Positions 1-64,000 of a DNA stretch of 64,000 bases are shown here, piece after piece (the first letter of the stretch is position 1; every line of letters begins with the position of its first letter). Source of the stretch: Dyella japonica A8 (GTDB lineage: Bacteria > Pseudomonadota > Gammaproteobacteria > Xanthomonadales > Rhodanobacteraceae); NCBI RefSeq assembly GCF_000725385.1, contig NZ_CP008884.1:1116001-1180000 (forward strand), in the 5' to 3' direction. Under the pieces are notes generated by a model. That model saw nothing but the letters and a program-made list of their open reading frames with translations, was not told the DNA's origin and did not search any database. The translations under genes were made by a program, and so were the position numbers.

Positions 1-87
1 GGCCCGTGCGTGGCCCGGGACCAGCAGCGCAAGCAACGGCAAAGCACCGGCCAGCCCTTTGGCCCACCGGCTATCGAGCAACGGCAT
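1..87 (-). CDS. Start of an exported protein, cut by the window edge
   Basis: Only the first 29 codons are present and the gene leaves the window at base 1. The ATG at 87 follows a clear ribosome binding site (GGGAGAAGG, four bases upstream). The peptide looks like a Sec signal: a short basic stretch around residues 7-10 (SRWAK), a Leu/Ala-rich core, and an ALLVPGHARA end that could hold a signal peptidase site. It is divergent from the lacI-type gene at 324, so the two may share the 88-323 promoter region. Function cannot be told from the signal alone. Confidence 0.6.
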   Translation of the reverse strand, partial: MPLLDSRWAKGLAGALPLLALLVPGHARA

Positions 88-323
88 GTTTCCTTCTCCC
101 CTGTTGTCCGAACGTGCGCGGCAGTGTGCAAGGCACCGTCGCACCTCTCCGTGATGGCGTCGAACCCCTCTTCCTGCGGCGGAGCATATCCCGTTTCCCC
201 GGGTGGCGGCCTCCCACCTGACGGGGGATGCGGCAACGTCAGCGCGGCGCCAGCTCCGGGTTCTTGTAAACCGCCTTCGGCAAAAGGCATATTGATCCGG
301 CAGCAGTTCGCGTTGGAGAAGTC

Positions 324-1337
324 ATGCGGGTCCGCCTCGAAGATGTAGCACGTGCGACGGGCGTCTCGCCCAAGACGGTGTCCCGCGTCCTCAACGAAGA
401 ATCCTCGGTCAAGGAATCCACCCGCCAGAAGGTGCTGGCGGCGATGGAGTCGATGAACTATCGCCCCAGCCCCGCCGCACGCGGGCTGGCGGGCAGCCGG
501 TCGTTCCTGGTCGCGATGCTTTACGACAACAACGACAACCCGGCGTCGACCTATCTGGCCGAAGTGCAGGATGGCGTGCTCGACGCCTGCGATGCGCATC
601 GCTACAGCATGATGGCCTGTCCGCTGCGCATGCGCGGCAAGGACTTCATCCGTCGCGTCGATGCATTGGTGTACGACCACCACATCGACGGTGTGATCAT
701 GACGCCACCGCTCACCGACTACGCGCCGCTGCTGCAGCGATTGAAGGAACACGGCGTGCCGCACGCCAGCCTGTCGCCGTTGCAGCACGAAGGCACCATC
801 GGCGTGTGCATGGACGAGCAGCTGGCGGCCAAGGCCCTGGTGACGCATCTGGTGGAACTGGGGCACCGGCGCATCGCGCACATCGTCGGCATCGCCAACC
901 ACGGCGCCAGCCGCTGGCGACTGGCGGGCTACAAGGACGCGCTGGCTGCGGCTGGCCTGCCGTTCGATCCGCAGTACGTGGTGCAGGGCGAGTTCACCTT
1001 CGGCTCGGGCGTGCTCGCGGCGCGCGAGCTGTTCGCCCTGCCGGAGCTGCCCACCGCCATCTTCGCCGCCAATGACGACATGGCCGCGGGTGTGATGTGG
1101 GCGGCGAACGAGCGCGGCCTGAAGGTGCCGCGCGACCTGTCCGTCTGCGGCTTCGATGACACGCCGCTGGCCACGCAGCTATGGCCGCCACTCACCACCG
1201 TGCGCCAGCCCAGCCGCGAGATGGGCAAGCTTGCCGCGCTGCAGCTGATGGAACTGCTGCGTGGGCGCGGTACCGGCCTGCTGGTGCAGGTGCCGTACGC
1301 GCTGCAGCTGCGCGAATCCACCTCGCGGGTTCCCTGA
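324..1337 (+). CDS. LacI-family transcriptional regulator
   Basis: A 337-residue sugar-responsive repressor of the LacI/GalR family. Residues 3-50 form the helix-turn-helix and hinge (LEDVARATGVSPKTVSRVL, then YRPSPAARGLA). The rest matches the periplasmic-binding-protein-like sensor domain, with the family features GVIMTPPL, HRRIAHIVG, AIFAANDDMAAG and SVCGFDDTPLA. It lies just upstream of a GH3 glucosidase and a TonB receptor whose promoters carry identical 14-16 bp palindromes, so it is very likely their repressor and responds to a sugar released by the GH3 enzyme. That assignment is inference. No copy of the palindrome was found in its own upstream region, so it may not regulate itself through this site. 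Confidence 0.93.
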   Translation: MRVRLEDVARATGVSPKTVSRVLNEESSVKESTRQKVLAAMESMNYRPSPAARGLAGSRSFLVAMLYDNNDNPASTYLAEVQDGVLDACDAHRYSMMACPLRMRGKDFIRRVDALVYDHHIDGVIMTPPLTDYAPLLQRLKEHGVPHASLSPLQHEGTIGVCMDEQLAAKALVTHLVELGHRRIAHIVGIANHGASRWRLAGYKDALAAAGLPFDPQYVVQGEFTFGSGVLAARELFALPELPTAIFAANDDMAAGVMWAANERGLKVPRDLSVCGFDDTPLATQLWPPLTTVRQPSREMGKLAALQLMELLRGRGTGLLVQVPYALQLRESTSRVP

Positions 1338-1471
1338 GCCCGCCACCGGCCAGGCATCCCGTCCCACCCTGGTCGAAGGCTGTCGTCCTGGCTTAACACT
1401 CTGATTAAAAAGAAATAAACGGGCTGTCGCGTGAACTTCCGGTCCGTTCTGCGGCCTGTTGCATCGCAAAT

Positions 1472-1485
1472 TGACAGCGCTGTCA
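1472..1485. promoter_or_regulatory. LacI-type operator before the GH3 gene
   Basis: A perfect 14 bp palindrome, TGACAGCGCTGTCA, with the central CG typical of LacI-family operators. The same core occurs twice more upstream of the TonB receptor at 4440. It sits about 55-80 bases before the likely GH3 start, a position suited to blocking transcription. The regulator encoded at 324-1337 is the obvious candidate to bind it. Confidence 0.85.
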
Positions 1486-1506
1486 TTTCTGTCAGTCTCG
1501 GCGGCG

Positions 1507-1529
1507 GCCGGCTCCAAGGGGGAGCCGGC
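1507..1529. promoter_or_regulatory. Hairpin in the GH3 leader
   Basis: A 9 bp perfect inverted repeat (GCCGGCTCC ... GGAGCCGGC) with a 5-base loop lies between the operator and the GH3 start. It is not followed by a T run, so it is not a standard terminator. It may stabilise the leader or affect translation. Together with the operator it argues against the upstream in-frame ATG at 1459 being the real start. Confidence 0.5.
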
Positions 1530-1539
1530 TCCCTGCCTG

Positions 1540-4074
1540 ATGGAGAGAGCCGTGCTGGCTTCCGCTCGTCGTTTGCGTTGTGTCCGGACCGTTCTTGCCG
1601 CTGCGCTGGCCTGTGCCTGCGCGGGTGCCGTCTGCGCTGGCGATGCGTCGCCCGTGCATGCGGACGCATGGCCGCGCGCCACCTGGCCGTTCCCGAAAGA
1701 CGCCGCGCTGGAGCGGCGCGTTTCCGACCTGATGGCAAAGATGACGGTGGAGGAAAAGGTCGGCCAGCTGATCCAGGCGGACATCCTCAGCGTCACGCCG
1801 GACGACGTGCGCAGATACCATCTCGGCGCCATTCTCGCAGGCGGCAACTCCAAACCGCGTGGCACGGTCACGGCGACCGTCGACGAATGGAAGGCGGCAT
1901 CCGAATCGTTCTACCGCGCGAGCATGACGGCGACGGGCGACCATCCGCCGATTCCACTGCTGTTCGGTATCGACGCCGTGCACGGCCACAACAACGTGGT
2001 GGGCGCGACGTTGTTTCCGCAGAACTCGGCGCTGGGGAACGCGCATGACCCGGCGCTGATCCGCGAGATCGGCGAGGCGACCGCGGCGGAAGTGCGCGCC
2101 ACCGGCATCAACTGGACCTTCGCGCCCACGCTGGCGGTGCCGCAGGACGAGCGCTGGGGCCGTGCCTACGAAGGCTATTCGCAGGACCCGAACATCGTCG
2201 CGCAGTACGCCACCGCGATGGTGGAGGGACTGCAGGGCAAGGTGGGCACGCCGCAGTTCCTCGATGGTTCGCATGTGCTCGCCTCGGCCAAGCATTTCCT
2301 CGCCGACGGAGGCACGACCAACGGCAAGGACCAGGGCGATGCGCAGATCAGCGAGGCCACGCTGCGCGATATACATGCGGCGGGCTACCCGCCGGCCATC
2401 GATGCGGGCGTGCAGGTGATCATGGCCTCCTTCTCCAGCTGGAACGGCCGCAAGATGTCGGCCGACAAGGCGCTGATCACCGATGTGCTCAAGCAGCGCA
2501 TGGATTTCCAGGGACTGGTGGTGGGCGACTGGAATGCGCACGGGCAGGTGCCCGGCTGCACCAACGACGATTGCCCGGCCTCCTATAACGCCGGACTCGA
2601 CATGCTGATGGCGCCCGACAGCTGGCGCGGCCTGTACGAACACACGCTGGCCGAGGTGAAGTCCGGCGCGATCCCGATGGCGCGCGTCGATGACGCCGTG
2701 GCGCGCATCCTGCGCGTGAAGTTCCGCGCGGGCCTGTTCGAAGCTGGCGCACCGTCGACGCAGCCACTCGTGCAGAAGGCGGGCGAGGTCGTGGGTAGCC
2801 CGGCGCATCGGGCCATCGCGCGGCGGGCCGTGCGCGAGTCGCTGGTGCTGCTCAAGAACAACGGCGGACTGCTGCCGCTCGATCCACGCAAGCGCATCCT
2901 CATTGCTGGCGAGGGCGCGGACAATATCTCGCGCCAGAGTGGTGGCTGGACGCTCAACTGGCAGGGCACGGGCCTGAAGAACGCCGATTTTCCGGGCGCG
3001 CAATCCATCGGCGCTGGCATGGTGGAGCAGGTGAAGCTGGCGGGCGGTTCGGCCGAGATCGAAACGGACGGCCATTTCACCGCGAAGCCCGACGTCGCCG
3101 TGGTGGTATTCGGTGAAGATCCGTATGCGGAGTTCCAGGGCGACCTTCCCAACCTGCTGTACCGGCCGGGCGACGATCACGATCTGGAACTGTTGCGCAC
3201 GCTGCGCGCACAGGGCATTCCCGTGGTCGCCGTGTTCCTCAGCGGCCGGCCGCTCTGGGTGAATCGCGAGATCAATGCCTCGGATGCCTTCGTCGCCGCT
3301 TGGCTGCCGGGCAGCGAAGGCGGCGGCGTGGCGGACGTGTTGCTGCGTCGACGTGACGGCAGCATTGCCCACGGCTTTCACGGCAAGCTCGCCTATGGCT
3401 GGCCCTCGACGGCGGTGGTGGGGCAGGGTGCGCCGCAGTTTGCGCTGGGCTACGGCCTCACCTACGCCAGCCACGCCTCGTTGCCGGCACTGTCGGAAGT
3501 GTCCGGCATCACCGGCGAGCAGATTCCGGTTGGCCACTATCTTGAACGCGGCAAGGCCGTGCATGGCTACACATTCACGCTGGTCGACGCGAAAGGCGCA
3601 TCGGTGAGCGGCGATGTGGCACCGGCAAGCGCGCCGGACGGCAGCCTGCACATGGTCGCGCTCGATTACAAGGCGCAGGAGGATGCGCGTCGATTCACCT
3701 GGCAAGCGGGCACGGCGCGGCTCTCGATCCGCGCGCGTGCACCGCTCGATCTGGATCGCGAAACCAATGGCGACGTATTGCTGGCGGTGACGCTGCGTGT
3801 CGACGCACTGCCGACCAGGGGTGCGTGGGTCGGCATGGGGTGCGGCACGGGCTGCGAAGGCCGCGTGGCCATCGGCGCCACCTTGTCCACGCTCACGCCG
3901 GGCCGATGGATGCGTGTGGGCGTGCCGCTCAAATGCCTGCGCGCCGCCGGAGCCGACATGCATCACATTGACCAGCCGTTCGCATGGGGCGCGGGCAAGG
4001 GCACCGATATGTCGCTGTCCCGCGTTTCGCTGGGCACCGATGTGGACATGGTGGTCGATTGCGTCAAGCGGTAA
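1540..4074 (+). CDS. Exported glycoside hydrolase family 3 beta-glucosidase (ExoP-like)
   Basis: An exo-acting beta-glucosidase that removes glucose from the non-reducing ends of beta-glucans or cello-oligosaccharides, expected in the periplasm. After a signal peptide (hydrophobic run TVLAAALACACAGAVCAG) come the GH3 TIM-barrel (motifs KMTVEEKVGQLIQ, HGHNNVVGATLFP, GLVVGDWNAHG) and the GH3 C-terminal domain (ESLVLLKNNGGLLPL). The Asp of GDW, residue 330 from this start, is the expected nucleophile. About 190 further residues resemble the extra C-terminal domain of ExoP-type enzymes. The start is uncertain: ATG 1540 is given here, but GTG 1552 has a better-spaced GGAGAG, and ATG 1459 would place the operator inside the gene. 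LacI control and the downstream TBDR suggest a glycan utilisation locus. Confidence 0.92.
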   Translation: MERAVLASARRLRCVRTVLAAALACACAGAVCAGDASPVHADAWPRATWPFPKDAALERRVSDLMAKMTVEEKVGQLIQADILSVTPDDVRRYHLGAILAGGNSKPRGTVTATVDEWKAASESFYRASMTATGDHPPIPLLFGIDAVHGHNNVVGATLFPQNSALGNAHDPALIREIGEATAAEVRATGINWTFAPTLAVPQDERWGRAYEGYSQDPNIVAQYATAMVEGLQGKVGTPQFLDGSHVLASAKHFLADGGTTNGKDQGDAQISEATLRDIHAAGYPPAIDAGVQVIMASFSSWNGRKMSADKALITDVLKQRMDFQGLVVGDWNAHGQVPGCTNDDCPASYNAGLDMLMAPDSWRGLYEHTLAEVKSGAIPMARVDDAVARILRVKFRAGLFEAGAPSTQPLVQKAGEVVGSPAHRAIARRAVRESLVLLKNNGGLLPLDPRKRILIAGEGADNISRQSGGWTLNWQGTGLKNADFPGAQSIGAGMVEQVKLAGGSAEIETDGHFTAKPDVAVVVFGEDPYAEFQGDLPNLLYRPGDDHDLELLRTLRAQGIPVVAVFLSGRPLWVNREINASDAFVAAWLPGSEGGGVADVLLRRRDGSIAHGFHGKLAYGWPSTAVVGQGAPQFALGYGLTYASHASLPALSEVSGITGEQIPVGHYLERGKAVHGYTFTLVDAKGASVSGDVAPASAPDGSLHMVALDYKAQEDARRFTWQAGTARLSIRARAPLDLDRETNGDVLLAVTLRVDALPTRGAWVGMGCGTGCEGRVAIGATLSTLTPGRWMRVGVPLKCLRAAGADMHHIDQPFAWGAGKGTDMSLSRVSLGTDVDMVVDCVKR

Positions 4075-4324
4075 AGGGGCAATGCGGGCTGGGCAGGGGA
4101 GGTTTTGCTGGTCAGTCCGGATAACCCGTCAGGTAGTTCGCAGGCATGGATGCGTCAGCGATGACGGACAACGGACGGCTGGATGGCTATTTGCATCCGC
4201 ATCAAAAAGCGGGACGTTGCACGTGTAACTATCCATCCACGCCAGGTGCAGTAACGGTTTCGCGGGTTCAGGCGGCTTGCTGCCACGCGTCAAGCTTCTG
4301 CCCGGAAACCGGTCTATGATCGCC

Positions 4325-4364
4325 ATGACAGCGCTGTCATCTAAACAAATGACAGCGCTGTCAT
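4325..4364. promoter_or_regulatory. Paired LacI-type operators before the TonB receptor
   Basis: Two identical perfect 16 bp palindromes, ATGACAGCGCTGTCAT, at 4325-4340 and 4349-4364, with centres 24 bp apart. They share their 14 bp core with the site before the GH3 gene. They end 75 bases upstream of the receptor start. Two sites on roughly the same face of the helix suggest tight or cooperative repression. The rest of the 4075-4439 gap shows no other feature. Confidence 0.87.
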
Positions 4365-4439
4365 TGGGGGTGTCACTGGAGCCAGTCGCCGTCGAGGGCG
4401 GTGACCAACAACAATCCAAATGAATCGAGGGGAAGTCAC

Positions 4440-6917
4440 ATGAAGTTGCGCTACTCGGCGTTGTACATCGCGATGTCCCTGGTGCTCGCGCCAGGCGTCG
4501 TGCTGGCAGCGGATCAGGACGCGGCACCGCAGGGCGCGTCTTCGCAGAACACACCTTCGCAGGGCGGACCTTCGCAGGGCGGACCTTCGCAGGGCGTCGC
4601 GTCGCCAGCCGACAAGAAGGTGAAGCAGCTCGATGCCATTTCAGTGAGCGCGACCAAACGCGAGACGCCGCTCCAGAAAACCCCGGTGGCCGTGAGCGCC
4701 ATCACGCCCGACACGCTCGACAAGGAGCGTGTCATGACCGTGCAGGACCTGACCAAGCTCGTGCCGGGCCTGCAGGGCACCAGCGAAGGCGACCACGGCG
4801 TGGTCACGCTGACCTTGCGCGGCATCGGCAACGACAGTGCGAAAACCGAATACGCCGATCCGGAAGTGGCCACCTTTGTCGACGGCGTCTATGCGCCGCG
4901 CGCCGAAGCCGCCTCGGGCCTGCTGCTGGACATGGACGGCGTGGAAGTGCTGCGCGGCCCGCAGGGCACGCTGTGGGGACGCAACTCCACCGCTGGCGCC
5001 ATCAGCTTTCAGACGGCCAAACCTGAGATCGGCGCGGGCTTCTACGGCAATGCGCAGGTGGAGGCGGGCAACTACAACCAGATCGGCGCGCGCGCGGCGT
5101 TCAACCTGCCGATCAGCGACACGTTCGCCATGCGCGTGGCGGTGGTGCACGAGCAGCACGACGGCTATGTCGACTACCAGAATCCGTCGAGCGAACTGCC
5201 GAGCGTGGCGCAACAGCAGCAGGCCTATCTCGCTTCCGGCGGCAGCCTGGCCAACTTCAAGGCGATCGACCCCAGCCAGTACGTGCAGGGCGGCCAGAAG
5301 TACAACTCGCAGGACCAGTCCGCCGCGCGCGTGAGCGCATTGTGGCAGCCCAGCGATTCGTTCAAGTGGAACCTGTCGTACGAATACTTCGTCGATCGCG
5401 GCACGCCCGACCTGAGCCTGATGCAGACGCCGCGCCAGGGACAGGATTTCTGGTCCGCGCTGATCGACACCGCGCCGTACCTGGACCGCACCTCCAAGAC
5501 GCTGCGTAGCCGCATGGACTGGAACATCAACGACGGCATGCAGCTGAGCTACATCGCCGGCTACAACCGCTATTCGGGCAAGAGCGATTTCGACCAGGAC
5601 GTGGGCGTGGCCGTGCCCACCAGCTTCACCACGGGCGGCGTGTACCAGGACGACCGCACCAACTACTCCAACTACGAAAGCTGGAGCCAGGAAGTGGACC
5701 TCAAGTCCACCGGCCCGCAGACCGTGGACTGGATCGTCGGCGCGTACTACGGGTACGAAGACAACAACATCCGTTTCGACATTCCCATCATGAACGGCAC
5801 CCGCTACGGTTCGGTGAACTGGCAGGGCTCCTTCATCCAGCCGAAGGAAACGGTGGAGTCCTATGCCTTGTTCGGCCAGGCGACCTGGCATATCACCGAC
5901 CACTGGCGCCTCACCGGTGGCGCGCGCTGGTCGCATGACGACAAGGAAAACAAGGGCGGCATCAACTGGGGCTGGGATTACAACCCGGCGGTGCCGCAGG
6001 TGCCGATCTCGCCGGGCGTGACTCCGGACCCGTCGAACGGCTTCAGCATTTCCCAGCGCAACAGCGCCAAGTACAGCAAGAGCAAGCCGACCTGGCTGCT
6101 GCGCCTGGATACCGACGTGGGCGCCAACGGGCTGCTCTACGCCAGCGTGTCCACCGGCTACAAGTCCGGCGGCACGCAGGACGCGGGCACGCTGTACAAG
6201 CCCGAGACGCTGACCAACTATGAAATCGGCAGCAAGTTCACCTTCCTCGATGGCCACATGACCTGGAACTCGGCCATCTACTACGAGGACTTCAAGAACT
6301 TCCAGCTCTCCGCGCCCATCGTCTATCCGGATGGCAACCACGGCCTGGGTTTCTCCAACGTGGGCGGCAGCACCAAGGTGCTCGGCATCGAATCGGAGCT
6401 GGCGTACCAGCAGAAGGACGACCGCTTCAACCTGATCTTTTCGGCCATCCCGAAGAAGGAACTCGGCACGCTGATCTATGCCGGCTCCAACGACTACCAG
6501 GGCCTGCCCGCGTGTCCGCCCGCGTCAAACCTCGCCAATTGCATGAACGTCACCGGCAACGACCTGCCGCATGCACCGAACGTCTCGCTCACGGGCATCT
6601 ACGAGCATGATTTCCACCTTTCCAATGGTGGACGCCTTACGCCGCGCATCAGCGCGCAGTACCAGAGCACGCAGTGGCTGAGCTACTTCAACCTCGGCTC
6701 GGGCGACCAGCAGAAGGCGTATACGCGCGGCGACCTTTCGCTGCGCTACACCGAGCCGGGCGACAAGTGGTGGGTCAACGCGTATGTGCAGAACGTGTCG
6801 GACGACAAGATCCGCACCAGCGCGGGGCGCTTCCTGATGTCCGACGGCTCGCTGCAGTACGTGTCGCAGTACCTCGCGCCGCGTACCTACGGCGTGCAGC
6901 TCGGCGTCTGGTTCTGA
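4440..6917 (+). CDS. TonB-dependent outer-membrane receptor of the glycan locus
   Basis: An 825-residue energised outer-membrane transporter. The ATG at 4440 follows GAGGGGAAG and opens a signal peptide ending near VVLAAD. A low-complexity stretch with repeated QGGPS units separates the mature N-terminus from the plug (ISVSATKRETPLQKTPVAVS, then VEVLRGPQGTLWGRNSTAGA). The beta-barrel follows and ends in a C-terminal aromatic residue (GVQLGVWF), as expected for Bam-dependent barrels. The paired LacI-type operators and neighbouring GH3 enzyme indicate import of an oligosaccharide or glycoside rather than iron; substrate is inferred. No SusD partner is present, as is usual in proteobacterial TBDR loci. 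Confidence 0.93.
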   Translation: MKLRYSALYIAMSLVLAPGVVLAADQDAAPQGASSQNTPSQGGPSQGGPSQGVASPADKKVKQLDAISVSATKRETPLQKTPVAVSAITPDTLDKERVMTVQDLTKLVPGLQGTSEGDHGVVTLTLRGIGNDSAKTEYADPEVATFVDGVYAPRAEAASGLLLDMDGVEVLRGPQGTLWGRNSTAGAISFQTAKPEIGAGFYGNAQVEAGNYNQIGARAAFNLPISDTFAMRVAVVHEQHDGYVDYQNPSSELPSVAQQQQAYLASGGSLANFKAIDPSQYVQGGQKYNSQDQSAARVSALWQPSDSFKWNLSYEYFVDRGTPDLSLMQTPRQGQDFWSALIDTAPYLDRTSKTLRSRMDWNINDGMQLSYIAGYNRYSGKSDFDQDVGVAVPTSFTTGGVYQDDRTNYSNYESWSQEVDLKSTGPQTVDWIVGAYYGYEDNNIRFDIPIMNGTRYGSVNWQGSFIQPKETVESYALFGQATWHITDHWRLTGGARWSHDDKENKGGINWGWDYNPAVPQVPISPGVTPDPSNGFSISQRNSAKYSKSKPTWLLRLDTDVGANGLLYASVSTGYKSGGTQDAGTLYKPETLTNYEIGSKFTFLDGHMTWNSAIYYEDFKNFQLSAPIVYPDGNHGLGFSNVGGSTKVLGIESELAYQQKDDRFNLIFSAIPKKELGTLIYAGSNDYQGLPACPPASNLANCMNVTGNDLPHAPNVSLTGIYEHDFHLSNGGRLTPRISAQYQSTQWLSYFNLGSGDQQKAYTRGDLSLRYTEPGDKWWVNAYVQNVSDDKIRTSAGRFLMSDGSLQYVSQYLAPRTYGVQLGVWF

Positions 6918-7023
6918 CGGGATGCAGGGCGGCGCCCCATGATGTATGCGCCGCCTGATGTTTGCCGTTCTGCCGGCGACGCTCGGGGAGCGTCGCCCAT
7001 CTTCCCCTTGAATGGCGTTATTT

Positions 7024-7057
7024 GCCGGGTCCGCGTGGGGCGGCCCGGCCGTTTTTT
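7024..7057 (+). terminator. Rho-independent terminator after the TonB receptor
   Basis: GCCGGG (7024-7029) pairs with CCCGGC (7044-7049), extended by inner G/C pairs, and is followed by six T residues at 7052-7057. It lies about 105 bases beyond the receptor stop. Confidence 0.75.
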
Positions 7058-7113
7058 CATTGTCGCACCTGTTCCCGCGTGTGCCTCCCATTGCCTCGGC
7101 ACCCATCCATTTC

Positions 7114-7218
7114 CCTCACCGTCATCCCTGCGAAAGCAGGGATCCAGCGTCTTTCGCTCTTGCCTAACACCTAGAGAAAAGGCACTGGATCCCTGCTTTC
7201 GCAGGGATGACGGTGAGG
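7114..7218. repeat. REP-like inverted repeat, 34 bp arms (family 2)
   Basis: Arms 7114-7147 and 7185-7218 are perfect inverted copies carrying the dispersed motif CGTCATCCCTGC ... GGGATCCAG. Each arm also contains a small internal palindrome (CCCTGCGAAAGCAGGG). Related repeats are at 24544, 31267, 38761, 46178 and 47043. It lies between the receptor terminator and the halogenase gene, which may therefore have its own promoter. Confidence 0.88.
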
Positions 7219-7284
7219 CACAAAGTGCACATGGGGCAAGCACTAAGCACCACGCGCGTCACAACCTGCCAGCCCGGAGATCTC

Positions 7285-8865
7285 ATGGCTCGTCTGAAGA
7301 AAGTACTGATCGTCGGTGGCGGCACCGCTGGCTGGCTCGCCGCGTGCTACCTCGCCAAGGCGGTGAATGCGGTGGACCCGCAGGCCGTGCAGGTGCATCT
7401 GGTGGAGTCGCCGGACATCGGCCTGCTCGGCGTGGGCGAGGCCACGTTTCCCTCCATTCGGGGCACGCTCTCGGCGATCGGCCTGGACGAGCGCCGTTTC
7501 CTGGTGGGCGCCACGGCCACGTACAAGCAGGGCATCCACTATCGCCACTGGGTGCGTCCACCGGGAGCGCCGGGTGCGGATCACTTCTTCCACCCGTTCA
7601 ATGCACCCAGCCAGCGGCCCGGCGGCCCGGAGCTGTTGCCGTACTGGTTGCTTGGCGCGGCGCCGCCCGGCATGCCCTTCGCCGATGCGGTGTCGATGCA
7701 GGCCACACTGGTCGATCATGCGCGTGGACCCAGGCGCTTCAAGGACCCGGACTATCAGGGGCCGATGAACCACGCCTTCCACTTCGATGCCGCCTGCTTC
7801 GCCCGCGTGCTGGCCGAGCATGGCCAGGAAACGCTGGGCGTGACGCGCCATGTAGCCACCGTGGAACGCACCGAGCTGGATGAGCATGGCGCCATCGCGC
7901 GCGTGGTGACGAAGGAGCTGGGCGAACTCACCGCCGATCTCTATGTCGACTGCACCGGCCTGCGCGGCCTGCTGATCGGCAACGTCATGCAATCGCCGTT
8001 CCGCAGTCGTGCGGACGTGTTGTTCGCCAACCGCGCCGTCGCCATGCAGGTGCCGTACGAGCGGCAAGATGCGCCGATTCCCTCGTACACGATCTCCACC
8101 GCGCAGGAAGCGGGGTGGATCTGGGATATCGGCCTGCAGCAGCGCCGCGGCGTCGGCTACGTGTATTCAGCGCGCCACACCTCCGACGAACGGGCGGAGG
8201 AGGTGTTCCGCCATTACCTCGGTCCGGTGGCCGAAGGCCTCAAGGCCATGCATATCAAGTTCGAAACCGGCTACCGCCCCGAGCACTGGCGCAAGAACTG
8301 CGTGGCGGTGGGGCTGGCAGGCGGATTCGTCGAGCCGCTGGAATCCACCGGCATCGCGCTGATCGAACTGGCGACCTACCTGCTTTCGCACCTGCTGCCC
8401 GGCGACACCGACGATATGGAGCGCGCGGCGCGGCACTACAACGCGATGATGGTCGCGCGCTACGACCGCATCATCGATTTCATCAAGATGCACTACTGCC
8501 TGAGCCACCGCCGCGACTCCCCGTTCTGGATCGACAACGCCGACCCCGCAAGCATTCCGCAGACGCTGCAGGACAAGCTGGCGCTGTGGAAGCATCGCCC
8601 GCCGCACCGGCTGGATTTTGTCAGCGACCTGGAAATGTTCCTGGTTTCCAGCTGGCAATACGTGCTGTACGGCATGGAGTTCCGCACCGACCTCAGTGCC
8701 ATGCGCAGTGCCTATCCGCGCGTGGACGAGGCGCGGCAGGAGTTCCACAACATCCAGCGCGCCGCGGCGCAGGCGCTACAGGACCTTCCCGATCACCGCA
8801 TGCTGGTGGAGCAGATGTGCAGGGATCACCATGAACGTGCGGGCACGAGCACGGCGGCGGCCTGA
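7285..8865 (+). CDS. Flavin-dependent tryptophan-halogenase family protein
   Basis: A 526-residue FAD protein of the Trp_halogenase family, which uses reduced FAD, oxygen and halide to halogenate aromatic substrates. The start at 7285 follows CGGAGA. Visible motifs: the FAD-binding GGGTAGWLAA at 11-20; Lys81 in TYKQGIHYRHW, aligning with the catalytic Lys of PrnA-type enzymes; GWIWDIG at 277-283, matching the WxWxIP signature except that Pro is Gly; and FVEPLESTGIALIE. Related halogenase-like proteins encoded beside TonB receptors in Xanthomonas have been shown to brominate indoles; the physiological role is unknown. Its position after the LacI/GH3/TBDR genes suggests a link to an imported aromatic glycoside, which is inference. 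Confidence 0.88.
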   Translation: MARLKKVLIVGGGTAGWLAACYLAKAVNAVDPQAVQVHLVESPDIGLLGVGEATFPSIRGTLSAIGLDERRFLVGATATYKQGIHYRHWVRPPGAPGADHFFHPFNAPSQRPGGPELLPYWLLGAAPPGMPFADAVSMQATLVDHARGPRRFKDPDYQGPMNHAFHFDAACFARVLAEHGQETLGVTRHVATVERTELDEHGAIARVVTKELGELTADLYVDCTGLRGLLIGNVMQSPFRSRADVLFANRAVAMQVPYERQDAPIPSYTISTAQEAGWIWDIGLQQRRGVGYVYSARHTSDERAEEVFRHYLGPVAEGLKAMHIKFETGYRPEHWRKNCVAVGLAGGFVEPLESTGIALIELATYLLSHLLPGDTDDMERAARHYNAMMVARYDRIIDFIKMHYCLSHRRDSPFWIDNADPASIPQTLQDKLALWKHRPPHRLDFVSDLEMFLVSSWQYVLYGMEFRTDLSAMRSAYPRVDEARQEFHNIQRAAAQALQDLPDHRMLVEQMCRDHHERAGTSTAAA

Positions 8866-8897
8866 GCAGAAATGCCGCCGCCGCGCCGCGTGACGTT

Positions 8898-9236
8898 TCA
8901 GGTCGACGGGCGCTTGAATACGGCCCGGTCGTCGAAAGCCATGCTCAACATGGCCCAGAGGCCGCCGAAGAAGATCGCGCCCACCAGCACCGATACGATG
9001 ACCGAGTCGTAGAAGATCCGGTGGGAGACCACCGCAAGCCAGACCGAGGGCACCAGCGCCGCCACGATGTATGGCCACGGCGGGCCGTAGCGCACGGCGG
9101 CATCGCATCCGCGGCAAGCCTTGATGCCCTTGCGCAGTTCGATGGCGCAATGGGGGCAGACGATATATTGGACAGACAAGGACGACACCGTGGACGGAAA
9201 GCGCCCACCGTAGGCCTTGCTAGCCATCCGCTCCAT
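8898..9236 (-). CDS. Small zinc-ribbon membrane protein
   Basis: A 112-residue protein with an N-terminal double-cysteine zinc ribbon (CPHC, then CRGC about 14 residues later) followed by two predicted membrane helices (PYIVAALVPSVWLAVV and IVSVLVGAIFFGGLWAML). Such proteins are common and mostly uncharacterised. The start is uncertain: ATG 9236 and ATG 9227 are both in frame and neither has a strong ribosome binding site. It converges on the halogenase gene with a 32-base gap. No specific function can be assigned. Confidence 0.6.
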   Translation of the reverse strand: MERMASKAYGGRFPSTVSSLSVQYIVCPHCAIELRKGIKACRGCDAAVRYGPPWPYIVAALVPSVWLAVVSHRIFYDSVIVSVLVGAIFFGGLWAMLSMAFDDRAVFKRPST

Positions 9237-9334
9237 CGGATGAAGCTGAAATGCGGATGTGCCTTGTCATGCGTCATCCGGGCGCGGCAAGGTCGGAAGA
9301 CCTCGCGGCATGCCCGCGCTTCCCGGCGCGCGGC

Positions 9335-10282
9335 CTATGGCGATGTATCGGCCACGTTGCCGGCACCGAACGTGCGGATGGTTTCGGCGATGGCGAAGTC
9401 CGCCGCGTTCATTGAAGTGTCTGCGCGATAGCGGCTCCAGTCGCGTTCCATCGCGCGCAGCAGGACGCGCCGCGGCGTGTCACCGGCATCGCTGGCCGGC
9501 ACCTCGGCGGCGTAGGCCTCGGGCAGTTTCGACTGCATGAGCAGGCACAGCGCTTCCTCGATGTCGTAGGAGGTGCCGCCACGGGCGGAGATCAACTCGA
9601 TGGCCTTCGATGCGTTGCGGCGTTTCTTCCAGTCCGCGGCGCGTCCGCTCATCATCATGTGCGTGCCTTCATAACCGACCACGGCGGGAAGGCTGGCGTC
9701 CTTCATGGTGGCGAACATGATCGGCGGGTTCTCGATGGTCCGGTCGGGCGGGCCAAGTGCGATCACGGCCACCTTCACCGCCGCATAGGGGAAGCGCATG
9801 CGGGTGAGCTCCTCCAGCCGCTGCACGTGGCGTCCTTTCGCCTCCTCGGTCTTCCATGCCTGGATGGTCGCCTGTTCGGTGGGCTCGACGTGTTGTTGCC
9901 AATACGCCATGAAGCGCTGGAAGTGTGGTTCGCCCTGCTTGAGCGTGGTGATCAGCACGGCGCTCTCATCGTAGGTGTAGGCCAGCTTGTAAAGGTCGGC
10001 ATAGCTGCGGACATCCGACGCCATGGCATAGGCGGGAAGAAACGAGCCGGTGTTGAGTTCCTTCACGTTGTCCAGCGGCACCGAGGCGCGCAGGTCGGGA
10101 AACCCGGCGTTGTCCCGGTGCAGCAGGTAGGAGAGGAAATCCGCATACGGCGAGGCGACGAAGTCCAGCCGCGCGCCGGACGGATCCGCGTGCTCCGGCG
10201 TGCCCGCATGAAGGGCGGTACCGGCCAGCAACAGCACGGCCATAGCGGCGATACGCGCAAAACGTCCCTGCTTGATCTCCAT
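9335..10282 (-). CDS. Exported protein of unknown function
   Basis: 315 residues. The ATG at 10282 follows GGGAGAGGTGAC and opens a convincing signal peptide (basic KQGRFAR, hydrophobic IAAMAVLLLAGTALHA), so the product is probably periplasmic. The mature part is mostly charged and helical. Segments such as YDESAVLITTLKQGEPHF, a YEGTHMMMSGR stretch and a later SYDIEEALCLLMQS look conserved in style, but I do not recognise the family. The EGTH sequence is not an HExxH metallopeptidase site. It appears to be a single-gene unit, downstream of and co-oriented with the prolyl iminopeptidase gene, 239 bases away. Confidence 0.65.
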   Translation of the reverse strand: MEIKQGRFARIAAMAVLLLAGTALHAGTPEHADPSGARLDFVASPYADFLSYLLHRDNAGFPDLRASVPLDNVKELNTGSFLPAYAMASDVRSYADLYKLAYTYDESAVLITTLKQGEPHFQRFMAYWQQHVEPTEQATIQAWKTEEAKGRHVQRLEELTRMRFPYAAVKVAVIALGPPDRTIENPPIMFATMKDASLPAVVGYEGTHMMMSGRAADWKKRRNASKAIELISARGGTSYDIEEALCLLMQSKLPEAYAAEVPASDAGDTPRRVLLRAMERDWSRYRADTSMNAADFAIAETIRTFGAGNVADTSP

Positions 10283-10521
10283 GTCACCTCTCCCGGTTGC
10301 GTGGACTGAACGACAGTGTCTACAGCCAAACACAGCAGCATGGGCCGGATCGACGGATCCAGCCGGGCAACGCACAGCCGCGCGAGGCGCCACGGCAAGG
10401 TATTCCAGAATGCGAGCGGCGCGATAACGGGGACATCGCCGCCGGGCGAACGCATCACAGCGTAGCCCGGCAGCGATGACAAGGGGGAAAATCGGCCAGC
10501 CTGCGCGCTATCCGCGGAACA

Positions 10522-11475
10522 TCAGGCGTAGCGATCGGCCAGCGCGTCGGTGGCGCTCACCAGCACATCGACAATGGCGGGGTCCGCCGCGCTGTGACCG
10601 GCCAGCACGATATGGAAGGCGGCCTCCGGCCATGCCGAGGCGAGGTCATGCGCCGTCTTCACCGGGCAGATGATGTCGTAGCGGCCATGCACGATGGTGG
10701 CGGGAATGCGGCGGATGCGGTGGATATCGCGCAGCAGCTGATCGGGTTCCAGGAAGATGCGGTGGCGGAAGTAGTGCGCCTCGGCGCGCGCCACGCTCAC
10801 GGCAGCGTGCGGGTCCTCGAAGTTGCCCGGCTCGTCCGGGTCGTGCACCAGTGTCGTGCTGCCGCCTTCCCAGTTGCCCCACGCGATGGCCGCATCGACG
10901 CGGACGGAAGGGTCGTCGCTGTCGAGGCGACGCCAGTACGCTTCCACCATGTCGTGACGTTCGTCCTCGGGGATGTGCGCAAGATAGCGCTCCCAGCGCT
11001 CGGGAAAGATGAAGCGTGCGCCGCCATCGAGTTCATTGAACCAGCGCAGCTCATCCGGCCGGCCGAGAAAGATGCCGCGCAACACCAGCCCAAGCACCCG
11101 CTCGGGATGCTTCTGCGCATAGGCCAGCGCCAGCGTGGACCCCCACGAACCGCCGAACACCACCCAGCGCTCGATGCCGAAGTACTCGCGGATCGCCTCG
11201 ATGTCGGCGACCAGATGCCAGGTGGTGTTGTCGCGCAGCTCGGCGTGCGGCGTGGATTTGCCTGCGCCACGCTGATCGAACAGCACGATGCGGTAACGCG
11301 TGGGGTCGAAGAAGCGACGGTGATACGCGGAAAGCCCCGCGCCGGGGCCGCCATGCAGGAACACCACGGGCAGGCCGTCGGGATGGCCGCACTCTTCGAT
11401 GTACAGCTCGTGGATGTCGTCCACGCGCAGTCGATGGGTGCGATAGGGCTCGATCTCGGGGTATAGCTCGCGCAT
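10522..11475 (-). CDS. pip: Prolyl iminopeptidase
   Basis: A 317-residue alpha/beta hydrolase of peptidase family S33 that removes N-terminal proline from peptides in the cytoplasm. The start MRELYPEIEPY matches the family N-terminus, and no signal peptide is present. The oxyanion-hole HGGPGAG is at 41-47, the nucleophile Ser110 in GGSWGS, the acid Asp in HGRYD, and the catalytic His in AGHSAAD near the end. Length is normal for the family. It is monocistronic in appearance, with a dispersed inverted repeat upstream. Confidence 0.95.
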   Translation of the reverse strand: MRELYPEIEPYRTHRLRVDDIHELYIEECGHPDGLPVVFLHGGPGAGLSAYHRRFFDPTRYRIVLFDQRGAGKSTPHAELRDNTTWHLVADIEAIREYFGIERWVVFGGSWGSTLALAYAQKHPERVLGLVLRGIFLGRPDELRWFNELDGGARFIFPERWERYLAHIPEDERHDMVEAYWRRLDSDDPSVRVDAAIAWGNWEGGSTTLVHDPDEPGNFEDPHAAVSVARAEAHYFRHRIFLEPDQLLRDIHRIRRIPATIVHGRYDIICPVKTAHDLASAWPEAAFHIVLAGHSAADPAIVDVLVSATDALADRYA

Positions 11476-11567
11476 GGGTCGCTCCGTGGGAAGGCTTGCC
11501 GAAGCATAGCGTCCACGGTCGGAGATCGTGCGAGTGGGTTTGGCCGGGCACCCGGATCCGGCACCCC

Positions 11568-11654
11568 CTGTACGAGCGCACTGGTGCGCGACCGTGCGCT
11601 CACAAGGCCGAAGGTGCTTCAACGCTGCGGTCGCGCACCAGTGCGCTCCTACAG
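11568..11654. repeat. Dispersed inverted repeat, 26 bp arms (family 1)
   Basis: Arms 11568-11593 and 11629-11654 are inverted copies with one mismatch, built on GAGCGCACTGGTGCGCGAC. It belongs to the family also found at 25014, 28945, 46638, 48155 and 59223, and lies in the gap between pip and a convergently placed receptor 3' end. Confidence 0.88.
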
Positions 11655-11711
11655 GGGAAACAGGGGCGCTTACCGTGGAATGCGGTGCGCCCCGGACCCG
11701 ATGAGAATCGG

Positions 11712-14666
11712 TCAGAGCTTGTAATTGACCCCGAACATCACCGTGCGTCCCCAGGTGTTGTAGTCCAGCGGACGGGCGATCTGCACGTTGTTGGGCAGGC
11801 TGGAGATCTGCTGGGTCTTGTAGGGCGAGTTGGTGAGGTTGTAGAGCTGCAGCAGGATCGACAGGCCATTCCAGCTGCCCTGCGTGAAGGCGTAGCCCGC
11901 CTGAAAGTCGGTCTGCTTGTCGGCCAGCACCTTCTGGTAACCGAGCTGGTCGAATAGGGCGACCGCTTCACCGGTGAAGGAGGAACGGTAGCGCTCGGTG
12001 ATGCGGAACGACCAGCCGTTCTTCTCGTAGTAAAGCGTGAGGTTGGCGACCTTGCGCGACAGGCCGGGCAGGGTGGATGGCGCACCCGGAATCGATGTCA
12101 CCGAGCTTACCGGCACGGTGCTGTTGGTGAGCGAGAAGTTGCCCTGCATGCCGAAGCCGTCCAGCCAGCGTGTGACCAGGCCGCCTTCCAGCGCGCCCGA
12201 CAGTTCCAGGCCCTGCATCTTGCCGCCGGTGCCGTTCTCCGGCGTGGTGAAGGAGCCGTAAGGGCTGCTCGGCTTGAGCGTGGCGTCGTTGTTGGTGTAC
12301 TTGGAGAAGTCGTAGTCCAGGACCGTCTGGTTGTAGATGTAGTTCAACAGGTTCTTGTTGAACACCGCGACAGCGACATAGCTCGACTTGCCGAAGTATT
12401 TTTCCCAGGACAGGTCGGTGCCCACCGCGACATACGGCTTGAGGTTCGGGTTGCCGCCGCTGCCCGACCACAGCACCTGGCCGGTGGCAGGGCCGGAAGT
12501 GACGACGTCGAGGCTGGCGGACGAGGCCACCTTCTCGTCGTCGATGCGTCCGCGCGCCATGGTCTTGGCAAGGCCGAAGCGCAGGTACTGGTTCTCACCG
12601 ATCGTGGCGATCAGATTCAGGCTGGGCAGCACGTTGTTGTACGTGGTGCCACCGGTCAGCTTGCCAACCAGGTTGTCACCGTTGGTCTGCAGCGCATCCG
12701 AGGATTGGTCGGTATGCACGAACTGCACGCCGGCATTGCCGCGCAGCGGGATGTCGCCCAGCATCGTGTCGATATTGAACTTCACATAGGCGACCGGCAC
12801 CTTTTCCTCGACCGAGTAATTGCGCGCCCAGTCGGCCTGCTTGTTGCCCGAGGTGAGGTAGAACTGGCTGGCCAGTGCGCCAAGCACGTTGTAGTTGAGG
12901 ATGGGCCCGATGCCGCCGTAGTTGAGCGACGTCGGCCCATACAGCAACGACGGATCGACCGGTACGCTGAAGCCAGGCTGGTAGGCACCGCCACTGGAGC
13001 CATTGCCGTTGAGCCATGCGAACTCGACGTCGGCGGATTTGGTCTTCTTGCGGTCGGAGTAGTTCACGCCGACGTCCACGGTGCTGAAGATCCAGCCCAC
13101 CGGATGCGACACCTGCAGGCGGATGGCCTTGATGTGGTCGTCCTGGTGGTCGAATTCCTGGCGGCCGTTGTAGCCGTAGCCGTTCGGGTCGGTGAACACG
13201 ACCTGGGACGGGTCCGCCAGGTCCGCGCCCGTGCGGAAGTCGGGAAAGCCGTAGTTCAACGGCGTGGCGAACTGCACGCTGGTGGTGGCGCCGTTGGCCA
13301 GGCCGCTGAACAGGTAGGCGTCGTGCAGGTCCTTCTTGGCGCTGGAATAGGAGAAATCCGCCATCGCTTCCCAGCCGTTGGCGAACGAGAACTGGTTGTT
13401 CCAGCCCACCGAGAACAGCTTGTCGTGTTCCTTGGTGTACTCGTTCTGCAGGATCGGCCGGATGTTGGCGATATCGCCGGTGGTGACGATGGGATACGGC
13501 GACGCGGGCACCACGCCCACGTTGCTGTATACGGCGGGATCCTGGTTGCCATTGGGATCGGTGTTGTAGGGGCCGCTCGCCCACTGCACGCCGTTGGTGT
13601 ACTTCTTCTCGTTGAAGGTGGAGTAGTAGGTATCCAGCGTGCCGTGGTACCAGTCATTCGGCGCCCACTCCAGCACGGCCATCAGGCCGTTGCGCAGCTG
13701 GTTTTCCGATTGCGCGCGCAACTGCATGCCTTCCTGCGAGATGACGCCATTGGGCAGGCCCGGCGAATGCGGTCCACCCCAGGCGTCTTCGATGCTGCCG
13801 GGGCCATTGTTCATGCTCCACCACCACGCCTGGTACTGCTTTTCCTGGATGGGGGAGTCGAGCTGCGCGAAGCCCACGGCGAGGCCCAGCGTGTGGTCCA
13901 GGAACTGGTCCACGTACGAGAAGCTCGCGCGGTGGCCGAGGTCACCCGTGCCGGTACCGGGGTTCTGCTTGCCGTTGGTGGTGTATTCGCCGCGCAGGTT
14001 GGCGACCAGGACGCGATTGGGCAGATCCAGTGGATGCAGCGTGTGCAGGTCCATGGTGCCCGAGAGGCCTTGCCCGATCAGGCTGGCGTCGGGCGTCTTG
14101 TAGACCACGGCGCCGCTGATCAGCTCCGCCGGATACTGGTCGAACTCCACGCCACGGTTTTCGCCGATGGTCGACTGCTCGCGCCCGTTGAGCGTGGTGC
14201 CGGCGAAATCGGGCGAAAGGCCGCGGATGGAGATCTGGTCCGCGCGGCCGTCCACGCGCTGGGTGGCAAGGCCGGGCAGGCGGGCCAGGCTTTCCGCGAT
14301 GCTCGCATCAGGCAGCTTGCCGATGTCTTCGGCGGAAATCGCTTCGACGATATTGTTGGCATTCTGCTTGGTCTTGATCGCGTTCTCGATGCTGCCGGCG
14401 ATGCCGGTGACGACGATGGCGTCGAGGTTGGCCGCCCGGTCTTCGGATTTCGGTGCGGGCTTCTCTCCGGGCTTCGCCGGCTTCTTGTCCGACGGCGTGG
14501 CCTGTGTATGCTGCGGCGCGGTGGTCGTCTGGTCCTGCGTCTGCTGTGCCCACGCGGGATGCATGCCCGCCAAGGTGAGCAGTGCGGCGGCACAGGCCAT
14601 GGCGAGCGGGCGCCTGGCCCAGTGCGTGCGACGTACGACGATATCCTGCGAGCGGCGACAGTCCAT
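11712..14666 (-). CDS. Large TonB-dependent receptor
   Basis: A 984-residue outer-membrane transporter. The ATG at 14666 follows GGGGAAGAG and opens a long signal peptide (arginine-rich n-region, core LAMACAAALLTLAGM, ending AWAQQ). A Pro/Lys/Gln-rich spacer precedes the plug (IVEAISAEDIGKLPDASIAE, LPGLATQRVDGRADQ, then SIRGLSPDFAGTTLNGRE). This plug style is characteristic of the long TBDR family expanded in Xanthomonas and Caulobacter, many of which sit in carbohydrate loci. The barrel ends MFGVNYKL. No adjacent enzyme reveals the substrate. An upstream helix-rich peptide of 20 codons is in frame but lacks a ribosome binding site. Confidence 0.92.
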   Translation of the reverse strand: MDCRRSQDIVVRRTHWARRPLAMACAAALLTLAGMHPAWAQQTQDQTTTAPQHTQATPSDKKPAKPGEKPAPKSEDRAANLDAIVVTGIAGSIENAIKTKQNANNIVEAISAEDIGKLPDASIAESLARLPGLATQRVDGRADQISIRGLSPDFAGTTLNGREQSTIGENRGVEFDQYPAELISGAVVYKTPDASLIGQGLSGTMDLHTLHPLDLPNRVLVANLRGEYTTNGKQNPGTGTGDLGHRASFSYVDQFLDHTLGLAVGFAQLDSPIQEKQYQAWWWSMNNGPGSIEDAWGGPHSPGLPNGVISQEGMQLRAQSENQLRNGLMAVLEWAPNDWYHGTLDTYYSTFNEKKYTNGVQWASGPYNTDPNGNQDPAVYSNVGVVPASPYPIVTTGDIANIRPILQNEYTKEHDKLFSVGWNNQFSFANGWEAMADFSYSSAKKDLHDAYLFSGLANGATTSVQFATPLNYGFPDFRTGADLADPSQVVFTDPNGYGYNGRQEFDHQDDHIKAIRLQVSHPVGWIFSTVDVGVNYSDRKKTKSADVEFAWLNGNGSSGGAYQPGFSVPVDPSLLYGPTSLNYGGIGPILNYNVLGALASQFYLTSGNKQADWARNYSVEEKVPVAYVKFNIDTMLGDIPLRGNAGVQFVHTDQSSDALQTNGDNLVGKLTGGTTYNNVLPSLNLIATIGENQYLRFGLAKTMARGRIDDEKVASSASLDVVTSGPATGQVLWSGSGGNPNLKPYVAVGTDLSWEKYFGKSSYVAVAVFNKNLLNYIYNQTVLDYDFSKYTNNDATLKPSSPYGSFTTPENGTGGKMQGLELSGALEGGLVTRWLDGFGMQGNFSLTNSTVPVSSVTSIPGAPSTLPGLSRKVANLTLYYEKNGWSFRITERYRSSFTGEAVALFDQLGYQKVLADKQTDFQAGYAFTQGSWNGLSILLQLYNLTNSPYKTQQISSLPNNVQIARPLDYNTWGRTVMFGVNYKL

Positions 14667-14896
14667 CTCTCTTCCCCGAGTCGTTATGTATGAGGGCCGT
14701 GCTCCCCGCACGGCCGACGCAGGCACGCCTTTCCATGGCCTTCAAGGTCTTTCGATCAGGTGGCCAAACGGCAGGTTTCTGCGTGCGGGGGTGAGCATGA
14801 GCGAGAGAAATTGCCGCGTCATCATGCGACGCAGCAACCGGGTCATGTCGCTGAAGAAGCGCCGTGTTTTCGTTCAGCGTGATGAGTGAAACGTCA

Positions 14897-15268
14897 TCAC
14901 TTGCCCGGCATGGCGCTGCATCCGGCGATGAGGGGCGCGGCGTTCGGCCCGGCCGTCATGTCGTAGAGATCGCCATGCTCGCCCTTGGTCCACCATGCGT
15001 AGGGGCCGGCCACGTACTTCACGCCCGAGGCAGCGATGGTGTCGACGAACAGTAGCGCTTCGTTCTTCACCGTCATCCTGGCGAAGCTCTGCCCACCGCG
15101 CTGGTTGTAGTACGCGACCTGCAGCGACTTGCCGGCGTGGCACCGGTAGTCGACCACCCGCGCGTCGGTTATCGGCACCGGCGGCAGGAAGGGTGTTTCG
15201 GCCATGGCCGCCGTGCCGGCCAGCATCGGCAGGATGAGCAACACGATACGCATGCCGTGGCGGTTCAT
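14897..15268 (-). CDS. MliC/PliC-like lysozyme inhibitor
   Basis: 123 residues. A signal peptide (MRIVLLILPMLAGTAAMA) precedes a compact domain with the MliC pattern: VDYRCHAGKSLQVAYYN, a central SGVKYVAGPYAWWTKGEHGDL and two cysteines, one near each end of the domain, that could form the family disulphide. Proteins of this family sit in the periplasm or outer membrane and block C-type lysozyme. No lipobox is visible, so it is likely soluble. It follows the serine hydrolase gene by only 3 bases and is probably translated from the same mRNA. ATG 15253 is an alternative start. Confidence 0.75.
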   Translation of the reverse strand: MNRHGMRIVLLILPMLAGTAAMAETPFLPPVPITDARVVDYRCHAGKSLQVAYYNQRGGQSFARMTVKNEALLFVDTIAASGVKYVAGPYAWWTKGEHGDLYDMTAGPNAAPLIAGCSAMPGK

Positions 15269-15271
15269 GGC

Positions 15272-17263
15272 TCACTTCACCTCGTCGTAGATGTATTCGT
15301 GCTGGCCGTCGCGCAGCACCAGTTTGCGGCTGTCCGCCGTGCCGGAGACCACGAACTCGAAGTCATACGTGCCCGGGGAAATGGGTACGAACGAGAGCGA
15401 GCCGTCATCGTTCCGGCGCGAGGCCATGTCACTGTGCCATGCGCCGAAGTTGAACTGGACGTCCTTGCCGCTGCGATCTACCTGGATGGAGCCCACGGCA
15501 GGGTTGCGGTACCTGTCCGCGAGCCTGGCCACCGCGGCGGGGTCGGCCGGCACGGTGAGGCGTTTGCGTTCGGCGGCGATCTGCGCCTTCATGTTCTTCA
15601 CCCCGGCGTCGATGTCGCCCTGTGCCAGCGGCTTGCCATCGAACAGCACTTCGAGCAGACGACGCTGGAAGGGCCCGCGTATCGCCCCGCCAGCGTCGGC
15701 GTTGGTAAGGATCACCGCGCCCACGTTCTGGTCGGGCAGCCAGATCATGTCGGAGTGGAAGCCGGCGAGGTCGCCGCCGTGGTGGACCACGGGCACGCCC
15801 CAGGTGCGGTCCACGATCAGGCCCATGCCATAGCTGGCCGTGGTGCCCAGCGCGACGTTGGGCTTGCGACGCTCCCGCAGGGCCTCCTTCGATACGTAGC
15901 GCTTGCCGTCGGGCAGCAGGCCGTCGGCCAGCTCCATCCGCACGTAGTGCAGCATGTCGTTCACTGAACTCCATGCCGCGCCGGCGGGGCGCGCAGCGCG
16001 GATGGAATCGTTGATGCCCATGGCGACGATCGCGGTGTGGCCGTCCACGTCGAAGCCGTGGGGCGTGGCGTGGTTGCCCAGCAAGGCCTTGTCATCGTCG
16101 AAGGTGGTGAGCGTCATGCCGAGCGGATCGAACACCTGTTTCTGCATGGCCAGGTCGTATGCGGCACCCAGTTCAAGATCCGGATACAGCACGTGTCCAC
16201 CGATGTAGCCGGCCGCCGCGGCCATCAGGTTGGAATACTGAAACAGTTCGCCGAACCGGCTGGTGGGCTGCATGCCGGACAGCGCTTTCATCACCGTTTC
16301 CGGCGTGGCGTCGCGGCTGTTGAGCAGCCATTCCATGTCCTGCCGCGGCATGCCGGTGCAGGCGCAGATCAGGTGGCGCATCTGTACCTGCGTGGTCGTC
16401 GCCGCATCGCCCAGCTTGAACGCGGGCATGACCTCCACCACCGGCGTGTTCCAGCGGAACTTCTTCTGGTCCACCTCGCGCGCGAGCATCAGCGTGGTGA
16501 GCGCCTTGGTGTTGGAGGCGATCATGAACAACGTATCCGCATCCACCGGTGCCGGCTTGTTGATCTCCCGCACGCCAAAGCCACCGGCGAAGACCACCTT
16601 GCCGTGGTCGATCAGCCCAATGGCGATGCCCGGCACGTCGTACGCCTTGCGTGCATGCTCCACAAAGCCCTTGATCGCGTCGACGCGGGCGGCGTCGAGC
16701 GGGTGCGCCTTCCTGCCGGCAAAGCTTTCACGCCTGTAGCCCCTGGGCAGCAACCGGTCGGAGATGGCGCGCAACTGCGAGGCGCGCTTTTCGCCGACGT
16801 CGTTCGCCATGTCGAAGATCACGACGGTGTATTGCTCGCCGCGGCGATAAGCGACGGCGTCGACACTGCGTTTGTCGTTGGCCGATGTCTCGTAGTCGTA
16901 GGCGCGGATCTGGTCCCAGTCGTCGCGTGGCGAGGCGTCGCTCGCCACCTGCAGGGGCCAGGTCCTGGCGGGGGCATACGCCTTCCATGCCTGGGCCACC
17001 GCCTCGTCGGGCGTGCTGGCCTGGATGTCCACCAGCACGACCTGCGAGCCGGCTTCGGGCGGAGCGAGCGTCACCTTGTGGCCGGCAACGCGCGCCGTCC
17101 ATCCGGTGGGCACCACGAACTGGGTGCCGGCGGACGTCGTCATTGGCGTATCGGTTTTCACCGCTGCGCTCGCGGCAGGTGGCGCGGGAGTGGGCACGGG
17201 GCTGGACAGCGACGTGGTCGCCAGCGCCAACATCCCAACCAGGGCAACGCAACGCATCAACAT
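15272..17263 (-). CDS. Exported beta-lactamase-fold serine hydrolase
   Basis: 663 residues. After a signal peptide (start MLMRCVALVGMLALATTSL) comes an N-terminal beta-rich domain of about 150 residues, then the class C beta-lactamase/penicillin-binding fold. The SxxK motif is SNTK in MIASNTKALTTL, the YxN motif is YSN in FQYSNLMAAAAGYIGG, and the third motif is HHGGDLAGF. A C-terminal beta-domain (residues about 565-663) completes it. Such proteins are usually esterases, D-aminopeptidases or peptidoglycan hydrolases; true beta-lactamase activity is not implied. The MliC-like gene follows in the same operon, suggesting a shared envelope role. Confidence 0.88.
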   Translation of the reverse strand: MLMRCVALVGMLALATTSLSSPVPTPAPPAASAAVKTDTPMTTSAGTQFVVPTGWTARVAGHKVTLAPPEAGSQVVLVDIQASTPDEAVAQAWKAYAPARTWPLQVASDASPRDDWDQIRAYDYETSANDKRSVDAVAYRRGEQYTVVIFDMANDVGEKRASQLRAISDRLLPRGYRRESFAGRKAHPLDAARVDAIKGFVEHARKAYDVPGIAIGLIDHGKVVFAGGFGVREINKPAPVDADTLFMIASNTKALTTLMLAREVDQKKFRWNTPVVEVMPAFKLGDAATTTQVQMRHLICACTGMPRQDMEWLLNSRDATPETVMKALSGMQPTSRFGELFQYSNLMAAAAGYIGGHVLYPDLELGAAYDLAMQKQVFDPLGMTLTTFDDDKALLGNHATPHGFDVDGHTAIVAMGINDSIRAARPAGAAWSSVNDMLHYVRMELADGLLPDGKRYVSKEALRERRKPNVALGTTASYGMGLIVDRTWGVPVVHHGGDLAGFHSDMIWLPDQNVGAVILTNADAGGAIRGPFQRRLLEVLFDGKPLAQGDIDAGVKNMKAQIAAERKRLTVPADPAAVARLADRYRNPAVGSIQVDRSGKDVQFNFGAWHSDMASRRNDDGSLSFVPISPGTYDFEFVVSGTADSRKLVLRDGQHEYIYDEVK

Positions 17264-17652
17264 GGTGGCACCTCGCCACGAGGGGAGCACGCGGTGGTCA
17301 TGCGCCGGACACGCAGCCCGGCGCGACATGAGTCGATGACACGGGTGGTCCTGGAAAGTCTACGCACGTTGTCGCGGGATGCCAGTGCGCTGGCGACGAC
17401 GGCGGGCGATCCGCCGCGGGTTCATCGCCAAGGCGGACGCCAGCCGCGTTCATCATCACTCCGTCTGACGATGCGGCGTGTCTCGCCCGTTTCGCGCCAT
17501 TCATCTCGGCATCGACGGTGACCCTGCGCCAGAATGCGCAGGCGTCGCCGCACGACAGGGATGAAAGGGCCACGCCAGTTTCGTGTCTACCATGTTCCAT
17601 GCCACGACGACGGGTCACCGTGCGCCAGCCCTTGTTTGCAGAAGACCAGACG
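17264..17652. other. Divergent intergenic region
   Basis: 389 bases between the serine hydrolase start and the diguanylate cyclase start on the opposite strand. It must hold both promoters. No palindrome, terminator or small gene stands out to me. Confidence 0.4.
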
Positions 17653-18690
17653 ATGAATACAACCGTATCCCTGTCCATGCCCGATTTCGTTGGCCAGCTG
17701 GCGAATTCCGTCAGCCGGGCGCGCACGCTGGAGGAACTGGTGCGGCCGCTGCTTGAGCTGTTGCAGGCGGTGACCGGGCTGGAGTCCACCTACCTCACGA
17801 CCATCGACACCGATGCGGGTTGCCAGTACATCCTGTTTTCCCGCAACACCAGCCGCCTGGACATTCCCGAGGGCTTGTCGGTGCCGTGGGAGGGCACGTT
17901 GTGCAAGCGCGCGCTGGAGGAAGGGCGCCCTTATACGGACGACGTCGCCAATTGCTGGGCCGATTCCGGTCCCGCGCGCGAGCTTGGCATCGCCACCTAT
18001 GCGAGCACGCCGGTGCGGCTGGACGACGGGTCGCTCTATGGCACGTTGTGCGCGGCCAGTGGCGAGCGCAAGCCGCTGGCCGATGGCGCCGAGCAGGTGC
18101 TGCAGATGTTCTCCCGCCTGATCGGCCAGCAGATCGACCGCGAACGCATGCTGCAGGCACTGCAACGCGCCAACGACACGCTGGCGGTCAGCGCACTGAC
18201 CGACACGACCACCGGCCTGCCCAACCGCCGCGCCCTGATGGACGAGTTGCGCCGTCGCCTCACTGGTCACGGACCGGAGGGGCATGCGCTGATCGTGGCC
18301 TTTGTCGACCTGGACCAGTTCAAGGCCATCAACGATATCCACGGCCATGACGCGGGTGATCGCTTCCTCGCCGCCATCGGCGGGCGCATGCAGGGTGCGG
18401 TGCGCGGCGGTGATTTCGTCGCCCGGCTCGGCGGCGACGAGTTCGTGGTGCTTTCCAGCCCTGCGCATGGCGACGCGCTGGAGGTGGCCGGGATGCTGCG
18501 CAAGCGACTGCAGGGCGCCACTACCGGACGCTTTCACCTGGGTGAGCTGACGCTCGACTACGCCGGGCCGAGCATCGGCACCATCGTGTCGATGTCGGGT
18601 GAGGCGGAGCCCGAAGCGCTGATCGCACAGGCCGACGCAGCCATGTACGAGGTCAAGCGCGAACGCCGGCAGGGACAGGCGCTGCGCTGA
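17653..18690 (+). CDS. GAF-GGDEF diguanylate cyclase
   Basis: 345 residues; makes the second messenger cyclic di-GMP from two GTP. Residues about 20-165 form a GAF-type sensor domain (LLQAVTGLESTYLTTID, then TPVRLDDGSLYGTLCAAS), followed by a short linker helix and a GGDEF domain. The catalytic GGDEF is intact at 260-264. Five residues before it lies RGGD, the RxxD inhibitory I-site, so product inhibition is expected. There is no membrane segment, hence a cytosolic sensor of a small ligand or redox state. The start MNTTVSLS at 17653 has only a weak ribosome binding site. Confidence 0.92.
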   Translation: MNTTVSLSMPDFVGQLANSVSRARTLEELVRPLLELLQAVTGLESTYLTTIDTDAGCQYILFSRNTSRLDIPEGLSVPWEGTLCKRALEEGRPYTDDVANCWADSGPARELGIATYASTPVRLDDGSLYGTLCAASGERKPLADGAEQVLQMFSRLIGQQIDRERMLQALQRANDTLAVSALTDTTTGLPNRRALMDELRRRLTGHGPEGHALIVAFVDLDQFKAINDIHGHDAGDRFLAAIGGRMQGAVRGGDFVARLGGDEFVVLSSPAHGDALEVAGMLRKRLQGATTGRFHLGELTLDYAGPSIGTIVSMSGEAEPEALIAQADAAMYEVKRERRQGQALR

Positions 18691-18696
18691 GCCCTG

Positions 18697-19611
18697 TCAG
18701 TTCAGCGCTGCCGCACGCAGGCCCTCGCCGCGGACACGGCCGGGGCAGATGCCACTGACCCGTTTGAACAGCCGGCGGAACGCTGCCTCGCTGCTGTAGC
18801 CCAGCTGCTGCGCAATGCCCGCGACCGATTGCTGGCGATCACGCAGCAATTGTTCGGCCACGCTGACGCGCCACTGCGTGACGTATTGGATCGGCGGCAA
18901 CTTCATCAATTGCGTGAAGCGCTCGGCGAAGGCGGAGCGCGACATGCAGGCCAGGGCGGCCATGGACTGCATGGTCCACGCCTTGCCCGGATGATCGTGC
19001 ACGGCCTGCAGCACGCGGGCAATGCGCGGATCGGCCAGCGAGGCGAACAAACCCTGCCGCCCGGCGGTCTGGCGCGAGTAATCGCAGATGGCGAGCGTAA
19101 ACAGCGCATCGGCCAGCTTGTTGAGCAGCACATGGCGTCCGGCGCAGTCGGCGTGCACGACATCGGCCATGGCGGTGGCGAGCTGGCGGAAGGGTGCGCT
19201 GGCCTGTGATGCATGGATGATCAGGCATGAAGGCAACGCCAGGTTCAGCGGGTGCTGTCCCGAACCCACGAAGCGAAATTCGCCACAGATCAGGCTGGTG
19301 TGGGCGGCATCACCGCCCTGCGCGTCGAGCAGGCGATGCGGCGCGCCGTGCGGAAAGATCACCAGATCGCCGGTTTCCAGTTCCGCGGCGGTGCCCAGTT
19401 CGTCGCTCTGCACCCGGCAGCGGCCGGCGCCCACCAGATGGAACAGGCCGCATTCGTAACGGGGTGCATCCGCGTACCACGAACCGCAGCGGTGCAACTC
19501 GGCCACCACCTGCACCTGCAGCATCGACCGGTTGAGCAGGGATTCCAAAGCGGGCTCGACCAGCCTGGGGTGTGGGCCGGCAGGCAACAGTGGGTTCGGT
19601 TGGATGACCAT
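18697..19611 (-). CDS. AraC-family regulator with cupin sensor
   Basis: 304 residues. The N-terminal half is a cupin-type AraC sensor domain (GLFHLVGAGRCRV, ELETGDLVIFPHGAPHRL). The C-terminal 100 residues carry the two helix-turn-helix motifs (MAALACMSRSAFAERFTQLM and IAQQLGYSSEAAFRRLFKR). The start follows AAAGGACG. Such regulators often control a neighbouring oxidoreductase or transporter, but its flanking genes are a convergent diguanylate cyclase and the bufferin operon's 3' end, so its target is not obvious. Confidence 0.92.
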   Translation of the reverse strand: MVIQPNPLLPAGPHPRLVEPALESLLNRSMLQVQVVAELHRCGSWYADAPRYECGLFHLVGAGRCRVQSDELGTAAELETGDLVIFPHGAPHRLLDAQGGDAAHTSLICGEFRFVGSGQHPLNLALPSCLIIHASQASAPFRQLATAMADVVHADCAGRHVLLNKLADALFTLAICDYSRQTAGRQGLFASLADPRIARVLQAVHDHPGKAWTMQSMAALACMSRSAFAERFTQLMKLPPIQYVTQWRVSVAEQLLRDRQQSVAGIAQQLGYSSEAAFRRLFKRVSGICPGRVRGEGLRAAALN

Positions 19612-19681
19612 GGGCGTCCTTTCAGCGAATGTCTCTACAGTGACTTCGCCGAAGGACAGGGTCCGGTTACATCGTCGCCGG

Positions 19682-20461
19682 TCAGGTCGTGTCGAGCCTG
19701 CCGATCAGGCCTTCGTTCATCCATTGGCCGAGCAGGGCGGCCATGCGAGGCAGGGCGGAGCGAGCGCCGTGGCGTTGCGCCAGCCGTTCGCACAGTTTCG
19801 CGAAAGTCTCGCCATGCAGCGCAGCCTGCAGCGCAGGGAACTCGGCAGGCGCTACCGGGCGGTAGCGCACTTCCAGCGCTGGGCGCCACACCAGCAGATG
19901 CCGCGGCTGGCGCAGTCGCCGCAACGCGGGTCGCGCCGTGCCCCGATCTGCCGCGCGACGGAGCGCGGCGATGTTGTGCGTCACGCGCAGCACGCGGGCA
20001 TGCGGCAGGGGATGCAGGCGCAGCGTCGCCCAGCCATCGGGTGGTACATGTGCCAGCTCGCTGGCGGTGATCGTGGGATGGTCGGCCGCGTCGAACGCGG
20101 TGGAAATGGCCCAGTCCAACTGCGCCATCTCCGCCAGTGCTGGCCGTTCACACCATGGCGACGCGTAAGCGAGAAAGTCGGCGAGGCCTTCGCCATGCCA
20201 GCGGATGTTGAAGTGTGTCGACGGATGGGCCGTCACGTAGTCGTGCAGCACATTCGCGAAACGTTTGCCAGCCAGCAGTGCCAGGCCGGGAAACTCCGTG
20301 CGCAGTGCCTCCACCAGTCGGAGGCGGTAGCCATGGTGATACACCGCGAGCCGGCTCGTGGCATCGGCCACGCCATCGCCGTGCAGCGAGGCCAGGTGCG
20401 GCATGGCATCCGCACGCAGTGCATCGGCCAACTGCCGCTGCATGGCGCGCAGCCCGCTCAT
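19682..20461 (-). CDS. bufC: Bufferin maturation partner BufC (DUF2063)
   Basis: 259 residues with the DUF2063 pattern: an N-terminal helical part (LRAMQRQLADALRA, RLAVYHHGYRLRLVEALRTEFPGL) and a C-terminal domain ending MAALLGQWMNEGLI. In characterised MNIO systems this protein is the partner that presents the precursor peptide to the iron enzyme. The start at 20461 overlaps the stop of the upstream enzyme gene (ATGA), so translational coupling is expected. It is the last gene of the bufABC operon. Confidence 0.88.
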   Translation of the reverse strand: MSGLRAMQRQLADALRADAMPHLASLHGDGVADATSRLAVYHHGYRLRLVEALRTEFPGLALLAGKRFANVLHDYVTAHPSTHFNIRWHGEGLADFLAYASPWCERPALAEMAQLDWAISTAFDAADHPTITASELAHVPPDGWATLRLHPLPHARVLRVTHNIAALRRAADRGTARPALRRLRQPRHLLVWRPALEVRYRPVAPAEFPALQAALHGETFAKLCERLAQRHGARSALPRMAALLGQWMNEGLIGRLDTT

Positions 20462-21312
20462 GCCGCTTCCTGCCACAGTGCGTGGGCGAGCGCACGGGCG
20501 TGGTCGAGTTCCGCGCGCAAGGTGGCGAGCGGGGGAATGTGGTCGTCACGCTCGATCATGGTGGACACGCGGCCGAAGCGTCGCACGGCTTCCACGTAGA
20601 GATGCCACACGGCATCCCCCACGGGGGCGTCGTGCGTGTCGATCAACAGGGCATCGCCCTGCTCGTGGCCGGCGAGATGAAACTGCTGCACGCGCGATGG
20701 CGGCAACCCATCGAGATAATCCAGCGCACGGAACCCGTGGTTGTGCGCGCTCACATATACGTTGTTGATGTCGAGCAGGATCAGGCAGTCCGCGCGTTCG
20801 GCGACCGCCGCGAGGAATTCCCACTCGGTCAGCTGAGACTGCGCGAAGCTGATGTAGCTGGAGACATTCTCCAGCAGGATGCGCCGGCCGAGCCGGTCCT
20901 GCACGCGGTGCACGCGATCGACCACGTGGCCCAGTGCTTCCTCTGTATACGGCAGCGGCATCAGGTCATGCAGGTTCACACCATCCACGCCGGTCCAGCA
21001 CAGGTGGTCGGAGATCCACGCGGGCTGCACGTGGCGGGCCAGCGCGGCAAGCTGGTCGAGATAGGCAGGGTCGAGCGGATCGGTGCCGCCGATGGACAAG
21101 GACACGCCGTGCATCACCAGCGGGAAACGCTCGCGAAAACGTTCCAGCCAGCGCAGCGGTCGCCCGCCCGGCACGAGGTAATTCTCCGAGACGATCTCCA
21201 GCCACTCGACGTTGCCCGGTTCCTCCAGCAGCGCTTCATAGTGATCGACGCGCAGGCCGAGGCCGAAGCCGAGATAGGGAAGCGGGCGGGAAGCGGGCAC
21301 GGCGTTCTCCAT
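20458..21312 (-). CDS. bufB: Multinuclear non-haem iron oxidase BufB (DUF692)
   Basis: 284 residues of the MNIO (DUF692) family, TIM-barrel enzymes with two or three iron ions that oxidise cysteines in RiPP precursors. The start of the domain is GFGLGLRVDHYEALLE. Family metal-ligand and active-site segments are visible: VMHGVSLSIGG, WISDHLCWTGV, LLENVSSYISF, LLDINNVYVSAHNHG, QFHLAGHEQGDALLIDTHD. Bufferin enzymes of Caulobacter convert core cysteines to 5-thiooxazoles for copper binding; the same chemistry is inferred here from bufA and bufC. Start ATG 21312 lies 50 bases after the bufA stop without a strong ribosome binding site, suggesting coupling or modest expression. Confidence 0.92.
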   Translation of the reverse strand: MENAVPASRPLPYLGFGLGLRVDHYEALLEEPGNVEWLEIVSENYLVPGGRPLRWLERFRERFPLVMHGVSLSIGGTDPLDPAYLDQLAALARHVQPAWISDHLCWTGVDGVNLHDLMPLPYTEEALGHVVDRVHRVQDRLGRRILLENVSSYISFAQSQLTEWEFLAAVAERADCLILLDINNVYVSAHNHGFRALDYLDGLPPSRVQQFHLAGHEQGDALLIDTHDAPVGDAVWHLYVEAVRRFGRVSTMIERDDHIPPLATLRAELDHARALAHALWQEAA

Positions 21313-21362
21313 GGCGGAAGCTGGCGGAGCATTCGCACGGCGCGAAGGCCCCGCCGCCGTTC

Positions 21363-21647
21363 TTACGACTGCTTGGCTGCTGCCTGGGCTGCGTCGCAAT
21401 CGGCCTGGCTCTTCTGCATAGTGAAGCCCTGGCCCTTGCAGGCGTTCTGGCCCTTGCACGCATTGGTGGCCTGCTTGCAGGAGCCATGGCCCTTGCACGA
21501 CGAGGAGTTCATGCACTTCACGCTGGCGGTGTCGCCGGTCTTGCCGGCGGACATCTTCTCGGTCGCGGAGGCGGACATCGAGGTGACGGCGAACAGGCCG
21601 GCAACCATCATCGCCATGGCGGCACCGTTGAGCTTGTTGGTCTTCAT
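21363..21647 (-). CDS. bufA: Bufferin-type precursor peptide BufA (BufA2 type)
   Basis: 94 residues. ATG 21647 follows AGGAG. Residues 1-29 are a signal peptide (core MVAGLFAVTSMSASA), giving a periplasmic product of about 65 residues. It has six cysteines at 45, 51, 57, 64, 70 and 84, most in the repeated pattern CKGxxxC, including the tandem NACKGQNACKGQGF typical of BufA2-type bufferins. These are copper-buffering RiPPs whose cysteines are oxidised by the MNIO enzyme; the encoded partner genes follow directly. A 16 bp palindrome lies just upstream of the ribosome binding site. Confidence 0.9.
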   Translation of the reverse strand: MKTNKLNGAAMAMMVAGLFAVTSMSASATEKMSAGKTGDTASVKCMNSSSCKGHGSCKQATNACKGQNACKGQGFTMQKSQADCDAAQAAAKQS

Positions 21648-21666
21648 GGAACACTCCTGACAGGTG

Positions 21667-21687
21667 GTGGCGCCGCCACGTGGCGGC
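21667..21687 (-). promoter_or_regulatory. Overlapping palindromes in the bufA leader
   Basis: A perfect 16 bp palindrome, GCCGCCACGTGGCGGC (21672-21687), overlaps a second inverted repeat, GTGGCG-C-CGCCAC (21667-21679). The two cannot form together, so they could be alternative RNA hairpins or a protein site. They end 20 bases before the bufA start. Nearby, CGGACA-N4-TGTCCG at 21708-21723 is a further short inverted repeat. Confidence 0.45.
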
Positions 21688-21936
21688 ACGGGTGAGTAAC
21701 GTCGGACCGGACAGTCGTGTCCGAAGCGGATGCCGACGGAGCCATTCTCGACAGGCGACGAGTGGGCGGCTGTCCCCCGGCGTCCCGCTTTTGTGCCCGA
21801 TCGTCCGATGACGGAAGGCCGTGCGCCGGCGCGCCGCAGGACCGGACGGCCGGCAAGCAACGGTGGACGACCAGCCATGGCGACGCGCGACGGCGCTTCG
21901 CATCATCGCTGCACCTCCCTCCACGGATTCGCCGTC

Positions 21937-22443
21937 ATGCGCCCGTTCATCGCCGACAAGGCATCGCGCCTGCTCCAGGCACTTCATCGCGTCGATTGGA
22001 TCGGTCCGCTGGTGGTGCGCGTGGTGTTTGGCTATTTCTGGCTGGAAACCGGCATCGCCAAGGTGCACAACCTGGACGGTTTCACCCAGCGCTTCGTGGG
22101 CTGGGGTGTTCCGTATCCGGCCTTCAGCGCAGGGCTTTCCGCGTGGACGGAACTGGTCGGCGGCCTGCTGATCATGCTCGGCCTGTTCACGCGGCTGGTG
22201 TGCATTCCCATGCTGATCAACATGGCCGTGGCGGTGACGCTGGTGGTATCGGCCAACCTGATGAGCCTGGATGACTACGTCGAAGCCGATGAGATCGTCT
22301 ACAGCCTGATCTTCTTCTGGCTGCTGGTCAGCGGACCGGGCAAGGCCAGCCTCGACACGCTGGTGGCGCGGATGTTGGGCATTCGCCCCCAGGCCGGCAA
22401 CGCACCGGTGCGCCGCATCGGCATGCGCACCGTGACGGATTGA
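21937..22443 (+). CDS. DoxX-family membrane protein
   Basis: 168 residues with four predicted membrane helices and the DoxX pattern (VVRVVFGYFWLETGIAKV, FSAGLSAWTELVGGLLIMLG, MLINMAVAVTLV). DoxX proteins accompany many bufferin operons (BufD) and are linked to thiol or quinone redox reactions. Here it is divergent from bufABC and heads an operon with a thioredoxin and a CcdA-like gene. MRPFIADKASR at 21937 is the most natural start, but it lacks a good ribosome binding site and ATG 21877 is an in-frame alternative. Confidence 0.85.
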   Translation: MRPFIADKASRLLQALHRVDWIGPLVVRVVFGYFWLETGIAKVHNLDGFTQRFVGWGVPYPAFSAGLSAWTELVGGLLIMLGLFTRLVCIPMLINMAVAVTLVVSANLMSLDDYVEADEIVYSLIFFWLLVSGPGKASLDTLVARMLGIRPQAGNAPVRRIGMRTVTD

Positions 22444-22469
22444 CCCTTCCACGCAGGAGTTGCCTCACC

Positions 22470-22856
22470 ATGAAGACGAATACCATCCGCCTCGCCGTCA
22501 CCGCACTGTGGCTGGCGCTTGCCGGCGAGGCCGCCGCGGCCGAGGTTCCCTTCGACCAGGCGCAGTACACGCATGAAGTCGCCGCGGGAAAGCCGGTGGT
22601 GGTCTACCTGCATGCGGACTGGTGTCCGACATGCCGTGCACAGAAGCCCATCGTCGATCGTCTGTCGAAAGACCCGAAATTCGGTGGCGTGACCATCTTC
22701 GTGGCGGATTTCGACAAGGAAACCGCATTGGAGAAAGCGCTGGGCGTATCCCACCAGTCCACCTTCGTCGTCTTCAAACAGGGACATGAAGTGACGCGCT
22801 CGACCGGCCAGACCGCCGAACCGGCCATACGCGCCGTGCTGGAGCAGGCCCTCTGA
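22470..22856 (+). CDS. Periplasmic thioredoxin-like protein
   Basis: 128 residues. ATG 22470 follows GCAGGAG. A signal peptide (LAVTALWLALAGEAAAA) precedes a thioredoxin fold with the active site WCPTC at 51-55 and the cis-Pro side replaced by a SHQSTFVVFK segment. The C-X-X-C makes it a thiol-disulphide reductase or isomerase. It shares a stop/start overlap with the CcdA-like gene that could recharge it with electrons, and it is probably the redox partner for the bufferin or for another periplasmic thiol protein. Confidence 0.88.
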   Translation: MKTNTIRLAVTALWLALAGEAAAAEVPFDQAQYTHEVAAGKPVVVYLHADWCPTCRAQKPIVDRLSKDPKFGGVTIFVADFDKETALEKALGVSHQSTFVVFKQGHEVTRSTGQTAEPAIRAVLEQAL

Positions 22857-23584
22857 TGGACTTCGGGTGGGGTACCTATGCGCTCGGTTTTCTCGCCGGC
22901 ATGGCGACGCTGTTGTCACCCTGCGTGTTGCCGATCCTGCCCATCCTGCTGACGTCGGCGTTGTCGCGGCACTGGTGGGGTGGCGCGATGCTGGCGTTGG
23001 GGCTAGGCCTGTCGTTCGCACTTACCGGTACGTTGATCGCGACGCTGGGCGCGTCCATCGGCCTGGATGCCACCACCCTGCGCACCATCGCCGCGTCGCT
23101 GATGGTGCTGTTCGGCGCGGTGATGCTGTTGCCGCCGTTGCAACGGACGTTCGCGCGCATCACGGCGCGGCTGGGCAACCAAGGCCAGCAGGCCCTGGGC
23201 TCGGTGCGTGGCGAGGGTGGCCTCAGTCAATTCCTGATCGGGCTGTTGCTGGGGCTGGTGTGGAGCCCCTGCGTGGGGCCGACGCTGGGTGCGGCTACCA
23301 CGCTGGCGGCGCAGGGAAGAAACCTCGTGCAGATCGCCTTGTTGATGCTGTTGTTCGGTCTGGGCGCGGGCCTGCCCTTGCTGGTGCTGAGCACGGTGTC
23401 CGGCGCGGCGATGACACGCGTGCGAGGCGCGCTGCTTTCCGTGGGCGGTGCGGTGAAGTCGGTGCTTGGCGCGTGCTTCGTATTGATCGGGGTGATGGTG
23501 CTGACCGGCCTGGACCACCGCTTCGAGGCCCTGGTGCTTTCCCTCAGCCCCGACTGGCTGACGCGGCTGACGACATCCCTGTAG
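22856..23584 (+). CDS. CcdA/DsbD-like thiol electron-transfer membrane protein
   Basis: 242 residues, about six membrane helices. It carries the two hallmark cysteine motifs, SPCVLPILPILL in the first helix and SPCVGPTLGAAT in the fourth, which pass electrons from cytoplasmic thioredoxin to periplasmic thiol proteins. It begins within the stop of the thioredoxin gene (TGATG), so the two are translationally coupled. Cytochrome c maturation is a possible role, but no other ccm gene is nearby and the thioredoxin/DoxX/bufferin context points to copper or thiol homeostasis. Confidence 0.9.
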   Translation: MDFGWGTYALGFLAGMATLLSPCVLPILPILLTSALSRHWWGGAMLALGLGLSFALTGTLIATLGASIGLDATTLRTIAASLMVLFGAVMLLPPLQRTFARITARLGNQGQQALGSVRGEGGLSQFLIGLLLGLVWSPCVGPTLGAATTLAAQGRNLVQIALLMLLFGLGAGLPLLVLSTVSGAAMTRVRGALLSVGGAVKSVLGACFVLIGVMVLTGLDHRFEALVLSLSPDWLTRLTTSL

Positions 23585-23599
23585 CGCGAGGCGGCGGTG

Positions 23600-24262
23600 T
23601 CACTTGATCGACGTAAGCAACTCTGAAAGCCCCAGCCACAACAGCTGCATGCCGATGCAGAACGTGACCAGCGCAAACAGACGCATCACGATCCTGGTGC
23701 CCGAAACGCCCAGCCAGCGCTCCAGCGTGCCGGCGAAGCGCATGCACACGTAAATGCAGGCGCACAGCACCACCAGCGCCGCCGCCACGCCAAGCACATG
23801 CCCGGGGTCCAGTCCCTCGCGCGGCGAGACGGTGCCCAGCGCGATCGCCACCGAGATCGAGCCGGGGCCCACCATCAGGGGCAGCGTCAACGGATAGAAG
23901 GCCTTGGCGCCGAGCGACGAATGCGGGTTCGGCGTCTTGACCTCCTGCACCTTCGCGCTGGCGTCGTCATCGTCAGGCTTCTGCAGCAGGTTCCAGCCCG
24001 CCACCGCGATGATCATGCCACCGGCCACGCGCAGCACCGGGATGGAAATCCCGAAGAAGGTGAGCACGTAAGCACCCATGACCAACGACACCAGCAGGAT
24101 GACGAAGCTGTTGATGGTGATGCGCCACGCCAGGTCCGTGCGTTCGGCTGTGGTGGTGTGCGGGATCATGCTCAGCACGATGAAGGCGGAGCCGATGGGG
24201 TTGATGATGGGGAAGAGGCCCGTGATGAGCAGCAGGGCGGTCTGCGTGAAGTCTTTCAGCAT
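23600..24262 (-). CDS. MarC-family integral membrane protein
   Basis: 220 residues, six predicted membrane helices, with MarC family segments LLLITGLFPIINPIGSAFIVLSM near the start and LPLMVGPGSISVAIALG in the second half, and an inserted Lys/Asp-rich cytoplasmic loop (KPDDDDASAK). The family was once linked to antibiotic resistance but has no proven function. The start follows GGGGAGCTCC. It converges on the CcdA gene with a 15-base gap. Confidence 0.92.
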   Translation of the reverse strand: MLKDFTQTALLLITGLFPIINPIGSAFIVLSMIPHTTTAERTDLAWRITINSFVILLVSLVMGAYVLTFFGISIPVLRVAGGMIIAVAGWNLLQKPDDDDASAKVQEVKTPNPHSSLGAKAFYPLTLPLMVGPGSISVAIALGTVSPREGLDPGHVLGVAAALVVLCACIYVCMRFAGTLERWLGVSGTRIVMRLFALVTFCIGMQLLWLGLSELLTSIK

Positions 24263-24443
24263 GGCTTGGAGCTCCCCGGTGCGTGGCCGGGTTTATCGCA
24301 GCATGGACGGCTGGGTGCGGCAAGGGGTGATGTTGGGGGCGCGCAGGTTTGAGGTTGTTCTGGTGGTGTGTGGTTGGGTTTTCTTGGTTTGGTGGTATGC
24401 GGGCGGGGCAACGGTGGGCGTTGTTCTGGGGGATGGAAAAAGA
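24263..24443. other. G/T-skewed stretch upstream of marC
   Basis: The marC promoter region. On the + strand the sequence from about 24320 to 24440 is strikingly rich in G and T and poor in A and C. I see no gene, palindrome or terminator in it. It ends where the composite repeat begins. Confidence 0.4.
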
Positions 24444-24873
24444 GTTGGGGTGAGGGGCGGGTGCTCGCCTCACGGCCTCGTTCTTTAGCCGTCATCCCGG
24501 CACCTCCCAAAAAAGGCAATCTCGCCTTAGCGTTTCAAAGACACCGTCATCCCGGCGCAGGCCGGGATCCAGTTTCTGTGGTGGTCGGTCGTCGCCTCAG
24601 GCGCTCCCGTGACCTGGCTCGCCTGCCGCGGGCTTCCGCCCTCCTGCCGGAGGCCGGGTCACTTTCTCTTGCTTGCCCAAGAGAAAGTAACCAAAGAGAA
24701 GGGCCCCCCGGATGACGCGCCTTCCGGGCTTGCAGCCCGGAAGGTTCGCGGGCGGGTTCCGGGCTTTTCGACGGGGCTCCTGCCCCGACGAAAAGTGCCT
24801 GGCATCCCTGCCAGGCACCCCTGTGGGGCCTGATCTCCACCCGCCCGCCGCGTCATACGGGGACCCGGTAGGT

Positions 24874-24964
24874 CAAAAGCCAAAAGCCAAAAGCCAAAAG
24901 CCAAAAGCCAAAAGCCAAAAGCCAAAGGCCAAAGGCCAAAGGCCAAAGGCCAAAGGCCAAAGGC
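24874..24964. repeat. Heptamer tandem array, 13 units
   Basis: Seven copies of CAAAAGC (24874-24922) followed by six copies of CAAAGGC (24923-24964), without interruption, then a broken unit. The matching array in the other element copy has nine units. The four-unit difference (28 bp) explains almost all of the 29 bp length difference between the two element cores. Because 7 is not a multiple of 3, all frames give an apparent peptide repeat; it is not coding. Confidence 0.97.
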
Positions 24965-25013
24965 CAAAGCAAGAGCCCGAGCCGTCAGCGGAGCATCCAA
25001 AGAGGCGAGTCCC

Positions 25014-25098
25014 CTGTGGGAGCGCACCCTGTGCGCGACAGCAGAGTCTGGTGATCACCGCTCCGCTGGCTTGTCGCGCACAGGGTGCGCTCCCACAG
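25014..25098. repeat. Inverted repeat, 27 bp perfect arms (family 1), inside element A
   Basis: Arms 25014-25040 and 25072-25098, with the core GAGCGCACCCTGTGCGCGAC. Each arm is itself partly self-complementary (GCGCAC...GTGCGC). Same family as at 11568, 28945, 46638, 48155 and 59223. Confidence 0.95.
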
Positions 25099-25612
25099 AA
25101 AAGCGAGGGGCGGCGCGCGTCCAGTCAGCGCCGAAGCGAGGCTTCGCTTTAAGCCCTCATCGCGATGGCGCGTTGCGAAGCGCCTGGACGTACCCGCTGT
25201 GTAGCGGCGGAGGTTGCCAAGCACCGACCTGCCTCACCCGTTCGGGCTTATCCCCACGAAATGCTGCCAGCTCTGGCTCTAAAGGCCATTTTCTTTGGGT
25301 TACTTTTCTTTTGGGCCAGCAAAAGAAAAGTGACTCGGCCTTCGGCAGAAGGTCGAAACGCCCGCTGCGTAAGCGGCCAGATCGCGGGAGCGTACGAGGC
25401 GACAACCAACCGCAAAGTCACTGGATGACCAGCCATGCGGCTGTTGAAAAGCGCCTCCGGCCTACGCCGGGATGACGGCTAAAGTATGAAGCCGTGAGGC
25501 CAGACACCGAAGATCCGCCTCGCCAGCGTTCTACGCGTCACACATCTGCTCGTTCCGCGCCAACCCTTCCCGCGTCGAGATGAAAGTCACAACAAAGCGG
25601 TAAGCCAAGCCC

Positions 25613-26452
25613 TCACCCCTCCCCCATCGCAAACCGATGAAGAATCCCCCCAAGGCTCCGCAGATCCTGGCTGTTATGCCGCGCCACGCGATGCAACGGC
25701 GCGGCCGACCCACCCCGCAGAAACCCCAGCCACGCCGCCGGTGCCTCGGACCCCGGCAGGTCATCCTCACGCACCACCTGTAGCAACTGCCTCTCTGCGG
25801 TGGCGAGCCGGCAGTTCTCCCAGGCGCCGCGCCATCGCCGGCGCACCGGATGCAGCAGATCGATATGCGCAAGCCCCTCCAGCGGACACGCTCGCTGGAG
25901 CAGGCGGAAGCGCGTCTTGAGCAGCGGCGAGTCGTACGATTTGCCGTTGTAGCTCACCAGCACCGCATCCGGGCGCAGCCACGATGCGAAGCAGTCGAGC
26001 ATGGCCGCTTCGCCGGCCAGCGTCGTGATCAGCAATTGCCGTTCGCGAAAACCGCCTTCGTGCCAATCGCCCACGCCAATCATGAAAGCGCGCGTGCCGG
26101 TGCCTCCGGCCAGGCCGGTGGTTTCGGTGTCGAACAGCACCAGCCGGCTGGGGTCGATGGTTTCCTCCAGCCGCGCGAAGGCGGCATGGAACGCCGGTGG
26201 CATGGGCGGCCATGCGCTGCGCGTTTCGCACAACTGCAGGCCGGGCGCGATCGTCTGTCCGGGTAGCGTGCCTGGTTCTGCGATGGTCCTGCGGCGCGGC
26301 GTGCCGCCTTGCGCGCGTTGGCGGATGCCGAGCAGCTGGGCGATGTTGTCCGGCAGTGCAGGGCGCGGGCGTGCCGGCACGGGCGCGGCTGCGGGCGAAA
26401 CGACGCCCGCCTGCTGCCGCAGGCCGCGCAGTTTGTCGGCAAGCGCGCTCAC
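25613..26452 (-). CDS. MrfB/YprB-like DEDD exonuclease
   Basis: 279 residues; an RNase H-fold 3'-5' exonuclease. After a Pro/Arg-rich N-terminal part come the Exo motifs: VLFDTETTG with Asp108 and Glu110, a central VSYNGKSYDSPLLKTRF, and a C-terminal RHNSQDLRSLGGIL with the last acidic residue. The start is GTG 26452, overlapping the helicase stop (GTGA), so the pair is coupled. In Bacillus subtilis the equivalent pair, MrfA helicase and MrfB exonuclease, repairs mitomycin C damage. The match is by architecture and gene order; MrfB's extra C-terminal repeats are absent here. A longer frame upstream overlaps the helicase and is not real. Confidence 0.87.
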   Translation of the reverse strand: MSALADKLRGLRQQAGVVSPAAAPVPARPRPALPDNIAQLLGIRQRAQGGTPRRRTIAEPGTLPGQTIAPGLQLCETRSAWPPMPPAFHAAFARLEETIDPSRLVLFDTETTGLAGGTGTRAFMIGVGDWHEGGFRERQLLITTLAGEAAMLDCFASWLRPDAVLVSYNGKSYDSPLLKTRFRLLQRACPLEGLAHIDLLHPVRRRWRGAWENCRLATAERQLLQVVREDDLPGSEAPAAWLGFLRGGSAAPLHRVARHNSQDLRSLGGILHRFAMGEG

Positions 26453-28869
26453 AGCGCGATGATCAGGTCGAGCACGCGCGTGGCGAGCGATTTCAGCGAG
26501 CGTGCGTTCGCCTCGTCGACAGCCAGTACCGGCCCGACACAGGCGGGACATCCCGCGCGGCAGTCGCAGCGATGCACCAGCTCGCGGGCGAGGCGCACCA
26601 GATCTTCGCGCCGCTCGAACAAGGGCGCGCTCAGGCCCACGCCGCCCGGGAAAGCGTCGTAGAGATACAGCGTCGGGATGAACGGCCCGCGTATCGATGC
26701 CTCGCCGTCGCCCAATCCCGAGCGGATCTGCGCGCGTCCATGCGCATCCGGCGTGGCGAACCATGCGCCGTCGCCGCTGCCCACGGCCTTCTGCAGGTCA
26801 CGCGACTCGGCCATCACCGCTACCGTCGCCACGATATGCAGGGCATGGGCTGCCGCGAGGAAACCATCCAGCGCTTCCTGGCGATGATCGAAGGCCTGCT
26901 CCAGCGCACGCTGCGGGAGCTGCCACCACACGGCGGTGGTGTGCAGTTCGAGGTCGGGAAGGTTCACCGGGCCGTAGCCGATGTTCTCGTGTGTGTAGTA
27001 GCGGATTTTCTTGTAGCCGGCCACGCGCCGTGCCACATGCACCTCGCCGTGATGCGCGCTGCCCGTGCCGGCGGGCGAGCCGTCGAAGGCTTCCAGCACC
27101 TTGAGCTTGGTGTAGTCGATGGCGTCGGTGTAGTAGTCCACATGGGTGCGCGTGACGAAGGCCTTGCGGCCGTTCCAGTCCAGCCGCTCCACCTGGTAGG
27201 GCACGGACTGGACCATATGGATGGCACCTTCGTACAGCGTGAGCGAGGCGGCGCTGAAATCCACTTCCGCGATGATGGTCTGCCGGCCGTCGGTGCGATC
27301 CACCACCACGAAGTTGCCGTCGGCCACCGAGCGCAGTGATACGGCGTTGGCCGGGTAGCTGTCGGCGATCCATTCGAAGCGTTCGCCCTCCTGATGCAGC
27401 ACGCCTTCCTCGGCGAGCACCTGCAGCCACGGCGTGGCGTCCTGCGGGCCGAACAGTTCGCCGTCCTTGAACGGCAGCTCGAAGGCGGCGCAGCGGATAT
27501 GGTCCAGCAGGATCAGCGGCTGGTCGGGCGCGATGCGCGCATGTTCCGGCGGCGCGCCCTGGAAGAACTCCGGATGGCGCACCAAGTACTGGTCGAGCGG
27601 ATCGCTGCTGGCCACCAGCACGCCCAGCGAAGCCTGCTGGCGGCGGCCGGCGCGCCCGAAGCGCTGCCATGTCGCTGCCACGCTGCCGGGATAGCCGTTG
27701 AGCACCACCACGTCCAGCGCGCCGATGTCCACGCCCAGTTCCAGCGCAGAGGTGCTGACGATGCCGTCCACCTGTCCCGCGCGCATCTCGCGTTCCGCCG
27801 CGCGCCGTTCGGTGGGCAGGTAGCCGCCACGGTAGGCACGGATGCGCGGCGGCTTGCGCGGGTCGTTGTCGAACACGTCCTTGAGGTACTTGGTGAGCAC
27901 TTCCACCATCAGGCGCGACTGCGCGAACACCAGCGTCTTCAGTCCCGCACGGATGGCCGTGCGCGCGATGCGGTTGGACTGCGAGCGCGCCGAGGCGCGC
28001 AGGCCGAGGTCGGGGTTCACCACCGGCGGGTTCCACAGCAGTACGTGCTTCTCGCCCACCGGCGCGCCGCTTTCAGTGATCGCCGTGACCGGCTGCTCGA
28101 TCAGCGCGCTCGCATGTTCCGCCGGGTTGCCGATGGTGGCCGAGCACAAGATGAACTGCGGCGACACGCCGTAGAACGCGCACACGCGCTGCAGCCGGCG
28201 CAATACATTGGCCACGTGCGAGCCGAACACGCCGCGATAGGTGTGCACCTCGTCGATCACCACGTAGCGCAGGTTCTCGAAGAACTGCGCCCACTTGGTG
28301 TGATGCGGCAGGATCGCCTGGTGCAGCATGTCGGGGTTGCTCACCACGATGTCGCCATGCAGGCGGATGGCCTGCCGCGCATCGCCCGGCGTGTCGCCGT
28401 CGAAGGTGAAGGCCTTCACGCCCAGGTCGCCGGCCTGATTGAGCTCCAGCAATTCCGCCACCTGGTCCTGCGCCAGCGCCTTGGTGGGAAACAGGAACAG
28501 CGCCTTGGCGCGCTGGCGGATGGCCGCGCTGATCACCGGCAGGGTGTAGCACAGCGACTTGCCCGAGGCGGTGGGCGTGGCGATCACCACGTGCTCGCCC
28601 GCGGCGGTGGCGTTCCATGCCTGCGCCTGGTGCGCATAGAGCTGGCTGATGCCGCGCGCACGCAGGGCATCGGCCAGTGCGGGCGGCATGTCTCCGGGCA
28701 GCGGGGCGAATTGGCCGTCGCGCCCGGGCAGCACGAACGAGCCGGTGATGCGGTCGCCGTAGCGTCTGGCGAGCCGCCGCGCCAGCTGATCGCCGCCGGA
28801 TGCGGGTGCGGCCAGCGCACCGTCGCCGCGCACCGCGCGTTGGGCCATGGGGTTGGGCAAGGCGTTCAT
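26449..28869 (-). CDS. MrfA-like DEAD/DEAH-box DNA helicase with DUF1998 zinc domain
   Basis: 806 residues. Two RecA-like domains are visible: Walker A ATPTASGKS (97-105), the DEVH box in YVVIDEVHTYRG, motif III SATIGNP, and motif VI QRFGRAGRR. The C-terminal DUF1998 region ends with four cysteines at 768, 770, 774 and 777 (CDCRAGCPAC), a metal-binding cluster as in MrfA. Family members unwind DNA 3' to 5' and help remove mitomycin C lesions independently of nucleotide excision repair. ATG 28869 follows GGAG. The exonuclease gene overlaps its stop, supporting a two-gene repair unit. Confidence 0.93.
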   Translation of the reverse strand: MNALPNPMAQRAVRGDGALAAPASGGDQLARRLARRYGDRITGSFVLPGRDGQFAPLPGDMPPALADALRARGISQLYAHQAQAWNATAAGEHVVIATPTASGKSLCYTLPVISAAIRQRAKALFLFPTKALAQDQVAELLELNQAGDLGVKAFTFDGDTPGDARQAIRLHGDIVVSNPDMLHQAILPHHTKWAQFFENLRYVVIDEVHTYRGVFGSHVANVLRRLQRVCAFYGVSPQFILCSATIGNPAEHASALIEQPVTAITESGAPVGEKHVLLWNPPVVNPDLGLRASARSQSNRIARTAIRAGLKTLVFAQSRLMVEVLTKYLKDVFDNDPRKPPRIRAYRGGYLPTERRAAEREMRAGQVDGIVSTSALELGVDIGALDVVVLNGYPGSVAATWQRFGRAGRRQQASLGVLVASSDPLDQYLVRHPEFFQGAPPEHARIAPDQPLILLDHIRCAAFELPFKDGELFGPQDATPWLQVLAEEGVLHQEGERFEWIADSYPANAVSLRSVADGNFVVVDRTDGRQTIIAEVDFSAASLTLYEGAIHMVQSVPYQVERLDWNGRKAFVTRTHVDYYTDAIDYTKLKVLEAFDGSPAGTGSAHHGEVHVARRVAGYKKIRYYTHENIGYGPVNLPDLELHTTAVWWQLPQRALEQAFDHRQEALDGFLAAAHALHIVATVAVMAESRDLQKAVGSGDGAWFATPDAHGRAQIRSGLGDGEASIRGPFIPTLYLYDAFPGGVGLSAPLFERREDLVRLARELVHRCDCRAGCPACVGPVLAVDEANARSLKSLATRVLDLIIAL

Positions 28870-28944
28870 CGGGGCGCTCCATCCGGGGACGGCATTGCAA
28901 CCGGCGGCCGTCTCAATCCCTGAGACGGCCCGGGAATGCCCCCT

Positions 28945-29035
28945 TGTGGGAGCGCACCCTGTGCGCGACCGCGGCGCCCCGGCGCACCTCGCGCCGTCGC
29001 GCCGCCGCTTGTCGCGCACAGGGTGCGCTCCCACA
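28945..29035. repeat. Dispersed inverted repeat, 25 bp arms (family 1)
   Basis: Perfect arms 28945-28969 and 29011-29035 with the same GAGCGCACCCTGTGCGCGAC core. It sits between the divergent helicase and response regulator genes. Confidence 0.95.
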
Positions 29036-29122
29036 GGAAGGCGGCGGCTTTAAGTGTTTTCTAAGCCCGTTGTCGGATAATCCCGGCGAACATCGCCGGA
29101 AGGGCGAAGGAGCGTCAGGCAC

Positions 29123-29788
29123 GTGCACATTCTTCTGGTCGAAGACGACGCGCAGCTGGGGTCGGCTATCCAGCGCGCCCTGGAACGGCTGAGCTACACC
29201 GTGTCGTGGCTGCGCGACGGCCGTTCTGCGCTCAGCGCCATGCGCGACCGCACCGCCGACCTGGTGCTGCTGGATCTCGGCCTGCCGGGCCGGGACGGCA
29301 TCGAGGTGCTGATCGAGGCGCGCCGCGTCCACGTGGATACGCCGGTGCTGGTGATGACCGCGCGCGACGGCCTGTCCGCCCGCGTGGACGGGCTGGACGC
29401 CGGTGCCGACGACTACCTGACCAAACCATTCCACGTGGAAGAGCTGGCCGCGCGCATCCGCTCGCTCACGCGCCGCATGCGCGGCCTGTCGGTCAACCGC
29501 ATCGACGTGGGCGCGCTGAGCCTGGACGTGGGCACATCCGAGGTCAGCTTCCGCGGCGAAGCGGTGGACCTCACGCGCCGCGAGTTCGCGCTGCTGCAGG
29601 CGCTGATGGAGAACGCCGGCAAGCTGGTGCGGCGTGAAAGCCTGGAGAACTCGCTGTACGGGCTGGACCACGTGGTGGGCAACAACGCGCTCGAAGTGCT
29701 GGTGCATTCGCTGCGCCGCAAGCTGAGCTTCGAGACGATCCGCAACGTGCGCGGCTTCGGCTACATGATCCCGCAGGATCCCAAGTGA
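29123..29788 (+). CDS. OmpR-family response regulator
   Basis: 221 residues. Receiver domain 1-115 with the acidic pair Asp8/Asp9, the phosphoacceptor Asp51 (LLDLGLPG), Thr in VMTARD and Lys in LTKPFH; winged-helix DNA-binding domain from about 125 (VDLTRREFALLQALMENAG, NALEVLVHSLRRKL). It resembles QseB/PmrA-type regulators. The start is GTG 29123, nine bases after AGGAG. The histidine kinase gene overlaps its stop, so they form one two-component system. Confidence 0.94.
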   Translation: MHILLVEDDAQLGSAIQRALERLSYTVSWLRDGRSALSAMRDRTADLVLLDLGLPGRDGIEVLIEARRVHVDTPVLVMTARDGLSARVDGLDAGADDYLTKPFHVEELAARIRSLTRRMRGLSVNRIDVGALSLDVGTSEVSFRGEAVDLTRREFALLQALMENAGKLVRRESLENSLYGLDHVVGNNALEVLVHSLRRKLSFETIRNVRGFGYMIPQDPK

Positions 29789-31194
29789 GCCGCAGCAGTC
29801 TGCGCGCCGGGCTGCGCTGGCTGATCCTGGGCGTCATCGCGCTGGTGCTGGTGCCGCTGGGCGTCTACAGCATGCGGCGCACCATCAACGAGGTGAGCGA
29901 ACTGTCGGATGCGCGCCTGGCGCAATCGGCGCGCACGCTGCAGACGCTGGTGGACGAGATCGGCCTGACCTCGCTGCAGCAGCGCAATGCGGAGACGGGC
30001 ATGGTGGTGCCGGTCACCACCAAGCCGACGCAGGAGGTGGTGCTGCACGGCCACACCTACGAGTCGGAAGTGGGTTTCCAAGTGTTTGACCGCAGCGGCC
30101 GCACGCTGATGGCGACGGGCAACCTCACCGTGCTGCCGCCGCCCGCCGCCGGGCATTTCGGCTTCCACAACGTGCGGCTGGGCAATTATCGCTGGCGTTT
30201 GTTCACCCTGCCGCCCACGCAGGACGGCCTGGTGGTGCGTGCGGCCGAACGCTACGACAGCCGGCGCGACATCACCGTGGCGCTATGGGTCGAGCATGCG
30301 CTGGCGCCCTTGATTGCGCTGCCGGTGCTGGCGCTGCTGGTGGGCTGGGCCGTGCGGCGCGGCCTGCGGCCGTTGGATGCACTGGCGGAAAAGCTGGCGG
30401 CGCGCCGGCCCGGCAGCCGGGACACGCTGGACGTGGCCGAGGCGCCGCGCGAGCTGGAACCCGTGCTGGATGCCCTCAACACTCAGTTCACCCTGCTGGA
30501 GGAAGCGCTGGAGCGCGAGCGGCGCTTCAGCGCCGACGTGGCGCACGAACTGCGCACGCCGATCGCCTCCACCATGATCAACCTGGAAAACGCCCAGGCC
30601 AGTCGCGACACGGGCGAGGCCGACGAGGCCCTGTCCGGCGCGCGCGAAAGTCTTGCCGCGCTGGCGCGCCGCGTCGAGCAGCTCCTGTCGCTGGCACGGC
30701 TGGAGGCCAGCTCGCGCTCGGACCAGCATGCCGACATCGACCTGATGGCGGTGGCGCGCACGGTCATCGAGGAACTGGCGCCGCTGATCGGCGACTCCGA
30801 CGTGGAACTGGACGTGACACTCGCCGACGGGCCGCTGATGGTGCGCGGCCACGCGGTGGCGCTGGCCGCCCTGCTGCGCAACCTGCTGGAGAACGCGTTC
30901 CGTCATGTGCCGGCGGGCGGTTTCGTCAAGCTGATCATCCAGCGCGAGCAGGCGCAGGCCGTGATCGACGTGATCGACAACGGCGAAGGCATTCCGCCCG
31001 AGCGCCGCGCCGCCGTGTTCGCGCGCTTCCATCGCGAAGCCGGCAGCCGGGGCGATGGCTATGGGCTGGGACTATCCATCGTGCAGCGCGCCGCGCAGAT
31101 GCACGATGCCGACATCGTGCTGCTGGATTCGCCCTATGGGCGTGGCTTGCGCGTGTCCGTGCGGCTGCCGTTGAGCCGGGGTGCAAACTCCTGA
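29785..31194 (+). CDS. Sensor histidine kinase, QseC-like
   Basis: 469 residues. Two membrane helices (WLILGVIALVLVPLGVY near the start and LIALPVLALLVGWAV near 180) flank a periplasmic sensor of about 140 residues of the type found in two-component kinases of the QseC/TctE group. Then come a short linker, the dimerisation/phosphoacceptor domain with His254 in DVAHELRTP, and an ATPase domain with NLLENAFRH, DNGEGIP and GDGYGLGLSI. The start is GTG 29785, overlapping the regulator's stop. The efflux operon 270 bases downstream is a plausible target; signal unknown. Confidence 0.93.
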   Translation: MSRSSLRAGLRWLILGVIALVLVPLGVYSMRRTINEVSELSDARLAQSARTLQTLVDEIGLTSLQQRNAETGMVVPVTTKPTQEVVLHGHTYESEVGFQVFDRSGRTLMATGNLTVLPPPAAGHFGFHNVRLGNYRWRLFTLPPTQDGLVVRAAERYDSRRDITVALWVEHALAPLIALPVLALLVGWAVRRGLRPLDALAEKLAARRPGSRDTLDVAEAPRELEPVLDALNTQFTLLEEALERERRFSADVAHELRTPIASTMINLENAQASRDTGEADEALSGARESLAALARRVEQLLSLARLEASSRSDQHADIDLMAVARTVIEELAPLIGDSDVELDVTLADGPLMVRGHAVALAALLRNLLENAFRHVPAGGFVKLIIQREQAQAVIDVIDNGEGIPPERRAAVFARFHREAGSRGDGYGLGLSIVQRAAQMHDADIVLLDSPYGRGLRVSVRLPLSRGANS

Positions 31195-31266
31195 GGGGCG
31201 GGTCTCGCGGGGGTCGCTATCAGGGGCGCGTGGGGGGCATGCACGAGAGCACCGGTACTCCCTCAC

Positions 31267-31404
31267 CGTCATTCCGGCGCAGGCCGGAATCCAGTGACCG
31301 TCGTGTTCGGTTCTCGCGAGGTGCTGCACCGGCGAGGAATAGCCGGTATCGCGGCGAAAACTGGATCTCGCCGCTACTGGATTCCGGCCTACGCCGGAAT
31401 GACG
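31267..31404. repeat. REP-like inverted repeat, 29 bp arms (family 2)
   Basis: Arms 31267-31295 and 31376-31404 match with one mismatch; the motif is CGTCATTCCGGC ... CCGGAATCCAGT. It lies in the gap between the two-component system and the efflux operon and could act as an mRNA end structure for the kinase gene. Confidence 0.88.
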
Positions 31405-31465
31405 GCGTTGGAGGGTGTCGCACCCCGTCCTTACAAAGTGAACGCTAAGCCACGTCCGGTAGGGT

Positions 31466-32860
31466 ATGACCTCCCCAACCCTGCATGGATCGTCGGTGTC
31501 TCCTTCGTTTGCCAAGCCCCTGGCAGGACGTTCCGCGTGGCCGCGCAAGGCCGCGGCTGTCCTGCTGACCGCCTGCCTTGGCGGCTGCGCCACGTACCAT
31601 GCGAAGCCGCTGCCGGCGCAGGCCGCGTCGTCGTCGTCGCTGTCTCAGTTACAAGGTTATGACACGGCCGCCTTGCCGCTGGACATGGCGGCGGTCGAAC
31701 GCCTGGTGCTGCTGAACAACCCGGATCTGCGCAGCCAGCATGCGCGCCGCCAGGCGGCGCAGGCACAGCGCAAGCAGGACGGCGTGCTGCCCAACCCCAG
31801 CGTTGGCGGCAACGTCGGTTACCTGCTCTCCGGCGCCGGCGACGCCACCGCGTGGACGGCGTCGATCAGCCAGGACATCACCTCGCTGATCACCTTGCGC
31901 CCGCGCCGCGAAGCGGCCCAGGCCACGGCGGACGAAGTGGATGCCGGACTGCTGTGGGAGCAATGGCAGGTGCTGGGCAAGGCGCGCCTGCTGGTCATCG
32001 ACCTGGTGGAAGGCCAGCGGCAGATCGCCCTGCAGCAGCAGGCGCTGGATGCGCTGGCGCAGCGCGAATCGCGCATCGTCAGTGCGGTGGGCGCTGGCAA
32101 CATGGAGCGCGTCACGGTGGCATCCGATCTCGCCGCCGCCGCGGATGCGCGCACCGCGTTGAACGATCTGCAGCGTCGCCAGCTGGATCTGCAGCAGCAA
32201 CTCAATGCGCTGCTGGGCCTCAAGCCTGACGTTGTCGTGCCCTTGTCGCCGTCGCTGCCCGCGCCCAGCGTGGACGCCGCGTCGATTCGCCAGCAGTTCG
32301 ACGACGTCAGCCGTCGCCGGCCGGACCTGGTCGCGCTGCAGCTTGGCTATCGCGCGCAGGAGGCCACGCTGCGTGCCGCTGTGCTTGCGCAGTTTCCACC
32401 GCTGGCGATCGGTTACGACGCCTCGCAGGACAACAGCCGCGTGCGCAATGGCGGCCCGGCGGTGAACTTCACCTTGCCGCTGTTCGATCACAACCAGCAC
32501 AACGTCGCCATCGCCAAGGCGACGCGCGAACAACTGCATCAGGAATACACCGTGCGGCTGGCGACCTCGCGCGACGAGGTCGATGCCTTGCTCGCGCAAT
32601 ACGCGCAGCTCGACGCACAGCAGAAGACGCTCGTCCCGGCCACCGACAGCGCCGTGCACGCCTCAGCGCAGGCCGGGCAGGCTGCGCAGGCCGGCCTGCT
32701 GGATCTGCGCAACGTTACCGATCTCCACGTCGCCGCCCTCAACCGGCAGCTGGCGCAACTGGCGACCGAGCAGGCCATGCTCGAACAACAGGCTGCGCTG
32801 GAACTGCTGGTGGGACGCGGCATGCCGACTGCTCTTGAACAGGATGTGATGGCCCCATGA
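31466..32860 (+). CDS. TolC-like outer-membrane efflux lipoprotein
   Basis: 464 residues. The signal peptide ends in a lipobox, LGGC with Cys41 as the lipidated residue. The mature part has the outer-membrane factor pattern: long heptad-like helices (LRSQHARRQAAQAQRKQDG, LDLQQQLNALLGLKP) and two internally similar halves. It forms the outer-membrane channel of the tripartite pump encoded by the next two genes. The ATG of the adaptor gene overlaps its stop (ATGA), showing one operon. Confidence 0.9.
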   Translation: MTSPTLHGSSVSPSFAKPLAGRSAWPRKAAAVLLTACLGGCATYHAKPLPAQAASSSSLSQLQGYDTAALPLDMAAVERLVLLNNPDLRSQHARRQAAQAQRKQDGVLPNPSVGGNVGYLLSGAGDATAWTASISQDITSLITLRPRREAAQATADEVDAGLLWEQWQVLGKARLLVIDLVEGQRQIALQQQALDALAQRESRIVSAVGAGNMERVTVASDLAAAADARTALNDLQRRQLDLQQQLNALLGLKPDVVVPLSPSLPAPSVDAASIRQQFDDVSRRRPDLVALQLGYRAQEATLRAAVLAQFPPLAIGYDASQDNSRVRNGGPAVNFTLPLFDHNQHNVAIAKATREQLHQEYTVRLATSRDEVDALLAQYAQLDAQQKTLVPATDSAVHASAQAGQAAQAGLLDLRNVTDLHVAALNRQLAQLATEQAMLEQQAALELLVGRGMPTALEQDVMAP

Positions 32861-33921
32861 CTTATCGACTGCCATGGATTTATCGACTGCCATGGATCGC
32901 CGTGGTGCTGGCTGCCTGCGCGCTGTCCGCATGCTCCGGTGGTGAAGCGCCCGACGAAGCGACGGTGAGCGCCGCCGTGACCACCGTGCCGGTGAAGCAG
33001 GGCAGCCTGCCCGATACCGTGACCGCCTACGGCAATGCCGGGCCTGCCGCCGATGCGGCGCAGGTCGTCAATGTGCAGGCCGCCGGCCGTGTGCTGCGCT
33101 GGAACGTGACCGCCGGTGCATCGGTGAAGCGCGGCCAGTCGCTGCTTACGTTTGCGCTGGCGCCTTCCGCCGTGGCGGCCTATCAGCAGGCCGTGACGGC
33201 GCAGCAGCTGGCCGAAACGCAACGCGCGCATACCGCGCAACTGCTGTCGCAGCAGCTCGCCACGCGCGACCAGATGGAGCAGGCGGAAAAAGCCCTGCAT
33301 GACGCGCAGTCCAACCTGGATGCCCTGGTGCAGCAGCAAGGCCGCAGCCCCACGGTGGACGTGAAGGCGCCGTTCGACGGCACCGTGGCGACGGTCGATG
33401 CGCAGCAGGGTGACAACCTGCAGCCGGGCGCGCCGCTGCTCACCGTCCAGCGCGGCGACGGCCTGGTGGTGACTGCCGGGGTGGAACGCGAGGCGATGGG
33501 GCGTGTGCAGGTAGGCGCCAAGGCCGAGCTGGTTCCCATCGATGGCGGCGAGGCCATGCATGGCACCGTGCGCCGCGTGGCGCGCACGCTCAACAAGAAC
33601 ACGCACCAGCTCGACGTGGAGATCGTGCCCGATGGCGCGCTTGTCGGTGGCGAAGGGTTCCGCGCCGAGATCGTGGTGGGCCAGTGGCAGGGCTGGTTGG
33701 TGCCCCGCGACTCGGTGCAGGGCGACGAAGAAGACCGCCACGTATTCCAGGTGGCGGATGGCAAGGCCAAGAGCGTGCCGGTGAAGGTGCTCGGTGAAAC
33801 GGATGAGGTCACCGTTGCCACCGGTGCGCTCGACGCCAAGCTGCCGCTGGTGACGGAAGGCGCCACGCAGCTCGACGACGGCATGGTCGTGCGCATGCCG
33901 GCGGAGAAGACCAAGCCATGA
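32857..33921 (+). CDS. RND efflux periplasmic adaptor lipoprotein
   Basis: 354 residues of the membrane-fusion-protein family, linking the inner-membrane pump to the outer-membrane channel. Lipobox LSAC gives lipid-modified Cys26. Then come a lipoyl half-motif (AAGRVLRWNVTAGASVKRGQ), a helical hairpin (AQQLAETQRAHTAQLL), the second lipoyl half (VKAPFDGTVATVDAQQGDNL) and beta-barrel domains. The N-terminus carries an odd tandem duplication, giving YRLPWI twice. Both ends overlap neighbouring genes by four bases. Confidence 0.92.
   Translation: MTYRLPWIYRLPWIAVVLAACALSACSGGEAPDEATVSAAVTTVPVKQGSLPDTVTAYGNAGPAADAAQVVNVQAAGRVLRWNVTAGASVKRGQSLLTFALAPSAVAAYQQAVTAQQLAETQRAHTAQLLSQQLATRDQMEQAEKALHDAQSNLDALVQQQGRSPTVDVKAPFDGTVATVDAQQGDNLQPGAPLLTVQRGDGLVVTAGVEREAMGRVQVGAKAELVPIDGGEAMHGTVRRVARTLNKNTHQLDVEIVPDGALVGGEGFRAEIVVGQWQGWLVPRDSVQGDEEDRHVFQVADGKAKSVPVKVLGETDEVTVATGALDAKLPLVTEGATQLDDGMVVRMPAEKTKP
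32862..32897 (+). repeat. 18 bp in-frame tandem duplication at the adaptor N-terminus
   Basis: TTATCGACTGCCATGGAT occurs twice head to tail at 32862-32879 and 32880-32897. It duplicates six residues before the hydrophobic signal core and keeps the frame. Each unit contains an ATG in another frame. It looks like a recent slippage or duplication event. Confidence 0.95.
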
Positions 33922-36900
33922 GTCTGCCGACGTTGCTGGCACGGCACGCGCGTGCCATCGTCATCGTGGCCTTTGCGCTGGCGCTCGCGGGCCTGGCCAG
34001 TTCCTTTACGTTGCCGGTCGGCCTGTTCCCGCAGGTGTCGTTCCCGCGCGTGGTGGTGGATCTCGATGCCGGCGACCGTCCGGCCGACCAGACCGCCCTG
34101 CTGCTGACCCGCCCGGTGGAAGAAGCCATCCGTACCGTGCCCGGCGTGGCCGGCCTGCGTTCGGAAACCACGCGCGGTTCGGCACAGATTTCCGTGGACT
34201 TCGGCTGGGGCCGCGACATGATCGCGTCCACCCTGCAGGTGGATTCGGCCATCGCACGCGTGCTGCCCGGCCTGCCGGCCGGCGCGTCGTACAACGTGCG
34301 CCGCATGGACCCGACGGTGTTTCCGATCATCTCCTATGCGTTGCAGTCGGACACGCTGTCGCCCGTGGCGCTGCGCGACCTGGCGCAATACCAGATCGTG
34401 CCGCTACTCGCCTCGGTGCAGGGCCTGGCGCGCGTGGACGTGCAGGGCGGCGAAACCGCCGAAGTGGAAGTGGAGGCCGACCCGCGCAAGCTTGCGCAAT
34501 ACGGCCTGGGCCTGGACGACCTCGCCACCGTCGTCAACGGCGCCAACCAGCTGGCCGCCGTCGGCCGCCTGCAGGATCGCAACCAGCTTTACCTCGTGGT
34601 CGCCGATCACTCGCTGCAGCGCATCGAGGCCATCCGCAACATCATTGTGAAGAACGATGCGCACGGCTGGGTGAAGCTGTCCGACGTCGCCAGCGTGCAC
34701 GATGGCTACGTGCCGCAATGGGTGAAGGTGAGCGAGGACGGCAAGGCCGCCGTGCTGTTCAACGTCTACGAGCAACCGGACGGCAACGCCGTGCAGATCG
34801 CCAGCGAAGTGCGCGCCAAGCTGGCCTCCTTCCGGCTGCCCAAGGGCGTGACGCTCAAGTCCTGGTACGACCAGAGCGAGCTGGTGGTGGAGTCCGCGCA
34901 CAGCGTGCGCGACGCCGTGCTGATCGGCCTGCTGCTGGCGGCGGCGGTGCTGTTGCTGTTCCTGCGCAACCTGCGCGTGACGCTGATCGCCATGCTGGTG
35001 GTGCCGGTGACGCTCGCCGTCACCGTGCTGCTGCTGCAGGTGTTCGGCATGAGCTTCAACATCATGACGCTGGGCGGCATCGCGGCCGCTGTGGGCCTGG
35101 TGATCGACGATGTGATCGTGATGGTCGAGCACGTCGCGCGTCGCGCGGGCGCGCTGGAAGGTGGCGGCGAATCGGCGGTGCTGCCAGCGGCGCGCGAATT
35201 CCTGCAGCCGCTCACCGGTTCAAGCCTGGCCACGCTGATCGTGTTCGTGCCGCTGGGCCTGCTCAGCGGCGTCACCGGCGCGTTCTCCAAGGCCTTGTCG
35301 ATCACCATGGCCAGTGCGCTCGCCGTGTCGTGGCTGGTCACCGCCTTCGTGGTGCCGCCGCTGCTGCGGCGCTGGGTGGATTTCCATCGCTGGCACGATC
35401 CCGGGCTCGACCACGAGCGCTGGCTGCCGCGCGCGCACGCACACCTGTACGACGCGTTCGCGCGGCGTCCCGCCTGGCTGCTGGCCTTCGTGCTGCCGTT
35501 GCTGGTGGTCGGTGGCGTGGCCTATACGCATGTCACCACGGGCTTCATGCCGTCGGTGGACGAAAGCGGCTTCGTGATGGACTACTACACGAAACCGGGT
35601 ACGTCACTGCCCGAAACCGCGCGGCAGGTGGGGCAGGTGGAAGCCATCCTGCGCTCCATGCCGGAGGTGGACACGTTCTCCCGCCGCCTGGGCACCGGCC
35701 TGGGCGGCGACCTGGGGCAGTCCTACCACGGTGACTTCTTCGTGCGCCTGAAGCCGGACCACGAGCGCGCCACCGAAGAGGTCATGAGCGACGTGCGCGA
35801 ACACATCGAGCACGAAGTGCCCGGCGTCGAGGTGGAACTGGCGCAGCTGATGGAAGACCTGATCGGCGACCTTACCGCCGTGCCGCAGCCGATCGAGATC
35901 AAGCTGTATTCGGCCGATCCGAAGACCCTGGTGCCGCAGGCGCAGAAGGTTGCCAAGGCCATCGCCGATATCCCCGGCGTGGTGGAGATCAAGGACGGCG
36001 TGCAGCTGGCCGGCGATGCGCTGAACGTGCAGGTCGATCCGGACAAGGCCACGCTGGAAGGCATGACGGCGGCCACCGTGACGCAGGCCATCAACAATGC
36101 GCTGACCGGCGTGGTGGCCACGCAGTTGCCGCAGGCCACCAAGAGCGTGGGCGTGCGCATCCGCATGCCGGACGCCATGCGGTGGAAGCTGCCGCAGCTG
36201 ATGGAGCTGCCGGTGCGTGCGCCCGACGGGCATGTGTTCCCGCTGAGCCGCGTGGCCAGCATCGTCACCGAGAACGGCCAGCCGCAGATCTCGCGTGAGA
36301 ACCTGCAGCAGATGGTTGCCGTGACGGCGCGCATCGACGGACGTGGCATGGGCGCGGCGGTGGCGGACGTGAAGAAGCTGCTGGCGCAGCCGGGCATGCT
36401 GGCCGCCGACACGCGCTACGAACTGGGTGGCCTGTACCAACAGCAGCAGATCGCCTTCGTGGGCCTGGCCAAGGTGTTCCTGATGGCGCTGGTGGCCGAG
36501 TTCGTGCTGCTGCTGTTCCTCTATGGCCGGGCCAGCCTGGCGTTCGTGGTAATGGGTTGCTCGCTGTTCTCGGCCACGGCGGTGTTCATCGCGCTGTGGC
36601 TGTGCGGGGTGGACCTCAACATCACCGCGATGATGGGCATGACGATGATCATCGGCATGGGCACGGAGATGGCGATCTTCTATGTGTCGGAGTACGTCAC
36701 CCTCTCGCAGGGGATGCCGCCGCTGCAGGCCCTGCGCATGGCCAGCCGCGACCGTCTGCGCCCGATCACCATGACCACGCTCGCCGCCATCCTCACCCTG
36801 CTGCCGCTGGCGCTGGCCTGGGGACAGGGCGCAGGCATCCAGCAACCGCTGGCGATTGCTATCATCGCCGGACTGACCCTGCAGTACCCGCTGGTGCTGC

Positions 36901-36968
36901 TGGTGATGCCGACGTTGATTGGCCTGGTGGCCGGGCATGGACACCACCACCAGGACCATCGCGCGTAG
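33918..36968 (+). CDS. RND-family inner-membrane efflux pump
   Basis: 1,016 residues, proton-driven. The first helix is followed by a large periplasmic loop, then TM2-6, a second loop and TM8-12, the standard RND plan. TM4 carries adjacent aspartates Asp397 and Asp398 in GLVIDDVIVMVEH, as in the hydrophobe/amphiphile pumps; heavy-metal pumps usually have a different TM4 pattern. Other RND segments: FPQVSFPRVVVDLDAGD near the start, PITMTTLAAILTLLPLAL near the end. Substrate unknown. The upstream two-component system may control it. Confidence 0.93.
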   Translation: MSLPTLLARHARAIVIVAFALALAGLASSFTLPVGLFPQVSFPRVVVDLDAGDRPADQTALLLTRPVEEAIRTVPGVAGLRSETTRGSAQISVDFGWGRDMIASTLQVDSAIARVLPGLPAGASYNVRRMDPTVFPIISYALQSDTLSPVALRDLAQYQIVPLLASVQGLARVDVQGGETAEVEVEADPRKLAQYGLGLDDLATVVNGANQLAAVGRLQDRNQLYLVVADHSLQRIEAIRNIIVKNDAHGWVKLSDVASVHDGYVPQWVKVSEDGKAAVLFNVYEQPDGNAVQIASEVRAKLASFRLPKGVTLKSWYDQSELVVESAHSVRDAVLIGLLLAAAVLLLFLRNLRVTLIAMLVVPVTLAVTVLLLQVFGMSFNIMTLGGIAAAVGLVIDDVIVMVEHVARRAGALEGGGESAVLPAAREFLQPLTGSSLATLIVFVPLGLLSGVTGAFSKALSITMASALAVSWLVTAFVVPPLLRRWVDFHRWHDPGLDHERWLPRAHAHLYDAFARRPAWLLAFVLPLLVVGGVAYTHVTTGFMPSVDESGFVMDYYTKPGTSLPETARQVGQVEAILRSMPEVDTFSRRLGTGLGGDLGQSYHGDFFVRLKPDHERATEEVMSDVREHIEHEVPGVEVELAQLMEDLIGDLTAVPQPIEIKLYSADPKTLVPQAQKVAKAIADIPGVVEIKDGVQLAGDALNVQVDPDKATLEGMTAATVTQAINNALTGVVATQLPQATKSVGVRIRMPDAMRWKLPQLMELPVRAPDGHVFPLSRVASIVTENGQPQISRENLQQMVAVTARIDGRGMGAAVADVKKLLAQPGMLAADTRYELGGLYQQQQIAFVGLAKVFLMALVAEFVLLLFLYGRASLAFVVMGCSLFSATAVFIALWLCGVDLNITAMMGMTMIIGMGTEMAIFYVSEYVTLSQGMPPLQALRMASRDRLRPITMTTLAAILTLLPLALAWGQGAGIQQPLAIAIIAGLTLQYPLVLLVMPTLIGLVAGHGHHHQDHRA

Positions 36969-37084
36969 GGGCCGTGAAACCTGCCGGGACGTGGTCCTGG
37001 CAGGTCCGCGTGGTGACCTGGAACAGACTCCACAAGAGACTGAAACAGGCTCGATAAAAGAACGGTAAGCAAGCGCCGAGCAAG

Positions 37085-38698
37085 ATGCCGCCCATGAATT
37101 CCCCTGCCCAAGTCTTACGGCGGCTGCCCCCCGCCCTCTGGTTGCTGCTGCTCTTGCCGCTGCTGGCGGTGCTGTCGCCCGTCCCCATCGACGAGACGCG
37201 CTACCTGAGCATCGCGTGGGAAATGCGCCAGACCGGTCAGTGGGTCACGCTGCATCTCAACGGGCTGCCGTACTTTGACAAGCCGCCGCTGCTGTTTTGG
37301 CTGTTGAACATGGCGTGGGCCGTGCTGGGGCCCTCGCTGTGGGCTTCGCGCGCTCTGCTGGTGGCCTGCGGCATCGGTTGCGTGGCGCTGTGCGGGCGGC
37401 TGGAGCGACGGCTGGCCCCTGATGCCTCCGGGCAGGCCGGCTGGCTGATGCTCGGGCTGATCTTCTTCGTGCTGTACACCGGCGTGGTGATGTTCGACGT
37501 GCTGCTGTGCCTGTGGGTGCTGCTGGGCTTCGTCGCCACGGTTGACTACGTGCAACGGCGCGAGGGCAAGGCCCTGGCCCTGCTGTTCGTGGCCAGTGCA
37601 CTAGGCGTGCTGGCCAAGGGGCCGGTGATGCTGCTGCATCTGGTGGGGCCGATCCTGCTCGCGCCCTGGTGGTCCATGCCGTCGCCGCGCGTGTCCTGGC
37701 GCACCGTGGTGACCCTGGTGCTGGTGGCGGTGCTGGGCGGCCTGCCGGCACTGGGCTGGGCGTGGGCGGCGGTGCATCACCTCAATCCCGCCGACGCGCA
37801 GGAACTGCTGCTGCACCAGACGGCGGGGCGCGTGGTGAAAAGCTTCGCGCACAACCGCCCGGTCTGGTGGTATCTGCCGTGGGTCCCCGTGCTGTTGCTG
37901 CCGTGGCCGCTGCTGCTGCGTTGGCGCCGTCTCGGCGCGGCGATGGGCGCATGGCGCGTGTCGCAGGCGGCGCGTTTCGGCCTGAGCGCGACCCTGCCGG
38001 CGCTGCTGGCGTTCTGTTTCGTCAGCGGCAAGCAACTGCACTACCTGCTGCCGGTGATGCCGGGCGCGGCGATCCTGCTCGGCGCGTGGCTGCGCCATGA
38101 GCCCGGGTTGCTGGCGGTGAAACGGTTGTGGATCTTGCTGGCCGCGATGGTGGGTGTGCTGGTGTGGGCGGTGCTGCGGCCGGCGCCGCTGGGCAGCGAA
38201 CTGCTGGATCACGGCACCATCATGGCGTTGTACGTGTTGTCGGCGGGCCTGCTCGTGGCCGCGATGCTGCTGCTGTGGCTGGGGCGCGGCGCCGAGCTGG
38301 CATCGCGCGCCGCGCCGGTGGCGCTGCTCGTCGCGCTGGCCGCGCTGCCGCTGGTGCGCCTGCAGGCAGTCAGCTCGCTCGACGTGCGGGGGCTGGCGCA
38401 GCAGGTGAACGAGCTGCGCTCACGCGGCGTGCCGCTGGCGCATACGGCCAACGAACCCGGTCTGCTGACCTTCCTTGCGCGCATGCCCTCGCCGCTTCCC
38501 GAGGCGCGTGATGCGGTGGGCTGGTGCGCGGAGCATCCCGATGGCGTATTGCTGGCCTATGCCACCGGCGGCAAGGCGCCGGCCGGCGCGATCGCCAGCA
38601 CGCGGCTGGCCAATGGCTGGGTCGCGCTGCTGCCTGCGCCGTTGGTGGTCAGTCGCCCCAAGGTGATCGACAAGTCGGGCGACGCAGGCGCTGATTAA
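37085..38698 (+). CDS. ArnT-type GT39-family glycosyltransferase
   Basis: 537 residues with about 11-12 membrane helices. The N-terminal catalytic loop is clear: IDETRYLSIAWEMRQTGQW with the acidic residues expected to bind the lipid-phosphate sugar donor, followed by GLPYFDKPPLLFWLL. Family members transfer a sugar from undecaprenyl phosphate to an acceptor such as lipid A or a protein in the periplasm. Which sugar and acceptor is unknown. Start ATG 37085 or ATG 37094; neither has a strong ribosome binding site. A long inverted repeat follows the stop. Confidence 0.87.
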   Translation: MPPMNSPAQVLRRLPPALWLLLLLPLLAVLSPVPIDETRYLSIAWEMRQTGQWVTLHLNGLPYFDKPPLLFWLLNMAWAVLGPSLWASRALLVACGIGCVALCGRLERRLAPDASGQAGWLMLGLIFFVLYTGVVMFDVLLCLWVLLGFVATVDYVQRREGKALALLFVASALGVLAKGPVMLLHLVGPILLAPWWSMPSPRVSWRTVVTLVLVAVLGGLPALGWAWAAVHHLNPADAQELLLHQTAGRVVKSFAHNRPVWWYLPWVPVLLLPWPLLLRWRRLGAAMGAWRVSQAARFGLSATLPALLAFCFVSGKQLHYLLPVMPGAAILLGAWLRHEPGLLAVKRLWILLAAMVGVLVWAVLRPAPLGSELLDHGTIMALYVLSAGLLVAAMLLLWLGRGAELASRAAPVALLVALAALPLVRLQAVSSLDVRGLAQQVNELRSRGVPLAHTANEPGLLTFLARMPSPLPEARDAVGWCAEHPDGVLLAYATGGKAPAGAIASTRLANGWVALLPAPLVVSRPKVIDKSGDAGAD

Positions 38699-38760
38699 GC
38701 GTTGCGGACGGGGCTTGAGAGCCTGTTCAAAATCTCGCTGCAGCACCTTTTTCCCCTCAC

Positions 38761-38919
38761 CGTCATTCCCGCGAACCCCGAAAAGGGGGCAAGAGCGGGA
38801 ATCCAGTGCCTTTAAGCGCCATCGAAAGCCGAAAGTCACTGGATTTTAAGCCGCCATCGAAAGCCGAAAGTCACTGGATTCCCGCTCTTGCCCCCTTTTC
38901 GGGGTTCGCGGGAATGACG
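38761..38919. repeat. Long inverted repeat, 48 bp perfect arms, with internal duplication (family 2)
   Basis: Arms 38761-38808 and 38872-38919 are perfect inverted copies starting with CGTCATTCCCGCG and including CCCCGAAAAGGGGG. Between and partly inside them a 28 bp segment beginning GCCATCGAAAGCC occurs twice in direct orientation (38818-38845 and 38853-38880). As RNA it would form a very stable 48 bp stem between the convergent glycosyltransferase and GGDEF genes, so it may serve as a two-way transcript end. Confidence 0.93.
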
Positions 38920-38959
38920 ATGAGGAAACTTGGGATCTGAGGGAGATAGTGAACCGGCC

Positions 38960-40804
38960 CTAAGGCCGGTTGACGCTCGCCGCGCTGCCCATGGGGGCGT
39001 TGTCGTTGGCCGGAGCGGTGGGCTCGATGGGGGCGATGAAGTCGCCGAGCTGGCCATACACGACGCGATTGCGGCCATCGCGCTTGGCCTGGTAGAGCGC
39101 GTTGTCGGCATCGATCATCAGCTGGTGCAGGTCGTACCCGCTGCGGTCGGTGGACGCCACGCCGAAGCTGGCGGAAATGATGACGTGCCGGGTCTCACCC
39201 CAGAGCGGCGCGGCGGCGATGGCCTGGCGGATACGTTCCGCGCGCTCGCGCGCCTGCGAGGCGCTGCAGTCGGGCATGAATACGGCGAATTCCTCGCCGC
39301 CAAGGCGTCCAAAGATATCGTGGCGCCGCAGGTGGTGCTGGCAGGCGGCGACGGCGCGCTTGAGCACGAGGTCGCCGATGACGTGCCCGTGCGTGTCGTT
39401 CACGTCCTTGAAGTGGTCCAGGTCCAGCAGCACCAGGCAGGCATCGCGCGTCGACCTGGCGGAGACGCGCAGGGCCACTTCCACCTCGTCGACAAAGTGC
39501 TGGCGACTGTGCACGCCGGTCAGGCTGTCGCGGGTCGCGAGCCGCTTGAAGCGCAGCTGTGAACGCTTGGTGCGCAGCAGCCAGAAGGCGATGGACGCCA
39601 CGATGGTCAGCAGCAGGGCGATATACAGCCGGCTGGTTTCCATCTCCTTGCGATCCAGTTTGCGCTGCAGCTGCAGGATCTCGTTCTGCTTGTTCAGCGC
39701 GTCGACCTGCACCTTGTTGGCCAGCAACTGCTGCCTGACGGTCTGGTAGGCGAGGGCGCGGGCCGTCACGTCAGTGAGATAGCCCTTGTCCGCGTCCATG
39801 TACTTCTCGTGGTAGTCCAGCGCGGCCTGCACATTGCCCAGCCGGTTTTCCACGTTGTACAGCACCTGGTACGCCTGGCTGCGCGATTGGGCGTACTCGT
39901 CCCGCACGGAGTCGTCGAGGGTGGCGTTGGCGTACTTGCGTGCCTGTGCCAGGTCGCCCCGTTCCCAATAGGCGCGTGCGAGCAGGGTGTCGAAGCTCGC
40001 GATGAGCGCGGGGTAGCGATACGCACGCACTTCGTCGTAATGCGACTGCAGCAGTGCCAGGGCCTCGTCGGCGCGGCCCTGCTTGATCGCGTAGTCGGCG
40101 CGGTCTGCCCGCATCTCATTGCCGAACAGTTCCTGCTTGTTGGCCAGGCAGGCATCGATGCCGCGATCGAAGCCAGGGTCGGTGCCCTTGATGTCGCCGT
40201 TGCGGTAAAGCGCGTGCAGCTTGAAGGACATGCCCTGGCATGTGTGGTCGCGCAACGCGGGGTCGTCCAGGATCTGCTGCGCGTAGCCCGAGGCGAGATC
40301 GTACTGGCCCGCCATGGCCAGGAATTGGGCCGCTTCGCCCAGCGCCTGGTAGCGGGCCTCGGTGTCTTTCACGGTCGGCAGCTGATCGATGAGCATGTTC
40401 AGCCGGGTGAACGCATCTTCGTAACGCCGGCCGTAGCCCAGGATATTCACCAGGGTGGCCGTGGCCCTGACCTGCAGCGTCGCGTCGCCGGACAGGTTGA
40501 TCACTTCGGTGAGCTGGGGCTTGGCCTGCTCGTAGCGGCCCTCGTAGGCCGTCTGCCAGGCATCCAGGTAGCGAAGCCGCCATTGCCGGGCCAGGGTGAG
40601 TTCGTTCTTCCGCTGGTCAAGCTCGCCCAGCAGCTTGAGGAATTCGTCGTGGTTGGAGGTCTTGATGCGGTCGGCCCGGTCCAGCATCTCCTCGGTGCCT
40701 TCCACGGAGGGCGGCGTGGCCGCGACGGCCGCACCCATCCACAGCCCCGGCAGCAGGCATGCCGCCAGGAGCAGGTTCCGGCAATGGCGGCCGGAACGGA
40801 CCAT
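38960..40804 (-). CDS. Membrane GGDEF diguanylate cyclase with periplasmic TPR-like sensor
   Basis: 614 residues. A signal peptide (NLLLAACLLPGLWMGAAVAA) exports an all-helical TPR-like sensor region of about 350 residues. A coiled coil (NKQNEILQLQRKLDRKEMET) and one membrane helix (IALLLTIVASIAFWLL) follow, then a cytoplasmic GGDEF domain with intact GGEEF in RLGGEEFAVF, so it should make cyclic di-GMP. A Pro/Asn-rich tail of about 25 residues ends it. The start at 40804 overlaps the stop of a small leader frame (TGATG). An alternative in-frame start at 40885 would give an unusually long signal n-region. Confidence 0.9.
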   Translation of the reverse strand: MVRSGRHCRNLLLAACLLPGLWMGAAVAATPPSVEGTEEMLDRADRIKTSNHDEFLKLLGELDQRKNELTLARQWRLRYLDAWQTAYEGRYEQAKPQLTEVINLSGDATLQVRATATLVNILGYGRRYEDAFTRLNMLIDQLPTVKDTEARYQALGEAAQFLAMAGQYDLASGYAQQILDDPALRDHTCQGMSFKLHALYRNGDIKGTDPGFDRGIDACLANKQELFGNEMRADRADYAIKQGRADEALALLQSHYDEVRAYRYPALIASFDTLLARAYWERGDLAQARKYANATLDDSVRDEYAQSRSQAYQVLYNVENRLGNVQAALDYHEKYMDADKGYLTDVTARALAYQTVRQQLLANKVQVDALNKQNEILQLQRKLDRKEMETSRLYIALLLTIVASIAFWLLRTKRSQLRFKRLATRDSLTGVHSRQHFVDEVEVALRVSARSTRDACLVLLDLDHFKDVNDTHGHVIGDLVLKRAVAACQHHLRRHDIFGRLGGEEFAVFMPDCSASQARERAERIRQAIAAAPLWGETRHVIISASFGVASTDRSGYDLHQLMIDADNALYQAKRDGRNRVVYGQLGDFIAPIEPTAPANDNAPMGSAASVNRP

Positions 40805-40881
40805 CAGCAGGCGGTCTCGCCAGCCGGGCGCAGGCGGGCGCCTGCCTCCCGCGTTTCCAGAAACCCGATCACGATCGACAT
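40804..40881 (-). CDS. Possible 25-residue leader peptide before the GGDEF gene
   Basis: ATG 40881 follows a strong AGGGGG six bases upstream, the best ribosome binding site in this region. The frame encodes 25 residues (starts MSIVIGFLE, ends AGETAC) and its stop overlaps the GGDEF gene's ATG at 40804 (TGATG), an arrangement typical of translational coupling. It may be a regulatory upstream frame rather than a functional peptide. Alternatively the GGDEF gene itself starts at ATG 40885, four bases upstream in another frame, using the same ribosome binding site. Confidence 0.4.
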   Translation of the reverse strand: MSIVIGFLETREAGARLRPAGETAC

Positions 40882-40885
40882 GCAT

Positions 40886-41322
40886 TTCCCCCTGGAGGCA
40901 AATAGTACGGTGACAGCATGCGGATGGTCATGCCCGACGTTTTCCGCGATGTTGTCGCCCTGCATCCGCGGGGCGCCGGCCGGATCCATGCCGGGTTTCC
41001 GAATGACGGCACGCACACCGGCCATCGGCATCGTCCGGGCCGGGCTGCGGTGGGCGGGCGTTGTTCCTGCCCGTCCAGGGCGTAGGGAGGGCGTGGAGGC
41101 GATCCCTCTCCTCGCACCCACCCGATGGTCCTGTCGCCACGTCCGACAGTGCGTGGATGCTCCGTATCCCCGGCTCCCCGGTCTCGCGACTGTCTGGCTG
41201 CCGCTGGGTTTCCGATCATAGCCCCGTTCCCTGGCCGAAATGTGCACACCGCGGGTAGCTCCGCAGCGCAGGCCGGGCGCGATATCGGGCGCAGTGAGAT
41301 CAGCACGTGCGCCGGTGTGGCG
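40886..41322. other. Intergenic region upstream of the GGDEF gene
   Basis: 437 bases between the GGDEF gene and the stop of the hydrolase gene, both on the minus strand. It must contain the GGDEF promoter. I see no convincing gene, terminator or repeat in it. Confidence 0.4.
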
Positions 41323-42123
41323 TCATGCGCCGCCAAGGAAGGGAACGACGGCGGCAAGGAACGCTTCGGTGTGTTCGCCGTGCAGGCGATGTCCGCTGCC
41401 AAGTTGCCGTGCGGTGGCCCGGGGAAGCCGCGACGCCAGCAGCGGCAGGCGCGTGGTGACGAGTCCGTCATCGCGGCCGGCGAGCAGCAGGCAAGGCACA
41501 GGCAGGGTGGCGAGGCGGTTCCACCATAGCGGCATCGGGCGGCGCAGCTCCGGCAGCACCGAACGGGCGGAGCGGACATCGAAACGCCGCAGGAGGACGA
41601 GCTGGAGCAGGCGACCCAGGCCCAGCCGTCCCAGGGAGCCTTTCCATGCCGGTGGCGATGACGCCGCGGCGATGGCGGCGGCATCGCTGTCATCGCAAGG
41701 CGGTACGGGCGCGGCTTCCACCACCACTCGCCGGATGCGTTCCGGTTGGTGTGTCGCCAGCTTCAGCGCGAGGTGGCCGCCCAGCGAGTGGCCGATCAGG
41801 CTGACCTGTGGCAGCGCCAGCGCGTCGAGCAGCGCGATCAGATCCTGTTCGAAATCCATCAGCGCGTAGGTGGATGTCCATTGGCTGCGGCCATGCCCGC
41901 GAAGATCTGGCGCGATGACCCGAAAGCCCAGCCGCGCCAGCGTCACGGCGGTGGTTTCCCAGCTGGCCGAGCGGCTTGCGAAGGCGTGGATCAGCAGCAC
42001 CGGCGCGCCGCCCTCGTCGCCACAGGTGCGATAAGCCATGCGATGGCCACGCACTTTCACGAAACGGTACGTCGACAGGCGGCTTTCCATGGCGCGCGGG
42101 TCCGGCGGTTGAATCGTCGCCAT
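41323..42123 (-). CDS. Alpha/beta hydrolase
   Basis: 266 residues of the alpha/beta hydrolase fold, cytoplasmic. The oxyanion region is LLIHAFASRSASW, the nucleophile elbow GHSLGG with Ser113, the acid Asp in LLLAGRDDG, and the His in LGSGHRLHGEHTEAF. PDLRGHGRS is the classic strand-5 preceding motif. Related proteins include esterases, epoxide hydrolases and C-C bond hydrolases, and substrate cannot be told. It is divergent from an FAH-family gene 200 bases away; a shared aromatic-degradation role is possible but unsupported. Confidence 0.9.
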   Translation of the reverse strand: MATIQPPDPRAMESRLSTYRFVKVRGHRMAYRTCGDEGGAPVLLIHAFASRSASWETTAVTLARLGFRVIAPDLRGHGRSQWTSTYALMDFEQDLIALLDALALPQVSLIGHSLGGHLALKLATHQPERIRRVVVEAAPVPPCDDSDAAAIAAASSPPAWKGSLGRLGLGRLLQLVLLRRFDVRSARSVLPELRRPMPLWWNRLATLPVPCLLLAGRDDGLVTTRLPLLASRLPRATARQLGSGHRLHGEHTEAFLAAVVPFLGGA

Positions 42124-42323
42124 GGTGCATGGCCCTGGCGGGATGCGACAGCAGGAAGAATGTCACTGGTTCGTGGTGGTCGCGCATCGCTATGATCGCG
42201 TGGTTCATGCGGAACAGCCGTGGCCCTGCCCATGCTGCCGGTGCCACGCGGTGATGCGGACGTGCTTCATCGCACAAGCCGCCGATCCGCCATGGCCACC
42301 CCATTGAGCGTAGGAGCTTGGAT

Positions 42324-43181
42324 ATGCGGTTCATGCGCTTTCAGCAGGACGGACGAACGGGTGTGGCGGTGGACGCCGGCGATGGATGGCGCGCACGCTT
42401 CCTCGACGAAGAAGGCGTTCCCTTCGATGTCAGCGTTATCGCCGCGAGCGACGAAGCGACGCGCACGGCATGGATCGACCGCCTGCAAGGTGGCTTCGCC
42501 CTCGACGCGGACCGCGTCACTTGCCTGCCGCCGGCTGCCCATCCGGGCAAGATCATCTGCCTTGGACTCAACTATCGCGATCATGCCCGCGAAATCGAGC
42601 TGCCATCGCCGTCCTATCCCACGCTGTTCGCGCGCTTTGCCTCGAGCCTGGTCGGCCACGGGCAACCGCTTGTGCGCCCGCGCGTGTCCAGCAAGTTCGA
42701 TTACGAAGGCGAACTGGTCCTGATGCTTGGCCGCGGTGGCCGGCACATCGCGCGGGAGGACGCGCTCGATCATGTCTTCGCCTATGGCGTGTTCAACGAT
42801 GCTTCGGTACGCGATGTCCAGTTTCGTACCTCGCAGTGGACCATGGGCAAGAACTTCGACGGCACGGGCGCGTTCGGCCCGTGGCTGGTCACCGCCGACG
42901 AACTGCCGCCCGGCGCCACCGGGCTGATGCTGGAGACGCGCCTCAACGGCGAGGTGATGCAGCGCGCCTCCACCAGCGACATGGTGTTTGGCGTGGCGCA
43001 GACCATCGCCATCATCAGCGAAGGCATGACGCTTGCCGCTGGCGACCTGATCGTGATGGGCACGCCCTCGGGCGTGGGTTCGGGACGCAAGCCGCCGGTG
43101 TACATGAAGCCCGGTGACGTGTGCGAGGTATCCATCGAACGCATCGCGACCTTGCGCAACACGGTGGTGCAGGAGTCGTGA
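42324..43181 (+). CDS. Fumarylacetoacetate hydrolase family protein
   Basis: 285 residues. ATG 42324 follows TAGGAG. The C-terminal 215 residues form the FAH domain: KIICLGLNYRDHAREIE at its start, KFDYEGELVLMLGRGG with the metal-binding Glu residues, FAYGVFNDASVRDVQ with the metal-binding Asp, and MGTPSGVGSGRKPP. Family members cleave C-C bonds or hydrate/decarboxylate oxo-acids with Mg or Mn. The N-terminal 70-residue beta domain is also typical. The exact substrate is not evident. Confidence 0.92.
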   Translation: MRFMRFQQDGRTGVAVDAGDGWRARFLDEEGVPFDVSVIAASDEATRTAWIDRLQGGFALDADRVTCLPPAAHPGKIICLGLNYRDHAREIELPSPSYPTLFARFASSLVGHGQPLVRPRVSSKFDYEGELVLMLGRGGRHIAREDALDHVFAYGVFNDASVRDVQFRTSQWTMGKNFDGTGAFGPWLVTADELPPGATGLMLETRLNGEVMQRASTSDMVFGVAQTIAIISEGMTLAAGDLIVMGTPSGVGSGRKPPVYMKPGDVCEVSIERIATLRNTVVQES

Positions 43182-43216
43182 CACCGGCGGGCGCGAGGCG
43201 CCCGCCGGTGTCGACA

Positions 43217-46053
<2,837 letters not shown>

Positions 46054-46523
46054 TGCTGCGCTTTTGTCTCCTCCATCCTTCCGCGGCGCAGGAGTGGCCA
46101 TGGATGGTGGTGGCTTTGAGGAGTGAGGAGGGGGTTGGGGTGAGGGGTGGGTGTTCACCTCACCGCTTCGTTCTTTAGCCGTCATCCCTGCGAACCCCGA
46201 AAAGGGGGCAAGGGCAGGGATCCAGTGACTTTGCTCTAGGCCTGCGGCTTTAGCGATACCGCGACCTGGCTCGCCTGCGGCGGGCTTCCGCCCTCCTGCC
46301 GGAGGGCGGGTCACTTTTCTTTGCTTGCCCAAAGAAAAGTAACCCAAAGAAAGGGCCCCCGGATGACGCGCCTTCCGGGCTTAGCCCGGAAGGTACGCAG
46401 GCGGGTTCCGGGCTTTTCGACGGGGCATCCTGCCCCGACGAAAAGTGCCAGGGATCCCTCCCTGGCACCCCTGCGGGGCCTGATCTCCACCCGCCCGCCG
46501 CGTCATACGGGGACCCGGTAGGT

Positions 46524-46586
46524 CAAAAGCCAAAAGCCAAAAGCCAGAAGCCAAAAGCCAAAAGCCAAAAGCCAAAAGCCAAAAGC
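46524..46586. repeat. Heptamer tandem array, 9 units
   Basis: Nine uninterrupted heptamers, all CAAAAGC except the fourth (CAGAAGC), then a broken CAAAGC unit. It is the counterpart of the 13-unit array in the other element. Confidence 0.97.
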
Positions 46587-46637
46587 CAAAGCAAGAACCC
46601 GAGCCGTTAGCGGAACATCCCAAGGTGGCGGGTTCTT

Positions 46638-46720
46638 TGTGGGAGCGCACCCTGTGCGCGACAGCGGCGTCTCGTGATTACCGCTCCGTTGGCTTGTCGC
46701 GCACAGGGTGCGCTCCCACA
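46638..46720. repeat. Inverted repeat, 26 bp perfect arms (family 1), inside element B
   Basis: Arms 46638-46663 and 46695-46720, core GAGCGCACCCTGTGCGCGAC, at the same place within the element as in copy A. Confidence 0.95.
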
Positions 46721-47074
46721 GAAAAGCGCGCGACCGTGTGGGTCTCATCGGCACCGAAGCGAAGCGCTGCTTTAAGTCCTCATCGCCCTGGCGCGTTGCG
46801 AAGCGCTTGGAAGTACCCGCTGTGTAGAGGCGGAGGTAGTCGAGTCACAACGTTCCTCACCCGTTAGGGCTTATCCCAACGAAATGCTGCCAGCTCTGGC
46901 TCTCAAGGCCATTTTCTTTGGGTTACTTTTCTTTTGGGCCAGCAAAAGAAAAGTGACTCGGCCTTCGGCAGAAGGTCGAAACGCCCGCTGCGTAAGCGGC
47001 CCGATCGCGGGATCGTCTGAGGCGACAACCAACCGCAAAGTCACTGGATCCCGGCCTGCGCCGGGATGACGGCT

Positions 47075-47273
47075 CTTATGAAACGGAGTGGTCGGATTGC
47101 AAAAGCCCCAGCAGCGTTCCACGCCCCCAAAAAACGGCCCAACCCAACGCTATCGGACATGCATGGCATAACGAACGCCTCAAAACACGAGGTGCCCACC
47201 ACCCCGCGCCCATGCCATCGCCTTCGACCGTCGGCCGTTCCACCGCGTCGCCACGACAAACCACAACGTCGCC
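47075..47273. other. C/A-skewed gap between element B and the monooxygenase gene
   Basis: Rich in C and A on the + strand (G/T on the minus). No gene or terminator recognised. Its skew is the mirror of that at 24320-24440, on the outer side of the other element. Confidence 0.35.
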
Positions 47274-47609
47274 TCACTCACTCCGATAAACCCCCAACTC
47301 CGCCCGCACCCCCAACCCCTGCATGAACGCCGCCGGGTCAAAGCGCTCCTTGGCATAGCGCGCCTGCATCACCGCCTTCGCCGCGGACATATGCGACTCG
47401 TCGATCCATTCCACCACCGTCATCACGTTGAACTCGCCGCCGAGGTCAGGCTGTGTGAGCACCAGGTTCTGACAACAGCCCGGCAACTGGTCCAGTGCGC
47501 GCTGCGTCAGGTGCAGCCGTTCCAGGAAGGCGTTCCATCCGGTGGCGGGAACGTTGAAACGGTCGATGCGGTAGACCGGCCGGCGGTCGAAGGCGATGGC
47601 TTGGCTCAT
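47274..47609 (-). CDS. Antibiotic-biosynthesis-monooxygenase-like protein, likely SoxR target
   Basis: 111 residues resembling small dimeric ferredoxin-like monooxygenases (ABM superfamily), some of which oxidise quinols: core VYRIDRFNVPATGWNAFLER, FNVMTVVEWIDESHMSAAKAVMQ. The family assignment rests on overall pattern and is moderate. ATG 47609 lies 30-60 bases from a promoter of the exact SoxR type. A role in detoxifying redox-cycling compounds is therefore likely. Confidence 0.7.
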   Translation of the reverse strand: MSQAIAFDRRPVYRIDRFNVPATGWNAFLERLHLTQRALDQLPGCCQNLVLTQPDLGGEFNVMTVVEWIDESHMSAAKAVMQARYAKERFDPAAFMQGLGVRAELGVYRSE

Positions 47610-47638
47610 GGGTATGCACTCACGTTGAAGTGCGTGGC

Positions 47639-47669
47639 ACTCTAAGACCTCAACCAAAGTTGAGGTCAA
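47639..47669 (-). promoter_or_regulatory. SoxR-type promoter with 19 bp spacer
   Basis: On the minus strand, a -35 TTGACC (47669-47664) and a -10 TAGAGT (47644-47639) are separated by 19 bases. The spacer region carries CCTCAAC-N4-GTTGAGG (47648-47665), matching the SoxR box of enterobacterial soxS in its CCTCAA/TTGAGG arms. The overlong spacer is the hallmark of MerR-family activation by DNA distortion. It reads toward the monooxygenase gene and overlaps the upstream side of soxR. Confidence 0.88.
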
Positions 47670-47679
47670 GGGGCGTCGC

Positions 47680-48147
47680 ATGGGCAAGTTACCGGGGCAT
47701 GGGTTGCCGATGACTCTTGGCGTGGGCGAGGTGGCGCGGCGCAGTGGCGTGGCGGTGTCCACGCTGCATTTCTACGAGGCGAAGGGCTTGATCCGCAGCG
47801 AACGGACGGCGGGCAACCAGCGTCGTTACGCACGGGCGGTGCTGCGACGCGTGTCCTTCATCCGGGTGGCACAGCGCGTGGGCATTTCGCTGGCGGATAT
47901 TGCCGCCGTGCTGCAGACCTTGCCGGCGACGGCAGCGCCGAGCCGGGAGGATTGGGCCAGGTTGTCCGCCGCGTGGCGGGAGGAACTGGACGAGCGCATG
48001 GCGCAGCTGAAGAAGCTGCGCGATACGCTGGATGACTGCATAGGCTGCGGCTGCCTGTCGATTGACCGGTGTCGCCTGCGCAATCCGCAGGACAGGCTGG
48101 GTGACGAGGGCGTTGGCCCGCAACGCCTGCTGGTGAAGAAGCGCTGA
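47680..48147 (+). CDS. soxR: Redox-sensitive transcriptional activator SoxR
   Basis: 155 residues of the MerR family. The N-terminal winged helix ([21 protein letters not shown]) is followed by the dimerisation helix and the [2Fe-2S] cluster motif with Cys120, Cys123, Cys125 and Cys131 ([12 protein letters not shown]), diagnostic of SoxR. Oxidation by redox-cycling drugs switches on the target promoter; the divergent SoxR box at 47648 is the obvious target here. There is no soxS, as expected outside enteric bacteria. ATG 47680 is used; ATG 47710 is possible. Confidence 0.96.
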
Positions 48148-48154
48148 GGGCTTG

Positions 48155-48294
48155 GTGGGAGCGCACCCTGTGCGCGACTGTCACGCGGGGTGCCGCCTCG
48201 TTCATCGGTTCCTGCGTGGCGATGGACGGCCAGGCGTCAACCAAGCGGTGAAGTGACGTGCGAGTCTGCGGTCGCGCACAGGGTGCGCTCCCAC
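48155..48294. repeat. Dispersed inverted repeat, 24 bp arms (family 1)
   Basis: Perfect arms 48155-48178 and 48271-48294, with a longer 92-base loop than other members. It begins 7 bases after the soxR stop and lies between convergent genes, so it may act as a transcript end. Confidence 0.92.
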
Positions 48295-48322
48295 ATGGTG
48301 AGGTTCCGCATGGAAAACGGCA

Positions 48323-48703
48323 TCACACGTACTGCGCGATGCCGTTGCCGAATGACCAGTTTTCCTTGCCCGTCTCCAGCAGGTTGATGAAGACATCCTG
48401 CGGGCGCAACCCCGGCTCCTCGCTCAGCAGCTCGGCGGTGCGTTTGTAGAAGGCCTGCTTCTGCTCCACGGTGCGCGTGTTGTTGCAGGCGATCTGGATG
48501 ATCACCAGGTCGTCGCTGCGTGTGATGTCGAGGTAGTGGGGGTCGTAGTCGAATTCATCGGCGTCATGCTGGTGCATCACGATGAAACGGTCGTTCTGCG
48601 GGACGTTGAACGACTCGGTCATGGCGCGATAGATGCTGTTGCGGATCGCGGCCAGGTGGTGCGGGCTCTTGCCGCGGCGGAGCGAGATGCGTACGAGAGG
48701 CAT
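48323..48703 (-). CDS. Tautomerase-family protein
   Basis: 126 residues. It begins Met-Pro, and the Pro becomes the N-terminal catalytic base of the 4-oxalocrotonate tautomerase superfamily after Met removal. The sequence (MPLVRISLRRGKS, DLVIIQIACNNTRTVEQKQAFY, LRPQDVFINLLETGKENWSFG) matches the longer single-chain tautomerase group. ATG 48703 follows GGAG. It lies 18 bases after the DUF4865 gene, in one operon, divergent from a LysR regulator. Confidence 0.92.
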   Translation of the reverse strand: MPLVRISLRRGKSPHHLAAIRNSIYRAMTESFNVPQNDRFIVMHQHDADEFDYDPHYLDITRSDDLVIIQIACNNTRTVEQKQAFYKRTAELLSEEPGLRPQDVFINLLETGKENWSFGNGIAQYV

Positions 48704-48721
48704 GGGGTTCTCCAGCGGGGA

Positions 48722-49267
48722 TCAGGGTTGGGAAACGTGGCCGACCGCATAGTGCTGGCCGGGCAGTGGGGTGGCGGGTATTTCGTTCCACAGGCGGAAG
48801 TTCACGCGCGTCCAGGTGGTTGGCTCAAAGGCGCTGATGGCGGCGAGCGCGCCGCGCTCGACATCGCGTTGCAATTGGGCGTGCTGCTCCTGGCGTAGCG
48901 CATCGAGTGGAGCGTAGGGCGGGATGGGCTGGATCTCGCGTGTGGCAAAGCGGGCGTGACGGGCTTGCGGCGAGAGATACGCATCCCACACCGGCCATAT
49001 CCGGATGGAGGGCCAGCCGAACGCCTCGACGAGGCGGGCGAAGCCCTCGCTGCCAAGAAAACGCTGCATCGCGGCGCTGTCGCGCCATACATAGAACGGT
49101 GCATAGAGGTTTTCGGCCGATGCCGTGCCACGTTCCGCGTGCAGGTAGCTCTTCAGCAGCAGTCCGTCGAAGTGGTCGAGCATGGGGCCCTTCTCGGCGA
49201 TGCGCTGGCGGATGATCGCCATGTCGTAGTCCGCAGGCAGGGTGAAGCCGTATTGCATGGCGATCAT
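48722..49267 (-). CDS. DUF4865 family protein
   Basis: 181 residues. ATG 49267 follows GAGGAG. The N-terminus MQYGFTLPADYDMAIIRQRI and the WPVWDAYLSP segment match the DUF4865 family, which has no proven function but resembles ferredoxin-like heme or quinone-binding monooxygenase folds. It is the first gene of an operon with the tautomerase and is transcribed from the LysR-bound region. The pairing with a LysR gene is recurrent in proteobacteria as far as I recall. Confidence 0.85.
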   Translation of the reverse strand: MIAMQYGFTLPADYDMAIIRQRIAEKGPMLDHFDGLLLKSYLHAERGTASAENLYAPFYVWRDSAAMQRFLGSEGFARLVEAFGWPSIRIWPVWDAYLSPQARHARFATREIQPIPPYAPLDALRQEQHAQLQRDVERGALAAISAFEPTTWTRVNFRLWNEIPATPLPGQHYAVGHVSQP

Positions 49268-49336
49268 GCGTGCATCTCCTCGGTGCTTGACGGGGACTAG
49301 GCTACGGCGGACAGTATCATCCTGAAAATTGGAAAA

Positions 49337-49357
49337 TAATGGACAAACAGTCCATTA
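49337..49357. promoter_or_regulatory. LysR-type operator between DUF4865 and lysR
   Basis: TAATGGAC-N5-GTCCATTA, a perfect inverted repeat with 8 bp arms, in the 106-base divergent gap. It contains the T-N11-A spacing pattern expected for LysR-type regulators and lies 17 bases before the lysR start, so it probably mediates autoregulation and control of the divergent operon. Confidence 0.8.
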
Positions 49358-49373
49358 AAACAGGATGGTTGCC

Positions 49374-50264
49374 ATGCGGCGGATCACCTTTGACCTCGAT
49401 GTGCTGCGCACCTTTGTTGCCGGCGTGGAGCTGGGCAGCTTCGCCAGGGCCGCGGAGCGCCTGAGCCGCTCGACCTCGGCCGTGAGCGCGCAGCTCAAGA
49501 AGCTGGAAGAACAGGCGGGCGTGCCGGTGTTGCGCAAATCCGGACGCGGCATGGTGCTGACCGAAGCAGGTGAAACCATGCTCGCCTACGCCCGCCGGCT
49601 GCTGGAGCTCAACGACGAGGCAGCGGCCGCGCTGCACGGTGCCGAGCTGGAAGGTTGGGTGCGACTGGGCCTGCAGGAAGATTTCGGCGAAAGTCTGCTT
49701 ACCGACGTGCTGGGGCGTTTCGCCCGTGCGCATCCGCGCGTGAAGGTGGAAGTGCGCATCGCCCGCAACGTGGAATTGCTCGACCGCATTGCTTCGGGCC
49801 GCCTCGACCTGGCACTGGCCTGGGAGGCCGGCGGGGCTACCGCGCATGCCGAGCGCGTGGGCACCGTGCCGTTGCGCTGGATCGGCGGCGCCGGTGCCAC
49901 GCCCGCGTGGCCGCGCGACGACGGCGAGCCGCTGCCGCTGGTCATGCTGGAGGCGCCGTGCATCATGCGCGCCGCGGCCACCGCGGCGCTGGACCGCGCG
50001 AACATCCCCTGGCGCATTGCCTTTACCAGCGCCAGCCTGGCGGGAACATGGGCCGCCGTGGCGGCCGGCCTTGGCGTGTCGTTGCGCACGCCTCATGGTC
50101 TGCCGGCCAGCGTGCGCGCGCTGTTGCCACACGAGACGACGCTGCCCGCCCTGGGCGAACTGGGTTTGTGCCTGCATCGCGCGGATGCCGAACCCTCGCC
50201 GGCCGTGGAGCGGCTCGCCACCATCCTGACCCAGCAGTGGCGAGGGCTGCCGTCGGCTGCGTGA
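49374..50264 (+). CDS. LysR-family transcriptional regulator
   Basis: 296 residues. The N-terminal winged helix-turn-helix (LDVLRTFVAGVELGSFARAAERL, then STSAVSAQLKKLEEQ) and C-terminal substrate-binding domain (VRLGLQEDFGESLLTDVLGRF) are typical. ATG 49374 has CAGGA at good spacing; ATG 49365 is less likely. It probably controls the divergent DUF4865/tautomerase operon through the palindrome at 49337. The inducer is unknown, perhaps an aromatic or quinone compound. Confidence 0.94.
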   Translation: MRRITFDLDVLRTFVAGVELGSFARAAERLSRSTSAVSAQLKKLEEQAGVPVLRKSGRGMVLTEAGETMLAYARRLLELNDEAAAALHGAELEGWVRLGLQEDFGESLLTDVLGRFARAHPRVKVEVRIARNVELLDRIASGRLDLALAWEAGGATAHAERVGTVPLRWIGGAGATPAWPRDDGEPLPLVMLEAPCIMRAAATAALDRANIPWRIAFTSASLAGTWAAVAAGLGVSLRTPHGLPASVRALLPHETTLPALGELGLCLHRADAEPSPAVERLATILTQQWRGLPSAA

Positions 50265-50355
50265 TTCGCGACGAAGATCACCGACTCACCCGATAGTGAT
50301 CGGCTTATGGCGCGGCGGCGTGGAATAATGCGGATCCCCCGAATGGAGTGTGCGA

Positions 50356-52203
50356 GTGGATAGCCACCATTTCCTGGAGACGGCGCTGGTTTTCCTGGTG
50401 GCGACGGTCATCGCGGTACCGCTGACCAAGCGTTTCCGGTTGGGCTCGGTATTGGGCTACCTGGTGGCGGGCGTGGTGATCGGTCCGCAGGAACTGGGCC
50501 TGGTCTCCGATACCTCGGGCGTGGCGACCATTTCCGAATTCGGCGTGGTGCTGATGCTGTTCGTGATCGGCCTTGAGCTGTCGCCGCAACGCCTGTGGGT
50601 GATGCGGCGACAGGTGTTTGGCACGGGCCTGTTGCAGGTGATGGCGACCAGCCTGGTGATCGGCGCGGCGGCCTACTTCCTGTTCGGCTTCACGGTGAAC
50701 GCGGCGGCGATCGTCGGCGGCAGCCTGGCCTTGTCGTCGACGGCGTTTGGCCTGCAGATCCTTGCCGAGCGTAAGGAAGCCGGCACGGCGTATGGCCGGC
50801 AGGCGTTCGCCATTCTGCTGTTCCAGGATCTTGCCGCCATTCCCCTGATCGCCGCCGTGCCCTTGCTGGCGAGTGCGTCGACCACGCATGGCTTCGACCC
50901 TTACGCGGTGCTGCGCACCGTGGCCGCCATCGTGGCGGTGATGGTCGGCGGCCGCTACCTGTTGCGTCCGGTGTTCCGTTTCGTGGCCAAGGCGGACAAC
51001 GTGGAAGTGTCCACGGCGACCGCACTGCTGGTGGTGCTGGGCACCGCGTGGCTGATGGAAGTGGTCGGCGTGTCCGCCACGCTGGGCGCCTTCCTTGCCG
51101 GCGTGCTGCTGGCGGATTCGGAATACCGGCACGAACTGGAATCGCACCTCGAGCCGTTCAAGGGCCTGCTGCTCGGCCTGTTCTTCATCAGCGTCGGCAT
51201 GTCGATGGACATCATGCTGCTGGTCCACGAGCCCGGGAAAGTGCTCTTGCTGGTGCTGGCCCTGTTGCTGGCCAAGGGCGCGCTGCTGTGGCCGCTGGGG
51301 CGCATCGTGGGCGGCCTCAACGGACGCGATGCCTTGCGTCTTGCCGTGCTGCTTGCCTGCGGTGGCGAATTCGCCTTCGTGGTGCTCAAGCTCGCCGGCG
51401 ACCAGAACCTGATCAGCGACCGGCAGCATGGCCTGCACGTACTGGCCATCACCTTGTCGATGGCACTCACCCCGCTGATGGTGGCGGGCCTGGGCCGCGT
51501 GCTGCAGAAATCCGAGACCAAGAAGGAGAAGCGCGAGTTCGACACCATCGTGACGGACTCGCCGCGCGTGATCATCGCCGGCTACGGACGCATGGGCCAG
51601 ATCGTGGCGCGTATGCTGCGGGCACAGGGCATTCCGTTCGTGGCGCTCGACCATTCGGTGGAGCAGATCGATCTCGTCCAGCGCTTCGGCAAATGGAGCG
51701 AGCTCTTCTACGGCGATCCGGCGCGGCCGGAACTGCTGCGCGCCGCGCAGGCCGACCGTGCCGAGGTGTTCGTGCTGGCGGTGGATGATCCGGAAGCGAG
51801 CCTGCGCACCGCGCGCGTGGTACGTCGCCTGTATCCCGACCTCAGGATCATCGCGCGTGCACGCAACCGCCAGCACGTGTGGCGCCTGATGGACCTGGGC
51901 GTGGAAATGCCGGTGCGCGAAACGTTGTATTCCAGCCTCAAGATGACGCGGCAGACGCTGGAAGCTCTGGGCATCTCGGCGGAAAAGGCCGCCGACCAGG
52001 TCGAGCGCTTCCGCCGTCAGGACGCCGAACTGCTCAAGCGCCAGTACCTGGTCTATGACGATGACGCGCGCATTGTGCAGACCACGCGCGAAGCACTGGC
52101 CGACCTGGATCAGTTGTACCAGGCTGACGCTTCGCCCGAGGCAAAGCGCGAACGCGAAGAGCCCACGGACGCCAAGCCCAACGACGAAGACGTGACGCGC
52201 TGA
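50356..52203 (+). CDS. Kef-type monovalent cation/proton antiporter with RCK domain
   Basis: 615 residues. The start is probably GTG 50356, seven bases after GGAG. Residues 1-385 are a CPA2-family transporter with about 12 helices (VLGYLVAGVVIGPQELGLV, SSTAFGLQILAER, AILLFQDLAAIPLIA). From about 395 a TrkA-N/RCK domain with the NAD-binding motif VIIAGYGRMGQIVARML gates transport, as in KefB/KefC. It exports K+ in exchange for H+, often in response to electrophiles or glutathione adducts. No KefF/KefG partner gene is adjacent. The acidic C-terminal tail is unusual but short. Confidence 0.93.
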   Translation: MDSHHFLETALVFLVATVIAVPLTKRFRLGSVLGYLVAGVVIGPQELGLVSDTSGVATISEFGVVLMLFVIGLELSPQRLWVMRRQVFGTGLLQVMATSLVIGAAAYFLFGFTVNAAAIVGGSLALSSTAFGLQILAERKEAGTAYGRQAFAILLFQDLAAIPLIAAVPLLASASTTHGFDPYAVLRTVAAIVAVMVGGRYLLRPVFRFVAKADNVEVSTATALLVVLGTAWLMEVVGVSATLGAFLAGVLLADSEYRHELESHLEPFKGLLLGLFFISVGMSMDIMLLVHEPGKVLLLVLALLLAKGALLWPLGRIVGGLNGRDALRLAVLLACGGEFAFVVLKLAGDQNLISDRQHGLHVLAITLSMALTPLMVAGLGRVLQKSETKKEKREFDTIVTDSPRVIIAGYGRMGQIVARMLRAQGIPFVALDHSVEQIDLVQRFGKWSELFYGDPARPELLRAAQADRAEVFVLAVDDPEASLRTARVVRRLYPDLRIIARARNRQHVWRLMDLGVEMPVRETLYSSLKMTRQTLEALGISAEKAADQVERFRRQDAELLKRQYLVYDDDARIVQTTREALADLDQLYQADASPEAKREREEPTDAKPNDEDVTR

Positions 52204-52398
52204 TCGCCACCGCAGCGCATGCGCACATACACACACGATTTCCTGCGCAGCGTGCCGGACGCGCATGCGTGGCAACTTGCGGTGAATTCGTAACTCATTT
52301 CGCCGTGAATCAGGAAAGATGGCGCCGCCTGAGGGTCGTGCCGCCGGGGGGCGGACCACCTGACGGATCGGGCTTGCCCGATGTCGGTCTGATCTTGC

Positions 52399-53490
52399 AT
52401 GAGCCAGCGCGAGCAGCACCATCCGGTTGTCATCCGCTTCGGGCGACTGGGTGACACCATCTTGTTGCAACCTCTGTTGCGCAAGCTAAGGCACCGCTAC
52501 GGCGGCGCCTGCCGGCTCGTCTCGCTGGGTGAATGCTCGCGGGTGTTGTACGAAGGCAGTGAAGACGTGGCGGAAGTACGCCATTTCGACAGCCAGTACG
52601 GCGCGCTCTGGTTCAATCCGCAGCGCCTGCGCACGGCCTTCTCGTTGCGCGAATTGCGCGAATCGCCGTTCTATATCTGCGAGCCGGATGTGCGCACGCG
52701 CACCAAGGTGCGGCCCATGCTGGCGCTTGCCGGCATTCCGGCCAGGCACTGCGTCTTCATCGAAGACACGCCGCTGCACCAGGACGAGCACTGGGTGGAC
52801 TGGCTGATGCGCTTTGCCGATGAGACGCCGGCCGCATTCCGCGATGCATGGCGCTGTGGTGACGACCTGCCGCGCGCCCCCCAGCTGGAACCCACGCCGG
52901 TGGAACTGGGGGACGCACAGCAATGGCTGGCGCGACGGAGCCTGCAGGGATACCCGCTGGTGCTGCTGCAGCCGGCGAACAAGCGCACCATGCGCTGGAA
53001 CGGTATACGCAAGCGCGAAGACGACGACAAGTCGTGGCCGGTGGAGCGTTGGGCCGCGCTGTGCAAGGCCATCATCACCGAGATGCCCGATGCGCGCGTG
53101 GTGTTGTGCGGCTCGGCCGCCGAGGCGGCTTACCTGGCCACCATCGGCGAGGCCGCGCGACACGAACACGTCATCGTTCCACACGGTGGCTTGCCGCTGG
53201 GTCACCTGCGCGCGCTGCTGCATGTCGCGCACAGCATGGTGTCCGTCGACACGGGGCCGGCGCATCTGGCGGCGGCCGTGGGTTGCCCACTGGTGGTGTT
53301 GTTCGGCAACCGCTGGCCGTCGACGTGGAAGCCACGCAGCGCGAGTGGCAGCGCCGTGCACGCCATCGGCGGCCTGCCGGACGTGCCACGCGTGGATCAC
53401 ATCGGCCTCGATGACGTGGTGCAGGCGTGGCGCCAGTTGCCGCCACGTCCGCTGCGGGCCGCGCGCCGCCTCGTGCAGGAGGCGCTTTAA
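52399..53490 (+). CDS. Glycosyltransferase family 9 (heptosyltransferase-like)
   Basis: 363 residues, cytoplasmic or membrane-associated. It shows the GT9 features: VVIRFGRLGDTILLQPLLRKL at the start, LVLLQPANKRTMRW in the middle, SWPVERWAALCKAI, and the donor-binding MVSVDTGPAHLAAAVGCPLVVLFG. Family members add heptose or similar ADP sugars to the lipopolysaccharide core. The stop overlaps by 4 bases the convergent ankyrin gene. Which sugar is added is not known; waa-type neighbours are absent. Confidence 0.9.
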   Translation: MSQREQHHPVVIRFGRLGDTILLQPLLRKLRHRYGGACRLVSLGECSRVLYEGSEDVAEVRHFDSQYGALWFNPQRLRTAFSLRELRESPFYICEPDVRTRTKVRPMLALAGIPARHCVFIEDTPLHQDEHWVDWLMRFADETPAAFRDAWRCGDDLPRAPQLEPTPVELGDAQQWLARRSLQGYPLVLLQPANKRTMRWNGIRKREDDDKSWPVERWAALCKAIITEMPDARVVLCGSAAEAAYLATIGEAARHEHVIVPHGGLPLGHLRALLHVAHSMVSVDTGPAHLAAAVGCPLVVLFGNRWPSTWKPRSASGSAVHAIGGLPDVPRVDHIGLDDVVQAWRQLPPRPLRAARRLVQEAL

Positions 53491-56400
53491 TCCGCCGGTT
53501 GGGCCGGTTGCCGCAACATCTGCCGTACGCTGGGGATGCTTCCCGTGCTGCGCGCGGCCAGTTCGTGAGCGATGTCGATGTAGCCGATCGCGCGCGCCAC
53601 GTCCGCGGCGGTGCGCCCGAAGGCATCTTCGGCCTGGCGATCGGCGCCGCGCGCCAGCAGCACGCGTGCGGGCGCGAGGAGTGCATGCATCGCGCACGCG
53701 TGCAGCGCGGTGACGCCGCGCTGGTCGGCGTGTTCAAGCACGGCGCCGGCGTCCAGCAACACCGGCACCAGGGCGCCGATGTGGGTGGGGTCGCATTCGC
53801 TTCCCGGGCGCAGGTGAGCGCCGAGCAACAGCAGTAGCGGCGTCTTGCCTTCCTTGTCGGCGAGGCTGACGTCCGCACTGCGCTTCAGCAGGGCATCGAA
53901 CAGGCGTCGCGCGCGCAGGCTGTCGTTGTGAGCGAAGCCGTATTGTGCGGCGGCATGCAGCGCGCCGTGGCCGCGCGCGTCCACGGCATTCACATCGGCA
54001 CCGCCATCGAGCAACTGCTCGGCGATTTCGGGATAACCCATCGCTCCGGCGATCATCAAGGCCGTTGCCTCGCCCGGCAGGCGCTGGTCGACGGCGGCGC
54101 CGTTCTGCAGCAGCAGCGCGACCAGCGCGTCGCGGCGCGCGCTTACCGCAGCGGCCAGCGGGGTCATGCCGTTGGTGGCCGCCAGTGCGGCATCGGCGCC
54201 CTTGTCCAACAGCAGCGCGGCGACCTCGCGTTGTCCCGCGCCACAGGCATGCAGCAGGGCGGTGGCGCCCTGGCGATCCTGCGCGTCGACGGCGAAGCCC
54301 AGCTCCAGCATGCGTTCTACCGCCGCGAGCGCGCCGGCCTTGGCGGCCGCGGGCAGGTCGTCGGCGCGCAGCGGGCGTGTGGGCCGCGCCCAGTCGCCCC
54401 AGTTCATCCAGCGCTCGATGGCCTCGTGCTCCAGCGAAAGGCCGAGCGGCGTCTCGCCGTTGGCATCGATGGCTTCCGGATCGGCGCCATGCGCCACCAG
54501 CGAACGCACCAGGGGCAACGCGCGTTCGCCGTGTTCCAGTGCCGCGAACAGGGGCGTGCGGCCGCTGACGTCGCGCGTGTTCGGATCGCAGCCGCGCGCC
54601 AGCAGCGCCTGCAGCAGCGACGCGTGGCCGTAGGTGGCGGCCAGGTGCACCGGCGTGCGCTCGCGTGTGTCGGCGCCGAACGGATCCGCGCCGCGCTCCA
54701 GCATCACCAGCGGCAGCGCCGCACCCTGTGCACTGTCTTCCAGCCGCAGCAGCGCCTGCGCCAGCAGGCCCGCGCCGGCCGGGGTGGCGCCGGCATGCAG
54801 CAGATCTTCGACGGCCTCGGTGGCGGCGGGCAGTTGTTGCAGCAGGGCATCGAACAGGCGACGGCCCAGCGGCGGCAGCGAGGGTTCCACGCCTTCCAGC
54901 GTCTCCGCGTCATCGACCAGTTGCGGCTGCAGGCGGGCTTCCGGGTCCAGTGCGTGATCGAGCAGCCAGCGGCGTGCGGCGCTCAGGCCGGGGCCGGCCA
55001 GGTCCAGATAGAGCTGTGCCAGCTGCGATTGCGGCCACTCGCGCACGCGCTGCGTAAAGGTGGACACCACGGCCCAGTGGCCGAAGCGCAGCCCGTCGAG
55101 CAGGTGGGCGGGCGTGTCCGCGCCTTCGGGCAGCGCATCCATGCTGAGGCTGGCGGGCAGCGGGGTTTCCGGATCGAGCAGGGCGACCAAGTCCCAGCGG
55201 CCGGCGGAGGCCGCGTAGTCGAGCGCGCTGCGGCCATTGGTGCCGGGGGTTTTGGGTTCGGCGCCCAGGGTGAGCAGGGCGCGCACGACTTCGGCATGGG
55301 CCTTCGGCGACTGGCAGGCGAGGGTGAGCGCATCGCGCCCGTGGCTGTCCCGCGCGCGGGCGTCCGGCTGCGCTTCGGCCAGCAACTTCACGATGCCCAC
55401 CGCACCGGCGCGCGCGGCTTCCATCAGTGCCGTGCTGCCATGGCGGTCCGCGAGGTTCACGTCGGCGCCGGCTGCGCGCAACGCGCGGGCGATCTGCTCG
55501 TGTCCTTCGGACGCGGCGGCCATCAGCGCGCTGCGATGGCGCGCGTCCACGGCGTTTACGGCGGCGCGATGCTTGAGCAGCAGCTTCACGCCTTCGACGT
55601 CGTCGTCCGGTACGCCGGCGGCGGCGACCAGGGCGGGTTCGCCATCGGCGGGCGTCGGCTTGGCGCTGCGTTCGAGCAGGAACTTCGCTACCGGCCAGTT
55701 GGCGGCGCGGCAGGCGACGGCGAGCGGGCTCAGCCCGGCCCGGTTGAGTGCGTTGATGGCCGCACCGGCGTCGAGCAGCATCGCCGCGACGATCGGTTCG
55801 CCACTGAGCACCGCGCCATGCAGCGGCGTGTTGCCCTCCGCATCGCTGGCGAGCGCGCTGGCGCCGTTGGCCAGCAAGGTCATCACGGCGTCGGCGCGAC
55901 CGTGCCAGCTGTCGCGGGTAGCGGCCAGCAGCGGCGTAAAGCCGCCCGTGGCGCGATTCACGTCCGCGCCCTTGACGATCAGCGCACGCAGCAGCCGGGT
56001 ATCGGGCAGCAGGGCTGCGAGCATCAGCACCGGGCGCTGGTCACGGTCGCCCTGCGGCGGGGCGGTGTTCGGATCGGCGCCGGCTTCCACCAGCGCGAGT
56101 GCGCGCTCGATGTCGCTGTCGCGCGTAGCGGCCAGCAGCGCCTGTGCCTGTTCCGGCGTGCCGGCGGTGCGCTCCTGCTCGCTCAGCTGCGGTGCGGGCC
56201 TGGGCACCGGTGCAGGAGCCGGGGCTTCCACCACGCCGGTGGCGGGCTGGCGCAGCGGACGGCGCCCTTCGCACAGCAATGCACGCAGGGTGCGGTTGGC
56301 GATGATCAGGCAGCCCAACGGCATCAGCACCACGCCATAGAGCACCAGCGCGGCAGTGCGAAGCTCCGAAGGCAGCACGCCGTAGAGGCCGGTCAGTGCA

Positions 56401-56954
56401 ATGGCGATGAAAGCCAGCGCCAGCAGCGACAGCGCGGCCGGCAAAAAGTGGGTGAAGAAGCGTTCTTCGCGCGACAGGTGGCGCCCAAACGCCAGGCTGC
56501 GTGCGGTGGCGGTGAAGATCCACGAGCCATCGCTTTGCGCGGGGTAGGCGTCATCCCATACATAGACCAGACCGAATGCCGGCCACACACGCCACAGCGC
56601 ACCCAGCGCGACCACCAGCGCGCCCGCCAGCATCAACGCTTCGCCCAGGCTGGGCGAGTGGTTGAGCTTGAGCATGGGCCACGCGATCAGCAGGAACACC
56701 AGCACCACATAGGCGGTGAACATCACCAGGTAGGCCGCGCCACGACGCAGCACGGTGCGGCCAAAGCGCGGCTCCGGGTCGAAGCCGATCGCGTGGCACA
56801 CCGCCGCCATGGTCAGCGCATTGCCGACCAGCAGCGGGATGAGCGCCAGCGGATGGGCGCCGAAGGCGGCGATGGCGGTAGCGACCAGACCGGGAATGAA
56901 CCAGGCGAGGGCTTGCAGAAACGGGGGCGGGCGACGCGTTTTTGAGTAGGCCAT
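53487..56954 (-). CDS. Giant membrane-anchored ankyrin-repeat protein
   Basis: 1,155 residues. The first 230 residues hold about six membrane helices (FLQALAWFIPGLVATAIAAF, LVMFTAYVVLVFLLIAWPML and others). After a Pro-rich linker (APAPVPRPAPQ) the remaining 880 residues are ankyrin repeats, about 20 or more units with the DxxGxTPLHxAA pattern (for example GNTPLHGAVLSG, GSTALMEAARAG, GRTPLFAALEHG). A short region near 640-790 is less regular. Such a domain mediates protein binding, in the cytoplasm or periplasm depending on topology. No enzyme domain is visible. It converges on the glycosyltransferase gene. Confidence 0.9.
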   Translation of the reverse strand: MAYSKTRRPPPFLQALAWFIPGLVATAIAAFGAHPLALIPLLVGNALTMAAVCHAIGFDPEPRFGRTVLRRGAAYLVMFTAYVVLVFLLIAWPMLKLNHSPSLGEALMLAGALVVALGALWRVWPAFGLVYVWDDAYPAQSDGSWIFTATARSLAFGRHLSREERFFTHFLPAALSLLALAFIAIALTGLYGVLPSELRTAALVLYGVVLMPLGCLIIANRTLRALLCEGRRPLRQPATGVVEAPAPAPVPRPAPQLSEQERTAGTPEQAQALLAATRDSDIERALALVEAGADPNTAPPQGDRDQRPVLMLAALLPDTRLLRALIVKGADVNRATGGFTPLLAATRDSWHGRADAVMTLLANGASALASDAEGNTPLHGAVLSGEPIVAAMLLDAGAAINALNRAGLSPLAVACRAANWPVAKFLLERSAKPTPADGEPALVAAAGVPDDDVEGVKLLLKHRAAVNAVDARHRSALMAAASEGHEQIARALRAAGADVNLADRHGSTALMEAARAGAVGIVKLLAEAQPDARARDSHGRDALTLACQSPKAHAEVVRALLTLGAEPKTPGTNGRSALDYAASAGRWDLVALLDPETPLPASLSMDALPEGADTPAHLLDGLRFGHWAVVSTFTQRVREWPQSQLAQLYLDLAGPGLSAARRWLLDHALDPEARLQPQLVDDAETLEGVEPSLPPLGRRLFDALLQQLPAATEAVEDLLHAGATPAGAGLLAQALLRLEDSAQGAALPLVMLERGADPFGADTRERTPVHLAATYGHASLLQALLARGCDPNTRDVSGRTPLFAALEHGERALPLVRSLVAHGADPEAIDANGETPLGLSLEHEAIERWMNWGDWARPTRPLRADDLPAAAKAGALAAVERMLELGFAVDAQDRQGATALLHACGAGQREVAALLLDKGADAALAATNGMTPLAAAVSARRDALVALLLQNGAAVDQRLPGEATALMIAGAMGYPEIAEQLLDGGADVNAVDARGHGALHAAAQYGFAHNDSLRARRLFDALLKRSADVSLADKEGKTPLLLLLGAHLRPGSECDPTHIGALVPVLLDAGAVLEHADQRGVTALHACAMHALLAPARVLLARGADRQAEDAFGRTAADVARAIGYIDIAHELAARSTGSIPSVRQMLRQPAQPAD

Positions 56955-57038
56955 GGGCGCGGAGTATAGGAATCGTGGCAACGCCAGACGGTAATCCCGT
57001 GTTAACAGGCGTCCAGGGGCGGGCGCGAGGCGATAGCC

Positions 57039-57335
57039 TCAGTGATCGCGTTGCGAATCGTGCGGCGCGCTTTTGTAGGCAGGGTGGTTGGCCGTGGCCA
57101 GCGTCTCGTTCGGCGGCAACTGCAGGTGCCAGCCATGTTCCTCGATGTGCTGGAGCACCTGCGCGGCATCTTCGTGGGGCAGCTTGCGCTCGCCGGTCAG
57201 TTCGACCTCGAGCACGAAGCGCAGGTCACCGAGCAGGAGGGCGAGCGACTCCGGGATGCGTTCGAAGTCGTCGCGACGGCCGAGCCACAGGTACGTATCG
57301 GGCTTGCGCTGGCTGGCATAGACGAAACAGTGCAT
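57039..57335 (-). CDS. YcgL-family protein
   Basis: 98 residues. Start MHCFVYASQRKPDTYLWL at 57335 follows AAGGTG. The sequence (RDDFERIPESLALLLGDLRFVLEVELT, LPPNETLATANH) matches the small YcgL domain family found across gammaproteobacteria; some members have been linked to RNA processing, but no role is settled. A longer upstream frame has no ribosome binding site. Its 3' end is 84 bases from the ankyrin gene's start. Confidence 0.92.
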   Translation of the reverse strand: MHCFVYASQRKPDTYLWLGRRDDFERIPESLALLLGDLRFVLEVELTGERKLPHEDAAQVLQHIEEHGWHLQLPPNETLATANHPAYKSAPHDSQRDH

Positions 57336-57569
57336 GGCGGCACCTTCTGTAGTGATGAGGAAGGGCGCACCCGCGGGCGCGGTCTGTAAGGTTACCAGTC
57401 CCGTCCGGCCACGTCCCCCTTTATCACTGTTGCATCTTGTTTCCACCATACGTTTGCGTTTGCGAGATGGGGACGCACGGCAACTTCGTTAATCGCCGAC
57501 GAACGGTGGACATGAGTCGGCAATTCACAGGGAACTTTGCTGCAACCGCACTTGCAAGGCCTGCGGTGA

Positions 57570-57586
57570 GCCGGCACAGTGCCGGC
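57570..57586. promoter_or_regulatory. 17 bp palindrome upstream of the FadL-type gene
   Basis: GCCGGCAC-A-GTGCCGGC, perfect 8 bp arms, about 95 bases before the porin start within a 345-base divergent gap. It could be an operator or a leader hairpin. Otherwise the 57336-57680 gap shows no clear feature. Confidence 0.5.
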
Positions 57587-57680
57587 GAGGGGTGTCAAAC
57601 GCGCGTATGAAAAAAGGGCGATGACGTCAAGCCCCCGCTATTACCCGAAGCCAGACCAACGATAAGCAGGAGCATTGCTG

Positions 57681-59120
57681 ATGCAGATGTCATTCCGTCA
57701 ACTGTCCCGTGCGGGCCGTCCGCTCACGCTCGCTGCGCTGAGCCTGGCCATCATCGGGTCGCTTGCTGCACCGCAGCGCGCCCATGCCAGCGCCTTCCAG
57801 CTGCATGAAGACAGCGCCGCCGCCATGGGTCGCGCCTACGCCGGTTCCACCACGGCAGGTGGCGACGTGTCCGTCGTGGCCAACAACCCGGCCGCGATGA
57901 GCGACCTCAAGGGCACCTATTTCCAGGCGGACGTTACCGCCATCAACTTCGGCACCACCTTCAGCGGCTCGGCCCACGATGCGCTGGGTCGTCCGATCAG
58001 CGGCAATGGCGGCGGCGACGCCGGCACCACCATGCCGGTCCCGGCGCTGTTCTTCGCCACCCAGCTGGGTGACAAGTGGCACGTCGGCGGCGCCTTCACC
58101 GTGCCGTTCGGCTTCCAGACCGAGTACAACAACAACTGGGTCGGCCGTTACAACGCCCTCAAGTCCAAGTTCACCTCGCTCGACGGCACCCTGTCGGTGT
58201 CCTATGACGTCAACGACAACTTCGCGATCGGCGTGAGCGGCATCGCGCAGAAGACCTCTGCCGAGCTGACCTCCGCCATCAACTACAACATGGTCGGCCT
58301 GGGCCTGGTGAACCAGGCGGTGGCCGCCGGTGCCATCCCGCCGGCCGTGGGCCAGCAGCTTGGCCAGCAGGTCAATGTGGTGGTGCCGCCGGGTTCGGAC
58401 GGCGTGGCCCGCATCAAGGGTGACGACTGGGCCTACGGCTGGCAGGTCGGCATGCTGTGGCGCGCCACCGCGAACGACAAGTTCGCGCTCGACTACCGCT
58501 CGAAGATCTCGCACCGCATCGAAGGCACGGCCAACTTCACCGTGCCGGCCAACGTGCAGGCGCTGCTGAGCAACCCGACCGTGGCGGCCCTGCTGGCCGG
58601 TGCGGGCGGCGTGCCGTTCACCCACACCGACGGCACCGCGCCGTTCACCACGCCGGCGGTTGCCACCGCCAGCTACTGGCACCAGGAAGAGAAGTTCGGC
58701 CTGGGCGCCGACGTGGCCTGGACCAAGTGGGATTCGTTCAAGAACCTCACCGTGTACTACGCCAACCCGGCCCAGCCGACGACCACTGAAGTCTTCGACT
58801 GGAAGAACAGCTGGTACATCTCGGTGGGCGGCGAGTACTACGCCAACGACAAGCTGACCCTGCGCGCCGGTATCGCCCTCGACACCACGCCGACCTCCAC
58901 GGCCACGCGCGACCCGCGCGTGCCCGATGGTACCCGCCAGCTGGTTTCCTTCGGTGCTGGCTACAAGGTCACCGAGAAGTTCGTGCTCAATGCCTCGTAT
59001 GCGCACATCTTCGTGAACAAGGCGCGCATGAATGCCGTCAGCTCCACCGGCGACGTGCTCACCGGCACCTCGGACGACTACGGCAACCTGCTCAGCCTGT
59101 CGGCCCAGTACAAGTTCTGA
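57681..59120 (+). CDS. FadL/OmpP1-type outer-membrane transporter
   Basis: 479 residues. ATG 57681 follows AGCAGGAG. The signal peptide ends near AHASAFQL, and the mature N-terminus AFQLHEDSAAAMGRAYAG with VANNPAAMSDLKG is the FadL/OmpP1 signature, in which the N-terminal segment forms the hatch. The barrel ends with a C-terminal Phe (LSAQYKF). The family imports long-chain fatty acids or other hydrophobic compounds. A strong terminator follows. Confidence 0.95.
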   Translation: MQMSFRQLSRAGRPLTLAALSLAIIGSLAAPQRAHASAFQLHEDSAAAMGRAYAGSTTAGGDVSVVANNPAAMSDLKGTYFQADVTAINFGTTFSGSAHDALGRPISGNGGGDAGTTMPVPALFFATQLGDKWHVGGAFTVPFGFQTEYNNNWVGRYNALKSKFTSLDGTLSVSYDVNDNFAIGVSGIAQKTSAELTSAINYNMVGLGLVNQAVAAGAIPPAVGQQLGQQVNVVVPPGSDGVARIKGDDWAYGWQVGMLWRATANDKFALDYRSKISHRIEGTANFTVPANVQALLSNPTVAALLAGAGGVPFTHTDGTAPFTTPAVATASYWHQEEKFGLGADVAWTKWDSFKNLTVYYANPAQPTTTEVFDWKNSWYISVGGEYYANDKLTLRAGIALDTTPTSTATRDPRVPDGTRQLVSFGAGYKVTEKFVLNASYAHIFVNKARMNAVSSTGDVLTGTSDDYGNLLSLSAQYKF

Positions 59121-59151
59121 CCGCGGTACACCGCGTAACGAACCGAAGCAA

Positions 59152-59188
59152 AAAAACCTCCCCGCGCAAGGCGGGAGGTTTTTTTTAT
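59152..59188 (+). terminator. Rho-independent terminator after the FadL-type gene
   Basis: ACCTCCC (59157-59163) pairs with GGGAGGT (59174-59180), preceded by an A run and followed by T residues (59180-59187), which makes it usable in both directions. Confidence 0.88.
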
Positions 59189-59222
59189 GGGAAATGGTGA
59201 GGGAAGCGTGAGCAGTGTTCTT

Positions 59223-59305
59223 CTGTAGGAGCGCACTTGTGCGCGACAGCCCGATGCTGCCCTAACGACACGGCGCCGTGGTCGCGCACAAGTGCGCTCC
59301 TACAG
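59223..59305. repeat. Dispersed inverted repeat, 25 bp arms (family 1)
   Basis: Perfect arms 59223-59247 and 59281-59305 with the variant core GAGCGCACTTGTGCGCGAC, closest to the 11568 member. It lies between the FadL terminator and the aldehyde dehydrogenase remnant. Confidence 0.95.
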
Positions 59306-59323
59306 TGGAGGGCAGGGCTGATC

Positions 59324-59602
59324 TCAGCCCAACCGCATCAACAACTTCAGCATCTTCCAGAAGCGCTTCCCGTAGGGCGGGTTCAGCATGCCGGCGCCAT
59401 TGAGTCGCGCCTGACGGAACACCGGCTTCATGTGCGAGAACGTCTGGAAGCCCGCCTCGCCGTGATAGCCGCCGATGCCCGAGGGGCCCACGCCACCGAA
59501 CGGCAAGTTGAGTCGGGCGATGTGATGCAGCGTGTCGTTCACGGTGACGCCGCAGGCCCGTGTGCGGGCGAGCACATGGGCGATGGTCGCGCGGCTTTTC
59601 AA
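59324..59602 (-). pseudogene. 3' remnant of an aldehyde dehydrogenase (coniferyl-type)
   Basis: About 80 codons of the C-terminus of an aldehyde dehydrogenase of the coniferyl aldehyde type: [40 protein letters not shown], then a basic tail ending [10 protein letters not shown] and a normal stop. The NAD-binding and catalytic regions are missing. Homology ends near 59580-59600, where the sequence changes to lower-GC unrelated DNA. The missing 5' part is not in the window. It looks like a gene cut by insertion of the DNA to its right. Confidence 0.85.
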
Positions 59603-60005
59603 CGTTCGAGATTGCTGTCAATCGATCAGGCGCCGTAACGCGAGAATACCGTCGTCCCAATGAGCGATATCCGATCTCTATGGCCTCTGCACAGATCTGA
59701 GTCATCTCGTTGCACGCGGCATGATCGTCTTGAGACTTTTCCGGAAAGCCACCCATTGAGAGCTCTCTCATATGTTGCGTATCGGGCGATTTCTAACATC
59801 TGTATCGCACACCGCTACGACGAGTAGCAGCCGATCGCTTCATCGCAAAGCTGGCAATGTCGATTTGCAGAGTTCGTTGCCAAGCAATGCACCCACCGCG
59901 ACATCACGATGTCGTCTGTGAGTAAAGGCCCTATCCAGGGGCCGTGATGTCCTCGATCGGCATGCATTTCTCCCTCCCTATGCATCGCTCATTGAGGCTC
60001 GCGTT
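59603..60005. other. Lower-GC region upstream of the adhesin gene
   Basis: 403 bases between the broken dehydrogenase and the adhesin start. GC is visibly lower than elsewhere (29 of 60 bases in 59761-59820). It should hold the adhesin promoter. No transposase gene or clear terminal repeat is visible. Confidence 0.55.
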
Positions 60006-63000
60006 ATGAACAAGGTCTATCGCATCGTTTGGAATCAGTCCACTGGCACCTGGGTAGTTGCCTCGGAATTGGCTAACTCGCGCAAGAAGGGCAAGGCAGG
60101 CAAGGCGAAGGTTGTGGCTTCTGGCCTGGCGTCGCTGTCGGCCTTGATGCTGGGTATGGGGTTCTCCAGCAGCAGTTTCGCGGCGGCGGCTCAGGTCACC
60201 ACGCTTGGTACCAGCACTTCTGTCGATTCCAACACTGCCGACTACTACCAGTACCTGTATCGCAGCTCGGCCTATGCCAATCCGAAGGTGTGGGATGGCA
60301 AGGGAGCCCTGGGTGGGTACACCTTGATCGGTGCTTATGCGTCGGGCAAAACCAACAAGACCGACGACGCGATCTTCAAGCTCGACGGCTACAACGGTAA
60401 TGGTCGTGGCGGCGGCGTCGCCGTGGGTGACAACGCGGCGGTGGTGGGTGAAACGGCAGTGGCGATTGGCGCCAACTCCCAGGCCTTGCACAACTTCTCC
60501 GTGGCCGTGGGTGGCAATGCGACGGCCAATGGCCTTGGTGCCGTTGCAACCGGCCGTGAGGCGTTGGCCAGTGGCAATTACAGTATCGCCAGCGGCTTTG
60601 TTTCCACGGCAACCGGCACAGGCGCCATCGGCATCGGTCAGTCAGCGACGGCGGGTGGCCTGCGCGCCATCGCCATCGGTACTTCGAACCAGCTGTCTTC
60701 TGCGGGCGATACGGCTGCCGATGGTACCTATATCGCGTCGGCGGCCAATGCGGCCGGTAGCGACGCGGTGAGCATTGGCACCAGCGCTTCCAGCGCTGCC
60801 GCCAGCAGCGTTGCCATGGGCCTGCAGGCTTCCACGTCGGCGACCGGCACCAATGGCGTCGCCATCGGTACGACGGCAACCGTCTCTGGCGCTAACGGCA
60901 TTGCCATCGGCAATGGTGCAACGGCCACCGGCACGTCCTCGCTCAGCGTGGGTACGGGTAACAAGGTATCGGGCAACGGTTCGGGTGCGTTCGGTGACCC
61001 GAACATCATCGCCGGCAACAACAGCTATGCCGTGGGCGACAACAACACCATCCCCGGTAACAGCAGCTTTGCGTTCGGTAATACCAACACTGTCAACGGC
61101 AACAGCAGCACGGTCATCGGCAGTGATGGTTCCATTGCTTCAGGCCTGACTGATGTCTTTGCACTTGGCAACAACATCACCAGTACCGCATCCAACTCGG
61201 TGGTGCTTGGTTCTAATTCGGCCACTACGCGTGCCAACACGGTTTCGGTGGGTTCTGCCACGGCACAGCGTCAGATTGTCAACATGGCCGCGGGTGTGGC
61301 GGCGACCGATGCGGTAAACGTCTCGCAGCTCATGCCGGTGGTGAGTTCGCTGGGTGGCGGTGCATCGTTCAATGGCACTACTGGTCAGGTGACTGGCCCG
61401 AGCTACACGCTCAACAACGCCAACGCGATCACGGGCGCCAGCGGTGCGGTTAGTGATGTGGGCAGTGCGCTTGGTCGTGTCGACAGCGCCCTCGGCAACG
61501 TCAACGCCGTGGCCAACAAGGGCTGGAACGTGCAGGCCAACGGTGGCACGGCTACGCAGATTGCCCCGGGCGGTGCGGTGAACTTCGTCAACGGTAGCAA
61601 CACTACGGCCAGCTTCAATGCCGCCACCAACCAGGTAAAGGTGGATGTGGTCAGTAACCCGACCTTTGCCGGCGCGGTAACCGCCAATGGCGGCCTGACC
61701 GTGGGCGCGGGTCAGTCCGTGAATATGGGCAACAACAAGGTCACCAATGTGGCGGCTGGCGTGGCCAATACCGACGCGGTGAACATGTCGCAGCTGAAGG
61801 CGACCAACGCCAATGTCGCGGTTAACGCGGCGGACATCGCTCGCGTGGAAGGCAAGGCCGACCAGTCGGGCGCTGACGTGGCGGCTCACCTGGGTGGCGG
61901 CGCGGCCTATGACAGCACGACCGGCACGATCAGCGCGCCGAGCTACGCGGTGCAGGGTGGCAACTACAACAACGTGGGCGACGCCCTGGGCTCGCTGGAC
62001 ACGGCAGTGACCAGCAACACCAGCTCCATCACCGACATCACCAACCAGATCAACAGCGGCACGGTGGGTCTGGTGCAGCAGTCTGCAGCCGGTGCCGACC
62101 TGACGGTGGGCAAGGACACGGACGGTGCGGCGGTGGACTTTGCCGACAAGGACGGCAACACCCGCACGCTGAAGAACGTGACGGCAGGTGTGAACGATAC
62201 CGACGCGGTGAACATGTCGCAGCTCAACGCGACCAATGCCAACGTGTCGACCAACGCGACAAACATCGCGCAGAACACGAGCGACATCGTTCGCGTGGAA
62301 GGCAAGGCCGATCAGTCGGGCGCCGACGTGGCGGCTCACCTGGGTGGCGGTGCGGTCTATGACAGCACGACCGGCGCGATCAGCGCGCCGAGCTACGCGG
62401 TGCAGGGTGGCAACTACAACAACGTGGGCGACGCCCTGGGCTCGCTGGACACGGCAGTGACCAACAACACCACGGCGATCGCGGGCAACACGCAGTCGAT
62501 CACCGACATCACCAACCAGATCAACAGCGGTACGGTGGGCCTGGTGCAGCAGTCCAAGGCCGGTGCCGACCTGACGGTGGGCAAGGACACGGACGGCGTG
62601 GCGGTGGACTTTGCCGACAAGGACGGCAACGCTCGCACGCTGAAGAGCGTGAAGGCGGGCGTGGCCGACACCGATGCAGTGAACATGTCGCAGCTGAACG
62701 TGACCAACGCCAACGTGTCGACCAACGCGACGAACATCGCGCAGAACACCAGCGACATCGTTCGCGTGGAGGGCAAGGCTGACCAGTCGGTCGCCGACGT
62801 GGCGGCTCACCTGGGTGGCGGTGCAACCTATGACAGCACGACCGGCACGATCGGCGCGCCGAGCTACGCGGTGCAGGGTGGCAACTACAACAACGTGGGC
62901 GACGCCCTTGGCTCGCTGGACACGGCGGTGACCAACAACACCAGCTCCATCACCGACATCACCAACCAGATCAACAGCGGCACGGTGGGTCTGGTGCAGC

Positions 63001-64000
63001 AGTCCAAGGCCGGTGCCGACCTGACGGTGGGCAAGGGCACGGACGGTGCGGCGGTGGACTTTGCCGACAAGGGCGGCAACACCCGCACGCTGAAGAACGT
63101 GACGGCAGGTGTGAACGATACCGATGCGGTGAACATGTCGCAGCTGAACGCGACCAACGCCAACGTGACAGCCAACACGACCAACATTACCGCCAACAGC
63201 ACCCATGTTGGCAACCTTGGCACCGCGGCGGCGGCGGCGCTGGGCGGCAGCACGACGTTCGATCCGACCACTGGCTCGCTGTCGGGTACCAGCTTCGGTC
63301 TGACCCACGCCAACGCGATCAACGGCACCACAGGTGCTGCCACGACCGTGACGGATGGTTTCAGCAAGGTCGACGACGCGCTGGGTAGCCTGAATACGTC
63401 GGTCACCAACAACACCAACTCGATCACCGACATCACCAACCAGATCAACAGCGGTACGGTGGGCCTGGTGCAGCAGTCCGCGGCCGGTGCTGACCTGACG
63501 GTGGGCAAGGGCACGGACGGTGCGGCGGTGGATTTTGCCGACAAGGCCGGGTCGACCCGCACGCTGAAGAACGTGACGGCGGGCGTGAACGATACCGATG
63601 CGGTGAACATGTCGCAGTTGAACGCGACCAATGCCAACGTGTCGACCAACGCCGCGAACATCACCCGCGTGGAAGCGAAGTCCGATCAGGCCATGACGTC
63701 CATGGCGGCCTACCTTGGTGGCGGCGCGGCCTATAACAGCGCGACCGGCGTGATGAATGGGCCGAGCTATACCGTCCAGGGCGCTACCTATAACAATGTG
63801 GGTTCGGCTCTGGGCTCGCTGGATACGGCGGTCACCAACAACACCAACTCCATCACCAATATCACCAACCAAATCAACAACGGTACGGTGGGCCTGGTGC
63901 AGCAGGACGCGACCACGCGCAACATTACCGTGGCGAAGGATGCTGATGGCACAGTGGTTGACGTGAGCGGCACGGCAGGTACGCGCAAGATCACCGGCGC
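60006..64000 (+). CDS. Trimeric autotransporter adhesin (YadA-like), 3' end outside window
   Basis: 1,331 codons are present and open at the window edge. ATG 60006 follows GAGG. The N-terminus MNKVYRIVWNQSTGTWVVAS is the extended signal peptide region of large type V autotransporters, followed by the signal core. Residues about 140-430 are YadA-type head repeats (many AxAIG/SVAxG steps such as AVAIGANSQA and GVAIGTTAT). Then necks with DAVNVSQL or DAVNMSQL and stalk modules with N-rich coiled coils (TNANVSTNATNIAQNTS) repeat. The membrane anchor is beyond the window. It should form a surface trimer for adhesion or biofilm. Confidence 0.93.
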   Translation, partial: MNKVYRIVWNQSTGTWVVASELANSRKKGKAGKAKVVASGLASLSALMLGMGFSSSSFAAAAQVTTLGTSTSVDSNTADYYQYLYRSSAYANPKVWDGKGALGGYTLIGAYASGKTNKTDDAIFKLDGYNGNGRGGGVAVGDNAAVVGETAVAIGANSQALHNFSVAVGGNATANGLGAVATGREALASGNYSIASGFVSTATGTGAIGIGQSATAGGLRAIAIGTSNQLSSAGDTAADGTYIASAANAAGSDAVSIGTSASSAAASSVAMGLQASTSATGTNGVAIGTTATVSGANGIAIGNGATATGTSSLSVGTGNKVSGNGSGAFGDPNIIAGNNSYAVGDNNTIPGNSSFAFGNTNTVNGNSSTVIGSDGSIASGLTDVFALGNNITSTASNSVVLGSNSATTRANTVSVGSATAQRQIVNMAAGVAATDAVNVSQLMPVVSSLGGGASFNGTTGQVTGPSYTLNNANAITGASGAVSDVGSALGRVDSALGNVNAVANKGWNVQANGGTATQIAPGGAVNFVNGSNTTASFNAATNQVKVDVVSNPTFAGAVTANGGLTVGAGQSVNMGNNKVTNVAAGVANTDAVNMSQLKATNANVAVNAADIARVEGKADQSGADVAAHLGGGAAYDSTTGTISAPSYAVQGGNYNNVGDALGSLDTAVTSNTSSITDITNQINSGTVGLVQQSAAGADLTVGKDTDGAAVDFADKDGNTRTLKNVTAGVNDTDAVNMSQLNATNANVSTNATNIAQNTSDIVRVEGKADQSGADVAAHLGGGAVYDSTTGAISAPSYAVQGGNYNNVGDALGSLDTAVTNNTTAIAGNTQSITDITNQINSGTVGLVQQSKAGADLTVGKDTDGVAVDFADKDGNARTLKSVKAGVADTDAVNMSQLNVTNANVSTNATNIAQNTSDIVRVEGKADQSVADVAAHLGGGATYDSTTGTIGAPSYAVQGGNYNNVGDALGSLDTAVTNNTSSITDITNQINSGTVGLVQQSKAGADLTVGKGTDGAAVDFADKGGNTRTLKNVTAGVNDTDAVNMSQLNATNANVTANTTNITANSTHVGNLGTAAAAALGGSTTFDPTTGSLSGTSFGLTHANAINGTTGAATTVTDGFSKVDDALGSLNTSVTNNTNSITDITNQINSGTVGLVQQSAAGADLTVGKGTDGAAVDFADKAGSTRTLKNVTAGVNDTDAVNMSQLNATNANVSTNAANITRVEAKSDQAMTSMAAYLGGGAAYNSATGVMNGPSYTVQGATYNNVGSALGSLDTAVTNNTNSITNITNQINNGTVGLVQQDATTRNITVAKDADGTVVDVSGTAGTRKITG
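61773..63967 (+). repeat. Neck-stalk modules of the adhesin, near-identical repeats
   Basis: The neck DAVNMSQL recurs at 61773, 62202, 62673, 63123 and 63597, giving modules of 429, 471, 450 and 474 bases, all multiples of three. Long stretches inside them (for example those encoding VQGGNYNNVGDALGSLDTAV and INSGTVGLVQQS) are nearly identical at the DNA level, which implies recent duplication or gene conversion. The differences in length come from extra coiled-coil turns. Confidence 0.93.

Follow-up and report, generated by a model that had tools for sequence, protein, structure and literature searches.

Composite non-coding repeats of Dyella japonica A8 with a covarying candidate triple-helix pseudoknot at their inward-facing ends

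Two blocks of about 1 kb, copies A and B, lie in the 64,000-nucleotide stretch of Dyella japonica A8 DNA analysed here (the window). What kind of element are they? A preliminary description took them for one structured, non-coding block repeated once, and suggested an unrecognised mobile element or structured RNA gene that carries other repeats with it. Copies A and B form a single blastn alignment with 809 of 985 columns identical (82%, 7% gaps, E = 0.0). The shared orientation and order of parts are borne out, and the heptamer array, the 27-bp perfect inverted repeat, the hairpins and the final hairpin with its 12-bp stem are all present. "Repeated once" is wrong; 40 copies were chained in the genome, so the block is not a one-off segmental duplication. 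Comparison with at least three similar ends elsewhere places the limits of copy A at about 24431 and about 25515. Its ends are imperfect inverted repeats of about 145 columns (24567-24705 versus 25284-25426, 79%), much longer than REP units alone. The core folds far better than its shuffles (z = -17.4; 0/20 shuffles equally good); part of this excess is pairing between the two inverted ends.

The genome is one contig of 4,827,500 bp, and a search of it with copy A gives at least 183 matches. Thirty-eight places were fetched and, with the two in the window, make up the 40 chained copies; this number is a lower bound, since the search was led by copy A and counts too few of the copies that lack the right half. 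Of the 40, 27 cover 700 bases or more of the 816-base core; the others are shorter, and inner parts are often missing. Scanned with a covariance model built on the left body, this genome and one congener each give 47 places. The parts follow one another in the same order throughout the 40 copies, and the REPIN-like pair and the right half keep a constant position. Both neighbouring genes could be called for 33 copies, of which 17 lie between convergent genes, 15 between tandem genes and one between divergent genes; the other seven have no resolved orientation. This placement matches that of REPs, which are reported between convergent or unidirectional genes (PMC3733652).

Copy A lies between a MarC-family gene and an RNase_H_2-domain gene, in a spacer of 1350 bp. 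The RNase_H_2-domain gene is found in 20/20 genomes of the genus. Copy A is absent from this site in relatives: in five congeners (G002, G007, G011, G016 and G017), the two genes are separated by about 110-160 bp that contain no family module, and the same short spacer without the element is seen on part of a contig from a sixth (G005). G003 has both genes as well; its spacer holds an unrelated palindrome, and matches to REP arms lie past the MarC gene. The arms of this palindrome are about 30 bp (L224:2634-2841), as if the spacer tolerates insertions. MarC was not recognised at the remaining loci; among them, G014 has family modules beside the RNase_H_2 gene. No target duplication is readable at the copies or at the copy A locus, where the congeners are too distant to place junctions. 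An outer-inverted-repeat finder reports an inverted pair in 6/20 loci, at least one of which is probably not an element end. A search restricted to the Y1 family found no mobilising gene with ends matching the composite; its one gene has other flanks. The copy number, empty site, inverted ends and intergenic placement support the suggested non-autonomous mobile element; no transposase for the composite and no readable target duplication was found. The features of MITEs are present: inverted ends, no coding capacity, many copies and an empty site (compared for copy A only).

On sequence grounds, each element is two half-elements which face each other (Table 1). From the outside in, a half-element consists of a CGTC-type REP, an arm, the geometry of a triple-helix pseudoknot and a structured body; in the D. 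japonica A8 genome, the heptamer array and the REPIN-like pair sit between the halves. The left and right bodies differ from each other, and the hairpin is 11 bp on the left and 12 bp on the right. Related genomes often have a left-type half at both ends, inverted, instead of left plus right (loci L038, L044, L045, L047, L049, L051 and L052). The flanking units, earlier described as pointing inward, can be identified as CGTC-type REPs in inverted outer arms, with their tags directed outward. The REP at 24544-24573 has the CGTC tag, 8-bp stem starting AT, 4-nt loop and CCA tail of the CGTC-1 type. Across 35 left bodies, taken from this genome and from related ones, two-sided changes occur at 28 of the 48 pairs predicted for the left body.

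Table 1. Features of copies A and B, in positions of the window; pseudoknots are candidate folds
Feature	Copy	Positions	Strand	Remarks
Composite element (L half left, R half right)	A	24445..25503	+	Alignment, inverted arms
Composite element	B	46135..47074	+	Alignment with copy A
TTGGGGTGAGGGG tract	A	24445..24457	+	Like last part of BoxC/TMECO triplex motif
TTGGGGTGAGGGG tract	B	46135-46147		Identical to copy A tract
Outer inverted arm, left	A	24464..24501	+	Partial CGTC REP start at 24489
CGTC-1 type REP, left end	A	24544..24570	+	Read directly; features from PMC3733652
Left triplex pseudoknot (candidate fold)	A	24661..24705	+	Stem 24661-24671/24678-24688; third strand 24693-24700; loop helix 24674-24677/24702-24705, 3/4 loop pairs here
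Left triplex pseudoknot (candidate fold)	B	46313..46356	+	
Left body, multibranched hairpins with TCC loops	A	24701..24862	+	Covariance model R1 from its family
Left body	B	46353..46512	+	
Heptamer array CAAAAGC/CAAAGGC	A	24874..24964	+	
Heptamer array	B	46524-46586		
REPIN-like inverted pair of RAYT-associated units	A	25015..25097		83 bp
REPIN-like inverted pair	B	46638-46720		
Right body/linker	A	25100..25283	-	
Right triplex pseudoknot (candidate fold), 12-bp stem	A	25284..25331	-	Final hairpin of the preliminary description
Right triplex pseudoknot (candidate fold)	B	46907..46954	-	Letters identical to copy A
CGTC-type REP, right end, inner part replaced	A	25457..25478	-	
CGTC-1 type REP, right end	B	47046..47071	-	
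Outer inverted arm, right	A	25466..25503	-	89% complementary to left arm

The composite does carry other repeats, as had been proposed. A Y1-transposase-family search of the genome gives one match (L099:1310-2020), a likely RAYT locus, with units like the REPIN-like pair on both sides; because of this likeness, the long inner inverted repeat is read as a REPIN-like unit inside the composite. The arms of this pair are still exact in 18/40 copies. The flanks of the RAYT-type gene match 25015-25097 only, and the composite's own ends do not match them. At least 11 copies (L066, L070, L074, L075, L076, L079, L080, L081, L082, L084 and L085) have a piece like ATCCCACGGGGACTAGC inserted in the left hairpin or replacing part of it, with the stem broken. 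Such pieces appear to be a mosaic of another repeat.

Non-coding character had been claimed for both copies. Many copies do have an open frame running through the right half, but entropy by codon position in the 40-copy alignment is 0.27, 0.30 and 0.23 bits. The third position is lowest, the frame shows no coding selection, and a protein-coding right half is rejected. A known RNA family is also rejected; Rfam has 0 matches at the gathering threshold in the window, and the 11 weak matches in 24440-25510 are all below it (for example, Xoo1 at 18 bits against a cut-off of 70). Copy A has no match in phages and one match of 58 bases in plasmids, in Ilyobacter; a related Pseudomonas element has partial matches in two plasmid records, and the 76 bases around its motif have no match in E. 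coli. The element was called unrecognised, which does not hold for its parts, as the CGTC REPs and REPIN-like units are catalogued, but holds for the composite as a whole, which has no match at threshold in Rfam. The open-access literature searched gave no description of the composite or of the pseudoknotted motif; the triplex database ITxF may list single instances.

The end motif is a hairpin followed by a purine tract and a partner for the hairpin loop. The pattern used to collect 112 distinct sequences, this genome included, fixed the hairpin but not the downstream tract, which leaves tests of the tract unconditioned. The tract mirrors the purine arm of the stem, with 105/112 sequences matching at all five variable places. 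Stems that are mirror-asymmetric distinguish mirror order from direct order; 33/37 fit the former and 0/37 the latter. The mirror score is 550, against a maximum of 402 in 10,000 permutations. Position N in the loop TGNCC is met downstream by the expected base for C in 56/71 cases, for G in 25/27 and for T in 10/14.

A second test began from 74 loci (36 named or from this genome, 38 unnamed or plasmid), with the first match taken per locus. At least 9/11 stem pairs and at least 6/8 purines in the tract were required, and identical sequences were dropped; the filter set neither which purine stands where nor the loop partner. In the 52 distinct sequences kept, stem and loop helix are paired in 98.7% of 780 cells. 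Two-sided changes occupy 110 cells, compared with 32.5 in shuffles (0/500 as high), and occur in 4/4 loop-helix pairs and 6/11 stem pairs; further pair types are not above shuffles in this set (17 versus 15.4; 62/500). The third strand equals the mirrored purine arm in 404/416 cells, where the best of 10,000 permutations reaches 349. Stem, loop partner and third strand therefore change in a coordinated way. The mirror rule is broken in 7/112 sequences of the first test and 12/416 cells of the second. The three T's in the purine arm face C in the third strand, and the one C faces G. On the opposite strand, a third-strand C facing T reads as G; pyrimidine-motif triplexes are known to contain a triplet in which G faces a T-A pair.

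Strand lengths also keep in step. Stem and tract stand at 9:6, 10:7, 11:8 or 12:9 in 155 of 165 distinct hairpins with a loop partner, including 121 at 11:8 and 27 at 12:9 (the latter mostly right ends of the Dyella composite family). Five of the ten off-series hairpins are stems extended at the base; another 23 hairpins lack a loop partner. Mirrored cells, covarying loop pairs and coordinated lengths together give the geometry of an intramolecular triple helix; the predicted fold is an H-type pseudoknot that encloses it. The triplex would be of the purine motif on one strand and of the pyrimidine motif on the other. Pyrimidine arm, purine arm and mirrored purine third strand lie on one strand, as in intrastrand triplexes of class II.

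Related sequences are widely distributed. An 831-bp core has matches in 37/61 genomes: 20/20 of the genus, including this one, and 17/41 others. The hairpin pattern is found in at least 120 stretches of named genomes. Among the matches listed are Dyella, which is the commonest named genus, Rhodanobacter, Frateuria, Lysobacter, Dokdonella, Pseudomonas, Thiobacillus, Methylotenera, Psychromonas, Thalassocella and others, together with MAGs labelled Desulfobulbus and Spirochaetes. In a phylum-wide set, the exact pattern is present in 4/398 genomes, this one included, and the reversed pattern is absent among the matches listed for that set. A 151-base Pseudomonas piece matches 29/274 genomes of the class and 25/222 genera, the D. 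japonica A8 genome included; in a few cases, the match takes in only a portion of the motif. A plasmid of Ilyobacter polytropus, a relative of Fusobacterium, has six matching places. The two that were read show the same pseudoknot motif on AT-rich Fusobacteriota DNA without GC-rich bodies (L278:2500-2550, L279:2505-2555).

Pairing of ends recurs in these taxa. Among the at least 120 loci of named genomes, 15 of the 18 pairs of neighbouring motifs are in facing orientation, and in 14 of these the spacing is 418-688 bp. About 100 loci have a single recognised motif, some near the locus edge, and part of them have downstream inverted-repeat matches. The outer repeats vary by taxon: the Pseudomonas element has an inverted repeat around ACTGGCAAGTTTGTGTG and Thalassocella has another, and those of Stenotrophobium and Dyella are REP-like.

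Several known systems resemble parts of the composite. In telomerase RNA, a joining strand is laid in the groove of a stem, a topology like that of the end motif's opposite strand; the end motif differs in its 11-12 bp stem, its strict Watson-Crick pairs and in being carried by repeats. We know of no ligand or protein for the end-motif pseudoknot. The Neisseria intergenic mosaic elements with dRS3 are also mosaics of repeats, interleaved with CGTC-1 REPs; to our knowledge they have no triplex pseudoknot. dRS3 has been equated with CGTC-1 (PMC3733652). CGTC-1 REPs share the tag, the 8-bp stem, the 4-nt loop, the CCA tail and the outward tags, but their pairs have a spacer of 20-100 bp, whereas the REP pair of the composite encloses about 1 kb of conserved structured DNA (PMC3733652). 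REPINs and RAYT genes have a similar inverted pair of palindromic units, related to the flanks of the Y1-family gene (PMC3116915, PMC2817692); in the composite, this is the inner part only, and its own ends are unrelated.

Class II intrastrand triplexes (BoxC, PIT and TMECO) have been described and linked to genome instability (PMC4666352). These too are intergenic and present in many copies, with a pyrimidine arm, loop, purine arm, spacer and mirrored purine third strand. The general strand order of the mirror tract is thus already known (PMC4666352). The TMECO consensus is CCCTCNCCC N3-6 GGGNGAGGG N3 GGGNGAGGG; it is GC-rich and has a loop of 3-6 nt without a partner (PMC4666352). In contrast, the Dyella end motif is AT-rich, has a 6-nt loop paired downstream as a pseudoknot, covaries in all its parts and sits at the inward-facing ends of elements of 0.4-1 kb. 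It therefore does not fit BoxC, PIT or TMECO proper. No full TMECO match occurs within the 64-kb window; a full match is found at 1/80 flank ends and half-sites at 3/80, and the left flank of L087 has a TTGGGGTGAGGGG-type tract. The main text of PMC4666352 has no occurrence of pseudoknot, Xanthomonas or covariation. What is new in the Dyella family is an AT-rich, knotted, covariation-supported triplex motif at the inward-facing ends of composite repeats, of which ITxF may list instances.

It is of interest whether the fold is kept in DNA or RNA. In the end-motif stems, 974/975 variable cells are Watson-Crick (195 matches, repeated loci counted), as is expected in a triplex stem of DNA or RNA alike. 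Among the 1083 cells of the left-body hairpins, 35 are G-U, and 33 of these belong to a single pair; the long-range pairs of the left body are looser (23 G-U, 20 A-C and 25 other in 595 cells). RNase P RNA of the genus, aligned and folded alike, has 72 G-U in 420 variable-pair cells. In other taxa, 633 cells of the TCC hairpins contain 3 G-T, 2 A-C and 34 other mismatches. Wobble asymmetry was considered as a pointer to an RNA strand and gives no signal in hairpins. The near-absence of G-U favours a fold kept in DNA, as judged from base pairs. Loops after the end motif read TCC in 150/252 hairpins and GGA in 3 (102 bodies); among 35 hairpins in 65 control segments 2 kb away, these numbers are 1 and 2. 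The opposite strand consequently shows many GGA loops, several hairpins on one strand as in CsrB/RsmZ-like RNAs, and GGA loops are of the kind bound by CsrA/RsmA.

The structured RNA gene of the preliminary description is thus weakened by hairpins nearly free of wobble pairs and, through the one-sidedness of TCC and GGA, is kept as a main rival. It would be an RNA carried on a repeat: transcripts would run outward through GGA-loop hairpins and end in a 3' pyrimidine-motif triplex pseudoknot which protects the end, and the inverted halves would serve transcripts from either side. The strand with the GGA loops is also the one with the pyrimidine-motif triplex, a type stated to occur in RNA (PMC4666352), the left-body pairs covary, and the genes adjoining the copies mostly end towards the element. 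Against this, G-U is far scarcer than in RNase P RNA, the few G-T and A-C pairs in other taxa give no strand signal, and no Rfam family matches at threshold; we regard an RNA of this kind as unlikely. A passive mosaic, in which REPs, REPIN and triplex motifs have accreted at insertion-tolerant sites and spread by recombination between repeats, is rather unlikely. The triplex motif would then be a by-product, or would mark a fragile site like that suggested for TMECO, and would not be the end of a mobile element. In favour of this reading are TMECO, which is tied to instability and shows no transposase remnants (PMC4666352), the tract at 24445 with its likeness to part of the BoxC/TMECO motif, outer repeats that differ between taxa, and several copies with swapped pieces in the left hairpin. 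However, the constant part order and placement in 40 copies and the convergent, regularly spaced pairs in other genera do not suit passive accretion, and coordinated change in four components requires that the fold itself be under selection. That the repeat is a one-off segmental duplication or a chance low-complexity resemblance is scarcely credible given 40 copies, matches in 37/61 genomes and the permutation and slide controls; nothing was found in its favour.

Copies A and B are, on balance, probably members of a non-coding, non-autonomous, mobile-like DNA repeat family, the ends of which would act as folded single strands. When the strands separate, the end would fold into the pseudoknot, and the tract joining stem and loop partner would lie along the stem as third strand. 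The folded single-stranded end would be recognised by a mobilising or recombining enzyme, much as is thought to hold for hairpin REPs and RAYTs. This recognition and the spreading route of the family are inferred. Besides the breaks in the mirror rule and the lack of a readable target duplication, further observations count against the mobile reading. The Y1-family gene is flanked by the inner REPIN-like units and not by the composite ends; the left pseudoknot stem is intact in 18/40 copies of this genome, compared with the right one, which is exact in 39/40; and one-sided TCC loops would suit RNA. A wider proposal, which we hold only tentatively, is that the triple-helix pseudoknot may form the end of a class of non-autonomous mobile DNA that extends over bacterial classes and phyla, where an undescribed enzyme would recognise it. 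Binding of the folded single strand would place stem, loop partner and third strand under selection to stay in step, and outer repeats could be exchanged.

Physical evidence for the triplex repeats of bacteria comes from work in vitro, but there are few indications that the fold exists in cells (PMC4666352). In the end motif, base changes in three strands, loop pairing and strand lengths co-vary across many genera, which is natural evidence that the fold itself is selected. The motif also provides a short, defined set of sequences for testing selection on a three-stranded fold. It points to an end of a mobile element of new design, or to a structured-RNA family absent from Rfam.
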